From assembly GCA_035498015.1 (NCBI GenBank), contig DATKAO010000114.1, forward strand, positions 1 through 42,270: a stretch of 42,270 nucleotides of DNA. Reading direction: 5' to 3'. Origin of the DNA: Myxococcota bacterium. Lineage in GTDB: Bacteria > Myxococcota_A > UBA9160 > SZUA-336. Numbering within the stretch: position 1 is the first letter of the stretch; the number at the start of each line of letters is the position of its first letter. Made by a program: the position numbers and the translations under genes. The notes beneath the pieces are model-generated. The model worked only from the letters and a program-made list of their open reading frames with translations. It ran no database searches and had not been told where the DNA came from. Of the stretch, positions 1-42,270 are shown piece after piece.

Positions 1-387
1 CTCCTCGATCGTGGCGAAGCGCTGCTCGGCGAGCGCGCGCTTGGCTTCGGCGAAGGCCTCGGGCTTGAAGCCGGTGTGTGTGCGCGGCCGCAGCCCGACC
101 ACGTGGCCGAGGTTCACGTCGGCCGCCGAGACACCGCCGGACTGCGGCGCGACCGGGACAGGTGCGGGCAGCGCGCGGGGCTGGGTCGGCGGCGGCTTCG
201 GTGCTGCCGGCTTGGGCGGCGCGGCCTTGGGCGCCGGCTTCGGGACGGGCTTCGCAGCCTCGAGCTTCTTCTTCGCGGCGGCAGGCTTCTTCGCCGCCGG
301 CTTCTTCTTCGGGGCCGCCTTCTTCGGCGCAGCCTTCCTCGTGGCAGCGGCCTTCTTCTTGCCGGAAGCCTTCTTCTTCACCGCCAT
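1..387 (-). CDS. Lys/Ala/Pro-rich protein, C-terminus beyond window
   Basis: Reading leftward from an ATG at 385-387, the frame stays open for 129 codons to the window edge, so the gene is truncated here. The first ~65 residues are Lys/Ala/Pro-rich (MAVKKKASGKKKAAATRKAA at the start, then KPAAKKPAAAKKK and PKPAPKAAPPKPAAPKPPP), like the basic tails of histone H1-like or AlgP-type proteins. From about residue 85 the composition becomes normal and looks like the start of a folded domain (DVNLGHVVGLRPRTHTGFKP, then AEAKRALAEQRFATIEE). I do not recognise that domain. A basic tail suggests nucleic-acid or polyanion binding, but this is inference. A TACGAT box lies 6 nt upstream of the ATG, so the message may be leaderless. 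Confidence 0.7.
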   Translation of the reverse strand, partial: MAVKKKASGKKKAAATRKAAPKKAAPKKKPAAKKPAAAKKKLEAAKPVPKPAPKAAPPKPAAPKPPPTQPRALPAPVPVAPQSGGVSAADVNLGHVVGLRPRTHTGFKPEAFAEAKRALAEQRFATIEE

Positions 388-430
388 GCCGCGATCGTAT
401 CGCAGGATTTTCGCGGGTCGAGACACTTGC

Positions 431-1615
431 CTAGCGCGCGGCGGGTGGTACCGCCCGGAACTGCCACAGGAGCAGGAGGTCGTAGAGGATCTTCACCGAG
501 CCGGCGAGCAGCAGCGGCCAGCCGAAGGCCGAGCGTTCGAGCAGAGCGCCGGCGAGCAGCGGCGAGAGCGCCGAGGCCAGCGCCCGCGGAACGTTGGTGA
601 CGCTGGCCGCCGCGGCGCGTTCCTCCGGCGGCACCACCGCCATCACGTAGGACTGCCGGGCCGGCACGTCCATCTGCGAGAGCGCGCCCCGCACGAGCAG
701 ACACCCGAGCGCGAGCGGAGCGCTGGGCATGAACACCGCCGCGATCAGGAAGCCGTTCGCGGGCAGGTGCGTGAAGACCATGGTCTCGATCAGGCCGATG
801 CGCGCGGCGAGCCACGCCGAGAGGAACTGCGAGAACGCCGAGAGCGTCGACGCGGCGAAGAAGAAGGTGCCGAGCTCGGTCAGTGAGAGACCGAAGCGCT
901 GGTTGAGCCACAGTGCCACGAGCGGCGGCACCGCGAGGCCGCCCCCGAACGAGTCCAGCGAGAACAGCGCGGTGAGTCGCAGGACGATGCTGCGCGAGCG
1001 CGCGAGCGGCGCGCGCGGCTCCTGCTTCGCCACGGGCGCGGACGGCAGCCCGAGATACAGGACCACGAGCGGCAGCGCGACGCACGCGTACAGCACGAAC
1101 ACCCCGCGCAGGGCGTCCTGCAACCCGACACCGAGGTGGGTCACCGCCTGGTCCGGCAGGCCGCCGGCGAGCGCGCCCGCGGCGCCGAGCAGCGCGCCCG
1201 CCACGTTGTAGCGCGCGAAGGTCGCCGTGCGCGTGCGCAGGTCGCCCGCGGCGCCGAGCACCGCCTGCTCGGTGGGCAGGAAGATCGACACGTCGCCCGA
1301 GGTCGGGTTCAAGGTCCCCACGAACGCCACCAGCAAGAGCGGCCAGAACGCGGTGAGTCCGGCGAAGCCGAGCCCGGTGAGCGCCATCAGCCCGGACGCC
1401 CCGAGCAGCACCGTGCGCGCCGCGAAGCGCCCGCTCGCGAGCCCCACCCCGAGCGTGAGCAGCGCGCTTCCCAAAAGCGTCGCGGTGGCCACCGCGCCGA
1501 CCTGGACCGTGCTGAGTCCCAGCCCGAGCAGATAGGCCGAGAGCACCACGTTCACGGCGCCGTCGACGAAGCCGCGCAAGCCGCGCGCGGCGATCAGCCG
1601 CCCGGACTCGCTCAC
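431..1615 (-). CDS. MFS transporter
   Basis: A 394-residue integral membrane protein with about 12 hydrophobic segments in two halves separated by a hydrophilic loop near residue 195 (SAPVAKQEPRAPLARSRS), the usual length and layout of the major facilitator superfamily. It should move a small solute across the inner membrane; the substrate cannot be read from sequence. It starts with GTG immediately after the TAA stop of the upstream symporter gene (TAA-GTG, no gap), so translation is probably coupled. It is the last gene of a hydrolase-symporter-MFS unit. It could be an efflux or an uptake carrier. Confidence 0.85.
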   Translation of the reverse strand: MSESGRLIAARGLRGFVDGAVNVVLSAYLLGLGLSTVQVGAVATATLLGSALLTLGVGLASGRFAARTVLLGASGLMALTGLGFAGLTAFWPLLLVAFVGTLNPTSGDVSIFLPTEQAVLGAAGDLRTRTATFARYNVAGALLGAAGALAGGLPDQAVTHLGVGLQDALRGVFVLYACVALPLVVLYLGLPSAPVAKQEPRAPLARSRSIVLRLTALFSLDSFGGGLAVPPLVALWLNQRFGLSLTELGTFFFAASTLSAFSQFLSAWLAARIGLIETMVFTHLPANGFLIAAVFMPSAPLALGCLLVRGALSQMDVPARQSYVMAVVPPEERAAAASVTNVPRALASALSPLLAGALLERSAFGWPLLLAGSVKILYDLLLLWQFRAVPPAAR

Positions 1616-3433
1616 TTAGGCGCGGGTCACGGCCGCCGCGGGCGTCGGCTCGACCAGCGCGCCGTTCTCGCCGTTCACGTGCGCGAGGTGCGCGCGGATC
1701 ATCTCCTGCGACACCGGCGCCCGGCGCAGCTCGAGCGCCGGAGCGATGCGCGACAGATGGAACACGAAGACGGTGATCGCGAAGCCCGCGACCACGATGC
1801 CCATCACGGCCAACGGCCCGGGATTCCCGCCCGTGGCGGCCAGCTGCTGCGCCACCCAGAAGCCCAGGCCGATGGCGATCGCCAGTGACAGCGCCGCGAC
1901 CCGCAGCACGTCGCCGAGCAGCGCCTGCGACCCGCGCGAGAGCACGCGCCGCAGCTCACCCACCGAGAAGTAGTCGAGGAACCAGCTGGTGCGCTCGTCG
2001 ACCTCGCGCTCCGCCGGCGGCGGCAGCACCTGCTGCGTGAGCGGGTCGACCGCCAGCTCGCCGCGACTGTGCGCGGAGATCGCCTCGAGGATCGCCCGGT
2101 GCACGCGCTCGTCGATCGGGAAGCGCCAGGCGATGAAGAACGCCGCGATCGAGAAGGCCGCGGGAGTCAGCGCGAACACCGCGCGGATGGCGAACACCAC
2201 GTTGGGCGACTGCGGCAGGTTGGGCTGGTAGCCGAGCCACGCCAGCAGCGCGAGCGGCAGCGAGGCGCTCGGAATCACGATGAACTTCGGCACCAGCCCC
2301 CACAGTGCGAGATACTGCGCCTCGCGGCGCTTGCCGGTGTGGAGCTCGTCGTAGTCGATCACGTCGGCCTGGATGGCGGGCGGCAGGAACAGCCCGGCGC
2401 CGAAGCTCGAGCCGGCCCAGACGATCACCGCCAGGCAGCCGATGTTCTGGCCCTCGCCCAGGAAGAACAGCATCACTCCGCCCGTGACTCCCATGACGAA
2501 GCTGGTCAGCCAGGCGTTGAGCTTGCCGATGCGCTTGGCCAGCGCCAGCCAGAGCGGCAGACACAACAGCCCCGACAGGAAGTACGCCGCCAGGAAGATC
2601 GTGAGCCAGCCGTCGGCCTGGGGCTGCGGAATGGGCGGCGGGTTCAGCACGTAGCGGTTGAAGTACGGCATCAACAGGCCCGGAATCGCACCGGGGATGT
2701 TGGCGACGGCGTAACACACGAACAGCACCAGGAACGGCCGGTTGCGCAGCGAGCGCCGCACGCCCGGCACGAGCGGGTTGGAGGCGCGCTGCACGAACTC
2801 GGGCCGCTCGCGCACGCGCACCACCAAGAGCCAGTACAGGCTGACCATCAACACGCCGTAGCCGAGCGCCATGCCTGCGAAGGCGGAGCGCTGCGAGAAG
2901 CCGAAGCCCTGGGTCAGCACGCCGGGCACGATCGCGGCCACCAGCGTGCCCACGAGCGCGAAGCCCTCGCGCACCGAGAACAGGGTCGAACGCTCGTGGT
3001 AGTCGAGCGTGAGCTCCGGACCGAGCGCCGCGTGCGGCAGCCCGTAGAGCATGTTCAAGATGAAGAACAGCATGAGACACACGCCGAACCAGACCGCCGC
3101 GCCGGAGGTCGTGAGCCAGGCCGGGGGCGTGAACAGCGCCACGAACACGAGCGCCGCGATCGGCGTCGCGACCGCGATCCACGGCCGGCGGCGACCCCAG
3201 CGCGTGTGCGTGTGGTCGGAGAGCCAGCCGACGAACGGGTCGATGATCGCGTCGAAGATGCGCGCGAGCGCCGCGGCCAGCGCGACCCACGCCAGGGGTA
3301 CGAGCACCGTGTCCGAGTAGAACGGATTCACGTGGATCGCGACCGGGATCGCCATCGCCGCGCCCGCGACGCTCGGCGCCCCGTAGATGATCTTCAGCCC
3401 GAGCGGCACCTTCTCGCGCGCGGGGCTGCTCAT
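1616..3433 (-). CDS. GPH-type sodium/proton symporter (MFS_2 family)
   Basis: A 605-residue membrane protein related to the glycoside-pentoside-hexuronide:cation symporters (MelB-like, MFS_2). The signature is near residue 70: [20 protein letters not shown], matching the family's D-x3-G-x2-D-x-T-x3-G-R-x-R-P loop. About 12 membrane segments follow; the C-terminal third has a hydrophilic cytoplasmic stretch and two further hydrophobic segments, so it is longer than MelB (~470 residues). The start ([10 protein letters not shown]) is chosen because its ATG overlaps the TGA of the upstream hydrolase gene (ATGA at 3430-3433). The reading frame is open further upstream, but that part lies opposite the hydrolase code. 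Likely import substrate: a glycoside or other product released by the hydrolase (inference). Confidence 0.88.
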
Positions 3434-4620
3434 GGAAAGCGTGGCCTGAGCCAGCTCGCGCACAGCTCCATGGCTTCGCGGCGGTGGCCTTCGAGATAGT
3501 GCGGTGCGCGCTTCAGCTCGTGGTACTCGACGTCGCTCGCGCCGCAGGCGTCGCGGATCGCGCGCGCCTGACTCAGCCGGATCTCGGTGTCGGCGGTCGC
3601 GTGCAGGATCAGGGACGGCACCTTCACGCTCGGCATGGTGTCGGCGAGCTTCGCGTGCGACGACAGGCCGGACCACGTGGAGAGCCAGCCGCGCGCGCTC
3701 ATCACGCGCGCCAGCCCGAAGCGCCCGTAGTTGCCGTCGAGCGGGTCGGGAAAGGCGAAGAGGGACCCCAGGGGCCGGTCGTCCGGATCGATCGAGAGAT
3801 CGAGATACGCGGGGTCGGCCAGGGTCCGATAGATCACCAGGTACTTCGCGTGCACGGCGCGCTGGCGCCAGTATCTCCACGCGCGGGGATCGGCCTGCTT
3901 GTCGGCGCCCTTCGAGAGCTTCGCGGCGAGCTCGGCCTTCGCGATCGAGTCGCGCGCGATCGCGTCGAGCCGCGCCACGCGCGCGAGCTGCGCCTGGCGG
4001 TAGCGCGCGAGCCAGGCGCGGTCGTAGTGACAGGGCTCGGGCCACGGGCGCCAGCCGTTGTCGGGGTCGTACATGTCGAGCTCGGGAATCACGGACTCGG
4101 GATCGTTCTCGTCGGCGACCGACGGATCGATCACGCTGTTCATGAAGACACCCTCACCCGGGTGCGCCGCGACCGCGATCCAGCCGTCGCCCACGCCGCG
4201 CTCCACGTGCGCCAGCGCCATGAGTGACCCGCCGCCGCTGTTGCCCAGCAGCACGACTGCCTCGGCGCCACGGCGGCGCATCTCGAGCACGGCGGTCTCG
4301 ACGTCGAGTGCGCAGCTCTCGTGCAGGCAATCGATGTCGTTGTTGATGTAGCGGGTCGCGAAGCCCAAGACGGCGTAGCCCGCCGCAGCCAGCAGCGGGC
4401 AGGCGTAGTGGATCGAGAAGTCGCCGCGCGGGTGCGAAAGCACGACCGCGGTCTTCCACGGCTGGCCGACGGGCGGCGTCCACAGGGTTCCGCGCACGAG
4501 CGCGCCGTCGGCCGACACCAGCCGGACGTCCTCGCGGCGAAGCACCACCTTCGGGTCGTCTTCGGGCAGGGGCCAGTACGCGAGCCCGAAGGGACGCCGG
4601 GCACCCATGGCATGCGGCAT
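3430..4620 (-). CDS. alpha/beta hydrolase
   Basis: A 396-residue alpha/beta-hydrolase-fold protein. The nucleophile elbow is GNSGGG with Ser128, a probable acid is Asp in HATADTE (about residue 348), and His is in the following [15 protein letters not shown] near residue 63 probably forms the oxyanion-hole region. There is no signal peptide, so it is cytoplasmic. A roughly 110-residue helical cap between the nucleophile and the acid makes it longer than simple esterases, resembling the large ester/amide hydrolases. A second ATG four codons in is an alternative start. It is first in a coupled unit with two transporters, implying uptake and hydrolysis of one compound. Confidence 0.85.
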
Positions 4621-4670
4621 TTCAGGCGTTCCCTTTCTCGACGCTTCGCAGCATACCCGAATCCGTGCGC

Positions 4671-4676
4671 TAGCAT
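4671..4676 (+). promoter_or_regulatory. Putative -10 box (TAGCAT) of GNAT gene
   Basis: TAGCAT ends 9 nt before the ATG at 4686. There is no Shine-Dalgarno sequence between them and no recognisable -35. This fits a leaderless or very short leader transcript. It belongs to a recurring pattern in this window. Confidence 0.35.
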
Positions 4677-4685
4677 GGCGCGCCC

Positions 4686-5483
4686 ATGGCCGACCCCGAC
4701 GACCTGGTCACGCGCGCGTTCGAGACGATCACCGGCTGGCTCGCCTGCGGACACGAGACACGCATGCAGCCGCTCGCGCAGTTCGTGCGCGACCCGCGCA
4801 TGCCCGTCTGTTACGACGCGAACTTCATGGCCGAGGTGCGCGCGCGCACGCCGGACGAGATCGAGTCGCTGTTCGTGGCGGCGGACTCCATGTACCGGGG
4901 CCTCGGTCACCGCATGTTCCTCTGGGACCCGCAGACCCCGCCCGAATTCGAGGCGCGGCTGCAGCTCGACGGCTACGAGAAGGAGGAGCAGGTCGTGCTC
5001 GTGCTCGAGGGCGCGCTCGCGGGCCGTGGGCCCGCGCTCGAGCTGCGCCCGGCGCAGAGCGACGCCGACTGGGAGGCGATCGAGTCACTCTGCCGGCTCG
5101 ATCACGAGGAAGAGGTCGAGAAGGGCTTCCACGAGCCGTGGGACGAGGCAGTCACGCGCCAGCTCGTAGCCGCCAAGCGCGCCAAGGCGCCCGACGTGCA
5201 GTTCTATCTGGCGCGCCAGGACGGCGTGGACTGCGCGTTCTTCTCGGCCTACCCGGGCGCGAACGGCGTGGGCCAGGTGGAAGACCTGTTCACGCGCGCC
5301 GAGTTCCGCGGCCGCGGCATCGGCACGGCGCTGATCGCGCGCTGCGTCGACGACGCCCGCGCGCGCGGCGCCGGCCCGATCCTGATCGGGGCGCGCACCA
5401 ACGACACGCCCAAACACATGTACGCCGCGCTCGGCTTCAGGGCGCTCTGCGTCGAGCGGCGCTACGTGAAGACCGGCTCCTGA
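4686..5483 (+). CDS. GNAT-family N-acetyltransferase
   Basis: A 265-residue protein whose C-terminal half is a GCN5-related acetyltransferase. Motif A is [15 protein letters not shown] (the R/Q-x2-G-x-G/A acetyl-CoA pyrophosphate loop, about residues 201-215), followed by the beta-strand [20 protein letters not shown], typical of motif B. The N-terminal ~110 residues ([20 protein letters not shown] and on) look like a second, degenerate GNAT fold, so this may be a tandem-GNAT protein. It transfers an acetyl group to an unidentified amine. It converges on the LLM gene with only 6 nt between them and is divergent from the hydrolase operon. Confidence 0.85.
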
Positions 5484-5489
5484 ACCTGG

Positions 5490-6560
5490 TCAGACCTCGT
5501 AGCGGTTGAGCTCCGGCAGCACCGTCTTCGCGAACAAGCGCATGTTGCGCTCGCTCTCGGCCGGCGACATGCCCGCGTAGCTGAAGACGCCCACGAAGCG
5601 GTCACTCCCGATGCGCTTCTGGGTGTCGACGATCGTCTGGTAGCAGCGCTCGGGCGTGCCCCACACCTGCAGGCCCAGGAAGAAGTCGATCATGGCGTCG
5701 GCGCCGCCGGGCGCGCTCGCGATCTCCTGCATGCGGGCGTACGACTCGTAGCCCTTGGTCTTGGCCAGGTGGTCACCGCGCAGCTCGTAGTGTTTCAGCA
5801 CGGTGTGCCAGTAGCCGCCGATGTATTTGCGGGCCAGCTCCTCGGCGCGGCCGGCGTCTTGGTCACAGAACACCCAACCGGCGCAGATCGACGGCGGCGC
5901 GGGCACACCGTTCACCTGCTGGTAGACGGTGTTGTAGTTGCGCAGCTCCTCGGTCACGGCCTCCCACGGCTTCTGCGGGATGATCAGCATGCCCAGCCCG
6001 AGCTTCGCGATCACCGGGCCCGACTCGGGAGAGACTGCGGCCGCGTAGCTCCGGCCCTTGAACGACTTCCAGGGCTTGGGGCGGATGTCGCGGCGCGCCT
6101 GCTTCACGATCTTGCCGTCGTATTCGCAGTAGCCGCGCTCGAGTCCGGTGAGGATCATGTCGGCCGACTCGGTGAAGCGCTCGCGGCTCGTGTCCATCGA
6201 GACGCCGAAGCCGTCGAACTCGACGCGGCCCAGCCCGCGGCCCAGCCCGAGCACGAAGCGGCCGTTCGACACGTGGTCGAGCACCGAGATCTGCTCCGCC
6301 ACGCGCATCGGGTTGTGCCAGGGCAGTACGACCACCATCGAGCCGAGCTGCACGCGCTCGGTCGCGCCGGCCAGGAAGGTCAGGTACTGCAGCACGTCGG
6401 GACACATGGTGTAGTCGGTGAAGTGGTGCTCGACTCCCCAGAGTGACTGGAAGCCGAGTGACTCCGCCATGAGTGCGAGCCGCAGGTCCTCGCGCCACAC
6501 CTCGCGGTCGCTGCGCGCCTGCTCCGGGTTCTGGAAGATCGCTGCCATTCCGACGTGCAT
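5490..6560 (-). CDS. LLM-class flavin/F420-dependent oxidoreductase
   Basis: A 356-residue luciferase-like monooxygenase-family TIM barrel. Family landmarks are the early GVEHHFTDYTMCPD segment, the strand TERVQLGSMVVVLPWHNP, and RFVLGLGRGLGRVEFDGFGV, the usual G-x-G-R-G turn for phosphate binding. The start MHVGMAAIFQNP is preceded by GGGAG about 10 nt upstream; the open frame extends further upstream but with no family similarity. Members use reduced FMN or F420 to oxidise or reduce hydrophobic substrates. It lies 38 nt downstream of the DDN-like reductase gene on the same strand, so the two probably form an operon. The substrate is unknown. Confidence 0.88.
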   Translation of the reverse strand: MHVGMAAIFQNPEQARSDREVWREDLRLALMAESLGFQSLWGVEHHFTDYTMCPDVLQYLTFLAGATERVQLGSMVVVLPWHNPMRVAEQISVLDHVSNGRFVLGLGRGLGRVEFDGFGVSMDTSRERFTESADMILTGLERGYCEYDGKIVKQARRDIRPKPWKSFKGRSYAAAVSPESGPVIAKLGLGMLIIPQKPWEAVTEELRNYNTVYQQVNGVPAPPSICAGWVFCDQDAGRAEELARKYIGGYWHTVLKHYELRGDHLAKTKGYESYARMQEIASAPGGADAMIDFFLGLQVWGTPERCYQTIVDTQKRIGSDRFVGVFSYAGMSPAESERNMRLFAKTVLPELNRYEV

Positions 6561-6598
6561 GTGAAGTTCTCCCTTCCACCTCCCAGCATAGCGGAGCG

Positions 6599-7024
6599 TC
6601 AGGTCGCGAGCAGAACCACTGGGATCTCGCGCGCCGTGCGCTTCTCGTATGCGGCGTACGCGGGGTTCTCGCGCTTCACGCGCGGCCACAGGCGCGCGCG
6701 CTCCTCGGCCGAGGCGATCCGCGCGCGCACGCGCCGGCGTTCGCCCGCGAGCTGCACCAGGGCTTCCGGCTGCGCCTGCAGGTTGCGCCACCAGGCGGGG
6801 TCGCGCGCGGCGCCGCCCGCCGACGCGATGATCACGAGCCGCTCGCCGTCCTCGAAGTAGGTCAGCGGCACCGTGCGCGGGCGGCCGCTCGCGCGCCCGG
6901 TCGTGGTGAGCAACAGGATGCGCTGCGGGCCCATGCGACCGCCGATGCGCCCGTCGGTGAGCCGGAACAACGCCGTGTGGACCCGCACGAATGCGAACAC
7001 GAGCAAGCGCTGGAGTGGGTTCAT
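6599..7024 (-). CDS. DDN-type deazaflavin-dependent nitroreductase family protein
   Basis: A 141-residue split-barrel protein of the nitroreductase/deazaflavin-dependent family typified by mycobacterial Ddn. Recognised by MGPQRILLLTTTGRASGRPR, TVPLTYFEDGERLVIIAS and AARDPAWWRNLQAQP, in the family's order and spacing. Members bind F420, or F420-like or heme-related cofactors. The start (MNPLQRLLVF) gives the normal family length. The N-terminal helix is hydrophobic and may sit at the membrane. It is immediately upstream of the LLM oxidoreductase gene, which supports a shared F420-linked function. It is divergent from the thiolase gene across a 60-nt gap. Confidence 0.85.
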   Translation of the reverse strand: MNPLQRLLVFAFVRVHTALFRLTDGRIGGRMGPQRILLLTTTGRASGRPRTVPLTYFEDGERLVIIASAGGAARDPAWWRNLQAQPEALVQLAGERRRVRARIASAEERARLWPRVKRENPAYAAYEKRTAREIPVVLLAT

Positions 7025-7084
7025 CGATCCTCCATGGCCGCGTGGCTGGCGACTGATATGATGACGAAGACGGGAGGAACCCGA

Positions 7085-8275
7085 ATGTCTCGCGAGGCCG
7101 TGATCGTCGACAGCGTGCGCACCGGTTTGGCGAAGGCGCACCGTGGCTCGTTCAACATGACACGCCCGGATGACCAGCTGGCACACTGCATCGCGCAGCT
7201 GTTCGCGCGCAACCCCAACGTCGACAAGGCCGAGGTCGGCGACGTGATCGCCGGCTGCGGCATCCCCGAAGGCCCGCAGGGCATGAACGTGGCGCGTATC
7301 TCGACCGTGCTGGCGGGGCTGCCCACGTCCGTGGCCGCGACCACCGTGAACCGCTTCTGCTCGTCGGGCTCGCAGGCCATCATGATGGCCGCGCAGCAGA
7401 TCCTCCACGAGGGCGTCGACATCGCGATCGGCTCGGGCGTCGAGACCATCACGATGCTGCAGGACGGCTCGCAGAACACCAAGCGCCTGCTGAACCCGGT
7501 GGCCGCCAAGAAGGCGCCGGGGCTCTACATGGCGATGGGCGCCACGGCCGAGGTCGTGGCCGAGAGATACAAGGTGTCTCGCGAAGACCAGGACCAGTAC
7601 GCGCTGAAGAGTCAGCAGCGCACCGCGCGTGCCCAGGAGCTGGGCTACTTCGACGACGAGATCGTGCCCATGAAGGTGCGCCGCATCGTGCAGAAGAAGG
7701 GCGAGGAGCCGCGCGAGGAGGACTTCGTCGTGGACCGCGACGAGTGCAACCGGCCCGACACCACGATCGAAGGCCTGCGCAAGCTGCCGCCCGCGTTCAA
7801 GCCCGAGGGCGGTACGGTCACGGCCGGTAACTCGAGCCAGCTGTCCGACGGCGCGTCGGCCACGCTGGTCATGTCGGCGAGCCGCGCGAACGCGCTGGGG
7901 CTCGAGCCCATGGGCATCTACCGCGGCTCGGCCGTCGCCGGCTGCGAGCCCGACGAGATGGGCATCGGCCCGATCTACGCCGTGCCCAAGCTGCTCAAGA
8001 GACTCGGCATGTCACTCGACGACATCGACCTGGTCGAGCTGAACGAGGCCTTCGCGTCGCAGGTGCTGCAGGTGCAGCGCGTGCTCGGGATCCCCGACGA
8101 GAAGCTGAACCCGAACGGCGGCTCGATCTCGATCGGTCACCCGTTCGGCATGACGGGCTCGCGACTCACGGGTCACATTCTGCGCGAGCTGCGGCGGCGC
8201 AAGAAGCGCTACGGGCTCGTGACCATGTGCGTGGGCGGCGGTCAGGGCTTCGCTTCGCTCTTCGAGTCAGTTTGA
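7085..8275 (+). CDS. Thiolase (acetyl-CoA C-acyltransferase)
   Basis: A 396-residue thiolase, the standard length for degradative and biosynthetic members. Active-site residues are all present: acylated Cys91 in NRFCSSGSQ, His352 in ISIGHPFGMTG, and Cys382 in MCVGGGQG. NEAFASQV carries the family's NEAF motif. The start MSREAVIVDSVRTG is preceded by GGGAGGAA 6-8 nt upstream. It catalyses CoA-dependent cleavage of 3-ketoacyl-CoA or the reverse Claisen condensation. It stands alone on its strand but fits with the enoyl-CoA hydratase, acyl-CoA dehydrogenase and acyl-CoA ligase elsewhere in the window. The FadA/AtoB distinction cannot be settled here. Confidence 0.93.
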   Translation: MSREAVIVDSVRTGLAKAHRGSFNMTRPDDQLAHCIAQLFARNPNVDKAEVGDVIAGCGIPEGPQGMNVARISTVLAGLPTSVAATTVNRFCSSGSQAIMMAAQQILHEGVDIAIGSGVETITMLQDGSQNTKRLLNPVAAKKAPGLYMAMGATAEVVAERYKVSREDQDQYALKSQQRTARAQELGYFDDEIVPMKVRRIVQKKGEEPREEDFVVDRDECNRPDTTIEGLRKLPPAFKPEGGTVTAGNSSQLSDGASATLVMSASRANALGLEPMGIYRGSAVAGCEPDEMGIGPIYAVPKLLKRLGMSLDDIDLVELNEAFASQVLQVQRVLGIPDEKLNPNGGSISIGHPFGMTGSRLTGHILRELRRRKKRYGLVTMCVGGGQGFASLFESV

Positions 8276-8278
8276 CTA

Positions 8279-8579
8279 CGTTCGCCTGCGGCTCACTGCG
8301 CGCGCCTGGCGGCGCTTGCGGCGCCTCGCTCGGGGCGGCCCTTGCGAGGCTCGGACGGAGCTTCGTTCGCCTGCGGCTCACTGCGCGCGCCTGGCGGCGC
8401 TTGCGGCGCCTCGCTCGGGGCGGCCCTCGCGAGGCTCGGACGGAGCTTCGTTCGCGGCGGCTCACTGCGCGCGCCTGGCGGCGCTTGCGGCGCCTCGCTC
8501 GGGGCGGCCCTCGCTCGGCTCTGACGGAGCTTCGTTCGCCTGCGGCTCACTGCGCGCCTGGCGGCGCTTGCGGCGCCTG
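8279..8579. repeat. 85-bp tandem repeat, 3.5 copies
   Basis: Units start at 8279, 8364, 8449 and 8533 (periods 85, 85 and 84 bp); the fourth is cut short at 8579. Each begins CGTTCGCCTGCGGCTCACTG; the third carries a one-base deletion there. Copies are nearly identical. Within units 1 and 2, GCCTCGC and GCGAGGC form a 7-bp stem around a GC-rich loop. The array fills the gap between the converging thiolase and phosphodiesterase genes. The stop codon and last ~10 codons of the latter are made of repeat sequence. A lone 23-bp match lies at 12396-12418, so the element is dispersed. Confidence 0.9.
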
Positions 8580-9776
8580 AAACAAGGCCCGGCCCTCGGA
8601 CTGTGCGGGCGGGTCGATGCCGAGCAGCGCGGCGACCGTGGGCGCGACGTCGATCGCGCGCACTTCGCCGAGCTCGGCGCCCGCGGGCACGCCGGCGCCC
8701 AGCGCGTAGAAGATCGCGCCCATGTCGGGCTGACTCGGGTCGTAGCCGTGCACGCCGGGAGACTTGCCGCGCCACCAGATCTCGAGCCGCTGCCAGAGAC
8801 TCTCGCGGCCGACCGCCCACGGCGGGTTCGGCACGAGCGTCAGGTCGCCGCTGCGGCTCGGGTAGAAGCTGCGCATGCGCGCGGGGAGTGACTCGGGGGT
8901 GTAGGCGGTGAGTCCCTCGATCCCCGAGAGCGTGCGCAGCGCCGCGGCGGTCTGCGCGGGGTCCTTCAGGTAGAGCTGCCCTTCCCCGCCCGAGCCGTCC
9001 AGGCGCGCCGCAATGCCCGCGGCCGAGAGCAAGGCCTCGGCGTCGATCGCGCCGTCCATGCGCGACATGCCGTGGTCACTCGCCACGATCACCGCGGTGT
9101 GCGCCCAGGCGCCGCGCGCGTCCAGGCCCGCGAACAGCCGCGCGAGCTCGCGATCCTGCGCCAGCAGCTGAGCGGCGATCTCGGGCGCGTCGGGGCCGAG
9201 CTCGTGACCCACGCCGTCGCAGCCGTGCCACCAGCTCATGATCAGCCGCGGCCGCTGGGCAGCGGGCAGGTCCAGCCAGGCGAGGATCTGGTCGACCTTC
9301 CTTGCTTCTGGAACGGAGCCGTCGAACGGCGCGCGGCGGTAGGTCGCCCCGCGTCCGTGCCAGTCGGTCTCCGAGCCCGCCCAGAAGAACACCGCGGCGC
9401 GCACGCCCTGGCGCTCGGCGGCGGCCCACAGCGGCTCGGCTTCGATGAAGGACGCGTCGTTGCCGTACGAGAAGCGCCGGCCCTGCCGGTCCGTGAAGCT
9501 GTTCTCGATGATCCCGTGCCGGTCGGGATACGTGCCGGTCGCGAGCGAGACATGGTTGGGGAACGTGCTCGAGGGAAACACCGGCGTGAGTCGCCGGGCG
9601 TGCGCTCCGTCGCGCGCCATGCGTGCGAGCGCCACGGTCGCGGCGCGCGCGGGATAGTCCCAGCGCGTCCCGTCCCAGGACAGGAGCACCACGACCGAAG
9701 GCTCGGCCGCACGCGCGTTGGCCGCGAGGCTGCAGAGGAGGAACAGCGCGAGCGCCGCAGCTCGAATGCGGGTCAC
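8547..9776 (-). CDS. Secreted NPP-type alkaline phosphatase/phosphodiesterase
   Basis: A 409-residue alkaline-phosphatase-superfamily enzyme of the nucleotide pyrophosphatase/phosphodiesterase type. An N-terminal signal peptide (ALALFLLCSLAANARA) sends it to the periplasm. Metal and catalytic residues: Asp35 in LLSWDG, nucleophile Thr71 in SSTFPNH, the D-x3-H pair in WHGCDGVGHELG, D-H in IVASDHGMSRMDG, and His in PGVHGYDP. These are the two-zinc-site ligands of the family. It cleaves phosphodiester or pyrophosphate bonds in nucleotides or lipids. The start is GTG, with a TAGGAT box 6 nt upstream. Its C-terminus (FQAPQAPPGAQ) is encoded by the repeat array, so the original stop may have been replaced. 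Confidence 0.9.
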   Translation of the reverse strand: MTRIRAAALALFLLCSLAANARAAEPSVVVLLSWDGTRWDYPARAATVALARMARDGAHARRLTPVFPSSTFPNHVSLATGTYPDRHGIIENSFTDRQGRRFSYGNDASFIEAEPLWAAAERQGVRAAVFFWAGSETDWHGRGATYRRAPFDGSVPEARKVDQILAWLDLPAAQRPRLIMSWWHGCDGVGHELGPDAPEIAAQLLAQDRELARLFAGLDARGAWAHTAVIVASDHGMSRMDGAIDAEALLSAAGIAARLDGSGGEGQLYLKDPAQTAAALRTLSGIEGLTAYTPESLPARMRSFYPSRSGDLTLVPNPPWAVGRESLWQRLEIWWRGKSPGVHGYDPSQPDMGAIFYALGAGVPAGAELGEVRAIDVAPTVAALLGIDPPAQSEGRALFQAPQAPPGAQ

Positions 9777-9782
9777 GCGCGC

Positions 9783-9788
9783 ATCCTA
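9783..9788 (-). promoter_or_regulatory. Putative -10 box (TAGGAT) of phosphodiesterase gene
   Basis: On the minus strand TAGGAT is followed by GCGCGC and then the GTG start at 9776. No Shine-Dalgarno sequence fits in the 6-nt spacer, so a leaderless message is likely. Confidence 0.35.
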
Positions 9789-9831
9789 GCGGAACGCCTC
9801 GCGAACGCGCGCTCCCCTGCGCGCGCCCGAT

Positions 9832-9894
9832 GTGTGGAGCCCGCTTCCCAGTCGTGTGAACCAGGTCACCACCAAAGAGTGATCCGCTCCACAC
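9832..9894. promoter_or_regulatory. CRP-like palindrome inside a longer inverted repeat
   Basis: TGTGA-N6-TCACC at 9855-9870 matches the CRP/FNR-family half-site pattern TGTGA-N6-TCACA except for the last base. It is flanked by an 8-bp inverted repeat, GTGTGGAG (9832-9839) and CTCCACAC (9887-9894). It lies in the 291-nt divergent gap between the phosphodiesterase and prepilin genes, about 80 nt and 200 nt from the two starts. The rest of that gap shows no gene. A chance match is possible. Confidence 0.35.
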
Positions 9895-10067
9895 GCTGCA
9901 TGCCTGAGATCGGTCCGTGCGCGCGCAGCCGGCCGGCAGCTGAACGCGCAGTCGACGGCGCGAGTGACTGATTCGGCGGAAGCTGCGCATTTCCAGGCAC
10001 GGAACCTGAATGTCTTCCCGGTCGCTGGCCGGAGGGGCCGGAGCTCCACGGGAGAGGAGATCTGGCT

Positions 10068-11054
10068 ATGAAGCGGAACGACGAGCGCGGATTCACGCTG
10101 CTCGAAGTCATGACCGCGGTCGCGGTCATGGGAATTCTCGTCGCAATGGCGACCCCCAGCATGCTGCGCATGCTCGAGCGCCAGGAGACACGGAGCAGCG
10201 CCACGGAGATGGCGGGCCTTCTTTCGGACGCACGCGCGCGCGCGGTGGCCGAGGGCACGCCCCACCTGGTGTACTTCAACTCGCCGGCCGTCGACGGCGA
10301 CGGCAACTGCGGCGTGGCCGCGGTCGAAGTGCGCGACGTCGACCACAGCTACTCGATCACCGACGGCGACGTCACCACGGACTTCAAGCTGTCTGCGGGC
10401 GCGTGCCGCAAGGTGAAGCCGTACGACGGCAGCAGCTCGAGCAGCAGCACGGACGCGACGGCGGCGGCGCCGGTGGTGCCGATGCCGCGCGAGGACCTCG
10501 CGCTGAAGGCGACGGATGCGGCCGAGGTCGGCGCCGTGGCAGTGCGTGCCTCGACCGCGCTCGGTGACACGGTCGCCGCGGCGGCGGACACCGTGGGCAG
10601 CGCGGTGAGTGGCACGGTGGATGCCGCGGGCGCCATCGTGGGCGGTCTCACGGGCGGCAGCGGCAGCTCGGGCTCGAGCGACGACGGCAGCAGCTCGGGC
10701 TCGGACGACTCGGGCACCGGCAACGGCGGCACGGGCAAGAGCCTGGCCGTGGGTCAGCAGACCGCGATCGCAGCCGACCCTTCGGCCGACCTGCCGCCGC
10801 GCACCACGACCGTGGCCGACACGGTCGTGAACGGCGCGACCTTCCCGGTCGACGCCGTCTCGGGCCGGCCCGTGATCGCCTTCTCGGAGCGGGGCGTGCC
10901 CGTCGACCCGCAGAACCCCAACTCGTGGGGCAGCGGCGCGGGCGGGATCTACCTCACCGACTCGAACAACACGGCGATCTTCGCCGCGTTGGTGGAGCCG
11001 CTCGGCGACGTGAAGCTGCGGGCCTACGACGCGGCCTCACAGAGCTGGAAGTGA
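10068..11054 (+). CDS. Type IV prepilin-like protein (GspH/FimT family) with long insertion
   Basis: A 328-residue prepilin. The type III signal is MKRNDERG|FTLLEVMTAVAVMGILVA: cleavage would fall after Gly8, with Glu13 at mature position 5 and the usual hydrophobic helix. The first ~90 residues and the last ~60 (IAFSERGVPVDPQ ... GGIYLTDSN ... VKLRAYDAASQSWK) resemble GspH/FimT minor pseudopilins. Between them sit about 150 residues of Ala-rich and then Ser/Gly/Asp-rich low-complexity sequence (SSSSSSTDATAAAP, SGSSDDGSSSGSDDSGTGNG), absent from normal ~170-residue FimT proteins. The start has GGAG 8 nt upstream. No other pilus or secretion gene is nearby. Codon use matches its neighbours. 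Confidence 0.85.
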   Translation: MKRNDERGFTLLEVMTAVAVMGILVAMATPSMLRMLERQETRSSATEMAGLLSDARARAVAEGTPHLVYFNSPAVDGDGNCGVAAVEVRDVDHSYSITDGDVTTDFKLSAGACRKVKPYDGSSSSSSTDATAAAPVVPMPREDLALKATDAAEVGAVAVRASTALGDTVAAAADTVGSAVSGTVDAAGAIVGGLTGGSGSSGSSDDGSSSGSDDSGTGNGGTGKSLAVGQQTAIAADPSADLPPRTTTVADTVVNGATFPVDAVSGRPVIAFSERGVPVDPQNPNSWGSGAGGIYLTDSNNTAIFAALVEPLGDVKLRAYDAASQSWK

Positions 11055-11062
11055 GTGACTGA

Positions 11063-12031
11063 CTAGCGACCGCCGTAAGGATCGCCGGGCAAGTCGGGGC
11101 TGTGGCGGAAACGCCGATGGCTCCACATCCACTGCTCCGGGTGCGCCCGAATGATCTCCCCGAGCGCCTCGTTTGCTCGAGCAGTGAGTATCTCGGCGTC
11201 CTTGCGGCGGTCGCCCGTATCTGGCGTCTCCAGCGGGGGCCGGATCACCATGCGATGGTGGTCCGGCCCGACGCGCACGGTGTAGCAGGGCACGACCGGC
11301 GCTCCAGAGCGCAGCGCGAGCACCGCCAGGCCGAGCGAAGTCGAAGCGCGCACGCCCAGGAACGGCACGAAGACCCCGCGTGAGCGCCGCGCGTACTGGT
11401 CGTTCAACACCGCGACCGCGCGGCCCTTCTTCACCGCGCGCAGCATCTTGGGCAGCACGTCGCGGTGCAGGAGCATCTCGGCGCCCGTGCTCTGGCGCTG
11501 GCGCAAGAGCTCGGCGGCGAGCAGCCGATTCGCGACGGGACGGCCGATCACGGTGAGCGGAAAGCCGTAGGCCGGCGCCGCGCGCGGCAGGATCTCGAAG
11601 CTGCCGAAGTGCAGACCGAGCACCGCGGCGCCTTTGCCCTGCGCCATGACGGCGTTGCCGATCTCCTGCCCTTCGACGTCGACGCGCGCGCGCACGTCGT
11701 CGGCCGTCCAATGTCTGCCGCGCGCCACGTCGATCAGCCCGTACGCAAAGCTCACGTAGCTCTCGCGCCCGATCTGCCGCCGCTCTTCTTCCGGAAGGTC
11801 GGGAAACGCGATCCGCAGGTTGGTCAGCACGAAGTCCACGCGCTTCCCGCCCCGGTCGAACAGCGCCCGCGCCGCGCGCGCGGCCAGGCGCTGCGCGGTC
11901 GGCAGCGGGATCGCCGCCAGCGCGGTGACTGCGGCGCGGAATGCAGCGTACTCGGCCAGCTCGCGCGGTGTGTACACGGCCGCGCGAAGATATACTGCGC
12001 CCGATGCTGGAGAGCGAGCGCTATCTCTCAC
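11063..12031 (-). CDS. LpxL/HtrB-family lysophospholipid acyltransferase
   Basis: A 322-residue (or shorter) lipid A biosynthesis acyltransferase. The catalytic H-x4-E motif is HFGSFE (His141, Glu146), followed by the conserved later blocks LNDQYARRSRGVFVPFLG and HPEQWMWSHRRF. It adds a secondary acyl chain to a Kdo-lipid A-type acceptor at the inner membrane, which argues for an LPS-bearing cell; ornithine-lipid or other acceptors are possible. Start is uncertain: GTG at 12031 has GGAAGG upstream but overlaps the divergent PPOX gene by 28 nt. GTG at 11977 would avoid overlap and begins the region that aligns with the family. Confidence 0.87.
   Translation of the reverse strand: MRDSARSPASGAVYLRAAVYTPRELAEYAAFRAAVTALAAIPLPTAQRLAARAARALFDRGGKRVDFVLTNLRIAFPDLPEEERRQIGRESYVSFAYGLIDVARGRHWTADDVRARVDVEGQEIGNAVMAQGKGAAVLGLHFGSFEILPRAAPAYGFPLTVIGRPVANRLLAAELLRQRQSTGAEMLLHRDVLPKMLRAVKKGRAVAVLNDQYARRSRGVFVPFLGVRASTSLGLAVLALRSGAPVVPCYTVRVGPDHHRMVIRPPLETPDTGDRRKDAEILTARANEALGEIIRAHPEQWMWSHRRFRHSPDLPGDPYGGR
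11991..11996 (+). promoter_or_regulatory. Putative -10 box (TATACT) of PPOX gene
   Basis: TATACT lies exactly 7 nt before the ATG at 12004, with no Shine-Dalgarno sequence in between. It is the clearest example of the leaderless-type arrangement in this window. Confidence 0.45.
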
Positions 12032-12372
12032 TCGCGACCTTCCGCCGCGACGGGCGCGAGGTCGCGACGCCCATCTGGTTCGCGCACGAGGGCGGAGCGA
12101 TGGTGGCCTTCAGCGCGGGCGACGCCGGCAAGGTGAAGCGCCTGCGCAACTCGCCGCGCGCCCGGGTGGCGGCCTGTGACATGCGCGGCAACGTCCAGGG
12201 CCCGTGGCACGAGGCGCGTGGCGAGATCATGAGCGACGCCGCCGCGATCCAGCGGGCCCTCATCGCCCTGCGCAAGAAGTACGGCGTGATGATGCTGCTC
12301 GCCGACTTCTTCTCGCGCCTCTCGGGCCGCTACCAGAAGCGCGCGTACTTGCGGATCGTGCCCACGAGCTGA
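12004..12372 (+). CDS. PPOX-class (pyridoxamine oxidase-like) F420/FMN protein
   Basis: A 122-residue split beta-barrel protein of the pyridoxamine-5'-phosphate oxidase superfamily, in the short class often called PPOX-class F420-dependent. Recognised by LATFRRDGREVATPIWFAHE, then MVAFSAGDAGKVKRLRNSPRARVAACD and a C-terminal KRAYLRIVPTS strand. Length and spacing are normal for this class. It binds FMN or F420 and probably acts as a small reductase; the substrate is unknown. It overlaps the 5' end of the divergent acyltransferase gene if that gene uses its upstream start. It adds to the F420-type enzyme content of the window. Confidence 0.83.
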   Translation: MLESERYLSLATFRRDGREVATPIWFAHEGGAMVAFSAGDAGKVKRLRNSPRARVAACDMRGNVQGPWHEARGEIMSDAAAIQRALIALRKKYGVMMLLADFFSRLSGRYQKRAYLRIVPTS

Positions 12373-12395
12373 GTGGGGCCGAGCGATTACCAGCG

Positions 12396-12418
12396 GCGCA
12401 GTGAGCCGAAGGCGAACG
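12396..12418 (+). repeat. Solitary copy of the 8.3-kb repeat element
   Basis: GCGCAGTGAGCCG-A-AGGCGAACG matches, with one mismatch, the reverse complement of the repeat-unit boundary at 8279-8579. It sits in the 59-nt convergent gap after the PPOX gene. As with the phosphodiesterase gene, it lies just past a gene's 3' end and in the same orientation as that gene. The gap holds nothing else recognisable. Confidence 0.7.
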
Positions 12419-12431
12419 CAGCTCAGTCAGT

Positions 12432-13202
12432 CTATGGCTTGAAGTGCGGTCGGCGCTTCTCGGTGAAGGCGCGGATCGACTCTTGCCCGTCCTCGGCCAC
12501 GGCGTTCGCGGCCATGACTTCCATCGCGTAGGCGTAGGCCTTGGGCTGATCGAGGTCGATCTGCGCGTAGTAGGCTTGCTTGCCCAGGCCCTTCGAGAAG
12601 GCGCTGCCGCGCGTGGCGCGGCGGATCAGCGCGTCGGTCACGGACACGAGCTCGTCGGCGGGCACCACCCGGTTCACGAGGCCCCACTCCGCAGCGGTGC
12701 GCGCGTCGATCTTGTCGCCCGTGAACAAGAGCTCGAGCGCGCGCTTGCGGCCGATCGCGCGCGAGACACTCACCATGGGCGTGGTGCAGAACAGCCCGCC
12801 GGCGCCGCCGGGTGTCTGGAACTCCGCGTCCTCCGACGCCACCGCCAGGTCACACGCCGCGACCAGCTGGCAGCCCGCGCCGGTGGCGAGCCCCTGCACG
12901 CGCGCGACCACTGGCTGCGGGATCGACTGCACGGCGGTCATCAGCTCGGTGCACACCGCGAGCAGCTGGCGCATGCCCGCCAGGTCGCGGTTCACCAGGT
13001 CCGCGTAGTCGTGGCCCGCGCAGAACACGGGACCGCTCGACGCGATCACCACGCCGCGCGCCTTGCTCGCGCCGATCGCGCGCAAGGCGTCGCGCAGCTC
13101 CAGCATCACCGGCAGTGACAGCGGGTTGCGGCGCTCGGGCCGCGCGAACGCGAGGGTCGCGATCGAATCGCGTTCTTCCAACGAGACGTGCGAGAGCTCC
13201 AT
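12432..13202 (-). CDS. Enoyl-CoA hydratase/isomerase family protein
   Basis: A 256-residue crotonase-fold enzyme. The oxyanion-hole segments are GVVIASSGPVFCAGHDYADL (CoA-binding and first backbone NH) and VQGLATGAGCQLVAACDLAVAS (second). The residue that is usually the first catalytic Glu falls in QTPGGAGGLFCTTPM, which lacks a Glu there; only the second position could supply one. It may therefore be an isomerase, hydrolase or divergent hydratase. The start is supported by GAAGGAG 5 nt upstream. It is 21 nt downstream of the TerB-like gene and probably co-transcribed. It fits the beta-oxidation theme. Confidence 0.87.
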   Translation of the reverse strand: MELSHVSLEERDSIATLAFARPERRNPLSLPVMLELRDALRAIGASKARGVVIASSGPVFCAGHDYADLVNRDLAGMRQLLAVCTELMTAVQSIPQPVVARVQGLATGAGCQLVAACDLAVASEDAEFQTPGGAGGLFCTTPMVSVSRAIGRKRALELLFTGDKIDARTAAEWGLVNRVVPADELVSVTDALIRRATRGSAFSKGLGKQAYYAQIDLDQPKAYAYAMEVMAANAVAEDGQESIRAFTEKRRPHFKP

Positions 13203-13223
13203 GTGCGCTCCTTCGCCGCGCGG

Positions 13224-13559
13224 TCAGTCGCCGGCGGCGAGCAGGTCTTCGAGCAGAGCGAGGCTCGCCTGCTCCTGCTCGTCGACCGAGCCGTCGGCGA
13301 GCACGAGCTCGCGCAGCGTGTCGAGGAAGAGTTTGCGGTGCTCGCGCGGAATCTCCACGGGGTCGACGTCGTCGATGTGGGGCGGCACCTGCAGCCACGC
13401 GTCGACCTGCGCCACCTCCCGGGGGCTCAGGCCGAGCCGACTCACCATGCGGCGGACGAACGCGCGCTCCTCGGACTGGACCTCGAGATCCGCCCAGGCG
13501 ACGGAGCAGACGAACTTCATGAGACGGAGGCGCTCTTCGGGCGCGAGCGAGGCGACCAT
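13224..13559 (-). CDS. TerB-like (tellurite-resistance family) protein
   Basis: A 111-residue all-helical protein similar to TerB/TerB-like domains. The paired acidic motifs are WADLEVQSEERAFVRRM near residue 22 and LADGSVDEQEQASLALLEDL near residue 85, the A-D-G-x-V-x3-E pattern that binds metal in the family. There is no signal or membrane segment. Function outside tellurite operons is generally unknown. No ter genes are near; it precedes the enoyl-CoA hydratase gene by 21 nt and follows the small membrane protein gene by 50 nt. Confidence 0.75.
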   Translation of the reverse strand: MVASLAPEERLRLMKFVCSVAWADLEVQSEERAFVRRMVSRLGLSPREVAQVDAWLQVPPHIDDVDPVEIPREHRKLFLDTLRELVLADGSVDEQEQASLALLEDLLAAGD

Positions 13560-13609
13560 GCGCCCACTCTCGCATTCGCCGTCTCGCGGTGTCTAGTCGG
13601 CCAGATCGC

Positions 13610-13843
13610 TCAGAGGAGCATCACGGCGACGATGGCCAGCGCCCAGACGAAGGCGCCCATCGCCATGGCGATCGCGATCCCGCGCGGTGCACCCAGCGGA
13701 GCCGGTCGTTCGTCGAGCTGGATCGGCCTACGCGCGAATCGCTCGCTCGCCGGTTCTGCCGGCCGATCGCGGCCAATCGCCGGCACACCGGCAGCTGCGA
13801 CCATCGGTGCTCGGCGTACTGGCAGCCTCGACAGGATTCTCAT
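13610..13843 (-). CDS. Small membrane protein, C-tail anchored (hypothetical)
   Basis: A 77-residue frame starting at ATG 13841-13843 with GAGGG about 9 nt upstream. The first ~55 residues are polar and Arg/Pro-rich (MRILSRLPVRRAPMVAAAGV, SERFARRPIQLDERPAP). The last ~22 (GIAIAMAMGAFVWALAIVAV and MLL) form one membrane helix, so it is probably tail-anchored. No family is recognised. A larger frame continues upstream opposite the MMPL gene but reads as a GC-rich shadow. Between this gene and the MMPL gene lies a 143-nt gap with no clear feature. Confidence 0.5.
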   Translation of the reverse strand: MRILSRLPVRRAPMVAAAGVPAIGRDRPAEPASERFARRPIQLDERPAPLGAPRGIAIAMAMGAFVWALAIVAVMLL

Positions 13844-13986
13844 CCTCTCGCCCTCTGGGGGGTGTCGGTTGACTTCGGACGCACTCACGGAAGTTCGAAC
13901 CGGAACTGCGCCGCCTCCCTTCCCCACGACCCGGCGCAGCATGCGCACATGTTGCTTCCCACTGAACACGTGCACCGTGACCCTGA

Positions 13987-16323
13987 TCACTCTCCTGCGC
14001 GTTCGCGCGCACCCTCTACACAGGAAAGCGTCTCCCTCGACGAGCCGATGCGCCGGCCGATCAACGATTCCGGCCGCAAGGTGCGCAGCGCGAGCGGCAG
14101 TGCCACCAACACCGCGAGAGTCGACATGAGGTTTCCCGCGCAAGCGAGCGCGCCGAATGCGCGAATCGGCGGCGAGCTCGAGCCGAGCAGCACCAGGAAC
14201 GAGAGACTCGCCAGCGTCGCTTCGGCGATCGGCCGGCCCACGTCGCGCAGCGCGACCGACACCGCGACGTGTGCATCGGCGCCCGCGCGACCGAGCTCGC
14301 GCACGCGCGACAGATAGAGCAGCGCGGGTGCGGCGCTCGCGGCGGCGATCCACGCGGGCAGCAGGGCCGACGCGGGGTCGAGCGCGAGGCCGAGCGGCGC
14401 CATTGCGCCGAGCACGAGCCAGGTCGCGAGCGCCGCCGGCAGCGCAGCCAGCGCGCCGAGCCCTGCGGAATCGAGCGCGAGCGCGGCGACGACCGCCAGC
14501 GACAGCAGCGACAGCGCCGCCACCGCGGGGGTGCGCCGCAACAGGCGCTCGCCCTCCTCGGCAAGAGCCAGGTCCGGGCCCGCGATCCGCGCGGCGCCGG
14601 GCCTGCCGAACGCCGCGGCCGCCTGCAGCGACACGCCGCGCGCGATGCGGGCGATGGCCCCCGGATCGCGCGCATCGGCGAGTAACTCGACCGCGAGGTA
14701 GCGGCGCGAGGCGTCGAGCCCGGCCGCAGCCAGCGCGGGCGCCTCGCGGTCCAGGAGCTCGTAGACCTCCTCGACCTCGGCGCGCGTCGGCGGAACCACC
14801 GCGAAACCGGGATCGTCGTCGTGCTGCGCGCGCATCGCGGGCAGCAGCGCCGTGTCGACGAGTGACTCGGCGAAGACCACCCCCTGGAGCTCGGCGGCCG
14901 TGCGCTCGAAGCCGAGCGCCTGCTCGAGGAAGCGCGGTTCGGCTGCGCCGCCCGGCGCGCCCGAGTCGAGCACCACGCGCAGCGGCGCCGCGCCGCCGAA
15001 GCTGCGCGAGAGACTTTCGAGCCCTTCGCGCTCGGGCGTGCGCTCCGGCCACGGGCCCACCGAGCCGGCGTCCCCCGTGAGGCCGCGCAGGCCGAGGCCG
15101 GCCGCCGCGAGCAGGGCCGCGACCGCGAGCACCCGGCGCACTCGCGCGGCACCGCGCGCGCGCAGCGCCCCGTCGAGGCGCGCGAGCGCGGCCTCGACCG
15201 GCGCGGCGAGCGGGCCCGCGCGCAGCAGCGACCCGCCGCGCGGTCCGAACGCCAGAAGACCGGCGGGCACACCGATCCCGACGCAGAGCGCACTCGCCGC
15301 CAGCGCACCGCCGGCCGCCAGCGCGAGCGATCCGGTCTCGCCGCCCACGACTGCGGCGAGTGACCCGAAAGCGAGCGCGCCGGCGACGACTGCCGCCGAG
15401 AGCGGCGCGCCGAGCGCAGCGAGCGCTCGCGCCGCGGCGCGCGCCGCGCTTGCCCCGCCGCGCTGCTCGCTGCGCACGCGGTGCGCGAGCGCGGCCGCGG
15501 CGCACGCGCTGCTGGTGAAGACCAAGAGCGGCAGCGCCGCAGCCGCTGCGCCGAGCGAGGCGTGCGCGAGGCCGAGCGCGCCGGCACACCACGCCAGCGC
15601 CATGGCCGCGAGCGCTGCCAGCCACAGCCCCAGGCGCGCGCTCGCGAAGCACGCGGCGCCCAAGAGCGCCAGCGCGACGAGCGCCGCGGGAGTCACTCGC
15701 GCCAGGTCGCCGCGCGCCGCCGCCTCGCGCTCGTGGGCGCCGTGCGCGGCCGAGACCGCGCCCAGCACGACCGCCGGCGGGCGATCGAGGCGCGCGCGCA
15801 GTGACTCGATCAGCGCGTAGGCGTCGCGCGGCGTGGTTCCCGGCACGAGCTGCGCCCGCACCAGCGCCGCGCGCTCGTTGGCGGAGACCAGACCGACCAA
15901 CGCGGCGCGCTCCTCGCCGGCACGCGCGCGCAAGCGCCGCAGGCCCATGGCGTCGGCGGGCAGCTCGCCGAGCCACGGCCGCGCTGCCAGCCGGCCGGCG
16001 TCGCGCACCAGCCGCGGGCGCGCGCTGAGTGAGTCGACGTTCGCCACCAGCGCCGTGCGCTCCGCCAGGAGCCGCGTCAGCGTGTCTACGGCCGTCAGGC
16101 AGTCGCGCGACCAGGCGCCGGCGTCGCACTCGAGCTCGAAGAGCGCCGTCTCACCCGCGGCGAGCGGGGCGGCGCTCTCCGGGGGCCGCGGCGCGCGCAG
16201 GTCGACGCGAATCACTCCCGGCGACAGCAGCGCCGTGAGCGCCACGAGCAGCGCGACGAAAGCGCGCGGCCCCGCCGCCAGCCGCCGGCCCAGCCTCTCC
16301 CAGAGGGAGGCGTCGAACCACAC
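13987..16323 (-). CDS. MMPL/RND-superfamily transporter
   Basis: A 778-residue membrane protein with the two-fold RND layout. The first membrane segment (AFVALLVALTALLSPGVI) is followed by a ~150-residue periplasmic loop and a five-helix cluster. A second such set starts near residue 395 (RRVLAVAALLAAAGLGLRGL) with its own periplasmic loop and C-terminal helix cluster. It resembles the MMPL exporters (lipids, hopanoids) rather than tripartite drug pumps, and is slightly short for them. The start is set at GTG 16321-16323 because GGAGG lies about 8 nt upstream; a GTG three codons earlier directly abuts that GGAG. The cargo is unknown. Confidence 0.82.
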   Translation of the reverse strand: MWFDASLWERLGRRLAAGPRAFVALLVALTALLSPGVIRVDLRAPRPPESAAPLAAGETALFELECDAGAWSRDCLTAVDTLTRLLAERTALVANVDSLSARPRLVRDAGRLAARPWLGELPADAMGLRRLRARAGEERAALVGLVSANERAALVRAQLVPGTTPRDAYALIESLRARLDRPPAVVLGAVSAAHGAHEREAAARGDLARVTPAALVALALLGAACFASARLGLWLAALAAMALAWCAGALGLAHASLGAAAAALPLLVFTSSACAAAALAHRVRSEQRGGASAARAAARALAALGAPLSAAVVAGALAFGSLAAVVGGETGSLALAAGGALAASALCVGIGVPAGLLAFGPRGGSLLRAGPLAAPVEAALARLDGALRARGAARVRRVLAVAALLAAAGLGLRGLTGDAGSVGPWPERTPEREGLESLSRSFGGAAPLRVVLDSGAPGGAAEPRFLEQALGFERTAAELQGVVFAESLVDTALLPAMRAQHDDDPGFAVVPPTRAEVEEVYELLDREAPALAAAGLDASRRYLAVELLADARDPGAIARIARGVSLQAAAAFGRPGAARIAGPDLALAEEGERLLRRTPAVAALSLLSLAVVAALALDSAGLGALAALPAALATWLVLGAMAPLGLALDPASALLPAWIAAASAAPALLYLSRVRELGRAGADAHVAVSVALRDVGRPIAEATLASLSFLVLLGSSSPPIRAFGALACAGNLMSTLAVLVALPLALRTLRPESLIGRRIGSSRETLSCVEGARERAGE

Positions 16324-16376
16324 CGCGAGCACCTCCGCCGGGGGGGCTCAAGCCGCTCGGGTCCGCCGTCCGAAAG

Positions 16377-16434
16377 CGTCCCAGAGTCTCTTCGGGACGT
16401 TCCTGGGGTCGCTTGAACGCGTACGCGCGCGTTC
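16377..16434. promoter_or_regulatory. Two inverted repeats in the MMPL/ChaC divergent gap
   Basis: CGTCCC (16377-16382) and GGGACG (16394-16399) form a 6-bp stem. GAACGCG-TACGCG-CGCGTTC at 16415-16434 is a 20-bp palindrome with 7-bp arms. Both lie in the ~150-nt gap between the divergent transporter and cyclotransferase genes. The second has the size of a TetR/LacI-type operator, but no regulator gene is adjacent. Confidence 0.3.
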
Positions 16435-16472
16435 CTACCTTCGGCGCCCGCAGGATTGGAGCTCGGGCGCGG

Positions 16473-17021
16473 ATGCGCGACGCAGTCTGGATCTTCGGGT
16501 ACGGGTCGCTGTTGTGGCGGCCGGCCTTCCCCTTCGCCGAACGGCGCGGCGCCTGGATCACCGGCTTCGAGCGCCGCTTCTGGCAAGGCTCGACCGACCA
16601 CCGCGGCGTGCCTGGCGCGCCCGGGCGCGTGGTGACTCTCGAGCACGCCGCCGGCGCGCGCTGCTGCGGCGCGGCCTACCGCATCGCCGACAGCGAGCGC
16701 GACGCGGTGCTCGCCGCCTTGGACCACCGCGAGCGCGGCGGCTACGAGCGGCTCGAGCTGGCGCTGTCGTTCAGCGGCGGCGACGGCGCGGGCGGCCTGG
16801 TGTACATCGCCACGCCGCGCAACCCCAACTATCTCGGACCGGCGCCGCTCGAGGCGATCGCCGCGCAGGTCTCTCGCGCGCGCGGCCCCAGCGGCCCGAA
16901 CGCCGAGTACGTGCTGCGCCTGGCCGACGCGCTGCGCGAGCTGGGCTTCGACGACGCGCACGTGTTCGAGCTCGAGAGACTCGTGCGCGGCAACGGCCCG
17001 GCGCTGGCCGCCGCCAGCTAG
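16473..17021 (+). CDS. Gamma-glutamylcyclotransferase (ChaC-like)
   Basis: A 182-residue ChaC-family enzyme. Substrate-binding motif WIFGYGSLLWRP is at residues 6-17, followed by the signature FERRFWQGSTDHRGVPGAPG. The catalytic Glu is probably in LDHRERGGYERLEL. YIATPRNPNYLGPAP is a further conserved family block. It releases 5-oxoproline from glutathione or related gamma-glutamyl peptides. The start at MRDAVWIFGYG is preferred because family members begin just before the FGYGSL motif; an ATG 20 codons earlier is possible. It converges directly on the arfB gene, stop against stop. Confidence 0.9.
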   Translation: MRDAVWIFGYGSLLWRPAFPFAERRGAWITGFERRFWQGSTDHRGVPGAPGRVVTLEHAAGARCCGAAYRIADSERDAVLAALDHRERGGYERLELALSFSGGDGAGGLVYIATPRNPNYLGPAPLEAIAAQVSRARGPSGPNAEYVLRLADALRELGFDDAHVFELERLVRGNGPALAAAS

Positions 17022-17441
17022 TCAGTCGCCGTCTCTGGCGCGCCGCTCGCGTTTGGCGCGGGCGTGGTGGCGCTTCTCCGACAGACGCCGCTCCACCGCG
17101 CCCCGGCCCGGCCGGGTCGGCTTGCGCGCGCGCCGCGGCCGAGCGACCGCGCGCAGCATCTCGCCGAGCTTCGCCACACACTCGGCGGCGTTGCGCGCCT
17201 GGTCGCGGTGGCGCTGAGCGTGGATCACGACCACGCCCTCGCGAGTGATTCTCGAGGCCCAGGCGCGCAGGAAGCGCTCGCGCACGTCCTCCGGCAGGAA
17301 ACGGCTGCCGCGCGCATCCCAGTGCAGGGTCGCCTTGGTCGCGGTCTTGTTCACGTTCTGCCCGCCGGGCCCGGAGCTGCGCGAGTACCGGAGCTCGAGC
17401 TCACTCTCGGGGATCCCGAACGGCAGGCGGGGCGCCGGCAT
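17022..17441 (-). CDS. arfB: Peptidyl-tRNA hydrolase ArfB (ribosome rescue)
   Basis: A 139-residue single-domain release-factor-like protein. The catalytic GGQ motif is at residues 26-28 in RSSGPGGQNVNKTATKATLH. The C-terminal tail is strongly basic (RRARKPTRPGRGAVERRLSEKRHHARAKRERR), the part that enters the empty mRNA channel of stalled ribosomes. It hydrolyses peptidyl-tRNA on non-stop ribosomes. Length is normal for ArfB/YaeJ and lacks the codon-recognition domain of RF1/RF2. A TAGACT box lies 7 nt upstream of the ATG, suggesting a leaderless message. It is divergent from the thioesterase gene. Confidence 0.92.
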   Translation of the reverse strand: MPAPRLPFGIPESELELRYSRSSGPGGQNVNKTATKATLHWDARGSRFLPEDVRERFLRAWASRITREGVVVIHAQRHRDQARNAAECVAKLGEMLRAVARPRRARKPTRPGRGAVERRLSEKRHHARAKRERRARDGD

Positions 17442-17448
17442 GCGCGCG

Positions 17449-17454
17449 AGTCTA
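17449..17454 (-). promoter_or_regulatory. Putative -10 box (TAGACT) of arfB
   Basis: On the minus strand TAGACT is followed by CGCGCGC (7 nt) and the ATG at 17441. There is no Shine-Dalgarno sequence. Confidence 0.4.
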
Positions 17455-17492
17455 GCCTTGACCGCAGCGCGCCGTCCCGGGACCCTGTGCGC

Positions 17493-17930
17493 GTGCCCCG
17501 ACTGCCCAGCGCCCCGCCCCCCGGAGTTGCGACCTCGACCATCTCGTACCGGGTTCCGTTCTACGACACCGACGCGATGCAGATCGTCCACCACGCGCGC
17601 TACGTGCACTATCTCGAGCTGGCGCGCATCGTGTTCCTCGACGAGCACGACCGGCCCTACCGCGAGTACGTGGCCGAGGGCCTGCACTACGCGGTGACCG
17701 GGCTGCAGCTCGAGTATCAGATGGCGGCGCGCTTCGACGACCGGCTCCAGGTCACCTGCTGGCTCGACTGGCTGAAGCGCGTGTCGCTGCAGATCGGCTA
17801 CGTGATCCGGCGCGGCGACGACCTGATCGCGGCCGCGACCACCGAGCACGCCATGGTCTCGAACGAAGGCAAGCTCACGCCGATCCCGGCCGCGCGGCGC
17901 GAGCGCCTGGGCTCGCTCATCCGGCGCTAG
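17493..17930 (+). CDS. Acyl-CoA thioesterase, hotdog fold (4HBT family)
   Basis: About 145 residues of the 4-hydroxybenzoyl-CoA thioesterase family. The active-site block is YRVPFYDTDAMQIVHHARYV, with Asp in YDTDAMQ and the following H-x-x-Y-x3-LE helix (HHARYVHYLELARIVFL). The remaining strands (AVTGLQLEYQMAARFDDRLQ, ATTEHAMVSNEGKLTPIP) are as in YbgC-type thioesterases. It hydrolyses acyl-CoA esters in the cytoplasm. The start is uncertain: GTG at 17493 is chosen, another GTG lies two codons upstream, and there is no good ribosome binding site. Its 3' end overlaps the converging FAD reductase gene by 14 nt. Confidence 0.87.
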   Translation: MPRLPSAPPPGVATSTISYRVPFYDTDAMQIVHHARYVHYLELARIVFLDEHDRPYREYVAEGLHYAVTGLQLEYQMAARFDDRLQVTCWLDWLKRVSLQIGYVIRRGDDLIAAATTEHAMVSNEGKLTPIPAARRERLGSLIRR

Positions 17931-19122
17931 CCGCCGCGACGGCGTCTGCGAAGCCGGCGCGCTCGGCGATCAGCCGCCGGTACCTGGCGAGGTCGCGCGG
18001 GCGACTCATCGCCAAGACGCCGGTGAGTCGCCCGGCGCGCCCGTAGAGCGCCGTGAACTTGCGCTGCGCGAGCGAGCCCGCGACCACGCGCAGCTCGTCG
18101 TCGCCGCGCATGCGACCCGCGAACTGGATCTTCGCGTCGTACTGATCGGACCAGAAGAACGGCACGGGCGCGAACGGCTGCGCGCCCAGGTCGCTGCCCG
18201 CCAGGCGCTCGGCCACGTAGGTGCCCTGCTCGACGGCGTTGCTCCAGTGCTCGATGCGCATGACCTCGTCGAACAGCGGGTTGTGCCAACGGGCCACGTC
18301 GCCCGCAGCGAAGATGCCCGGCGCCGCCGCGCAGTACGAGTCACAGATCACGCCGTCGCCCAGCGCGAGACCCGAGCCCTCGAGCCAGCCCGTCTCGGGC
18401 GCGGCGCCGATGCCGACCACGACCAGGTCCACCTCGACCCGCGCGCCGTCGGACAGGACGACTCTCTCGACCCGCCCCGCGCCCTCGATCGCAGTCACAC
18501 CGACGCCGCAGCGCAGGTCCACCCCGTGGTCGAGGTGGAGCTGCGCCCACACGCTGCCCATCTCGGTGCCCAGGGCGCGGGCGAGCGGAGCGGGCAGCGG
18601 CTCGACCAGGGTGACTGACAGGCCGCGCGCGCGGCACGAAGCCGCGACCTCGGCGCCGATGAAGCCCGCGCCGATCACCGCCACGCGCGGCTTGCGCTCG
18701 AGCGCTGCGCGCAGCGCGAGTGAGTCGTCCAGGCTGCGCAGGAGGTGCACGCCTTCGAGCGCGGGCTGACCCGGCAGGCGCCGCGGCGCTGCGCCGCTCG
18801 CGATCACGAGCGCGTCGAAGCGCTCGCGCGTGCCGTCGTCGAGCGCGAGCTCGCGCGCGGCCACGTCGAGCCGTGTGGCGCGCGTGCCGAGCCGCAGGTC
18901 GAGCGCGAGCTCCTGGTACGGCCGTTTGCGCAGCGCCAGCCGGTCCACGTCCCAGCGGCCCTGCAGGATCTCCTTGGAGAGCGGCGGGCGGTCGTAGGGC
19001 AGGTGCTTCTCGGCGCCCACCAGGAGCAGCCGGCCCTGGTAGCCCAGGCGGCGCAGTGACTCGGCCGCGCGCAGGCCGGCGAGCGAGGCCCCTACGATCG
19101 CGACCTTCTGCAGCGTGACCAC
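17917..19122 (-). CDS. FAD-dependent ferredoxin/rubredoxin-type reductase
   Basis: A 401-residue two-dinucleotide-fold flavoprotein. FAD binding: VAIVGASLAGLRAAESLR at the N-terminus and GIFAAGDVARW near residue 280. NAD(P)H binding: VAVIGAGFIGAEVAASCRAR near residue 155. The C-terminal ~90 residues (PFFWSDQYDAKIQFAGRM) are the reductase C-terminal domain of oxygenase-linked ferredoxin reductases. It moves electrons from NAD(P)H to a ferredoxin serving an oxygenase; the Rieske oxygenase at 28356 is a possible distant client. The GTG start lies 9 nt after the stop of the upstream glycosidase-like gene. Confidence 0.9.
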   Translation of the reverse strand: MVTLQKVAIVGASLAGLRAAESLRRLGYQGRLLLVGAEKHLPYDRPPLSKEILQGRWDVDRLALRKRPYQELALDLRLGTRATRLDVAARELALDDGTRERFDALVIASGAAPRRLPGQPALEGVHLLRSLDDSLALRAALERKPRVAVIGAGFIGAEVAASCRARGLSVTLVEPLPAPLARALGTEMGSVWAQLHLDHGVDLRCGVGVTAIEGAGRVERVVLSDGARVEVDLVVVGIGAAPETGWLEGSGLALGDGVICDSYCAAAPGIFAAGDVARWHNPLFDEVMRIEHWSNAVEQGTYVAERLAGSDLGAQPFAPVPFFWSDQYDAKIQFAGRMRGDDELRVVAGSLAQRKFTALYGRAGRLTGVLAMSRPRDLARYRRLIAERAGFADAVAAASAG

Positions 19123-19131
19123 GCGCGCAGC

Positions 19132-22100
19132 TTAGAGGACGCTCGCGAAGAAGAGCCAGCGGCGCTCCCAGAAGCGCTCGAGCCGCACTTCGAGCCGGTT
19201 CGCGCCTGCGCGCAGCGCCACGCGCGCCCTGCCCTCGTCGGCCTCGACGCCCTTCACGTTCGCGAGGTCGAGCACGAGCGCGCCGTTGAGATAGACGCGC
19301 GCCGCGCTGCTCGCGCCCACGCGCAGCTCGGCGCTGCCCGGGCCGGCGCGCTGGATCTCCGCGCGCGCCACCACGACGTCGCCGATCTCGGCCTGCGCCA
19401 GCGTGCCCAGGTCGACCAGCGGGATGCCCTCGGGCGCGGCGAGCGCTTCGCTGGCGGGCTCGGCCTCGGGCAGCTCGAGCCGGTCGAGCGGGAGCCAGTC
19501 GGGGTTGGGGTGTCTGGGCGAGAGCTGCCAGCGGCGCACGCCGCCCGCGGCGAGTGGCTCCGGGTCGGAGTGACTCGCTTTCTCGACCTGGAGCGCCGCG
19601 ATGCCGAAGCCCGTCGGGCCGCCCAGCCGGAGCTCGAGCGCACCGCCGGCGACGTGCGACGTGAAGCTGCGCCGCAGCAGAGCCCCGCGGTCGAGCGGCG
19701 TGTCCAGCAGAACCGGCCGGCCGTTCGCAGTCACGAGGCCCGACACCAGGAGGTTCATGCGCGGCCAGCCGCCGTTCGCCGCCACCAGATTCACCCGGTA
19801 GTCGCCGTCGGGCAGGTCGAGGCGGAACGTGCGCGCGGGTCCGGACACCAGGGCGGACGACACGGGCGCGGGCAGCGCCGAAGGAAGATAAGGCCAGTAG
19901 AGCGAGGCCATGGGCACGGACGTGAGTGCGTCGGGATCCTGGCCGATCGCGCCCGCGTAGTCGCGCTCCTCGGGCGACGCGCTGGAGTCGTCGTCGCGCG
20001 GCAGCCAGCCGAAGCCGAGCGCGCGCTCGTAGGCGCTGTCGGCGCGGACCGCGCGCCAGGGTCCGAGGTCGGCCCGTTGGCCGAACGCGAACAGGGCGAC
20101 CGGGTCACCGGCGTCGCCCAGGCGCGCGATGCCGTCGAGATACGCGCGTTCGCGCTCGTCGGACAATGCGCGCAGGAGCGCGCCCGCGGCCGAGTCGTAG
20201 GCAGCCGGGTCACCGCGCCGCAGCGCCGCGACGCGGCCGAGGCGCGCGTCGAGATCGGAGGCGCCTGCGCCGGCCCGGCGCGCGCGCGCGAGCCGCTGGT
20301 CACCGCGCGCCAGCGCGCTGGCACGCGCCTCGGCCCCCGCCGGCCCCAGCACCAGCACGCCGTACACGCGCAGCGCGGGCAGACTCACTTCGGCGGCGCC
20401 ACCGGCGAGCCGTACCGAGAGCTCGCGCTCGGGCTCACCGGGCACCAGCCACTGCGCGCGCTCCGGACGCACGTCGCCGGGCAGGCGCAGGCGCACCGTG
20501 ACCGGCGGCGCGGGGCGGGCCGCGCCGGTCGCGTAGTCGAGCGCGTAGCTCACGAAGTGAGCCGACGCGAAGCCCCCGGCGTGGTGCCAGAGCTTCAGCC
20601 AGGTGGTCTGCGGCAAGTCACCCGACACGCGCGCGCCGGGCAGGAGCGGCGCGAGCTCGGCGACGAGCTGCGCGCCCAGCGCCCGGCCCTTCGTGTTGGG
20701 CGAGCTGCGGGTCTCGGGGAACGACGCCCCGCCGAGCAGGAGCTTCACCTTTCCCGCGGCGCGCAGCGCCGCGAGCGCGTCGGCCCCCCGCGCGCGGTTG
20801 CGCTCGTCGCGCACGCCGAGCTTGCCCAGCACGGCCAGCGTGCCGCCGCCCTTCAGGAAGCGTGTGAGTCGCGCGAGGTCGGCGTCGGCCAGACTCTCGA
20901 GCGAGGGCGCGAGCACGAGCTTGTAGCGCGAGAGGTCGGGCTCGCGCGCGCCGGGCGCCAGATCGGGGTGGCGCAGCACGACCACGTCGTAGGGCACATG
21001 GCCGTCCTCGAGCGCGCGCGCGGCGCTGCCGAAGTCGTTCTGCGGCGGTGAGTCGCTGCTGCTGGCGTTCGGCACGCACTGATCGAACAGCGCCGTCGCG
21101 ACCGAGTACAAGAGCGCCACGTCCGCGATCCGCACACGCCCGCGCGCCTGGTACACCGCGCGGTGTCGGTCGCGCAGCTCGAGCAGCGACGCCAGCGCGG
21201 CCAGGGCCTCGGGCGCGCTCTGCGCGAGCAGGTCCGGATTGGCCAGCGGCACGCCGCCTCCCGCCGAGATCTCGCCGAGCTCGTGCAGCATCAGGTCCGC
21301 CGTCTTCTTCTGCGGGTTGGCCAGGAAGAGCGCCGGCCGGTCCGGCGCGCCTGCGCCGAGCGCGAACTCCATGCGCAGCGCGCCGTTGGCGTTCCACCAG
21401 CCGTGCTGGAACTGGTCGTACTCCGCCAGGCCCGAGCTCTCGAACCAGGGCAGGTCGACCAGGGGCGCGAGCGAGAGCGGATAGGGATCGGGGCCGAGCA
21501 GGGAGCCGCTCAGGTTGCCGTGCGCGTCGAAGTCGCGGCCGGCGCGCGCGGCGATGCTACGCAGATCGGTGTAGAGCCGCTTCCAGACGGCCAGATTGGC
21601 CGCCTGGCGGTAGAGCTGGAAGTCCGCGAACACCGGATCGGCGCACAGCGCGCGCGCCGCGGAAGAGGCGCGCCGTGCGTCGGCCGGCGCCGGCCGGAGA
21701 TAGGGGGAGAGCGCCGCGATCGAAGGCGTGAAGTGCTCGCGCAGGTAGCTCCGGATCGGGGCCACCGGCGGCTCGCCGCGCGCCGCGCGCCAGGCGGCGA
21801 AGCCGCGCGCCGCGGCGTCGGAGTAACTCCCGAGCGCGCTCGGCCCCATGCTCCAGGTCGAGACGCCCAGGTTGTCCTGCGAGATCGCGTCGCCCAGGAG
21901 CGGGCTCGCGGCCATGTCGTAGGCGAGCAGCGCCGACCAGCGCGGCTCGATCGGGTCGGCGATGTACGAGCGCCCGGTCTCGGTGCGCAGCGGATCGATC
22001 ACCAGCTCGCCCATCGGCCCGCGCGCGAGGCCGCGCTCGCCGAACAGCGCCAGCGCGGCCTCGGGCCGCAGATGCAGCGTCTCCTGGTACTCGTTGAAGC

Positions 22101-22410
22101 CGTAGTGCTCCGCCGCGGTGCCGCGCCGCGCGAGCCAGCCGTGAGTCGCGTAGTTGTACGCGCGATCGACGTAGTCGACCAGCGCCCAGCGCTCCGGTGC
22201 CGCGAGAAAGCCCGAGCGCCGCTCGACCTGGCCCGGGCTGCCCTCGCCCAGCACGGCGTTCACCACCTCGCCGCTCCAGGCCGGCGGCGCGGGCACGAAG
22301 CCGCGCAGCTCCGCCGCCGCGTCGGTCACGCGCGGCTCGACGGGCGCGCCCTGCGGAAGGGTCGCGGCAGCGGCGAGTGCGCTCGCGGCGAGCGCCGCAC
22401 GGAGAGGCAT
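19132..22410 (-). CDS. Large secreted glycoside-hydrolase-like multidomain protein
   Basis: About 1,092 residues with a signal peptide (ALAASALAAAATLPQGA). The N-terminal ~450 residues look like a TIM-barrel glycosidase (TEHYGF-like aromatic blocks such as HYGFNEYQETLHL, FESSGLAEYDQFQHGWWNANG), with weak GH42-like character. About residues 480-570 (PYDVVVLRHPDLAPG, SRYKLVLAPSLESLADADLA, RFLKGGGTLAVLGKLG) match the amidotransferase-like middle domain of GH42. A beta-sandwich follows near 870-950 (TFRLDLPDGDYRVNLVAANG). The C-terminal ~90 residues (SSAARVYLNGALVLDLANVK, GANRLEVRLERFWERRW) resemble GH2/sialate-esterase sugar-binding folds. Catalytic residues were not identified. The start could also be GTG at 22416. 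Confidence 0.75.
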   Translation of the reverse strand: MPLRAALAASALAAAATLPQGAPVEPRVTDAAAELRGFVPAPPAWSGEVVNAVLGEGSPGQVERRSGFLAAPERWALVDYVDRAYNYATHGWLARRGTAAEHYGFNEYQETLHLRPEAALALFGERGLARGPMGELVIDPLRTETGRSYIADPIEPRWSALLAYDMAASPLLGDAISQDNLGVSTWSMGPSALGSYSDAAARGFAAWRAARGEPPVAPIRSYLREHFTPSIAALSPYLRPAPADARRASSAARALCADPVFADFQLYRQAANLAVWKRLYTDLRSIAARAGRDFDAHGNLSGSLLGPDPYPLSLAPLVDLPWFESSGLAEYDQFQHGWWNANGALRMEFALGAGAPDRPALFLANPQKKTADLMLHELGEISAGGGVPLANPDLLAQSAPEALAALASLLELRDRHRAVYQARGRVRIADVALLYSVATALFDQCVPNASSSDSPPQNDFGSAARALEDGHVPYDVVVLRHPDLAPGAREPDLSRYKLVLAPSLESLADADLARLTRFLKGGGTLAVLGKLGVRDERNRARGADALAALRAAGKVKLLLGGASFPETRSSPNTKGRALGAQLVAELAPLLPGARVSGDLPQTTWLKLWHHAGGFASAHFVSYALDYATGAARPAPPVTVRLRLPGDVRPERAQWLVPGEPERELSVRLAGGAAEVSLPALRVYGVLVLGPAGAEARASALARGDQRLARARRAGAGASDLDARLGRVAALRRGDPAAYDSAAGALLRALSDERERAYLDGIARLGDAGDPVALFAFGQRADLGPWRAVRADSAYERALGFGWLPRDDDSSASPEERDYAGAIGQDPDALTSVPMASLYWPYLPSALPAPVSSALVSGPARTFRLDLPDGDYRVNLVAANGGWPRMNLLVSGLVTANGRPVLLDTPLDRGALLRRSFTSHVAGGALELRLGGPTGFGIAALQVEKASHSDPEPLAAGGVRRWQLSPRHPNPDWLPLDRLELPEAEPASEALAAPEGIPLVDLGTLAQAEIGDVVVARAEIQRAGPGSAELRVGASSAARVYLNGALVLDLANVKGVEADEGRARVALRAGANRLEVRLERFWERRWLFFASVL

Positions 22411-22419
22411 GCGCACGCA

Positions 22420-22425
22420 AACCTA
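22420..22425 (-). promoter_or_regulatory. Putative -10 box (TAGGTT) of glycosidase-like gene
   Basis: On the minus strand TAGGTT lies 9 nt before the ATG at 22410 with no Shine-Dalgarno sequence. The gene on the other side of this gap has its own candidate, TAGACT at 22467-22472, about 37 nt before its ATG. Confidence 0.3.
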
Positions 22426-22509
22426 GCAGAGGAGCCGCGCCGGAATCCGTGCCAGCCGACGACGCGTAGACTATTTTGGGTACCGGGCTGGCGAAGTCGT
22501 AGGGGCAGC

Positions 22510-23355
22510 ATGACTCCGTTCGTGCGACTCATCGGCGCCTCCCTCTTCGGCTGCGTTTTCGCCGCCGCGGCCCCTCACACGGCGCGCGCCGAGGAGCCTC
22601 CGCCCGCCGCGATCGCGCCCGATGCGCTGCCGCTGCCGCCCGAGAAGTTCGACCCGGCCGCGCTCGCGGAGTCGTACTTCGACGAGAGCGAGCGCTTCGA
22701 CGCGTTCCTCACCTACGAGGTGAAGCGCGGGCCGGCCGGCGCGCTGTTCACGATCGCGCGGCGCTGGCGCGACGGGCTGGCCGAGCTCCTGTTCGACATC
22801 CGCGAGCCGGCCTCGTTCGACAAGTGGGCGATGCTCATGCACCAGAACCGCGGCGCGTCGGACGACCTGTTCCTGTACGCGGGCTACGCCACCGACTTGA
22901 AGGTGCGCCGGCTCGCCGCCTCACAGATCGAGAGACAGGCGCTGTTCGAGCTGATCGCGCTCGGCGACTACCGTCCGACCGTGCGCGGCGAGCTCAGCTA
23001 CGAGGCTGCGCCCGACGAGACCGTCGATGCCGTTCCGTGTCACGTGGTGATCGCGCGCACGCCCGCCTCGTATCTCGGCTTCGACCGGCTCGAGCTCGTG
23101 TTCGCCGCCGAGCAGAAGCTGCTCCTGATGCAGCGCTTCTTCCGCGGCAGCAAGGAGGTGCGGCGGCTGTCGACGACGCTCGCCGACTACCAGGACATCG
23201 GCGGGCGCCGGCTGGCCATGCGCTGGACCGCGCGCCGCTGGGCCGACGGCGGCCAGACCGAGATCGTGCTGAAGCGCGTGGTCGAGACGCCGGACCTGCC
23301 CGACCGGCTCTTCAGTCACCTGAATCTCAAGGAGCAGCGCTTCCCGGAATTCTAG
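22510..23355 (+). CDS. LolA-like outer-membrane lipoprotein-sorting protein
   Basis: A 281-residue exported protein with a signal peptide (RLIGASLFGCVFAAAAPHTA, then RAEE). The mature part is a LolA-like half-barrel: strands such as DAFLTYEVKRGPAGALFTIA, DGLAELLFDIREPASFDKWA, then DLFLYAGYATDLKVRRL, and a late VPCHVVIARTPASYLGFDRLEL and LAMRWTARRWADGG. This is the 'outer membrane lipoprotein-sorting protein' class often encoded with MMPL transporters to move lipids through the periplasm. An MMPL gene exists about 6 kb away but is not adjacent. AGGGG lies 4 nt before the ATG. It ends facing the LLM gene across a hairpin. Confidence 0.83.
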   Translation: MTPFVRLIGASLFGCVFAAAAPHTARAEEPPPAAIAPDALPLPPEKFDPAALAESYFDESERFDAFLTYEVKRGPAGALFTIARRWRDGLAELLFDIREPASFDKWAMLMHQNRGASDDLFLYAGYATDLKVRRLAASQIERQALFELIALGDYRPTVRGELSYEAAPDETVDAVPCHVVIARTPASYLGFDRLELVFAAEQKLLLMQRFFRGSKEVRRLSTTLADYQDIGGRRLAMRWTARRWADGGQTEIVLKRVVETPDLPDRLFSHLNLKEQRFPEF

Positions 23356-23366
23356 AGGCACCGAGC

Positions 23367-23390
23367 GCTCGTCGGCTTCAGCCGACGAGC
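23367..23390. terminator. Bidirectional hairpin between converging genes
   Basis: GCTCGTCGGC-TTCA-GCCGACGAGC: a perfect 10-bp GC-rich stem with a 4-nt loop. It lies 12 nt past the LolA-like stop and includes the TGA (23378-23380) and last four codons of the converging LLM gene. There is no U-tract on either side. It is probably a factor-dependent or structural terminator serving both genes. Confidence 0.65.
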
Positions 23391-24385
23391 TTGGCCAGGA
23401 TCTTGGCCGCCTCCCTCGGGTCTTCCTCGAGCACCGTGGCGCTGTGCAGGGTCGCGCCCGCGGCCTCCTCTTCCTCTAGCCTCTCGACGCAGGCCTCGGT
23501 CGGGCCGGAGAAGCCGAGCCGGTTCATCATCGCGGGCGGGACCGCGGCGGCGGCCTTCTCGGGCCCGCCTTCGGCCCAGGCAGCGCGCACGCGGTCGGCT
23601 TCGGCCTGGAAGCCCTGGCGCGAGAGCTGCTTGTAGTAGAACTCGCCCATGCGCGCGCAGTAGAACGCGAGCGTGCCGGCGGAGCGCCGGCGCGCGAGCT
23701 CGAGCTGCGCGGGCGTATTCGCCACGGTGACTCCCCCGGGCGCGCGCACCGTGAACTTCTTCGGGTCGCGGCCCGCCTCGCGCACCCACTGGTTCACGCG
23801 AGTCACTTCGGCGCCGAGCTGGTCGATCGGAATCATGACCGGCATCCAGCCGTCGGCGATCTGCGCGGTCATCTGCACGCTCTTCGGGTTCAGCGTGGCC
23901 AGGTAGATCGGCACCTCTTTGCGCACCGGGTCGAAGCGCAGGGTGAAGCCGCGCTCGAGCTTGAAGATCTGGCCCGAGTATTTCACCGGCTCGTGCTTGA
24001 AGAACAGCCGCAGGATCTCGACCGTCTCGCGCATGCGGCGCAGGGCGGGCTGGAACGGCACGCCGTGGAAGTGCTCGATCACGTTCGGGCCGCTGTTGCC
24101 CAGGCCAATGATGACGCGCCCGCCAGACAGCTCGTCCAGGGTGGCGAAGTGTTGCGCCAACGCCGCAGGCGTCCGCGAGTAGATGTTGACGATCCCCGTG
24201 CCGAGCTGGATGCGGGTCGTTCGCTCCGCCACCTGAGTCAGCAACGAGAAAGCGTCCCGTCCCCAGGCTTCTGCGGCCCAGAGTGAATCAATCCCTGCAT
24301 CTTCCGCGAGCTTGGCCCGCGCGAATGCCTTCTCCCGATCCAGATTCCCCTGCCAGTCGAAGCCGATACCGATGCGCCTGGCCAC
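23378..24385 (-). CDS. LLM-class F420-dependent oxidoreductase
   Basis: A 335-residue luciferase-like TIM barrel. RRIGIGFDWQGNLDREKAFA opens the first strand; TTRIQLGTGIVNIYSRTPAA and GGRVIIGLGNSGPNVIEHFH are the family's strand-4 and phosphate-loop blocks; VPIYLATLNPKSVQMTAQIA and DGWMPVMI follow in the usual order. This pattern is closer to the F420-dependent (Mer/Fgd-like) members than to bacterial luciferase. The start is GTG at 24383-24385, chosen because GGAGG lies 6 nt upstream; the open frame extends further without similarity. It is a paralogue type distinct from the LLM gene at 5490. The substrate is unknown. Confidence 0.87.
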   Translation of the reverse strand: MARRIGIGFDWQGNLDREKAFARAKLAEDAGIDSLWAAEAWGRDAFSLLTQVAERTTRIQLGTGIVNIYSRTPAALAQHFATLDELSGGRVIIGLGNSGPNVIEHFHGVPFQPALRRMRETVEILRLFFKHEPVKYSGQIFKLERGFTLRFDPVRKEVPIYLATLNPKSVQMTAQIADGWMPVMIPIDQLGAEVTRVNQWVREAGRDPKKFTVRAPGGVTVANTPAQLELARRRSAGTLAFYCARMGEFYYKQLSRQGFQAEADRVRAAWAEGGPEKAAAAVPPAMMNRLGFSGPTEACVERLEEEEAAGATLHSATVLEEDPREAAKILAKLVG

Positions 24386-24410
24386 GTTCGCCTCCTCGCG
24401 TTCCCGGGGC

Positions 24411-24430
24411 TGCAGTTTGACAGAACTTTC
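24411..24430. promoter_or_regulatory. AGTT-N6-AACT palindrome in desaturase promoter gap
   Basis: AGTTTGACAGAACT (24415-24428) is an inverted repeat in the 125-nt gap between the divergent LLM and desaturase genes, and it contains a -35-like TTGACA (24417-24422). No matching -10 is seen at 17 nt. It may be an operator; fatty-acid desaturase genes are commonly controlled by TetR/GntR-type lipid sensors. Confidence 0.25.
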
Positions 24431-24510
24431 ACCGCTGATGCGCGGCCTCCGGCCGATCCTGTTCGTAGCCTGTGTCGAGACCCGGATTGGGTTTCGGAGG
24501 AATCTCCCGA

Positions 24511-25419
24511 ATGAGCGCTCCCGCCGACTCGCTGCCCGCCAACCTCGAAGACCCGGGGCGCGGGCGTCCCGCCGACGGCGTTCTCGCCCGCAAGCAGCTG
24601 CTGCCCACCTTGATCTACTGGGGCCTGCACGCGCTCGCGCTGCTGGTGGTGGTGACCCCGCCCAGCGCGGGGGTGCTGGCACTCACGGCAGTCACTTTCT
24701 GGGTGCGCCTGCTCGCGATCACCGGCGGCTACCACCGCTACTTCGCGCACCGCGCCTACCGCACGAGCCGCGCGTTCCAGTTCATCCTGGCGCTGATCGG
24801 CACCAGCGCCACGCAGAAGGGCCCGCTGTGGTGGGCCGGCGGTCACCGCCGCCACCACCGCTACTCGGACCAGCCGGGCGACATGCACTCGCCGCGCGAG
24901 GGCTTCTGGTACTCGCACCAGGGCTGGATCCTCGACACGAAGTGGGAGCGCACCGAGCTCGAGAACATCCGCGACTTCGCGCGCTTCCCCGAGCTCGTGT
25001 GGCTGAACCGCTGGCACTTCGTGCCGCCGATCGCGCTCGCCATCCTGTGCACGCTGATCGGCGGCTTCCCGGGCGTGCTCTGGGGCTACGTGTTCTCGAC
25101 GGTCGTCCTCTGGCACACGACCTACACGATCAACTCACTCGCGCACCGCTGGGGCAGCGTGCGCTACCAGACCGGCGACGACAGCCGCAACAACTGGTTC
25201 CTGGCGCTGCTCACCTTGGGTGAGGGCTGGCACAACAACCACCACTGGTTCATGAGCTCCGCGCGCAACGGCTTCTTCTGGTGGGAGGTCGACGTGACCT
25301 ACTACCTGCTGCGCGCGCTGGCCGCCGTCGGGATCGTGTGGGACCTGAAGGAGGTTCCCGAGAACTTCCTGCACCCGACGCCCGAGATGGCAGAGGCGGT
25401 GCCCGCCGCGGAGACGTGA
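24511..25419 (+). CDS. Acyl-CoA/fatty-acid delta-9-type desaturase
   Basis: A 302-residue membrane desaturase with all three di-iron histidine boxes: H-x4-H at 75-80 (HRYFAHR), H-x2-HH at 112-116 (HRRHHRYSD) and H-x2-HH at 241-245 (GWHNNHHWF). Four hydrophobic segments lie in two pairs (near 33-60 and 168-205), as in stearoyl-CoA desaturases. It inserts a cis double bond in a saturated acyl chain using O2 and an electron donor. GGAGG 10 nt upstream sets the ATG. It is coupled through a GTGA overlap to the next gene. It is divergent from an F420-type oxidoreductase gene. Confidence 0.93.
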   Translation: MSAPADSLPANLEDPGRGRPADGVLARKQLLPTLIYWGLHALALLVVVTPPSAGVLALTAVTFWVRLLAITGGYHRYFAHRAYRTSRAFQFILALIGTSATQKGPLWWAGGHRRHHRYSDQPGDMHSPREGFWYSHQGWILDTKWERTELENIRDFARFPELVWLNRWHFVPPIALAILCTLIGGFPGVLWGYVFSTVVLWHTTYTINSLAHRWGSVRYQTGDDSRNNWFLALLTLGEGWHNNHHWFMSSARNGFFWWEVDVTYYLLRALAAVGIVWDLKEVPENFLHPTPEMAEAVPAAET

Positions 25420-25976
25420 GCGCGGGGCTCGTCCGCACGTTCCTGTTCCTCGCCGTCGCGGCGGCCCTGGTCGCGAGCGCCCGTTCGCGCAACGGCTGTA
25501 GCACGTGGACGGGAAGCGACCTGCCCCACGGGCTGTGTCTGATCTCGGTGTCGTCGAGCCCTTGGGTCGCGGACGCGGAGGGCTGGGGAGTGATCACGCC
25601 GGGTATGGGCGTGACTCTGCCCGACGGCTCGAAGCACGAGGTCCATCGCATCGAGAGCTTTTCGCTGGATCGCGGGCTGCTCGTCGAAGTCAGCCTGGTC
25701 GACCACGATCCCTATCAGCCGAAGACGCCGCTGATCCTGCCGCAGCACGCGTTCATCGCGCTCGATCCGGCGAACCGGTCTGCGGGATCCCTGCTTGCCG
25801 TCGCGCTCGACGACTCCGAACGCGCGCACCGCAGCTGGACGACCCCCGCGCAGCGTGCGCGCGTGTTCTCACTGCGGCTCTGCGGCGTGCTGACGGCGGG
25901 CGCTCTGGCGCTCTACAGCGCGCGACGCGCCCGCGCCGCCGCTCGAGTCACTGGACCCGGATCGTCGCCTTCTTGA
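25416..25976 (+). CDS. Two-helix membrane protein, unknown
   Basis: A 186-residue protein with GTG start overlapping the desaturase stop (GTGA at 25416-25419). A membrane helix at the N-terminus ([18 protein letters not shown]) and one near the C-terminus ([20 protein letters not shown]) enclose a ~125-residue extracytoplasmic-looking domain containing two Cys ([20 protein letters not shown]) that could pair. No family is recognised. Translational coupling suggests a role tied to the desaturase, such as a subunit or membrane-lipid sensor, but that is inference. Its last 29 nt overlap the converging cyclophilin gene. Confidence 0.6.
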
Positions 25977-26616
25977 TCTCGAGCTTCTCCTTCGTCCGGC
26001 CCGAGGGCGAGCCCGCGGCTTCGAGCGCCTTCAGCGCGTCCTGACCCTTGGTGACCTCGCCGAACACCGTGTGCTTGCCGTTGAGATAGTCGGTCGGCAC
26101 GAAGGTGAGGAAGAACTGGCTGCCGTCGGTGCCCGGGCCGGCGTTCGCCATGGACAGGATGCCCGGCTTGTCGTGCTTGGCGTTGGGTGAGAACTCGCCG
26201 TTGTACTGGTAGCCCGGGCCCCCCATGCCGGTGCCGGTCGGGTCACCGCCCTGCGCCATGAAGCCCGGGATCACGCGGTGGAACACCACGCCGTCGTAGA
26301 AGCCGAGCTTGGTCAGGTAGATCGTGCTGGTCACGTGCATGGGCGCGACGTCGGGCCGCAGCTTGATCTCGATCGTGCCCTTGTTCGTCTCCATGACCCA
26401 GGTGTAGGTCTTCTTGGCGTCGAAGCTCACCGCTTCGGGCTTGGGCACGTGCGACTTCCAGTCGCTCTTCGACTTGTCGACCTTGTTCTTCGCGATCTGG
26501 GCGTCGATCGCGCCGATCGCCGCATCGGAGTCCGCCATCTTCTTCTCCTCCGCGGCGAACGCCGCGCTCTGAAACGCCAGGAAAGCCGCGAGCACCGCGC
26601 CGAAAGCCCGAGTCAT
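25948..26616 (-). CDS. Periplasmic cyclophilin-type peptidyl-prolyl isomerase
   Basis: A 222-residue cyclophilin with a signal peptide ([18 protein letters not shown]). Active-site blocks: [20 protein letters not shown] (catalytic Arg and the F-x-x-Q pair), [20 protein letters not shown] and [11 protein letters not shown] charged, Lys-rich ~50-residue segment lies between the signal and the domain ([20 protein letters not shown]). It catalyses proline cis/trans isomerisation during folding of exported proteins. GGGAGGGACC precedes the ATG. Length of the catalytic domain is normal for bacterial single-domain cyclophilins. Confidence 0.92.
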
Positions 26617-26706
26617 GGTCCCTCCCCCACCGGGCCACGCGCCCGGATGGCGCGCAATGATGCCCCGAGATTGCGCGCGCGCCAGGGAGGCCGCGCGCGG
26701 AGTGAC

Positions 26707-27864
26707 TCAGCCGCAGTCCAGCCCGAGGTTGCGGGCGATGATGCGCTTCATGATCTCGTTCGTACCGGCGTAGATCGACTGCACGGCTGCGTCGGCGAAG
26801 TCGGTCGAGATCGGGTACTCACGCATGAAGCCGTAGCCGCCGTGGAGCTGCAGACACTCGGCGGTGAGCCGCTTCTGCAGGTCGGTGGTCCACCACTTCG
26901 CCATCGAGACCTCGGTCACGATCGACTCCTTGCGCACGTGCGCGGCGAGCAGCTTGTCGGTGAAGGCCTGGCCGACCTCGACCTCGGTCGCGAGCTCCGC
27001 CAGCCGGAACTGGGTGTTCTGGAAGGCCGCGATCGGCTGGCCGAAGGCGCGGCGCGACTTCACGTACTCGAGCGTGTCCTCGAGCGCGCGCCGGCACGAG
27101 GCCATCGACGCCACCGCGATCGACAGCCGCTCCTGCTGCAGGTTCTGCATGAGCTGCTTGAAGCCGCGGCCCTCGGCGCCGCCGAGCAGCGCGTCGGCGG
27201 GCACGCGGCAGTCCTGGAAGAACAGCTCGCTCGTGTCCTGCCCGCGCAGGCCGAGCTTGTCGAGCTTGCGCCCGCGCACGAAGCCGGGCGCCGTGGCCTC
27301 GACCAGGAGCAGGCTGATCCCGCGGTGCGGCGGGTCGGCGCTCGGGTCGGTCTTCGCGACCACGATGAACAGGTCGCCGATCTGGCCGTTCGAGATGAAG
27401 GTCTTCGAGCCGTTCAGCACGTAGTGATTGCCGTCGCGGATCGCCGTGGTCTGCACGTTCGCGAGATCGGAGCCGGTGCCGGGCTCGGTCATGGCGATGC
27501 CGAGCAGCACGTCGCCCGAGATCGCGCCGGGCAGATACTTCTCCTTCTGTGACTCGCTGCCGAACTCGGTCAGGTACGGCATGCAGATGTCGGAGTGCAG
27601 CGACATCATCAGGCCGTGGGCGCGCAGGTAGGCGATCTCCTCCATGACGATCGCGTCGTACAGGAAGTCGGCGCCCGCACCGCCGTACTTCTCGGGCGCG
27701 TTGGCGCCGAGGAAGCCCTCCTCGCCCATGCGCTTCCAGGTGGCGCGGTCGCTCATGCCCTTCTCGTTCCAGCCCGCGATCTTGGGCTCGATCTCGGCGG
27801 CCGCGAAGCGCTTGAATTGCGCCCGGAACAGCTCGTGCTCGTCGCTGAAGATGTCGCGCTTCAT
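26707..27864 (-). CDS. Acyl-CoA dehydrogenase
   Basis: A 385-residue FAD-dependent acyl-CoA dehydrogenase. FAD/substrate segments: GIAMTEPGTGSDLANVQTTA (residues 122-141) and YVLNGSKTFISNG. The C-terminal block is IYAGTNEIMKRIIARNLGL; the position holding the catalytic Glu in short/medium-chain enzymes is Ala (YAGT). Glu245 in NLQQERLSIA, as in isovaleryl/long-chain types, is the likely base. The start has GGAGG 8 nt upstream. It oxidises an acyl-CoA to the 2-enoyl-CoA and passes electrons to ETF. Its chain-length preference is unknown, though a branched or bulky substrate is plausible. Confidence 0.93.
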   Translation of the reverse strand: MKRDIFSDEHELFRAQFKRFAAAEIEPKIAGWNEKGMSDRATWKRMGEEGFLGANAPEKYGGAGADFLYDAIVMEEIAYLRAHGLMMSLHSDICMPYLTEFGSESQKEKYLPGAISGDVLLGIAMTEPGTGSDLANVQTTAIRDGNHYVLNGSKTFISNGQIGDLFIVVAKTDPSADPPHRGISLLLVEATAPGFVRGRKLDKLGLRGQDTSELFFQDCRVPADALLGGAEGRGFKQLMQNLQQERLSIAVASMASCRRALEDTLEYVKSRRAFGQPIAAFQNTQFRLAELATEVEVGQAFTDKLLAAHVRKESIVTEVSMAKWWTTDLQKRLTAECLQLHGGYGFMREYPISTDFADAAVQSIYAGTNEIMKRIIARNLGLDCG

Positions 27865-27993
27865 GGGGGGCCTCCTCGCTCGAGCGCATTCTGTTGACTC
27901 GCGCGCCGGACCGCCAGTGCCCCTGGCGCAAAGCCTGCGCGAATTGGCGCCCGGGCCGCTCGTCGCCGCGGCCGGGACCTGCGAAACCCAGGC

Positions 27994-28392
27994 ATGCGCA
28001 GGCGAACGGCAAGCTGGCTCGTGCTCGGGAGCCTTGGGCTCCTCGCCGCCCCGGGCTGCTACCACGTGCGCAAATGGTTCGCGCCGCGCGCCGCCGAGTC
28101 ACTGGCGCCGCGCGTCTACTCGGAGCGCTGCAGCACCTGCCACGGCGCGACCGGCCGCGGCGACGGGCCCGCGGGCCAGTCACTCGCGCCGCGGGCGCGT
28201 GACTTCACCGACGCGCGCTGGCAGCGCGCGACCTCCGACGACCAGATCCGCGCCACGATCCAGGGCGGCGGCGCGGCGCGCGGCCTGTCGCCGCTCATGC
28301 CCGCGCAGCCGGACCTGGGCGAGCGCGAGCTCGAAGAGCTCCTGACTTACATCCGTCAGGTCGGCACGCGCTCGGCGGGCGGGTCGCTGTAG
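27994..28392 (+). CDS. Small membrane-anchored cytochrome c
   Basis: A 132-residue class I c-type cytochrome. The heme motif CSTCH is at residues 46-50, with a probable Met102 axial ligand in LSPLMPAQ. The N-terminus (TASWLVLGSLGLLAAPGC) is either a signal anchor or a weak lipobox with Cys22. The terminal helix ELEELLTYIRQVG is typical. It would carry electrons in the periplasm. It converges on and overlaps the Rieske oxygenase gene by 37 nt, so their 3' ends are antisense to each other. A 129-nt gap upstream shows no clear promoter. Confidence 0.85.
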   Translation: MRRRTASWLVLGSLGLLAAPGCYHVRKWFAPRAAESLAPRVYSERCSTCHGATGRGDGPAGQSLAPRARDFTDARWQRATSDDQIRATIQGGGAARGLSPLMPAQPDLGERELEELLTYIRQVGTRSAGGSL

Positions 28393-29312
28393 AACTGCCG
28401 GTACCAGCGGCGGAAGCGGCCGAAGTCCTTCTCGGGCTCCGCGAGCAGCGGCCGTTCGCGGTAGATCTTGTTGGACCAGATGGGAATGTCGAGGTTGTAG
28501 TCGTTGACGTAGAACTCGAAGAAGCCCTTCACGATCGCCGGGTCACAGCGCTTGTGCGCGTAGTAGCGGTGCATGATGTGCAGGTGCTCGGGGCCGACCG
28601 GCGTGAGCGCGTTCACCGCGATGCCGTCCATCTGGCCCTTGAAGCGCGTGTACAGGAAGCCCGGCCCCGAGTTGAACGAGTCGACGTCGGTCGTGACCGA
28701 AGCCGTCTTGGCCTGATCGTCGGCCTCGGTGTCGACGTCGATCTTCAGCCGGTAATACGGGCCGTCGGGCTCCCAGTGAATCGCCTTGCACTTCCAGCCG
28801 TGCAGCGTGGCGAAGTGAGCGAAGTCGACCCCGTTCTCCATGATCTCCTGCGGGTGACTCTGGATGGTCCACTCGTGAGTCCGGTGGAGCTCGTAGTTCG
28901 GGTCGAGGATCTCGGGCACGACCTCGGGCTGCCACTCGGGCTCCTTGCCCTCGAGGTGGTGCCAGACGAGGATCATGCCGTTGCACTCGATCGCCGGGTA
29001 GGTCTCGAGGCGCGCCTGCGCAGGGATGCGCTTGGCGTAGGGGATCTCGACGCAGCGTCCCTCGCCCTCGAAGCGCCAGCCGTGGAACGGACACCGAAGA
29101 GTGTTGCCCTCGACCTTGCCGCCCTTGCCCAGGTGCGCGCCCAGGTGCGGGCAGTAGGCATCGGCCGCGCGCACGCGGCCGTCCTCGCCGCGGAAGATCA
29201 CCAGGTCGCGGCCGAGGTAGTGCACGGCCTTCACCTGCCCGCGCGCGAGCGAGTCGGAGTGCGCGACGGCGAACCAGCCGTTGGGGTACGGAGGAAGCGG
29301 GATCCGGGCCAT
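28356..29312 (-). CDS. Rieske non-heme iron oxygenase (KshA-like)
   Basis: A 318-residue oxygenase component. The Rieske [2Fe-2S] ligands are Cys54, His56, Cys74 and His77 (YCPHLGAHLG; LRCPFHGWRF). The mononuclear iron region is ENGVDFAHFATLHGW, with His166 and His171 as ligands and Asp163 as the bridging residue. Size, single-subunit form and motif spacing resemble KshA 3-ketosteroid 9-alpha-hydroxylase and related terpenoid/steroid Rieske oxygenases, rather than two-subunit ring dioxygenases. It needs a reductase; none is adjacent. The gap to the divergent EthD/SDR genes holds a KstR-type palindrome. Substrate assignment is inference. Confidence 0.9.
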   Translation of the reverse strand: MARIPLPPYPNGWFAVAHSDSLARGQVKAVHYLGRDLVIFRGEDGRVRAADAYCPHLGAHLGKGGKVEGNTLRCPFHGWRFEGEGRCVEIPYAKRIPAQARLETYPAIECNGMILVWHHLEGKEPEWQPEVVPEILDPNYELHRTHEWTIQSHPQEIMENGVDFAHFATLHGWKCKAIHWEPDGPYYRLKIDVDTEADDQAKTASVTTDVDSFNSGPGFLYTRFKGQMDGIAVNALTPVGPEHLHIMHRYYAHKRCDPAIVKGFFEFYVNDYNLDIPIWSNKIYRERPLLAEPEKDFGRFRRWYRQFYSDPPAERVPT

Positions 29313-29345
29313 GAAGGGACCTCCCGTGGGCGCGACCGGCAAAAC

Positions 29346-29359
29346 TATAACACGTTGCA
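29346..29359. promoter_or_regulatory. KstR-type TetR-family operator
   Basis: TATAACACGTTGCA is an exact match to TNNAACNNGTTNNA, the 14-bp palindrome recognised by the steroid-catabolism repressor KstR of Actinobacteria. It lies in the 81-nt gap between the divergent Rieske and EthD-like genes. It sits in a short AT-rich patch (AAAACTATAAC) that could hold the promoter itself. Confidence 0.55.
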
Positions 29360-29393
29360 TTTTCGTGCGGCCGAGAATCAGAATGGCGCCGCG

Positions 29394-30086
29394 ATGGAGA
29401 AGCTGGTCTACCTGTTGTGGCGCGATCCGGCCCTGGGCGAGGCCGCCTTCGCGGAGCGGCTCGAGAAGGGCGTCGGCCCGAAGCTGTGCGACGCCGGCGC
29501 GAAGTCGGTCGCCACGAGCTTCGCGCGGGCCAACGCCGACCTCGGCGGCAGCGTGCCGATCCGCGAGACGGGCACGGAGTTCCACGGCCTGGTCTCGTTC
29601 TGGCTGCCCTGCGTCGACGACCGCCCGGCCTATGAGGCGATCCTGCGCGACGCGGCGCCGCGCAGCGCGGGCTATCTGGTGACCGAGTCCGTGCCGCGCG
29701 ACTTCGACCGCCGCACCTGGCCCAACGGCGTGCGCAGCCCCGGCTACAAGATGATCACGGTGTTCGAGCAGCCGGCGCGAGTCACACGCGAGGAGTTCAT
29801 CGAGCGCTGGCACGGCTCGCACACGCCGCTGTCGCTCGAGATCCACCCCATGTGGCGCTACGTGCGCAACGTGGTGGCGCGGCCACTCACTCCCGGCGCG
29901 CCGAACTACGCGGGCATCGTGGAGGAGCACTTCCGCGAGCTCGAGGACCTGACCGACCCCGCGCGCTTCTACGGCGGCAAGGAGAAGCTCGCGGTGAACA
30001 TCCGCCGCGTGCTCGACGACGTGCGCACGTTCCTCGATCTGGAGCGCGTGGTCTCGGTGGTCGCGACCGAGACCATCCTCTCCTAG
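29394..30086 (+). CDS. EthD-domain (dimeric alpha/beta barrel) protein
   Basis: A 230-residue protein made of two ferredoxin-like repeats. The first is MEKLVYLLWRDPALGEAAFA and on; the second is KMITVFEQPARVTREEFIER followed by WHGSHTPLS, the W-x-x-x-H-x-P pattern of EthD/REDY-like domains. Such proteins occur in degradation gene sets for ethers, steroids and aromatics, usually without a proven activity. It is 8 nt upstream of the SDR gene and divergent from the Rieske oxygenase gene, so the three probably form one locus under a shared operator. Confidence 0.8.
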   Translation: MEKLVYLLWRDPALGEAAFAERLEKGVGPKLCDAGAKSVATSFARANADLGGSVPIRETGTEFHGLVSFWLPCVDDRPAYEAILRDAAPRSAGYLVTESVPRDFDRRTWPNGVRSPGYKMITVFEQPARVTREEFIERWHGSHTPLSLEIHPMWRYVRNVVARPLTPGAPNYAGIVEEHFRELEDLTDPARFYGGKEKLAVNIRRVLDDVRTFLDLERVVSVVATETILS

Positions 30087-30094
30087 GAGCCTCG

Positions 30095-30874
30095 ATGCTG
30101 CTCGAGAACAAGGTCGCGGTCGTCTCGGGCATCGGCCCGGGCCTGGGGCGCGACATCGCGCTGGCCTTCGCGCGCGAGGGCGCGCAGCTCGCGTTGGGCG
30201 CGCGCAGCTCCGACTACCTGGAGTCAGTGGCGAAGGAGGTGCGCGCGCTGGGCGTGCGCGCGATCGCGCTGCCGACCGACATCACGAACCTGGCGGACTG
30301 CGCCCGGCTGGTCGGCCAGGCCGAGGAGGAGCTCGGCGGCGTCGACGTGCTGGTGAACAACGCCTACCACCCGGGCACGTACCAGCTGTTCGAGTCGGCC
30401 GACCTCGAGCTGTGGCGCGCGCCCATCGAGGTGAACCTGCTCGGCTCGCTGCGACTCACTCAAGAGGCGGTGCCGCGGCTCAAGAAGCGCGGCGGCGGCT
30501 CGATCGTGTTCGTGAACTCGATGATCGTGCGCGAGGTGCTGCCCACCATGGCGAGCTACGCGGCGTCGAAAGGGGCCTTGCTGGCGGCGGCGCAGGGCCT
30601 GGCGCGCGAGCTCGGCCCGCACAAGATCCGCGTGAATTCGGTGCTGCCGGGCTACATCTGGGGCGCCACGCTCGAAGGCTACTTCAAGGCGCAGGCCGCC
30701 GCGCGCGGAGTGACTCCCGAGGCCGTGTACCGCGAGGTCGCGTCCAAGATCGCGCTCGGGAAGATCCCCAGCTCGGAGGAGATCGTGGGCGCGGTGGTGT
30801 TCTTCGCCAGCGACCTGTCGCGCGCGGTCACCGGCCAGACGCTCGACGTGAACGGCGGCCAGGTGATGGCCTGA
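30095..30874 (+). CDS. Short-chain dehydrogenase/reductase
   Basis: A 259-residue classical SDR. The cofactor loop is VAVVSGIGPGLGRDIALAFA (G-x3-G-x-G with Ser for the usual Thr before it); NNA is present in VLVNNAYHP; the catalytic Ser is in VFVNSMIV; Tyr and Lys are in YAASK. The Arg in GARSSDYL after the second strand hints at NADP(H). C-terminal VTGQTLDVNGGQVMA is the standard SDR ending. It interconverts an alcohol and a ketone. TAGGAGCC upstream is the ribosome site, overlapping the stop of the EthD gene. Operon context suggests a steroid- or terpenoid-like substrate (inference). Confidence 0.92.
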   Translation: MLLENKVAVVSGIGPGLGRDIALAFAREGAQLALGARSSDYLESVAKEVRALGVRAIALPTDITNLADCARLVGQAEEELGGVDVLVNNAYHPGTYQLFESADLELWRAPIEVNLLGSLRLTQEAVPRLKKRGGGSIVFVNSMIVREVLPTMASYAASKGALLAAAQGLARELGPHKIRVNSVLPGYIWGATLEGYFKAQAAARGVTPEAVYREVASKIALGKIPSSEEIVGAVVFFASDLSRAVTGQTLDVNGGQVMA

Positions 30875-30875
30875 G

Positions 30876-31982
30876 TCAGGGCCGGGCGGCCAGCCAGAGC
30901 GCGAGCTCCGGGTCGGCCGGGAACAGCTCGAGCCGGCGCGCCGCGAAGTCCGGCCGCGCGACGCCCAGCGCGAACGCCCCTGCCCCGTCGAGCCAGCCGG
31001 CCCGGCGCGCCCGGGCGAGCAGACCCAGGGCGCTCGTCCCGGCCGTGAAGCGCGCGTTCCACTCGACCACCGCACGCAGGCGCTCGCGCCCGTCTGCGGC
31101 CCGGTAGGTGAAGGCGTCGAGGCCACACGGTCCGGTGTAGCCCCGAGCGGCGGCGGCGCGCGCGAGCACGGCCGCGGCGGCGCGCAGCTCGGCGTCCCAG
31201 GGGCTGCCGGAGTGGATCGAGCCGTCGGCTCGGATCACGCCGCAGTGACCCAGCGGCACGCCCGCCGGAGTCAGGACCTGGCCCAGGGTCCCGAGCACCC
31301 GTTGGTCGCCGGGACCGTTGATCCAGAGCTGCGCCGACAGGTCCGCAGTGCGCTCGAGCCACGGCTCCACCACGCAGCCGGCGCGCTCGCGGAAGCGCGG
31401 CAGGTTGCCGCGCAGCGACTCGGGGTCGAGCCGGCCGTCGCGGCCGGTGAGCCGCCCGCGGCCGCTCGTGCCCAGGCGCGGCTTCAGCACGAACTCCTCG
31501 CGCAGCTCGGCGGGCCAGCGTTCGACCTCGGCCTCGATCCGACACCGGACGGTGTCGGCGGCGCCGAGCTCCTCGGGCCCGAGCGCGAACGCGGTCTCGC
31601 CGATCTCGGCGGGCAGCAGGCCCGCGGCGCGCGCGACCTCGAGCGCGAAGGCCTTGTCGTGCACCGCCGCCACCACCCCGGGCGGCGCGGCCGCGAGGGG
31701 CACGCGCGCGTGCCGGGCCGCCGCCTCGGCCTCGGGCGTGGAGAGCCAGGGCACGAGACCGGGCGACTCACACGTCTCCAGGGCCGCCCGCTGCGCATCG
31801 CGCTCGAGCGCACTCGCGAGCTCGGCACGCGCGGCCAGGCCATCGGCGCGCGGCGCGTCGGCCGGGAACAGCGCGGCCCACAGCCAGGCGGCCGCGCGCA
31901 CGCGCGGGTGCGCGGCCATGCGCCGCCAGCCGTCGCCCTCCTCGGCTCCGAGGTTGGCGAACAAGAGCGGCGAGTCACTCAT
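30876..31982 (-). CDS. ATP-grasp-fold protein, partner of DUF455 gene
   Basis: A 368-residue protein with an ATP-grasp C-terminal half. Lys167 with the glycine-rich loop (FVLKPRLGTSGRGRL) would bind ATP; VEPWLERTADLSAQLWI is the next strand pair; Asp289 (GLDAF) and Glu307/Asn309 (VEWNARF) are the expected Mg ligands. HDKAFALEVARAAGLLP near residue 108 is a typical pre-grasp helix. The N-terminal ~100 residues are unrecognised. Family members ligate a carboxylate to an amine or thiol via acyl phosphate. It follows the DUF455 ferritin-like gene by 31 nt on the same strand and converges on the SDR gene with one spare base. Confidence 0.72.
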   Translation of the reverse strand: MSDSPLLFANLGAEEGDGWRRMAAHPRVRAAAWLWAALFPADAPRADGLAARAELASALERDAQRAALETCESPGLVPWLSTPEAEAAARHARVPLAAAPPGVVAAVHDKAFALEVARAAGLLPAEIGETAFALGPEELGAADTVRCRIEAEVERWPAELREEFVLKPRLGTSGRGRLTGRDGRLDPESLRGNLPRFRERAGCVVEPWLERTADLSAQLWINGPGDQRVLGTLGQVLTPAGVPLGHCGVIRADGSIHSGSPWDAELRAAAAVLARAAAARGYTGPCGLDAFTYRAADGRERLRAVVEWNARFTAGTSALGLLARARRAGWLDGAGAFALGVARPDFAARRLELFPADPELALWLAARP

Positions 31983-32013
31983 GATGCAGCTCCGACGAGC
32001 ACCGCGGGCACCC

Positions 32014-32868
32014 CTACCGACGGCTCTGCCTGCGCGGCCGGCTCTCTTGAGTCGCGCGCGCGTCGCGCACGTGGGCGATCATGGCCTCGGAGAGTCCCGC
32101 CTCGCGCCGCGCTGCGGCATCGAAGCGCCGGCCCTTGGCGCGCGACGCCTCGAGCGGAAACGGCACCGACGCGCTGTAGGCCTGCACGTCGCTCTCGCCC
32201 GCGGGCGCGAGCCGGGCGAGCCAGCGTACGGCGAGCGCCACGTGGCGGCACTCGTCGCGGTGCACGGCCTCCGACACGGCCGCGCTCGCCTCGTCGCCCG
32301 CGCGCCGGAAGCCCTCGGCGTAGAGCGCGGTGAAGTCGAGGTTCGCCTGCTCCAAGGTGAGTCCCATGGCGGCCAGGAAGGCGGCCGGGCCGCGCGCGTG
32401 GGCGTGGATCGCCGGGGCGTGCTTCCAGAAGTAGTCCGAGAGCGGCTCGTCGGCGAGACCTTCTCCGTACGCGTAGAGGCGCTCGAGATACATGCGGCAG
32501 TGTCTCTGCTCGTCCGCGAGCGCGGCCGCCCAGCCGCGCCGCAGGTCCGGGGGCGCGTCGGGCCAGCGCAGCAGCGCCCAGGCGAAGAGCTCCACGGCCA
32601 TGAGCTCGTGGTGGGCGAAGCGCCGGAGACAGGCCGCTCGGGCCCGCGGGTCGCCGAGCTCGGCCGGGCGCGGCAGGCGGGCGGCGCCGCCGCGCATCTC
32701 GAGCTCGGGCGCGCGCGCCGGCCGGGGCACGTACAGCGGCTCGCCGGGCGTGGCGTCGGGCAGCGCCGAGCCGTCGGGCGCGAGCGGCGGCGCGAGCTTC
32801 CGCGCGAGGTCCCCTGCCTGGAGGATCTCGAGGCAATGGTTGCGCAGCTCACGGGCCGGGGCAGTCAT
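32014..32868 (-). CDS. DUF455 ferritin-like di-iron protein
   Basis: A 284-residue protein of the DUF455 ferritin-like family. Carboxylate/histidine metal ligands are visible in four helices: Glu88 (RFAHHELMAVELFAWALL), Glu120 with His123 (ADEQRHCRMYLERL), an acidic pair near 173-178 (TLEQANLDFTALYAEGF), and Glu206 with His209 (HRDECRHVALAVRWL). That gives two E-x2-H motifs, as in di-iron oxygenases such as MiaE-like enzymes. No membrane segment or signal. A TAGTCT box lies 8 nt before the ATG. It heads a two-gene unit with the ATP-grasp gene and is divergent from the diadenylate cyclase gene. The reaction is unknown. Confidence 0.8.
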   Translation of the reverse strand: MTAPARELRNHCLEILQAGDLARKLAPPLAPDGSALPDATPGEPLYVPRPARAPELEMRGGAARLPRPAELGDPRARAACLRRFAHHELMAVELFAWALLRWPDAPPDLRRGWAAALADEQRHCRMYLERLYAYGEGLADEPLSDYFWKHAPAIHAHARGPAAFLAAMGLTLEQANLDFTALYAEGFRRAGDEASAAVSEAVHRDECRHVALAVRWLARLAPAGESDVQAYSASVPFPLEASRAKGRRFDAAARREAGLSEAMIAHVRDARATQESRPRRQSRR

Positions 32869-32876
32869 TCGGGTCG

Positions 32877-32882
32877 AGACTA
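32877..32882 (-). promoter_or_regulatory. Putative -10 box (TAGTCT) of DUF455 gene
   Basis: On the minus strand TAGTCT is followed by CGACCCGA (8 nt) and the ATG at 32868, with no Shine-Dalgarno sequence. Confidence 0.4.
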
Positions 32883-32966
32883 CAGCTCGCGCCCACGATT
32901 CGGTAACGTCGCCCTACCCCTCGAGCTTCATTTCATCCGCTCTCGTTTCACCTGGCGGGAGGTTCG

Positions 32967-33845
32967 ATGGGCGCCGCGCTGCGCAGCTTCGGTCCCGGAG
33001 ATGCGCTCGACATCGCGATCGTGGCGCTCCTGCTCTACGCGGGAATGAGCTGGCTGCGCCGCTCGCACGCGGCGCTCGCGGCGCTGGGTCTCTCGCTCTT
33101 GGGCACGGTGTATCTCGCGGCGCGCGCGCTCGGGCTGGGGCTCACGACCTGGCTGTTCCAGGGCTTCTTCGCGGTGCTCGCGCTCGCGCTGGTGGTGATC
33201 TTCCAGGAGGAGCTGCGGCGCGGCTTCGAAGCGCTGGCGGCGTTCGCGCTCGCGCCGCGCAGCGAGCGCCGGCCCCGGCTCGACACGCCGGACCTCTTGG
33301 CGCGGGCGCTCGCCGACCTGGCCGCCGCGCGCATCGGGGCGCTCGTGGTCGTGGCCGGCACGCACCCGCTCGAGCGCCACCTGCAGGGCGGTCACGAGCT
33401 CGGCGGGCGCCTCTCGACCGCGCTGCTCGCGAGCCTGTTCGATCCGCACTCACCGGGTCACGACGGCGCCGTGGTGGTCGAGGACCGCGACGTGAGCCGC
33501 TTCGGCTGCCACCTGCCGCTCACGCGCGGCCCGTCGGCGCTGCGCGGGCTGGGCACGAGGCACAGCGCAGCGCTGGGTCTCTCGGAGCGCACCGACGCGC
33601 TCTGTCTCGTGGTCTCCGAGGAGCGCGGCTCGGTCTCGGCGGCGCGCGACGGCGAGCTGCGCCAGATCGGCTCGGAGGACGAGCTGGCCAAGCTCGTGAG
33701 CGCCTTCTATCGCGAGCGCCGGGCGCTGGGCCGTGCGCGCCCGCGCCTGGGCGAGCTGGTGCGCGGGAGACACTGGGAGAAGGTCGCGGCGCTGGCGTTG
33801 GCGGTCGGGCTGTGGCTGCTGCGGCTCAGCGTGCGCGTCCACTGA
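32967..33845 (+). CDS. Membrane diadenylate cyclase (CdaA-like)
   Basis: A 292-residue c-di-AMP synthase. Three N-terminal membrane helices (about 14-27, 36-58, 63-79) lead into a DAC domain with DGA at 166-168 (GHDGAVVVEDRDVSRFGCHL) and RHSAALG at 198-204, where the family norm is RHRAA-x-G; the second Arg is Ser here. Unlike typical CdaA (~270 residues) it has a fourth hydrophobic helix at the C-terminus (RHWEKVAALALAVGLWLLRL) that resembles the first helix of YbbR/CdaR proteins. The ATG has GGGAGG 5 nt upstream. Its 3' end overlaps the TMTC-like gene by 20 nt. Confidence 0.87.
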   Translation: MGAALRSFGPGDALDIAIVALLLYAGMSWLRRSHAALAALGLSLLGTVYLAARALGLGLTTWLFQGFFAVLALALVVIFQEELRRGFEALAAFALAPRSERRPRLDTPDLLARALADLAAARIGALVVVAGTHPLERHLQGGHELGGRLSTALLASLFDPHSPGHDGAVVVEDRDVSRFGCHLPLTRGPSALRGLGTRHSAALGLSERTDALCLVVSEERGSVSAARDGELRQIGSEDELAKLVSAFYRERRALGRARPRLGELVRGRHWEKVAALALAVGLWLLRLSVRVH

Positions 33846-35667
33846 GTCGCAGCCGGAGCGGCTGGCCCGACTGGTAGCTCACGATGCGCGCGCCGAGCTT
33901 GAGCGCGAGCTGGGCGTCGCCGCGCGCTCGCGCGGCCGCGGCGGCCTGGCGCGCGGTCGCCACCGCTTCGTCCTGCCGGCCGGCCTCCATGAGCGCCATC
34001 GCGCGGATGTCGAGCACCTCGGGGGAGTCACAGGGCGTGGCGCGGCACACCTCCTCGCACAGCGCCACGGCCTGCGCGCCATCGCGCAGCGCGGGATCGG
34101 GCGCGACCGACAAGAGCCGCGCCAGGCGCAGCCGGGCCTCGCTGGCGGTGGTCGGGTCGTCGAAGGCCCGGCGGTAGGCGGCCTCGGCCTCCGCGAGCCG
34201 CTCCGCGTGCTCGAACGCGACCGCGAGGCCGAGCCTCCCGCCGGTGATGTCGGGCTGGATCGCCAGCGCGTGCTCGAGGTTCGCGATGCCCGCCTCGGTT
34301 TCTCCCAGCTCGGCCTGTACGCTGCCCAGGTTCGCGAGCGCCCGCGGATACGCGGGCTGGATGCGCACCGCGGCCTCCAGCGAGTCACGCGCGGCCTCGT
34401 ACTCGCCTTGCCCCGCCTGCGCGATCCCGAGCTCGGTGTGCGCGTACCAGTTCGAGCGGGTCACTTCGAGCGCATGGCTGAACAGCGAGACCATGTCGTG
34501 CCAGGTCGCGACTTGCACGCGGGTGAGAGCCACGAAGCTCAGCAGAACCGCGGCTGCCACTGCGCCGACCGCGACGCGCGCGCGCGGCGCGCGTGCGACC
34601 GCCTCCCCGGCCGCGAAGGCCAGCGCCAGCGAGAGACCCAGCGACGGCAGATACGTGTAGCGGTCGGCCGAGGCCTGCACGCCCACGCGCACGATCCCGA
34701 TCGTGGGCACGAGCGTGCCCACGAACCAGAGCCAGCCCACGATCAGCCACGGCCGGCGGCGCGCCTGTGCCAGCGCGAAAGCCGTGACTGCGAGCAACAA
34801 GAGCGCGCACGCGACCCAGACACGCGTCTCGGGCGCGCTCCGGAAGGGATACATCGCGGCCAGGTCCACCGGGACCAGGAAGCGCCGCAGATAGTCCACG
34901 TAGGCGATGTCCGCGTTCTCCAGCCGCAGCGCGAGCGACGGGCGCCGCACCAGCGCCTGTTGCGCGAACAGCGTGACCACGCTGGAAGCCAGGGCGAGCG
35001 CGAAGAATGGCGCCTTCTCGCGCGCGAGCGGCCCGAGCGCGCGCGCCGAGTGCCAGCGGCGCAGCGGCCAGAAGTCGAGCAGGAGCAGCAGGAACGGGAA
35101 GGTCACCGCGGTGGGCTTGGCGAGCAGCGAGGCTCCGCACAGCGCCACCGTGCCCCAGTAGCTCGCACGCCGCCCGCCCCGCGCCCAAGCGGCCCAGACC
35201 CAGAGCGCCGCCAGCGCGAAGCCCATGGACAGCACGTCCTTCCGCTCGGCGATCCAGGCCACCGACTCCACGCGCAACGGGTGGATCGCGAACAGCGCGG
35301 CGGCCAGCGCCGCACGCCAGGTCGTGCCGGTGAGCTCCGCCAGCGCCAGGAACGCGAGCACGGCGTTCAGCGCATGGATCGCCGCATTCACCACGTGCGG
35401 GCCCTCGGGAGTCAGTCCGAAGAGCGACACGTCGACCATGTGCGAGATCCAGGTCAGCGGATGCCAGTTGCCGGCGTGGAAGGTGGTGAAGGCCTGGAGC
35501 ACCGCGCTGGCGCGGAGTCCCCCGTTCACCAGCGGGTTCAGGGTGAAATACTCGTCGTCGTCGTAGTTCAAGAGCTCGAGCTGAGTCACGCCCGAGTAGC
35601 CCGCGACCACCAGAAGACACAGCCCCGCGGCGATCGCCGCGCGCCGGACTGGGGGTCGCGCGGGCAC
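33826..35667 (-). CDS. TMTC-like membrane glycosyltransferase with TPR repeats
   Basis: A 613-residue protein. The N-terminal ~400 residues hold about ten membrane helices with the GT-C-type acidic motif in the first lumenal/periplasmic loop (LLNYDDDEYFTLNP), then NWHPLTWISHMVDVSLFGLT and AIHPLRVESVAWIAERKDVL, the hallmark blocks of TMTC-like proteins. From about residue 410 there are TPR repeats (YAHTELGIAQAGQGEYEAAR; ALANLGSVQAELGETEAGIA). Animal TMTC1-4 are O-mannosyltransferases using dolichyl-phosphate-mannose. The GTG start is one base after the stop of the GT2 gene, so the two are coupled. Confidence 0.85.
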   Translation of the reverse strand: MPARPPVRRAAIAAGLCLLVVAGYSGVTQLELLNYDDDEYFTLNPLVNGGLRASAVLQAFTTFHAGNWHPLTWISHMVDVSLFGLTPEGPHVVNAAIHALNAVLAFLALAELTGTTWRAALAAALFAIHPLRVESVAWIAERKDVLSMGFALAALWVWAAWARGGRRASYWGTVALCGASLLAKPTAVTFPFLLLLLDFWPLRRWHSARALGPLAREKAPFFALALASSVVTLFAQQALVRRPSLALRLENADIAYVDYLRRFLVPVDLAAMYPFRSAPETRVWVACALLLLAVTAFALAQARRRPWLIVGWLWFVGTLVPTIGIVRVGVQASADRYTYLPSLGLSLALAFAAGEAVARAPRARVAVGAVAAAVLLSFVALTRVQVATWHDMVSLFSHALEVTRSNWYAHTELGIAQAGQGEYEAARDSLEAAVRIQPAYPRALANLGSVQAELGETEAGIANLEHALAIQPDITGGRLGLAVAFEHAERLAEAEAAYRRAFDDPTTASEARLRLARLLSVAPDPALRDGAQAVALCEEVCRATPCDSPEVLDIRAMALMEAGRQDEAVATARQAAAAARARGDAQLALKLGARIVSYQSGQPLRLRLSGRAR

Positions 35668-35668
35668 T

Positions 35669-36430
35669 CTAGCCGCGCTCCGGAATCCTTGGGAAGCGCG
35701 GCGACGCGCGCAGCCCCCAGCGCGCGAGGCGGAACTCGAGTCCCGTGCCCAGACACCCGAAGCCGTAGCGCACGCTGCGCTGGAAGTTGATCGACGACGC
35801 CTCGTCGAAGTAGGCCGTCGGGCAGGTCACCTCCGCGATCTCGTGCCCGGCCCAGAGGATCTGCGCGAGCATCTGGTTGTCGAACACGAAGTCGTCCGAG
35901 TTCGCCTCGAGCGGCAGCTCGCGCAACAGGCTGGCCTTGAACGCGCGGTAGCCCGTGTGGAACTCCGAGAGCTTCGAGCCGAGCAGCCAGTTCTCGACCA
36001 GCGTGAGTCCGCGGTTGGCGAAGTACTTCCAGATCGGCATGCCGCCGCGCAGCGCACCGCCACCCAGGACGCGCGAGCCCAGCACGCACGGGTACACGTC
36101 GCCGCCGACCAGCGCGACCATCGCCGGCAGCAGCCGCGGCGTGTACTGATAGTCGGGGTGGACCATGACCACCACGTCGGCGCCCAGCTCGAGCGCGGCG
36201 CGGTAGCAGGTCTTCTGGTTGCCGCCGTAGCCCCGGTTGCGCTCGTGCACGCGCACGACCGTGTTCGGGAGACTCGCGGCGATCTGCACGGTCTCGTCGG
36301 TGCTGGCGTCGTCGACCACGATCAGCTCGTCGACGATGCCCTGGGCCATCACTTCGTCGTAAGTGCGCTTCAGTGTCTTGGCCGCGTTGTACGCGGGCAT
36401 GACCACGACGACCTTGCGGTCCCGATACAT
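35669..36430 (-). CDS. GT2 glycosyltransferase, polyprenyl-phosphate-sugar synthase-like
   Basis: A 253-residue soluble family-2 glycosyltransferase of the DPM1/DPG-synthase type. VVVVMPAYNAAKTL starts the nucleotide-binding fold, VDDASTDETV binds the base and metal, and VHPDYQYTPRLLP replaces the usual D-x-D block. RNRGYGGNQKTCYRAALELG and KLSEFHTGYRAFK are family signatures. No membrane helices, as in soluble DPM synthases. It would make a polyprenyl-phosphate-linked sugar. The following gene, one base away, encodes a TMTC-like enzyme that uses such donors. A TATCAT box 6 nt before the ATG suggests leaderless transcription. Confidence 0.9.
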   Translation of the reverse strand: MYRDRKVVVVMPAYNAAKTLKRTYDEVMAQGIVDELIVVDDASTDETVQIAASLPNTVVRVHERNRGYGGNQKTCYRAALELGADVVVMVHPDYQYTPRLLPAMVALVGGDVYPCVLGSRVLGGGALRGGMPIWKYFANRGLTLVENWLLGSKLSEFHTGYRAFKASLLRELPLEANSDDFVFDNQMLAQILWAGHEIAEVTCPTAYFDEASSINFQRSVRYGFGCLGTGLEFRLARWGLRASPRFPRIPERG

Positions 36431-36436
36431 GCGCGC

Positions 36437-36442
36437 ATGATA
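36437..36442 (-). promoter_or_regulatory. Putative -10 box (TATCAT) of GT2 gene
   Basis: On the minus strand TATCAT is followed by GCGCGC and the ATG at 36430. The 45-nt divergent gap also serves the YhbY gene, which has a conventional GGGAG site instead. Confidence 0.4.
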
Positions 36443-36475
36443 CGTTCTGCGCGGCGGCGCGCCCGCGGGAGATGC

Positions 36476-36805
36476 ATGGACGAGCTCGAAGGCTTCCAAC
36501 GGCGACACCTGCGCGCGCTGGCTCACCCGCTGCGGCCGACCGTGATGGTGGGCAAGGAGGGCCTGTCGGATGCCGTGGTGCAGAAGACCGAGGCGGAGCT
36601 CGCTGCGCACGAGCTGATCAAGATCCGCTTCCTCGGCTGGAAGGACACCAAGCGCGCGCTGCTGGCCGAGCTGGCCGAGCGGACGCGGGCCGAGCTGGTG
36701 GGCGTGGTGGGTCACGTGGGCATCCTGTTCCGCCAGAACCGCGAGCCCGAGAAGCGCAGGATCCGCGTGCCCAACCGGCCCCGGGGCGCCGCGCGCAACG
36801 CGTGA
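36476..36805 (+). CDS. yhbY: YhbY-family RNA-binding protein (CRM domain)
   Basis: A 109-residue CRS1-YhbY (CRM) domain protein. GFQRRHLRALAHPLRPTVMV leads into the GKEG loop (VGKEGLSDAVV), followed by ELIKIRFLGWKDTKRALLAE and VVGHVGILFRQNREPEKRRI, the normal beta-alpha order of the family. It binds pre-50S ribosomal RNA in assembly. GGGAG 5 nt upstream sets the ATG. Its TGA is immediately followed by the -10-like box of the acyl-CoA synthetase gene. Confidence 0.9.
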   Translation: MDELEGFQRRHLRALAHPLRPTVMVGKEGLSDAVVQKTEAELAAHELIKIRFLGWKDTKRALLAELAERTRAELVGVVGHVGILFRQNREPEKRRIRVPNRPRGAARNA

Positions 36806-36811
36806 TAGTCT
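36806..36811 (+). promoter_or_regulatory. Putative -10 box (TAGTCT) of acyl-CoA synthetase gene
   Basis: TAGTCT starts the base after the yhbY stop and ends 7 nt before the ATG at 36819; no Shine-Dalgarno sequence is present. If real, the synthetase has its own promoter despite the 13-nt spacing to yhbY. Confidence 0.4.
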
Positions 36812-36818
36812 GCCGCGC

Positions 36819-38609
36819 ATGTTCGAACGGGCCGCTCAGCTCTGGCGCTTCGCGAAGTTCGGTCTGCCGGTCGCGCGCCTGCGCCCCGACGCGCCGCGCA
36901 CGCTGGGCGACGTCATCGAGGAGCAGGCGATCGCGCGCGCGGGCCGGCCCTTCATCCTGTTCGAAGACCGCAAGGTCACCTACGACGAGCTGAACCGCGA
37001 AGCCAACCGCGTGGCCCACTGGGCGCGCGCGCACGGGCTCGGGCGCGGTCACCGCGTGGCGCTGCTCATGCAGAATCGGCCCGAGTTCCTGGAGATCTGG
37101 GCGGGGCTCGCGAAGGCCGGAGTCACCACCGCGCTCATCAACACCAATCTCAGCGGCCGTGCGCTCGAGCACGCGCTCGCCACGGCCGACGCGAAGCACT
37201 GGATCGTGGGCGCCGAGTGTCTCGGCCTGTGCGACGGAATCGACACGGGCCGCTGGCAGCTGTGGGTCGCCACCGAGCCCGGGGCGCCGGTGCCGAAGCT
37301 GCCCGCGGGCGCGCTCGAGCTCGGCAGCGAGCTGGCCACGCGGCCGTCGGCGAACCTGCCGCCCGGCTCGCGCGACGAGTCACGCGCCGGCGACGACCTG
37401 TTCTACATCTACACCTCGGGCACCACCGGGCTGCCCAAGGCGGCGCGCTTCAGTCACCTGCGATTCATGACCGCCGGCACCGCGGCGCGGCTGGCCGGCT
37501 TCGGGCCCGAGTCGACCATGTACTGCGCGCTGCCGCTGTACCACACGGCGGGCGGCTGCATGGCGGTCGGCGCGGCGCTGCTCTCGGGCGGCGCGGTGGC
37601 GCTGCGGCGGCGCTTCAGCGCGCGCGAGTTCTGGCCCGACGTGCGCCGCTACCAGGCGACCTCGTTCCAGTACATCGGCGAGTTCTGCCGCTATCTCCTG
37701 AACCAGCCCGACGACGCGGCCGATGGCCAGCACGCGCTCGAGTTCTGCATCGGCAACGGCCTGCGGCCCGACATCTGGGAGTCATTCCGCGACCGCTTCC
37801 GCATCCCGCGCATCGTCGAGTTCTACGGCGCGACCGAGGGCAACGTGTCGCTGCTCAACCTCGACAACAAGAGCGGCTCGGTCGGCCGGATCCCCACGCG
37901 GCTGCTCATGGATGCGCGGCTCGTGCGCTACGACGTGGAGCGCGACGAGCACCCGCGCGACGCGCAGGGTCACCTGATCGAGTGCGGCGCAGACGAGGTC
38001 GGCGAGCTGATCGGCGCGCTGCCCAAGAGCAAGACCAGCACGCGCGGCCGCTTCGAGGGCTACACCTCGTCGGAGGCGACCGAGCGCAAGATCCTGCGCA
38101 ACGCGTTTGCCCCCGGTGACTCGTTCTTCCGCACCGGCGATCTCTTGCGGCAAGACACGCAGGGCTACTTCTACTTCGTCGACCGGATCGGAGACACCTT
38201 CCGCTGGAAGGGCGAGAACGTGTCGACGCAGGAGGTCGCCGAGGCGCTGGCGAGCTTCCCGGGGCTCGACATGGTGAACGTGTACGGCGTGGCGGTGCCG
38301 GGCGCCGACGGCCGCGCGGGCATGGCGGCCCTGATCGTCTCGGGCAAGGAAGACTTCGACCCGCGCGCCTTCTACGCGCACGCGGTGACTGCCCTGCCCG
38401 CCTACGCCGTGCCGGTGTTCGTGCGCCTGCAGCGCGAGGCGGAGGTGACCGGCACGTTCAAGCTGCGCAAGGTCGACTTGCAGCAGGAAGGCTACGACCC
38501 GGCCCGCGTGAGCGATCCGCTGTTCGTGCGCGACGACGGCGCGCGCACCTACGCGCCGCTCGACGCCGACGCCTTCGCGCGCATCAGCGCCGGCGAGATC
38601 CGGGTGTAA
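36819..38609 (+). CDS. Very-long-chain acyl-CoA synthetase (FATP/FadD6-like)
   Basis: A 596-residue adenylate-forming ligase. The AMP-binding P-loop is YIYTSGTTGLPKAARFSH at about 197-213; RIVEFYGATEGNVSLLNLDN is the second adenylation motif; FFRTGDLLRQDTQGYFYFVD, RIGDTFRWKGENVSTQEVAE and GTFKLRKVDL complete the set through the C-terminal catalytic Lys. The FYGATEGN/RWKGENVST wording is that of the FATP/very-long-chain group, which acts on long, branched or sterol-side-chain acids. It activates acids to acyl-CoA, probably coupled to uptake. It follows yhbY and precedes the rhomboid-like gene by 61 nt. Confidence 0.93.
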   Translation: MFERAAQLWRFAKFGLPVARLRPDAPRTLGDVIEEQAIARAGRPFILFEDRKVTYDELNREANRVAHWARAHGLGRGHRVALLMQNRPEFLEIWAGLAKAGVTTALINTNLSGRALEHALATADAKHWIVGAECLGLCDGIDTGRWQLWVATEPGAPVPKLPAGALELGSELATRPSANLPPGSRDESRAGDDLFYIYTSGTTGLPKAARFSHLRFMTAGTAARLAGFGPESTMYCALPLYHTAGGCMAVGAALLSGGAVALRRRFSAREFWPDVRRYQATSFQYIGEFCRYLLNQPDDAADGQHALEFCIGNGLRPDIWESFRDRFRIPRIVEFYGATEGNVSLLNLDNKSGSVGRIPTRLLMDARLVRYDVERDEHPRDAQGHLIECGADEVGELIGALPKSKTSTRGRFEGYTSSEATERKILRNAFAPGDSFFRTGDLLRQDTQGYFYFVDRIGDTFRWKGENVSTQEVAEALASFPGLDMVNVYGVAVPGADGRAGMAALIVSGKEDFDPRAFYAHAVTALPAYAVPVFVRLQREAEVTGTFKLRKVDLQQEGYDPARVSDPLFVRDDGARTYAPLDADAFARISAGEIRV

Positions 38610-38631
38610 CTCCGCTCCCCGTCTGCCGATA

Positions 38632-38663
38632 CTCCGTGGGCCGCGCTCGCGCGGCGACCGGAG
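38632..38663 (+). promoter_or_regulatory. Hairpin sequestering the ribosome binding site of the rhomboid-like gene
   Basis: An inner stem GCCGCGC-TC-GCGCGGC (38640-38655) is enclosed by an outer stem CTCCG (38632-38636) / CGGAG (38659-38663). The 3' outer arm contains the GGAG ribosome site (38660-38663), 7 nt before the ATG at 38671. Folding would hide the site. It might instead act as a terminator for the preceding gene, though it has no U-tract. Confidence 0.5.
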
Positions 38664-38670
38664 TGAGCCG

Positions 38671-40659
38671 ATGCTGGAGCCCAAGAGCGACGAAGCCGCG
38701 CGCGGCGAGCGCCTGCCCTGGGTCACGGCCGCGCTGGCGGCGCTCCTGCTCGCCGGCTTCGTGGGCGCGCGCGGCTGGGTCGGACTGACCGGGGACTCCA
38801 CGCCCGTCGAGCTCGACAGCGCGTTCGAGCTGTGGCTCAACCACCCGTATCTCGCGCTCGACCCGCAGCTGCTCGCCGAGCTGAAGCGCCGGCCCGACGG
38901 CGACTCTTACGCCGAGCGCATGGCGCGCGCGCGGGCCGAGGCCGGCTCCGCGCCCGAGGCCGCCCGTGCCGAGTCACAGGCCGAGCTCGACCTGGTGACC
39001 GCGCTCGCGCTGCGCGGCACCGACGCCGCGCCCGGGCCGAACCACCCCTTCCGCCGCCTGGGCTGGGTCCCGGCGTCTCCGCAGCTCTTCGCGCTCGGGA
39101 CCTACTGGACCCTGCACGCCGGCAGCGCGCACCTGCTCGGCGTGCTGCTGCTCCTTTGGCTGGCAGGCCCGGCGCTCGAGCGCGCCTTCGGGCGCGGCGG
39201 GTTCGCGGCGCTGTGCCTCCTGGGCGTGCTCGCCGCGGCCCTGGCGTATCTCGTCTCGAGCGGCGGCGCGCGCGCACCGCTGGTCGGCGCCGCGGGCATC
39301 GCGGCGGCGCTGGCCGGCGCGTGCGGCGTGCGCAACGGCCGCGACACGGTGCGCATCGCCGGGCTCGGCGTCGGCGTGCCGGGCTGGGCCGCGCCCGCGC
39401 TCTGGGTCGCAGTCAGCGGGCTCTTCCACTTCGCGCTCGCGGGCGACGCGGTCGCGCTGGGCGAGTCACTCGTGCCGAGCCTCGCCTCGTTGGCCGCCGG
39501 TGCGGGCTTCGCCGCCGCCGCGCGCTCGCTTCGGCTCGAGGAGCGCCGGGCAGCGCGGCGCGCCGAGGCGCGGGCAGCCGCCCAGCTCGACCCGCGCACA
39601 CGGCGCGCCCAGGCCGCGCTGGACCGCGGCTCCCACGACCAGGCCATCTCACTCGCCACGGAGCTGCTGCGCGAGCGCCCCGACGACGCCGGCGCTCTCG
39701 CCGTGGTGTGGTCCGCGCACCAGGCCTCGGGCCGCGAGACACAGGGGCTGCCTGCGGCCAAGCGCCTGCTCGAGATCTACGCGCGCCACGGTGCGCTCGC
39801 GCCCGCGGCGCGCGTCTGGGACGAGCTGGTGCGCGCCGCGCCCGAGGCACGTGCCGAGACGACGGTGCTCTTGCGCATCGTGCCCGAGCTCGTGGTGCAG
39901 GCGCGGCGCGAGGCCGCGATCGCCGCGCTGCGCTGCGTGGTGACTCCCGACGGCCGCGCTCCATTGTCGGTCGGTCAGGCGGTACGCGCCGCGGAGCTCG
40001 CCGCCGAGCTCGACACCGCGTCGGCCCTGGCCGCCGCGCGCGTGGCGCTGGCCAGCACGGAGCTCGCCGACGAGAAGCGCGAGCGGCTCGCGAAGCTCGT
40101 GCAAGAGTTCGAGCGCAAGCTCGAGACCGCGCCACCGGCAGAGCCCCCCCCGCCGCCCGAGCCGGTGCGCGTGGAGCTCGCCCTGGACGACAACCAGCGC
40201 ACCGTCGTGTACACGCCTCCGCCCGAGAACACCGGCCCCAGCGCCGTGAAGGTGACTCTCGCCGTGCCGCTCGAGCTCGATCCCGACGGCGTGCGCATGC
40301 GCGTGGACGGCGCCGAGCCATCGCTGCTCACCTGGGAGCGCATCCAGGCCGTGGGCGTCGGGCTCGTGTCCGGCCTGGGCGCCAAGCCGGTGGTCGTGAT
40401 CGACCTGGCGCTGAACTGGGCCGACTGCCGCGGCGGCGCGCTCGAGGTGCTGCGCCTGCGGAGTGACTCGTTCCGCGCGCGCGCGCTGATCGGCGGCGAC
40501 GGCAGCGCGCTCGAGGCGCTGCGCGCGCTGCTCGCCCAGCTCCTGGCGCGCAGCGGCGCCGTGCCGCTGCCCGACGCGGGCGCGGCGCGTGGCCTGCCCT
40601 TCCGCGAGTTTCCCGATCCGTCGTGTTACGAGCGCGACGTGCTGCTCCACGCGGGCTAG
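38671..40659 (+). CDS. Pseudo-rhomboid membrane protein with helical-repeat and C-terminal domains
   Basis: A 662-residue protein. Residues ~15-285 form a rhomboid-like bundle: a first helix (LPWVTAALAALLLAGFVGAR), a large loop 1, then YWTLHAGSAHLLGVLLLLWL, GPALERAFGRGGFAALCLLG and APLVGAAGIAAALAGACG. In true rhomboids the last block is G-x-S-G; here it is G206-A-A-G209, so the catalytic Ser is Ala, and no clear partner His is seen in the last helix. Residues ~300-460 are TPR-like (TRRAQAALDRGSHDQAISLA). A Pro-rich linker (PPAEPPPPPEP) leads to a ~150-residue C-terminal domain I do not recognise. It probably lacks protease activity. Confidence 0.75.
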   Translation: MLEPKSDEAARGERLPWVTAALAALLLAGFVGARGWVGLTGDSTPVELDSAFELWLNHPYLALDPQLLAELKRRPDGDSYAERMARARAEAGSAPEAARAESQAELDLVTALALRGTDAAPGPNHPFRRLGWVPASPQLFALGTYWTLHAGSAHLLGVLLLLWLAGPALERAFGRGGFAALCLLGVLAAALAYLVSSGGARAPLVGAAGIAAALAGACGVRNGRDTVRIAGLGVGVPGWAAPALWVAVSGLFHFALAGDAVALGESLVPSLASLAAGAGFAAAARSLRLEERRAARRAEARAAAQLDPRTRRAQAALDRGSHDQAISLATELLRERPDDAGALAVVWSAHQASGRETQGLPAAKRLLEIYARHGALAPAARVWDELVRAAPEARAETTVLLRIVPELVVQARREAAIAALRCVVTPDGRAPLSVGQAVRAAELAAELDTASALAAARVALASTELADEKRERLAKLVQEFERKLETAPPAEPPPPPEPVRVELALDDNQRTVVYTPPPENTGPSAVKVTLAVPLELDPDGVRMRVDGAEPSLLTWERIQAVGVGLVSGLGAKPVVVIDLALNWADCRGGALEVLRLRSDSFRARALIGGDGSALEALRALLAQLLARSGAVPLPDAGAARGLPFREFPDPSCYERDVLLHAG

Positions 40660-40722
40660 CAAGCGTCAAGTCCAAGTCCGCGCCCGCCGATCGGTCGAGG
40701 GCTCGCACACAGGGGGGCAACG

Positions 40723-42270
40723 GTGCAGCGACTCACGCTTCGCGGAAGGCTCTTGCTCGGCTTCGTAGCCGTGCTCATGCTGCCCATCGGCTCGGCAGTC
40801 TGGGCGTTCCGCGGCGCCCTCGAGGTGCGGACTTACACGCGCTCGCTGGCCCAGAACCACTATCCCGTGCTCGACGCCGCCAGCCGCACCGCCTCGCGCC
40901 TCACCACCTTCCAGTCGACCGCCGACCGCGCCTGCAACAGCTTCGACTCCGCCGCGCTCGAGCACGCGCGCTCCATGGCGGACGAGCTCGACGGCGAGAT
41001 CGTCAAGCTCGACACGCTGGCCCCGGGCGCGCAGGTCGAAGAGCTGCGCGGCGCGGTGCGCAGATACACGGCGGACGCGCTCGCGCACTGCACCGCCATG
41101 CTGGGCGGTCACGTCACCGACCGGCTGCGCGACGAGGTCGAGCGCGACGGGCACGTCGCCGCGCGACTCTCGCGCATGATCGACGACTTCCGCGCCGCGC
41201 GCGCCGCCGCGATCTCCGACGACCTCGACGCGATCGCCGCCTACACGCGTCGCAACGCGATCATCCTCGCGCTCACGCTGATCGCCGCGCTCGCCGCGGG
41301 CCTCGCGACCTCGGCGCGCCTGTCGCGCCAGATCGTGGCCGACGTGGTCGAGACCACGACCGAGCTCGCGCTGGCGGTCGCCGACGGCGACCTGACCCGC
41401 CGGGTCGAGATCCGGCGCGACGACGAGCTGGGCAGTGTCTCGCGCGCCCTGCGCGGCATGATCGACGGCCTGCGTACGCTGGTCGGCCAGGTGAAGGGCT
41501 CGGTCGAAGTGCTGGCCCAGACGGTCGAAGAGCTGACTCCCGCCGCGGAGCAGATCGAGAAGGGCGCCGAGTCACTGGGCGTGAGCTCGGTGCAGGTCGA
41601 CGACGCGACCCAGTCGGCGGGCGAGAACCTGGGCGCGGTCGCCGCCGCCGCGGGTCAGTCGAGCCGCAGCGCGATCGAGCTGGCCGAGGGCGCCGCGGTG
41701 GTCATGAACAGCATGGACACCGCCCGCGAGCAGGTCGAGTCGATCAGCGCTTCGATCCGCTCGGTGTCGACCGCGGTCGAGGAGCTGTCGGCGTCGCTCG
41801 GCGAGGTGGCGAAGAGCTCGAATCACTCGGCCGACATCGCGGGCAAGGCCGCGAACACGGCGCGCGAGACCAACAAGGTGTTCGAGAAGCTCGGCGTGGC
41901 GGCGCAGGAGATCGGAAACGTGGTCGGAGTCATCAACGACATCGCCGACCAGACCAACCTGCTGGCGCTGAACGCCACGATCGAGGCCGCGAGCGCCGGC
42001 GAGGCGGGCAAGGGCTTCGCGGTCGTGGCCAACGAGGTCAAGGAGCTCGCCAAGCAGACTGCGCTGGCGACCCAGGAGATCGAGGAGCGCATCCGCTCGA
42101 TCCAGTCCTCGACCCGCTCCGCGGTCGACGCGATCGAGACCATCGGCCGCATCATCGACGAGATGCACGAGAACACGCGCACGATCGTGATCGCGGTCGA
42201 GCAGCAGACCAGCACCAGCGCCCAGATCGCCGCGAGCGTGGCCGACTCGGTCGAGCGCACCGAGGAGATC
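40723..42270 (+). CDS. Methyl-accepting chemotaxis protein, 3' end beyond window
   Basis: From GTG 40723 the frame is open for 516 codons to the window edge, so the gene is truncated. A first membrane helix ([20 protein letters not shown]) and a second near residue 185 ([20 protein letters not shown]) enclose a ~150-residue helical periplasmic sensor. A HAMP domain follows ([20 protein letters not shown]), then the signalling coiled coil. The kinase-contact tip is [20 protein letters not shown], then [20 protein letters not shown]. Upstream GGGGGG is the likely ribosome site. It relays a ligand signal to CheA/CheW. No che genes are in view. Confidence 0.92.

What the first reader, a model, noticed from the sequence alone, without database searches (positions are those of the whole stretch)
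30876..32868. Two-gene DUF455 ferritin-like / ATP-grasp unit
A di-iron-type protein with two E-x2-H motifs is followed 31 nt later by an ATP-grasp protein whose N-terminal ~100 residues are unrecognised. An oxidase plus a carboxylate ligase is the minimal chemistry for making a modified peptide, amino-acid conjugate or cofactor. Neither gene is beside a pathway that would explain it. I know of no described system of this composition.
Basis: partly seen in the sequence, partly recalled or inferred. Interest (0 to 1): 0.65.

Follow-up and report, generated by a model that had tools for sequence, protein, structure and literature searches.

The report
Diiron-oxidase and ATP-grasp ligase partner genes
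Two neighbouring genes, one predicted to oxidise a small molecule with two iron atoms and one predicted to join molecules through an amide bond using ATP, turn out to be partners kept together, and often fused into one protein, across two bacterial phyla, yet what they make is unknown.

Summary
On the minus strand, a DUF455 ferritin-like protein (32014-32868) is followed after 31 nt by a 368-aa protein (30876-31982) with no Pfam or NCBIfam hit. AlphaFold2 plus Foldseek place the latter in the ATP-grasp fold, and its catalytic residues are conserved. The pair is not a chance neighbourhood. In the window's phylum and in a second phylum (that of the Planctomycetes record Pan216), DUF455 lies directly upstream of the ATP-grasp gene, or is fused to it in one reading frame, in 63 of 73 sampled loci or genomes that hold both. 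Fused and separate forms interconverted several times. Presence of the two genes correlates very strongly (p 5e-26 and 1e-22), and both persist in genomes where they are unlinked. All diiron ligands are invariant (73/73). The ATP-grasp is distantly related to LdmS, an Asp-Met dipeptide ligase. No third gene or small precursor ORF is conserved beside the pair. The best reading is a self-contained oxidase plus amide-ligase unit making an oxidised amino-acid conjugate; the substrate is unknown. Oxidase plus ATP-grasp pairs are known (for example mangotoxin), but with a different diiron oxidase fold. I found no published account of this pair.

The parts
32014..32868 (-). DUF455 (PF04305) ferritin-like diiron protein, 284 aa; first gene of the pair
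   Evidence: PF04305 5.6e-40; four long helices in the AF2 model of a fused homologue, one ligand set in each
32500..32511 (-). First E-x2-H iron-binding motif (E120, H123)
   Evidence: 73/73 homologues identical
32242..32253 (-). Second E-x2-H iron-binding motif (E206, H209)
   Evidence: 73/73 homologues identical
32605..32607 (-). E88, presumed iron ligand of helix 1 (E93 and H87 are also invariant)
   Evidence: 73/73
32350..32352 (-). E173, presumed iron ligand of helix 3
   Evidence: 73/73
31983..32013 (-). 31-nt spacer between the two genes; absent in the many homologues in which the two are one reading frame
30876..31982 (-). LdmS-like ATP-grasp ligase, 368 aa; second gene of the pair
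   Evidence: AF2 pLDDT 88.8; Foldseek best hit 7r8q 1.2e-11; LdmS profile finds distant members of the family up to 1.4e-10
31668..31982 (-). N-terminal pre-ATP-grasp region with conserved N10-x3-E14
   Evidence: weak PF18604 hit in a fused homologue
31482..31484 (-). K167, presumed ATP-binding lysine, in the motif LKPRLGTSGRGR
   Evidence: 74/74 homologues; aligned with the corresponding region of biotin carboxylase
31050..31118 (-). Presumed Mg/ATP ligands D289, E307, N309 and substrate-side R311
   Evidence: D289, N309, R311 74/74; E307 is E 69/74 and D 5/74

Best explanation
The two genes encode one functional unit. DUF455 is an O2-activating ferritin-like diiron oxidase or oxygenase. The second protein is an LdmS-like ATP-grasp carboxylate-amine ligase that activates a carboxylate as an acyl phosphate and joins it to an amine. 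Acting in sequence, they most likely make a small oxidised amino-acid conjugate or dipeptide from common metabolites, with no third dedicated gene. Shown: conserved linkage, gene fusion, co-occurrence, the ATP-grasp fold and conserved active-site residues. Inferred: that DUF455 oxidises an organic substrate, that the ligase uses an amino acid, the order of the steps, and the product.
For: Adjacency or fusion in 63 of 73 sampled loci or genomes holding both, always DUF455 upstream and on the same strand; fused frames in both phyla, with 6 fused/separate changes on the DUF455 tree, at least 3 forced by strongly supported branches. Co-occurrence 61 both/4/8/69 neither of 142 genomes (p 5e-26) and 30/1/4/84 of 119 (p 1e-22). 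Diiron ligands 73/73 and ATP-grasp residues K167, D289, N309, R311 74/74. Foldseek hits to amino-acid and peptide ligases: LdmS 7r8q, BesA 8yi6, 8ynd, 3wvq; LdmS profile hits to this family.
Against: No substrate is known and no pathway gene lies nearby to suggest one. Foldseek also matches biotin carboxylase and PurK, so the acceptor need not be an amino acid. DUF455 has no characterised member in the papers searched, and I have no Foldseek match for that domain alone because ATP-grasp hits filled the list for the fusion. AF2 pTM for the fusion is 0.66, so the relative domain placement is not settled.
Confidence: 0.55

Rival explanations
1. The pair modifies a macromolecule rather than making a small metabolite: DUF455 hydroxylates tRNA (as MiaE does) or a protein, and the ATP-grasp adds an amino acid to it.
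For: No transporter, regulator or other biosynthetic gene is conserved beside the pair, and the ATP-grasp is common in the window's relatives (44 of 60), which resembles a housekeeping modification.
Against: Foldseek and LdmS-profile matches are to small-molecule and peptide ligases, not to RimK-type protein modifiers. No RNA-binding domain was seen in the long fused frames scanned against Pfam.
Confidence: 0.2
2. DUF455 is not an oxidase of the ligase's substrate but a redox, oxygen or iron-handling protein that protects or gates the ligase.
For: Ferritin-like folds also store or sense iron, and weak hits include the encapsulated-ferritin model EncFtn-like.
Against: One strictly conserved E, ExxH, E, ExxH set in a single chain is the pattern of catalytic diiron oxygenases; weak hits also include phenol hydroxylase, AurF and haem-oxygenase-like diiron enzymes.
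Confidence: 0.12
3. The pair matures a ribosomally made peptide, with a precursor encoded elsewhere in the genome.
For: ATP-grasp ligases make graspetides, a class of such peptides (PMC8939145, abstract); diiron enzymes in such pathways are recalled, not tested.
Against: No small ORF is conserved in the flanks of the adjacent or fused pairs, and the ATP-grasp resembles free amino-acid ligases.
Confidence: 0.07
4. The two genes are neighbours by chance or by synteny alone.
For: None after the survey.
Against: Two phyla, repeated fusion, and co-occurrence even when unlinked.
Confidence: 0.01

Closest known systems
Mangotoxin pathway (diiron oxidase MboA with ATP-grasp ligases MboC and MboD; PMC13185094)
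   Same: A diiron oxidase works with ATP-grasp amino-acid ligases to make a small modified peptide; that study reports at least 25 clusters pairing such an oxidase with an ATP-grasp.
   Different: MboA is a haem-oxygenase-fold oxidase (search set IPR016084), whereas DUF455 has the ferritin-type E, ExxH, E, ExxH pattern; the mbo cluster has further genes including a redox partner, while this unit has only two, often fused.
BesC and BesA of beta-ethynylserine biosynthesis (BesA structure 8yi6)
   Same: Diiron oxidase plus ATP-grasp ligase acting on amino acids (pathway recalled, not tested); the BesA structure is among the closest Foldseek matches.
   Different: BesC is a haem-oxygenase-fold oxidase and the pathway has other enzymes; sequence identity to BesA is 16% over the fold.
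LdmS, L-aspartate--L-methionine ligase of Staphylococcus aureus (SAOUHSC_02373, 7r8q; the link of the two names is recalled)
   Same: 7r8q is the best fold match of the window's ATP-grasp (1.2e-11), and LdmS is the only characterised ligase family whose profile reached this family in the libraries scanned.
   Different: 15% identity; profile scores of 18-41 bits against a cut-off of 475; I know of no DUF455 partner for LdmS, and this was not tested.
DUF455 (PF04305)
   Same: The oxidase is a clear member (5.6e-40).
   Different: Other DUF455-like copies in the same genome (L002, L003) are not next to this ATP-grasp, and the Sinorhizobium plasmids that hold a DUF455 relative have no match to this ATP-grasp; only one subfamily is paired.

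Membership tests
DUF455 (PF04305) | Score above the Pfam gathering cut-off | tested here: met
   137.9 bits against 34.3
Ferritin-like diiron oxidases | Four-helix bundle with E, ExxH, E, ExxH ligands, one set per helix | tested here: met
   Long helices 67-94, 100-126, 153-182 and 186-213 of the fused homologue carry the ligand motifs; ligands 73/73. Sequence and model only.
Ferritin-like diiron oxidases | Bound di-iron centre and O2-dependent oxidation | not testable with these tools
   Needs purified protein
ATP-grasp superfamily | ATP-grasp fold | tested here: met
   523 PDB matches at E <= 0.001; the 50 listed are ATP-grasp enzymes or larger complexes and carboxylases that contain such a domain
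ATP-grasp superfamily | ATP-binding lysine and acidic/Asn metal ligands in place | tested here: met
   K167, D289, N309, R311 74/74; E307 E or D in 74/74. Assigned from sequence motifs, not from a model with ligand bound.
ATP-grasp superfamily | Pfam or NCBIfam ATP-grasp model above cut-off | tested here: not met
   No hit for the window protein; PF02222 0.0031, below cut-off, in one relative. This is a sensitivity test rather than a defining biological feature; the fold comparison carries the superfamily assignment.
LdmS (NF047900) | Score above the curated cut-off (475 bits) | tested here: not met
   Best 41.2 bits in a relative, none for the window protein. Related, not a member.
Haem-oxygenase-like diiron oxidases (as in mangotoxin) | Haem-oxygenase fold and its ligand pattern | tested here: inconclusive
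   Five of nine DUF455 relatives show PF14518 hits at E up to 10, best 2e-5, but the ligand pattern is the ferritin type; no Foldseek result for the domain alone

The most novel reading that the evidence does not exclude
DUF455 plus this ATP-grasp is an undescribed, self-contained two-enzyme pathway, often one bifunctional protein, that makes a new class of oxidised amino-acid conjugate or cofactor widespread in two bacterial phyla.
Probability: 0.4. Interest if true: 0.8.

Novelty: new variant of a known kind. Interest (0 to 1): 0.56.

Why it matters
DUF455 has no assigned function in the papers searched. A fusion partner and a strict co-occurrence partner turn it into a testable pathway: two genes, in many species one protein, can be expressed and assayed for ADP formation and O2 use with amino acids. 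If the product is a small metabolite present across two phyla, it would be a previously overlooked compound class made without any large biosynthetic cluster, so cluster-mining tools could well miss it.

Tried and rejected
Chance neighbourhood: rejected by the two-phylum survey. A third conserved gene: none across phyla; local synteny only. A RiPP precursor: no conserved small ORF in the flanks. Linkage to c-di-AMP (cdaA next door in the window): seen in only 3 loci of one lineage. Linkage to 5'-deoxyadenosine deaminase: seen only in four genomes in which DUF455 is unlinked from the ATP-grasp. Plasmid records: DUF455 only in Sinorhizobium, without the ATP-grasp. Literature on DUF455, COG2833 and ferritin-like plus ATP-grasp: no functional paper on DUF455. 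A survey of a third phylum was not possible because no genome handle there was available. Paper searches for LdmS found nothing relevant.

Full report
What is there. The window carries two minus-strand genes, DUF455 at 32014-32868 (284 aa) and a 368-aa protein at 30876-31982, separated by 31 nt. They sit between a convergent short-chain dehydrogenase gene (30095-30874, +) and a divergent diadenylate cyclase CdaA gene (32967-33845, +). DUF455 is a clear PF04305 member. The second protein has no Pfam, NCBIfam or PDB sequence hit.

Fold and active sites. The AF2 model of the second protein has mean pLDDT 88.8 and pTM 0.89. Foldseek against the PDB gives 523 matches at E <= 0.001; the listed ones are ATP-grasp enzymes, led by 7r8q (SAOUHSC_02373), with biotin carboxylases, an ATP-grasp peptide ligase (8ynd), BesA (8yi6) and an ATP-grasp protein that I recognise as the pheganomycin ligase PGM1 (3wvq). 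One search aligns HDKAFA and LKPRLGTSGRGR with the corresponding biotin carboxylase motifs, at a non-significant score. Across 74 homologues K167, D289, N309 and R311 are invariant and E307 is Glu or Asp.

In DUF455 the residues E88, E120, H123, E173, E206 and H209, plus H87, E93 and W148, are identical in all 73 homologues. In the model of a fused homologue (pLDDT 87.7, pTM 0.66) these motifs fall one per long helix. This is the pattern of ferritin-like diiron oxygenases. Weak hits to phenol hydroxylase, AurF, haem-oxygenase-like and EncFtn models agree in kind but decide nothing.

Linkage. Of the nine genome contigs relatives of the ATP-grasp, eight have a close DUF455 homologue immediately upstream. 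Of 60 relatives of the window's genome, 44 have the ATP-grasp. Among the 30 loci fetched from that search (the window's own included), 26 have DUF455 directly upstream or fused. In a 27th (G021) the pair is cut by a contig end: DUF455 and the ATP-grasp N-terminus lie together on C54. G032 keeps only a 34-residue DUF455 tail with a stop just upstream of its ATP-grasp, and G052 of the same genus has no adjacent DUF455. G035 has no DUF455 hit.

Profile searches over 142 genomes of the phylum and 119 of the phylum of G060, the genome of the Planctomycetes record Pan216, give 61 both, 4 ATP-grasp only, 8 DUF455 only, 69 neither, and 30/1/4/84 respectively. I counted DUF455 hits of at least 90 bits and left out one weak ATP-grasp hit (G175). 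Fisher p is 5e-26 and 1e-22. Shared ancestry inflates these p-values.

In 84 non-redundant loci the order is always DUF455 then ATP-grasp on the same strand when linked: 26 loci share one open reading frame, 37 are adjacent, and 10 sampled genomes have the two genes unlinked but both present. The fused count uses stop-to-stop frames; several linkers are short (for example 8 residues in L009), and no stop separates the two domains. On the DUF455 tree the fused state needs 6 changes, at least 3 of them forced by strongly supported branches. Repeated fusion or fission, together with co-occurrence when unlinked, is strong evidence for joint function.

Context. ORF clustering over 85 loci finds no gene other than the pair conserved across phyla, and no conserved small ORF in the flanks. 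The unit therefore appears to need only common metabolites.

What the ligase is like. The LdmS profile (L-aspartate--L-methionine ligase) hits distant members of this family below its cut-off: 9e-4 and 6e-4, and up to 1.4e-10, where four of seven hits lie at positions of this family's genes. LdmS is SAOUHSC_02373, the best fold match (naming of that link is my own knowledge). Fold and profile methods agree that the nearest characterised enzyme is an amino-acid ligase. The family is not a member of LdmS.

Mechanism proposed. DUF455 uses O2 and a diiron centre to oxidise an amino acid or similar metabolite, and the ATP-grasp activates a carboxylate as an acyl phosphate and couples it to an amine. 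Either order is possible. This is inference from enzyme class; no substrate evidence exists here.

Comparison. Diiron oxidase plus ATP-grasp pathways exist: PMC13185094 reports at least 25 clusters with haem-oxygenase-fold oxidases and solves mangotoxin. That survey started from IPR016084; DUF455 is a different Pfam family, so this pair is a parallel arrangement with a different oxidase, reduced to two genes or one protein. Among the fifteen papers that mention DUF455, none by title or abstract assigns it a function. I rate it a new variant of a known kind.

Noticed in passing
window 32967-33845 (+): A CdaA-type diadenylate cyclase gene (DAC 5.6e-34, CdaA_N) is divergent from the pair; the same neighbour occurs in L047 and L048 only, so it looks like local synteny.
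   Followed up: partly
window 26707-30874: Acyl-CoA dehydrogenase, a Rieske oxygenase with a KshA-type C-terminal domain, an EthD-domain protein and a short-chain dehydrogenase lie together, resembling a steroid or lipid degradation cluster.
   Followed up: no
G032 C23:5291-5392 (L035/L074) and G052 (L039, L066): In two genomes of one genus the ATP-grasp gene survives without an intact DUF455 beside it; in G032 a 34-residue DUF455 tail with a stop codon remains just upstream.
   Followed up: partly
L151, L161, L163, L167: In four genomes where the pair is unlinked, DUF455 lies directly downstream of an amidohydrolase gene; the L161 copy scores above the cut-off for 5'-deoxyadenosine deaminase.
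   Followed up: partly
L036 1040-3591: In G035, which has the ATP-grasp but no DUF455 hit, the ATP-grasp gene is directly downstream of a glutathione-disulfide reductase gene (TIGR01424 above cut-off).
   Followed up: partly
G000 C141:59479-60063 and C132:327-896 (L002, L003): The window's genome holds two further DUF455-family genes above the Pfam cut-off, with no copy of this ATP-grasp beside them.
   Followed up: partly
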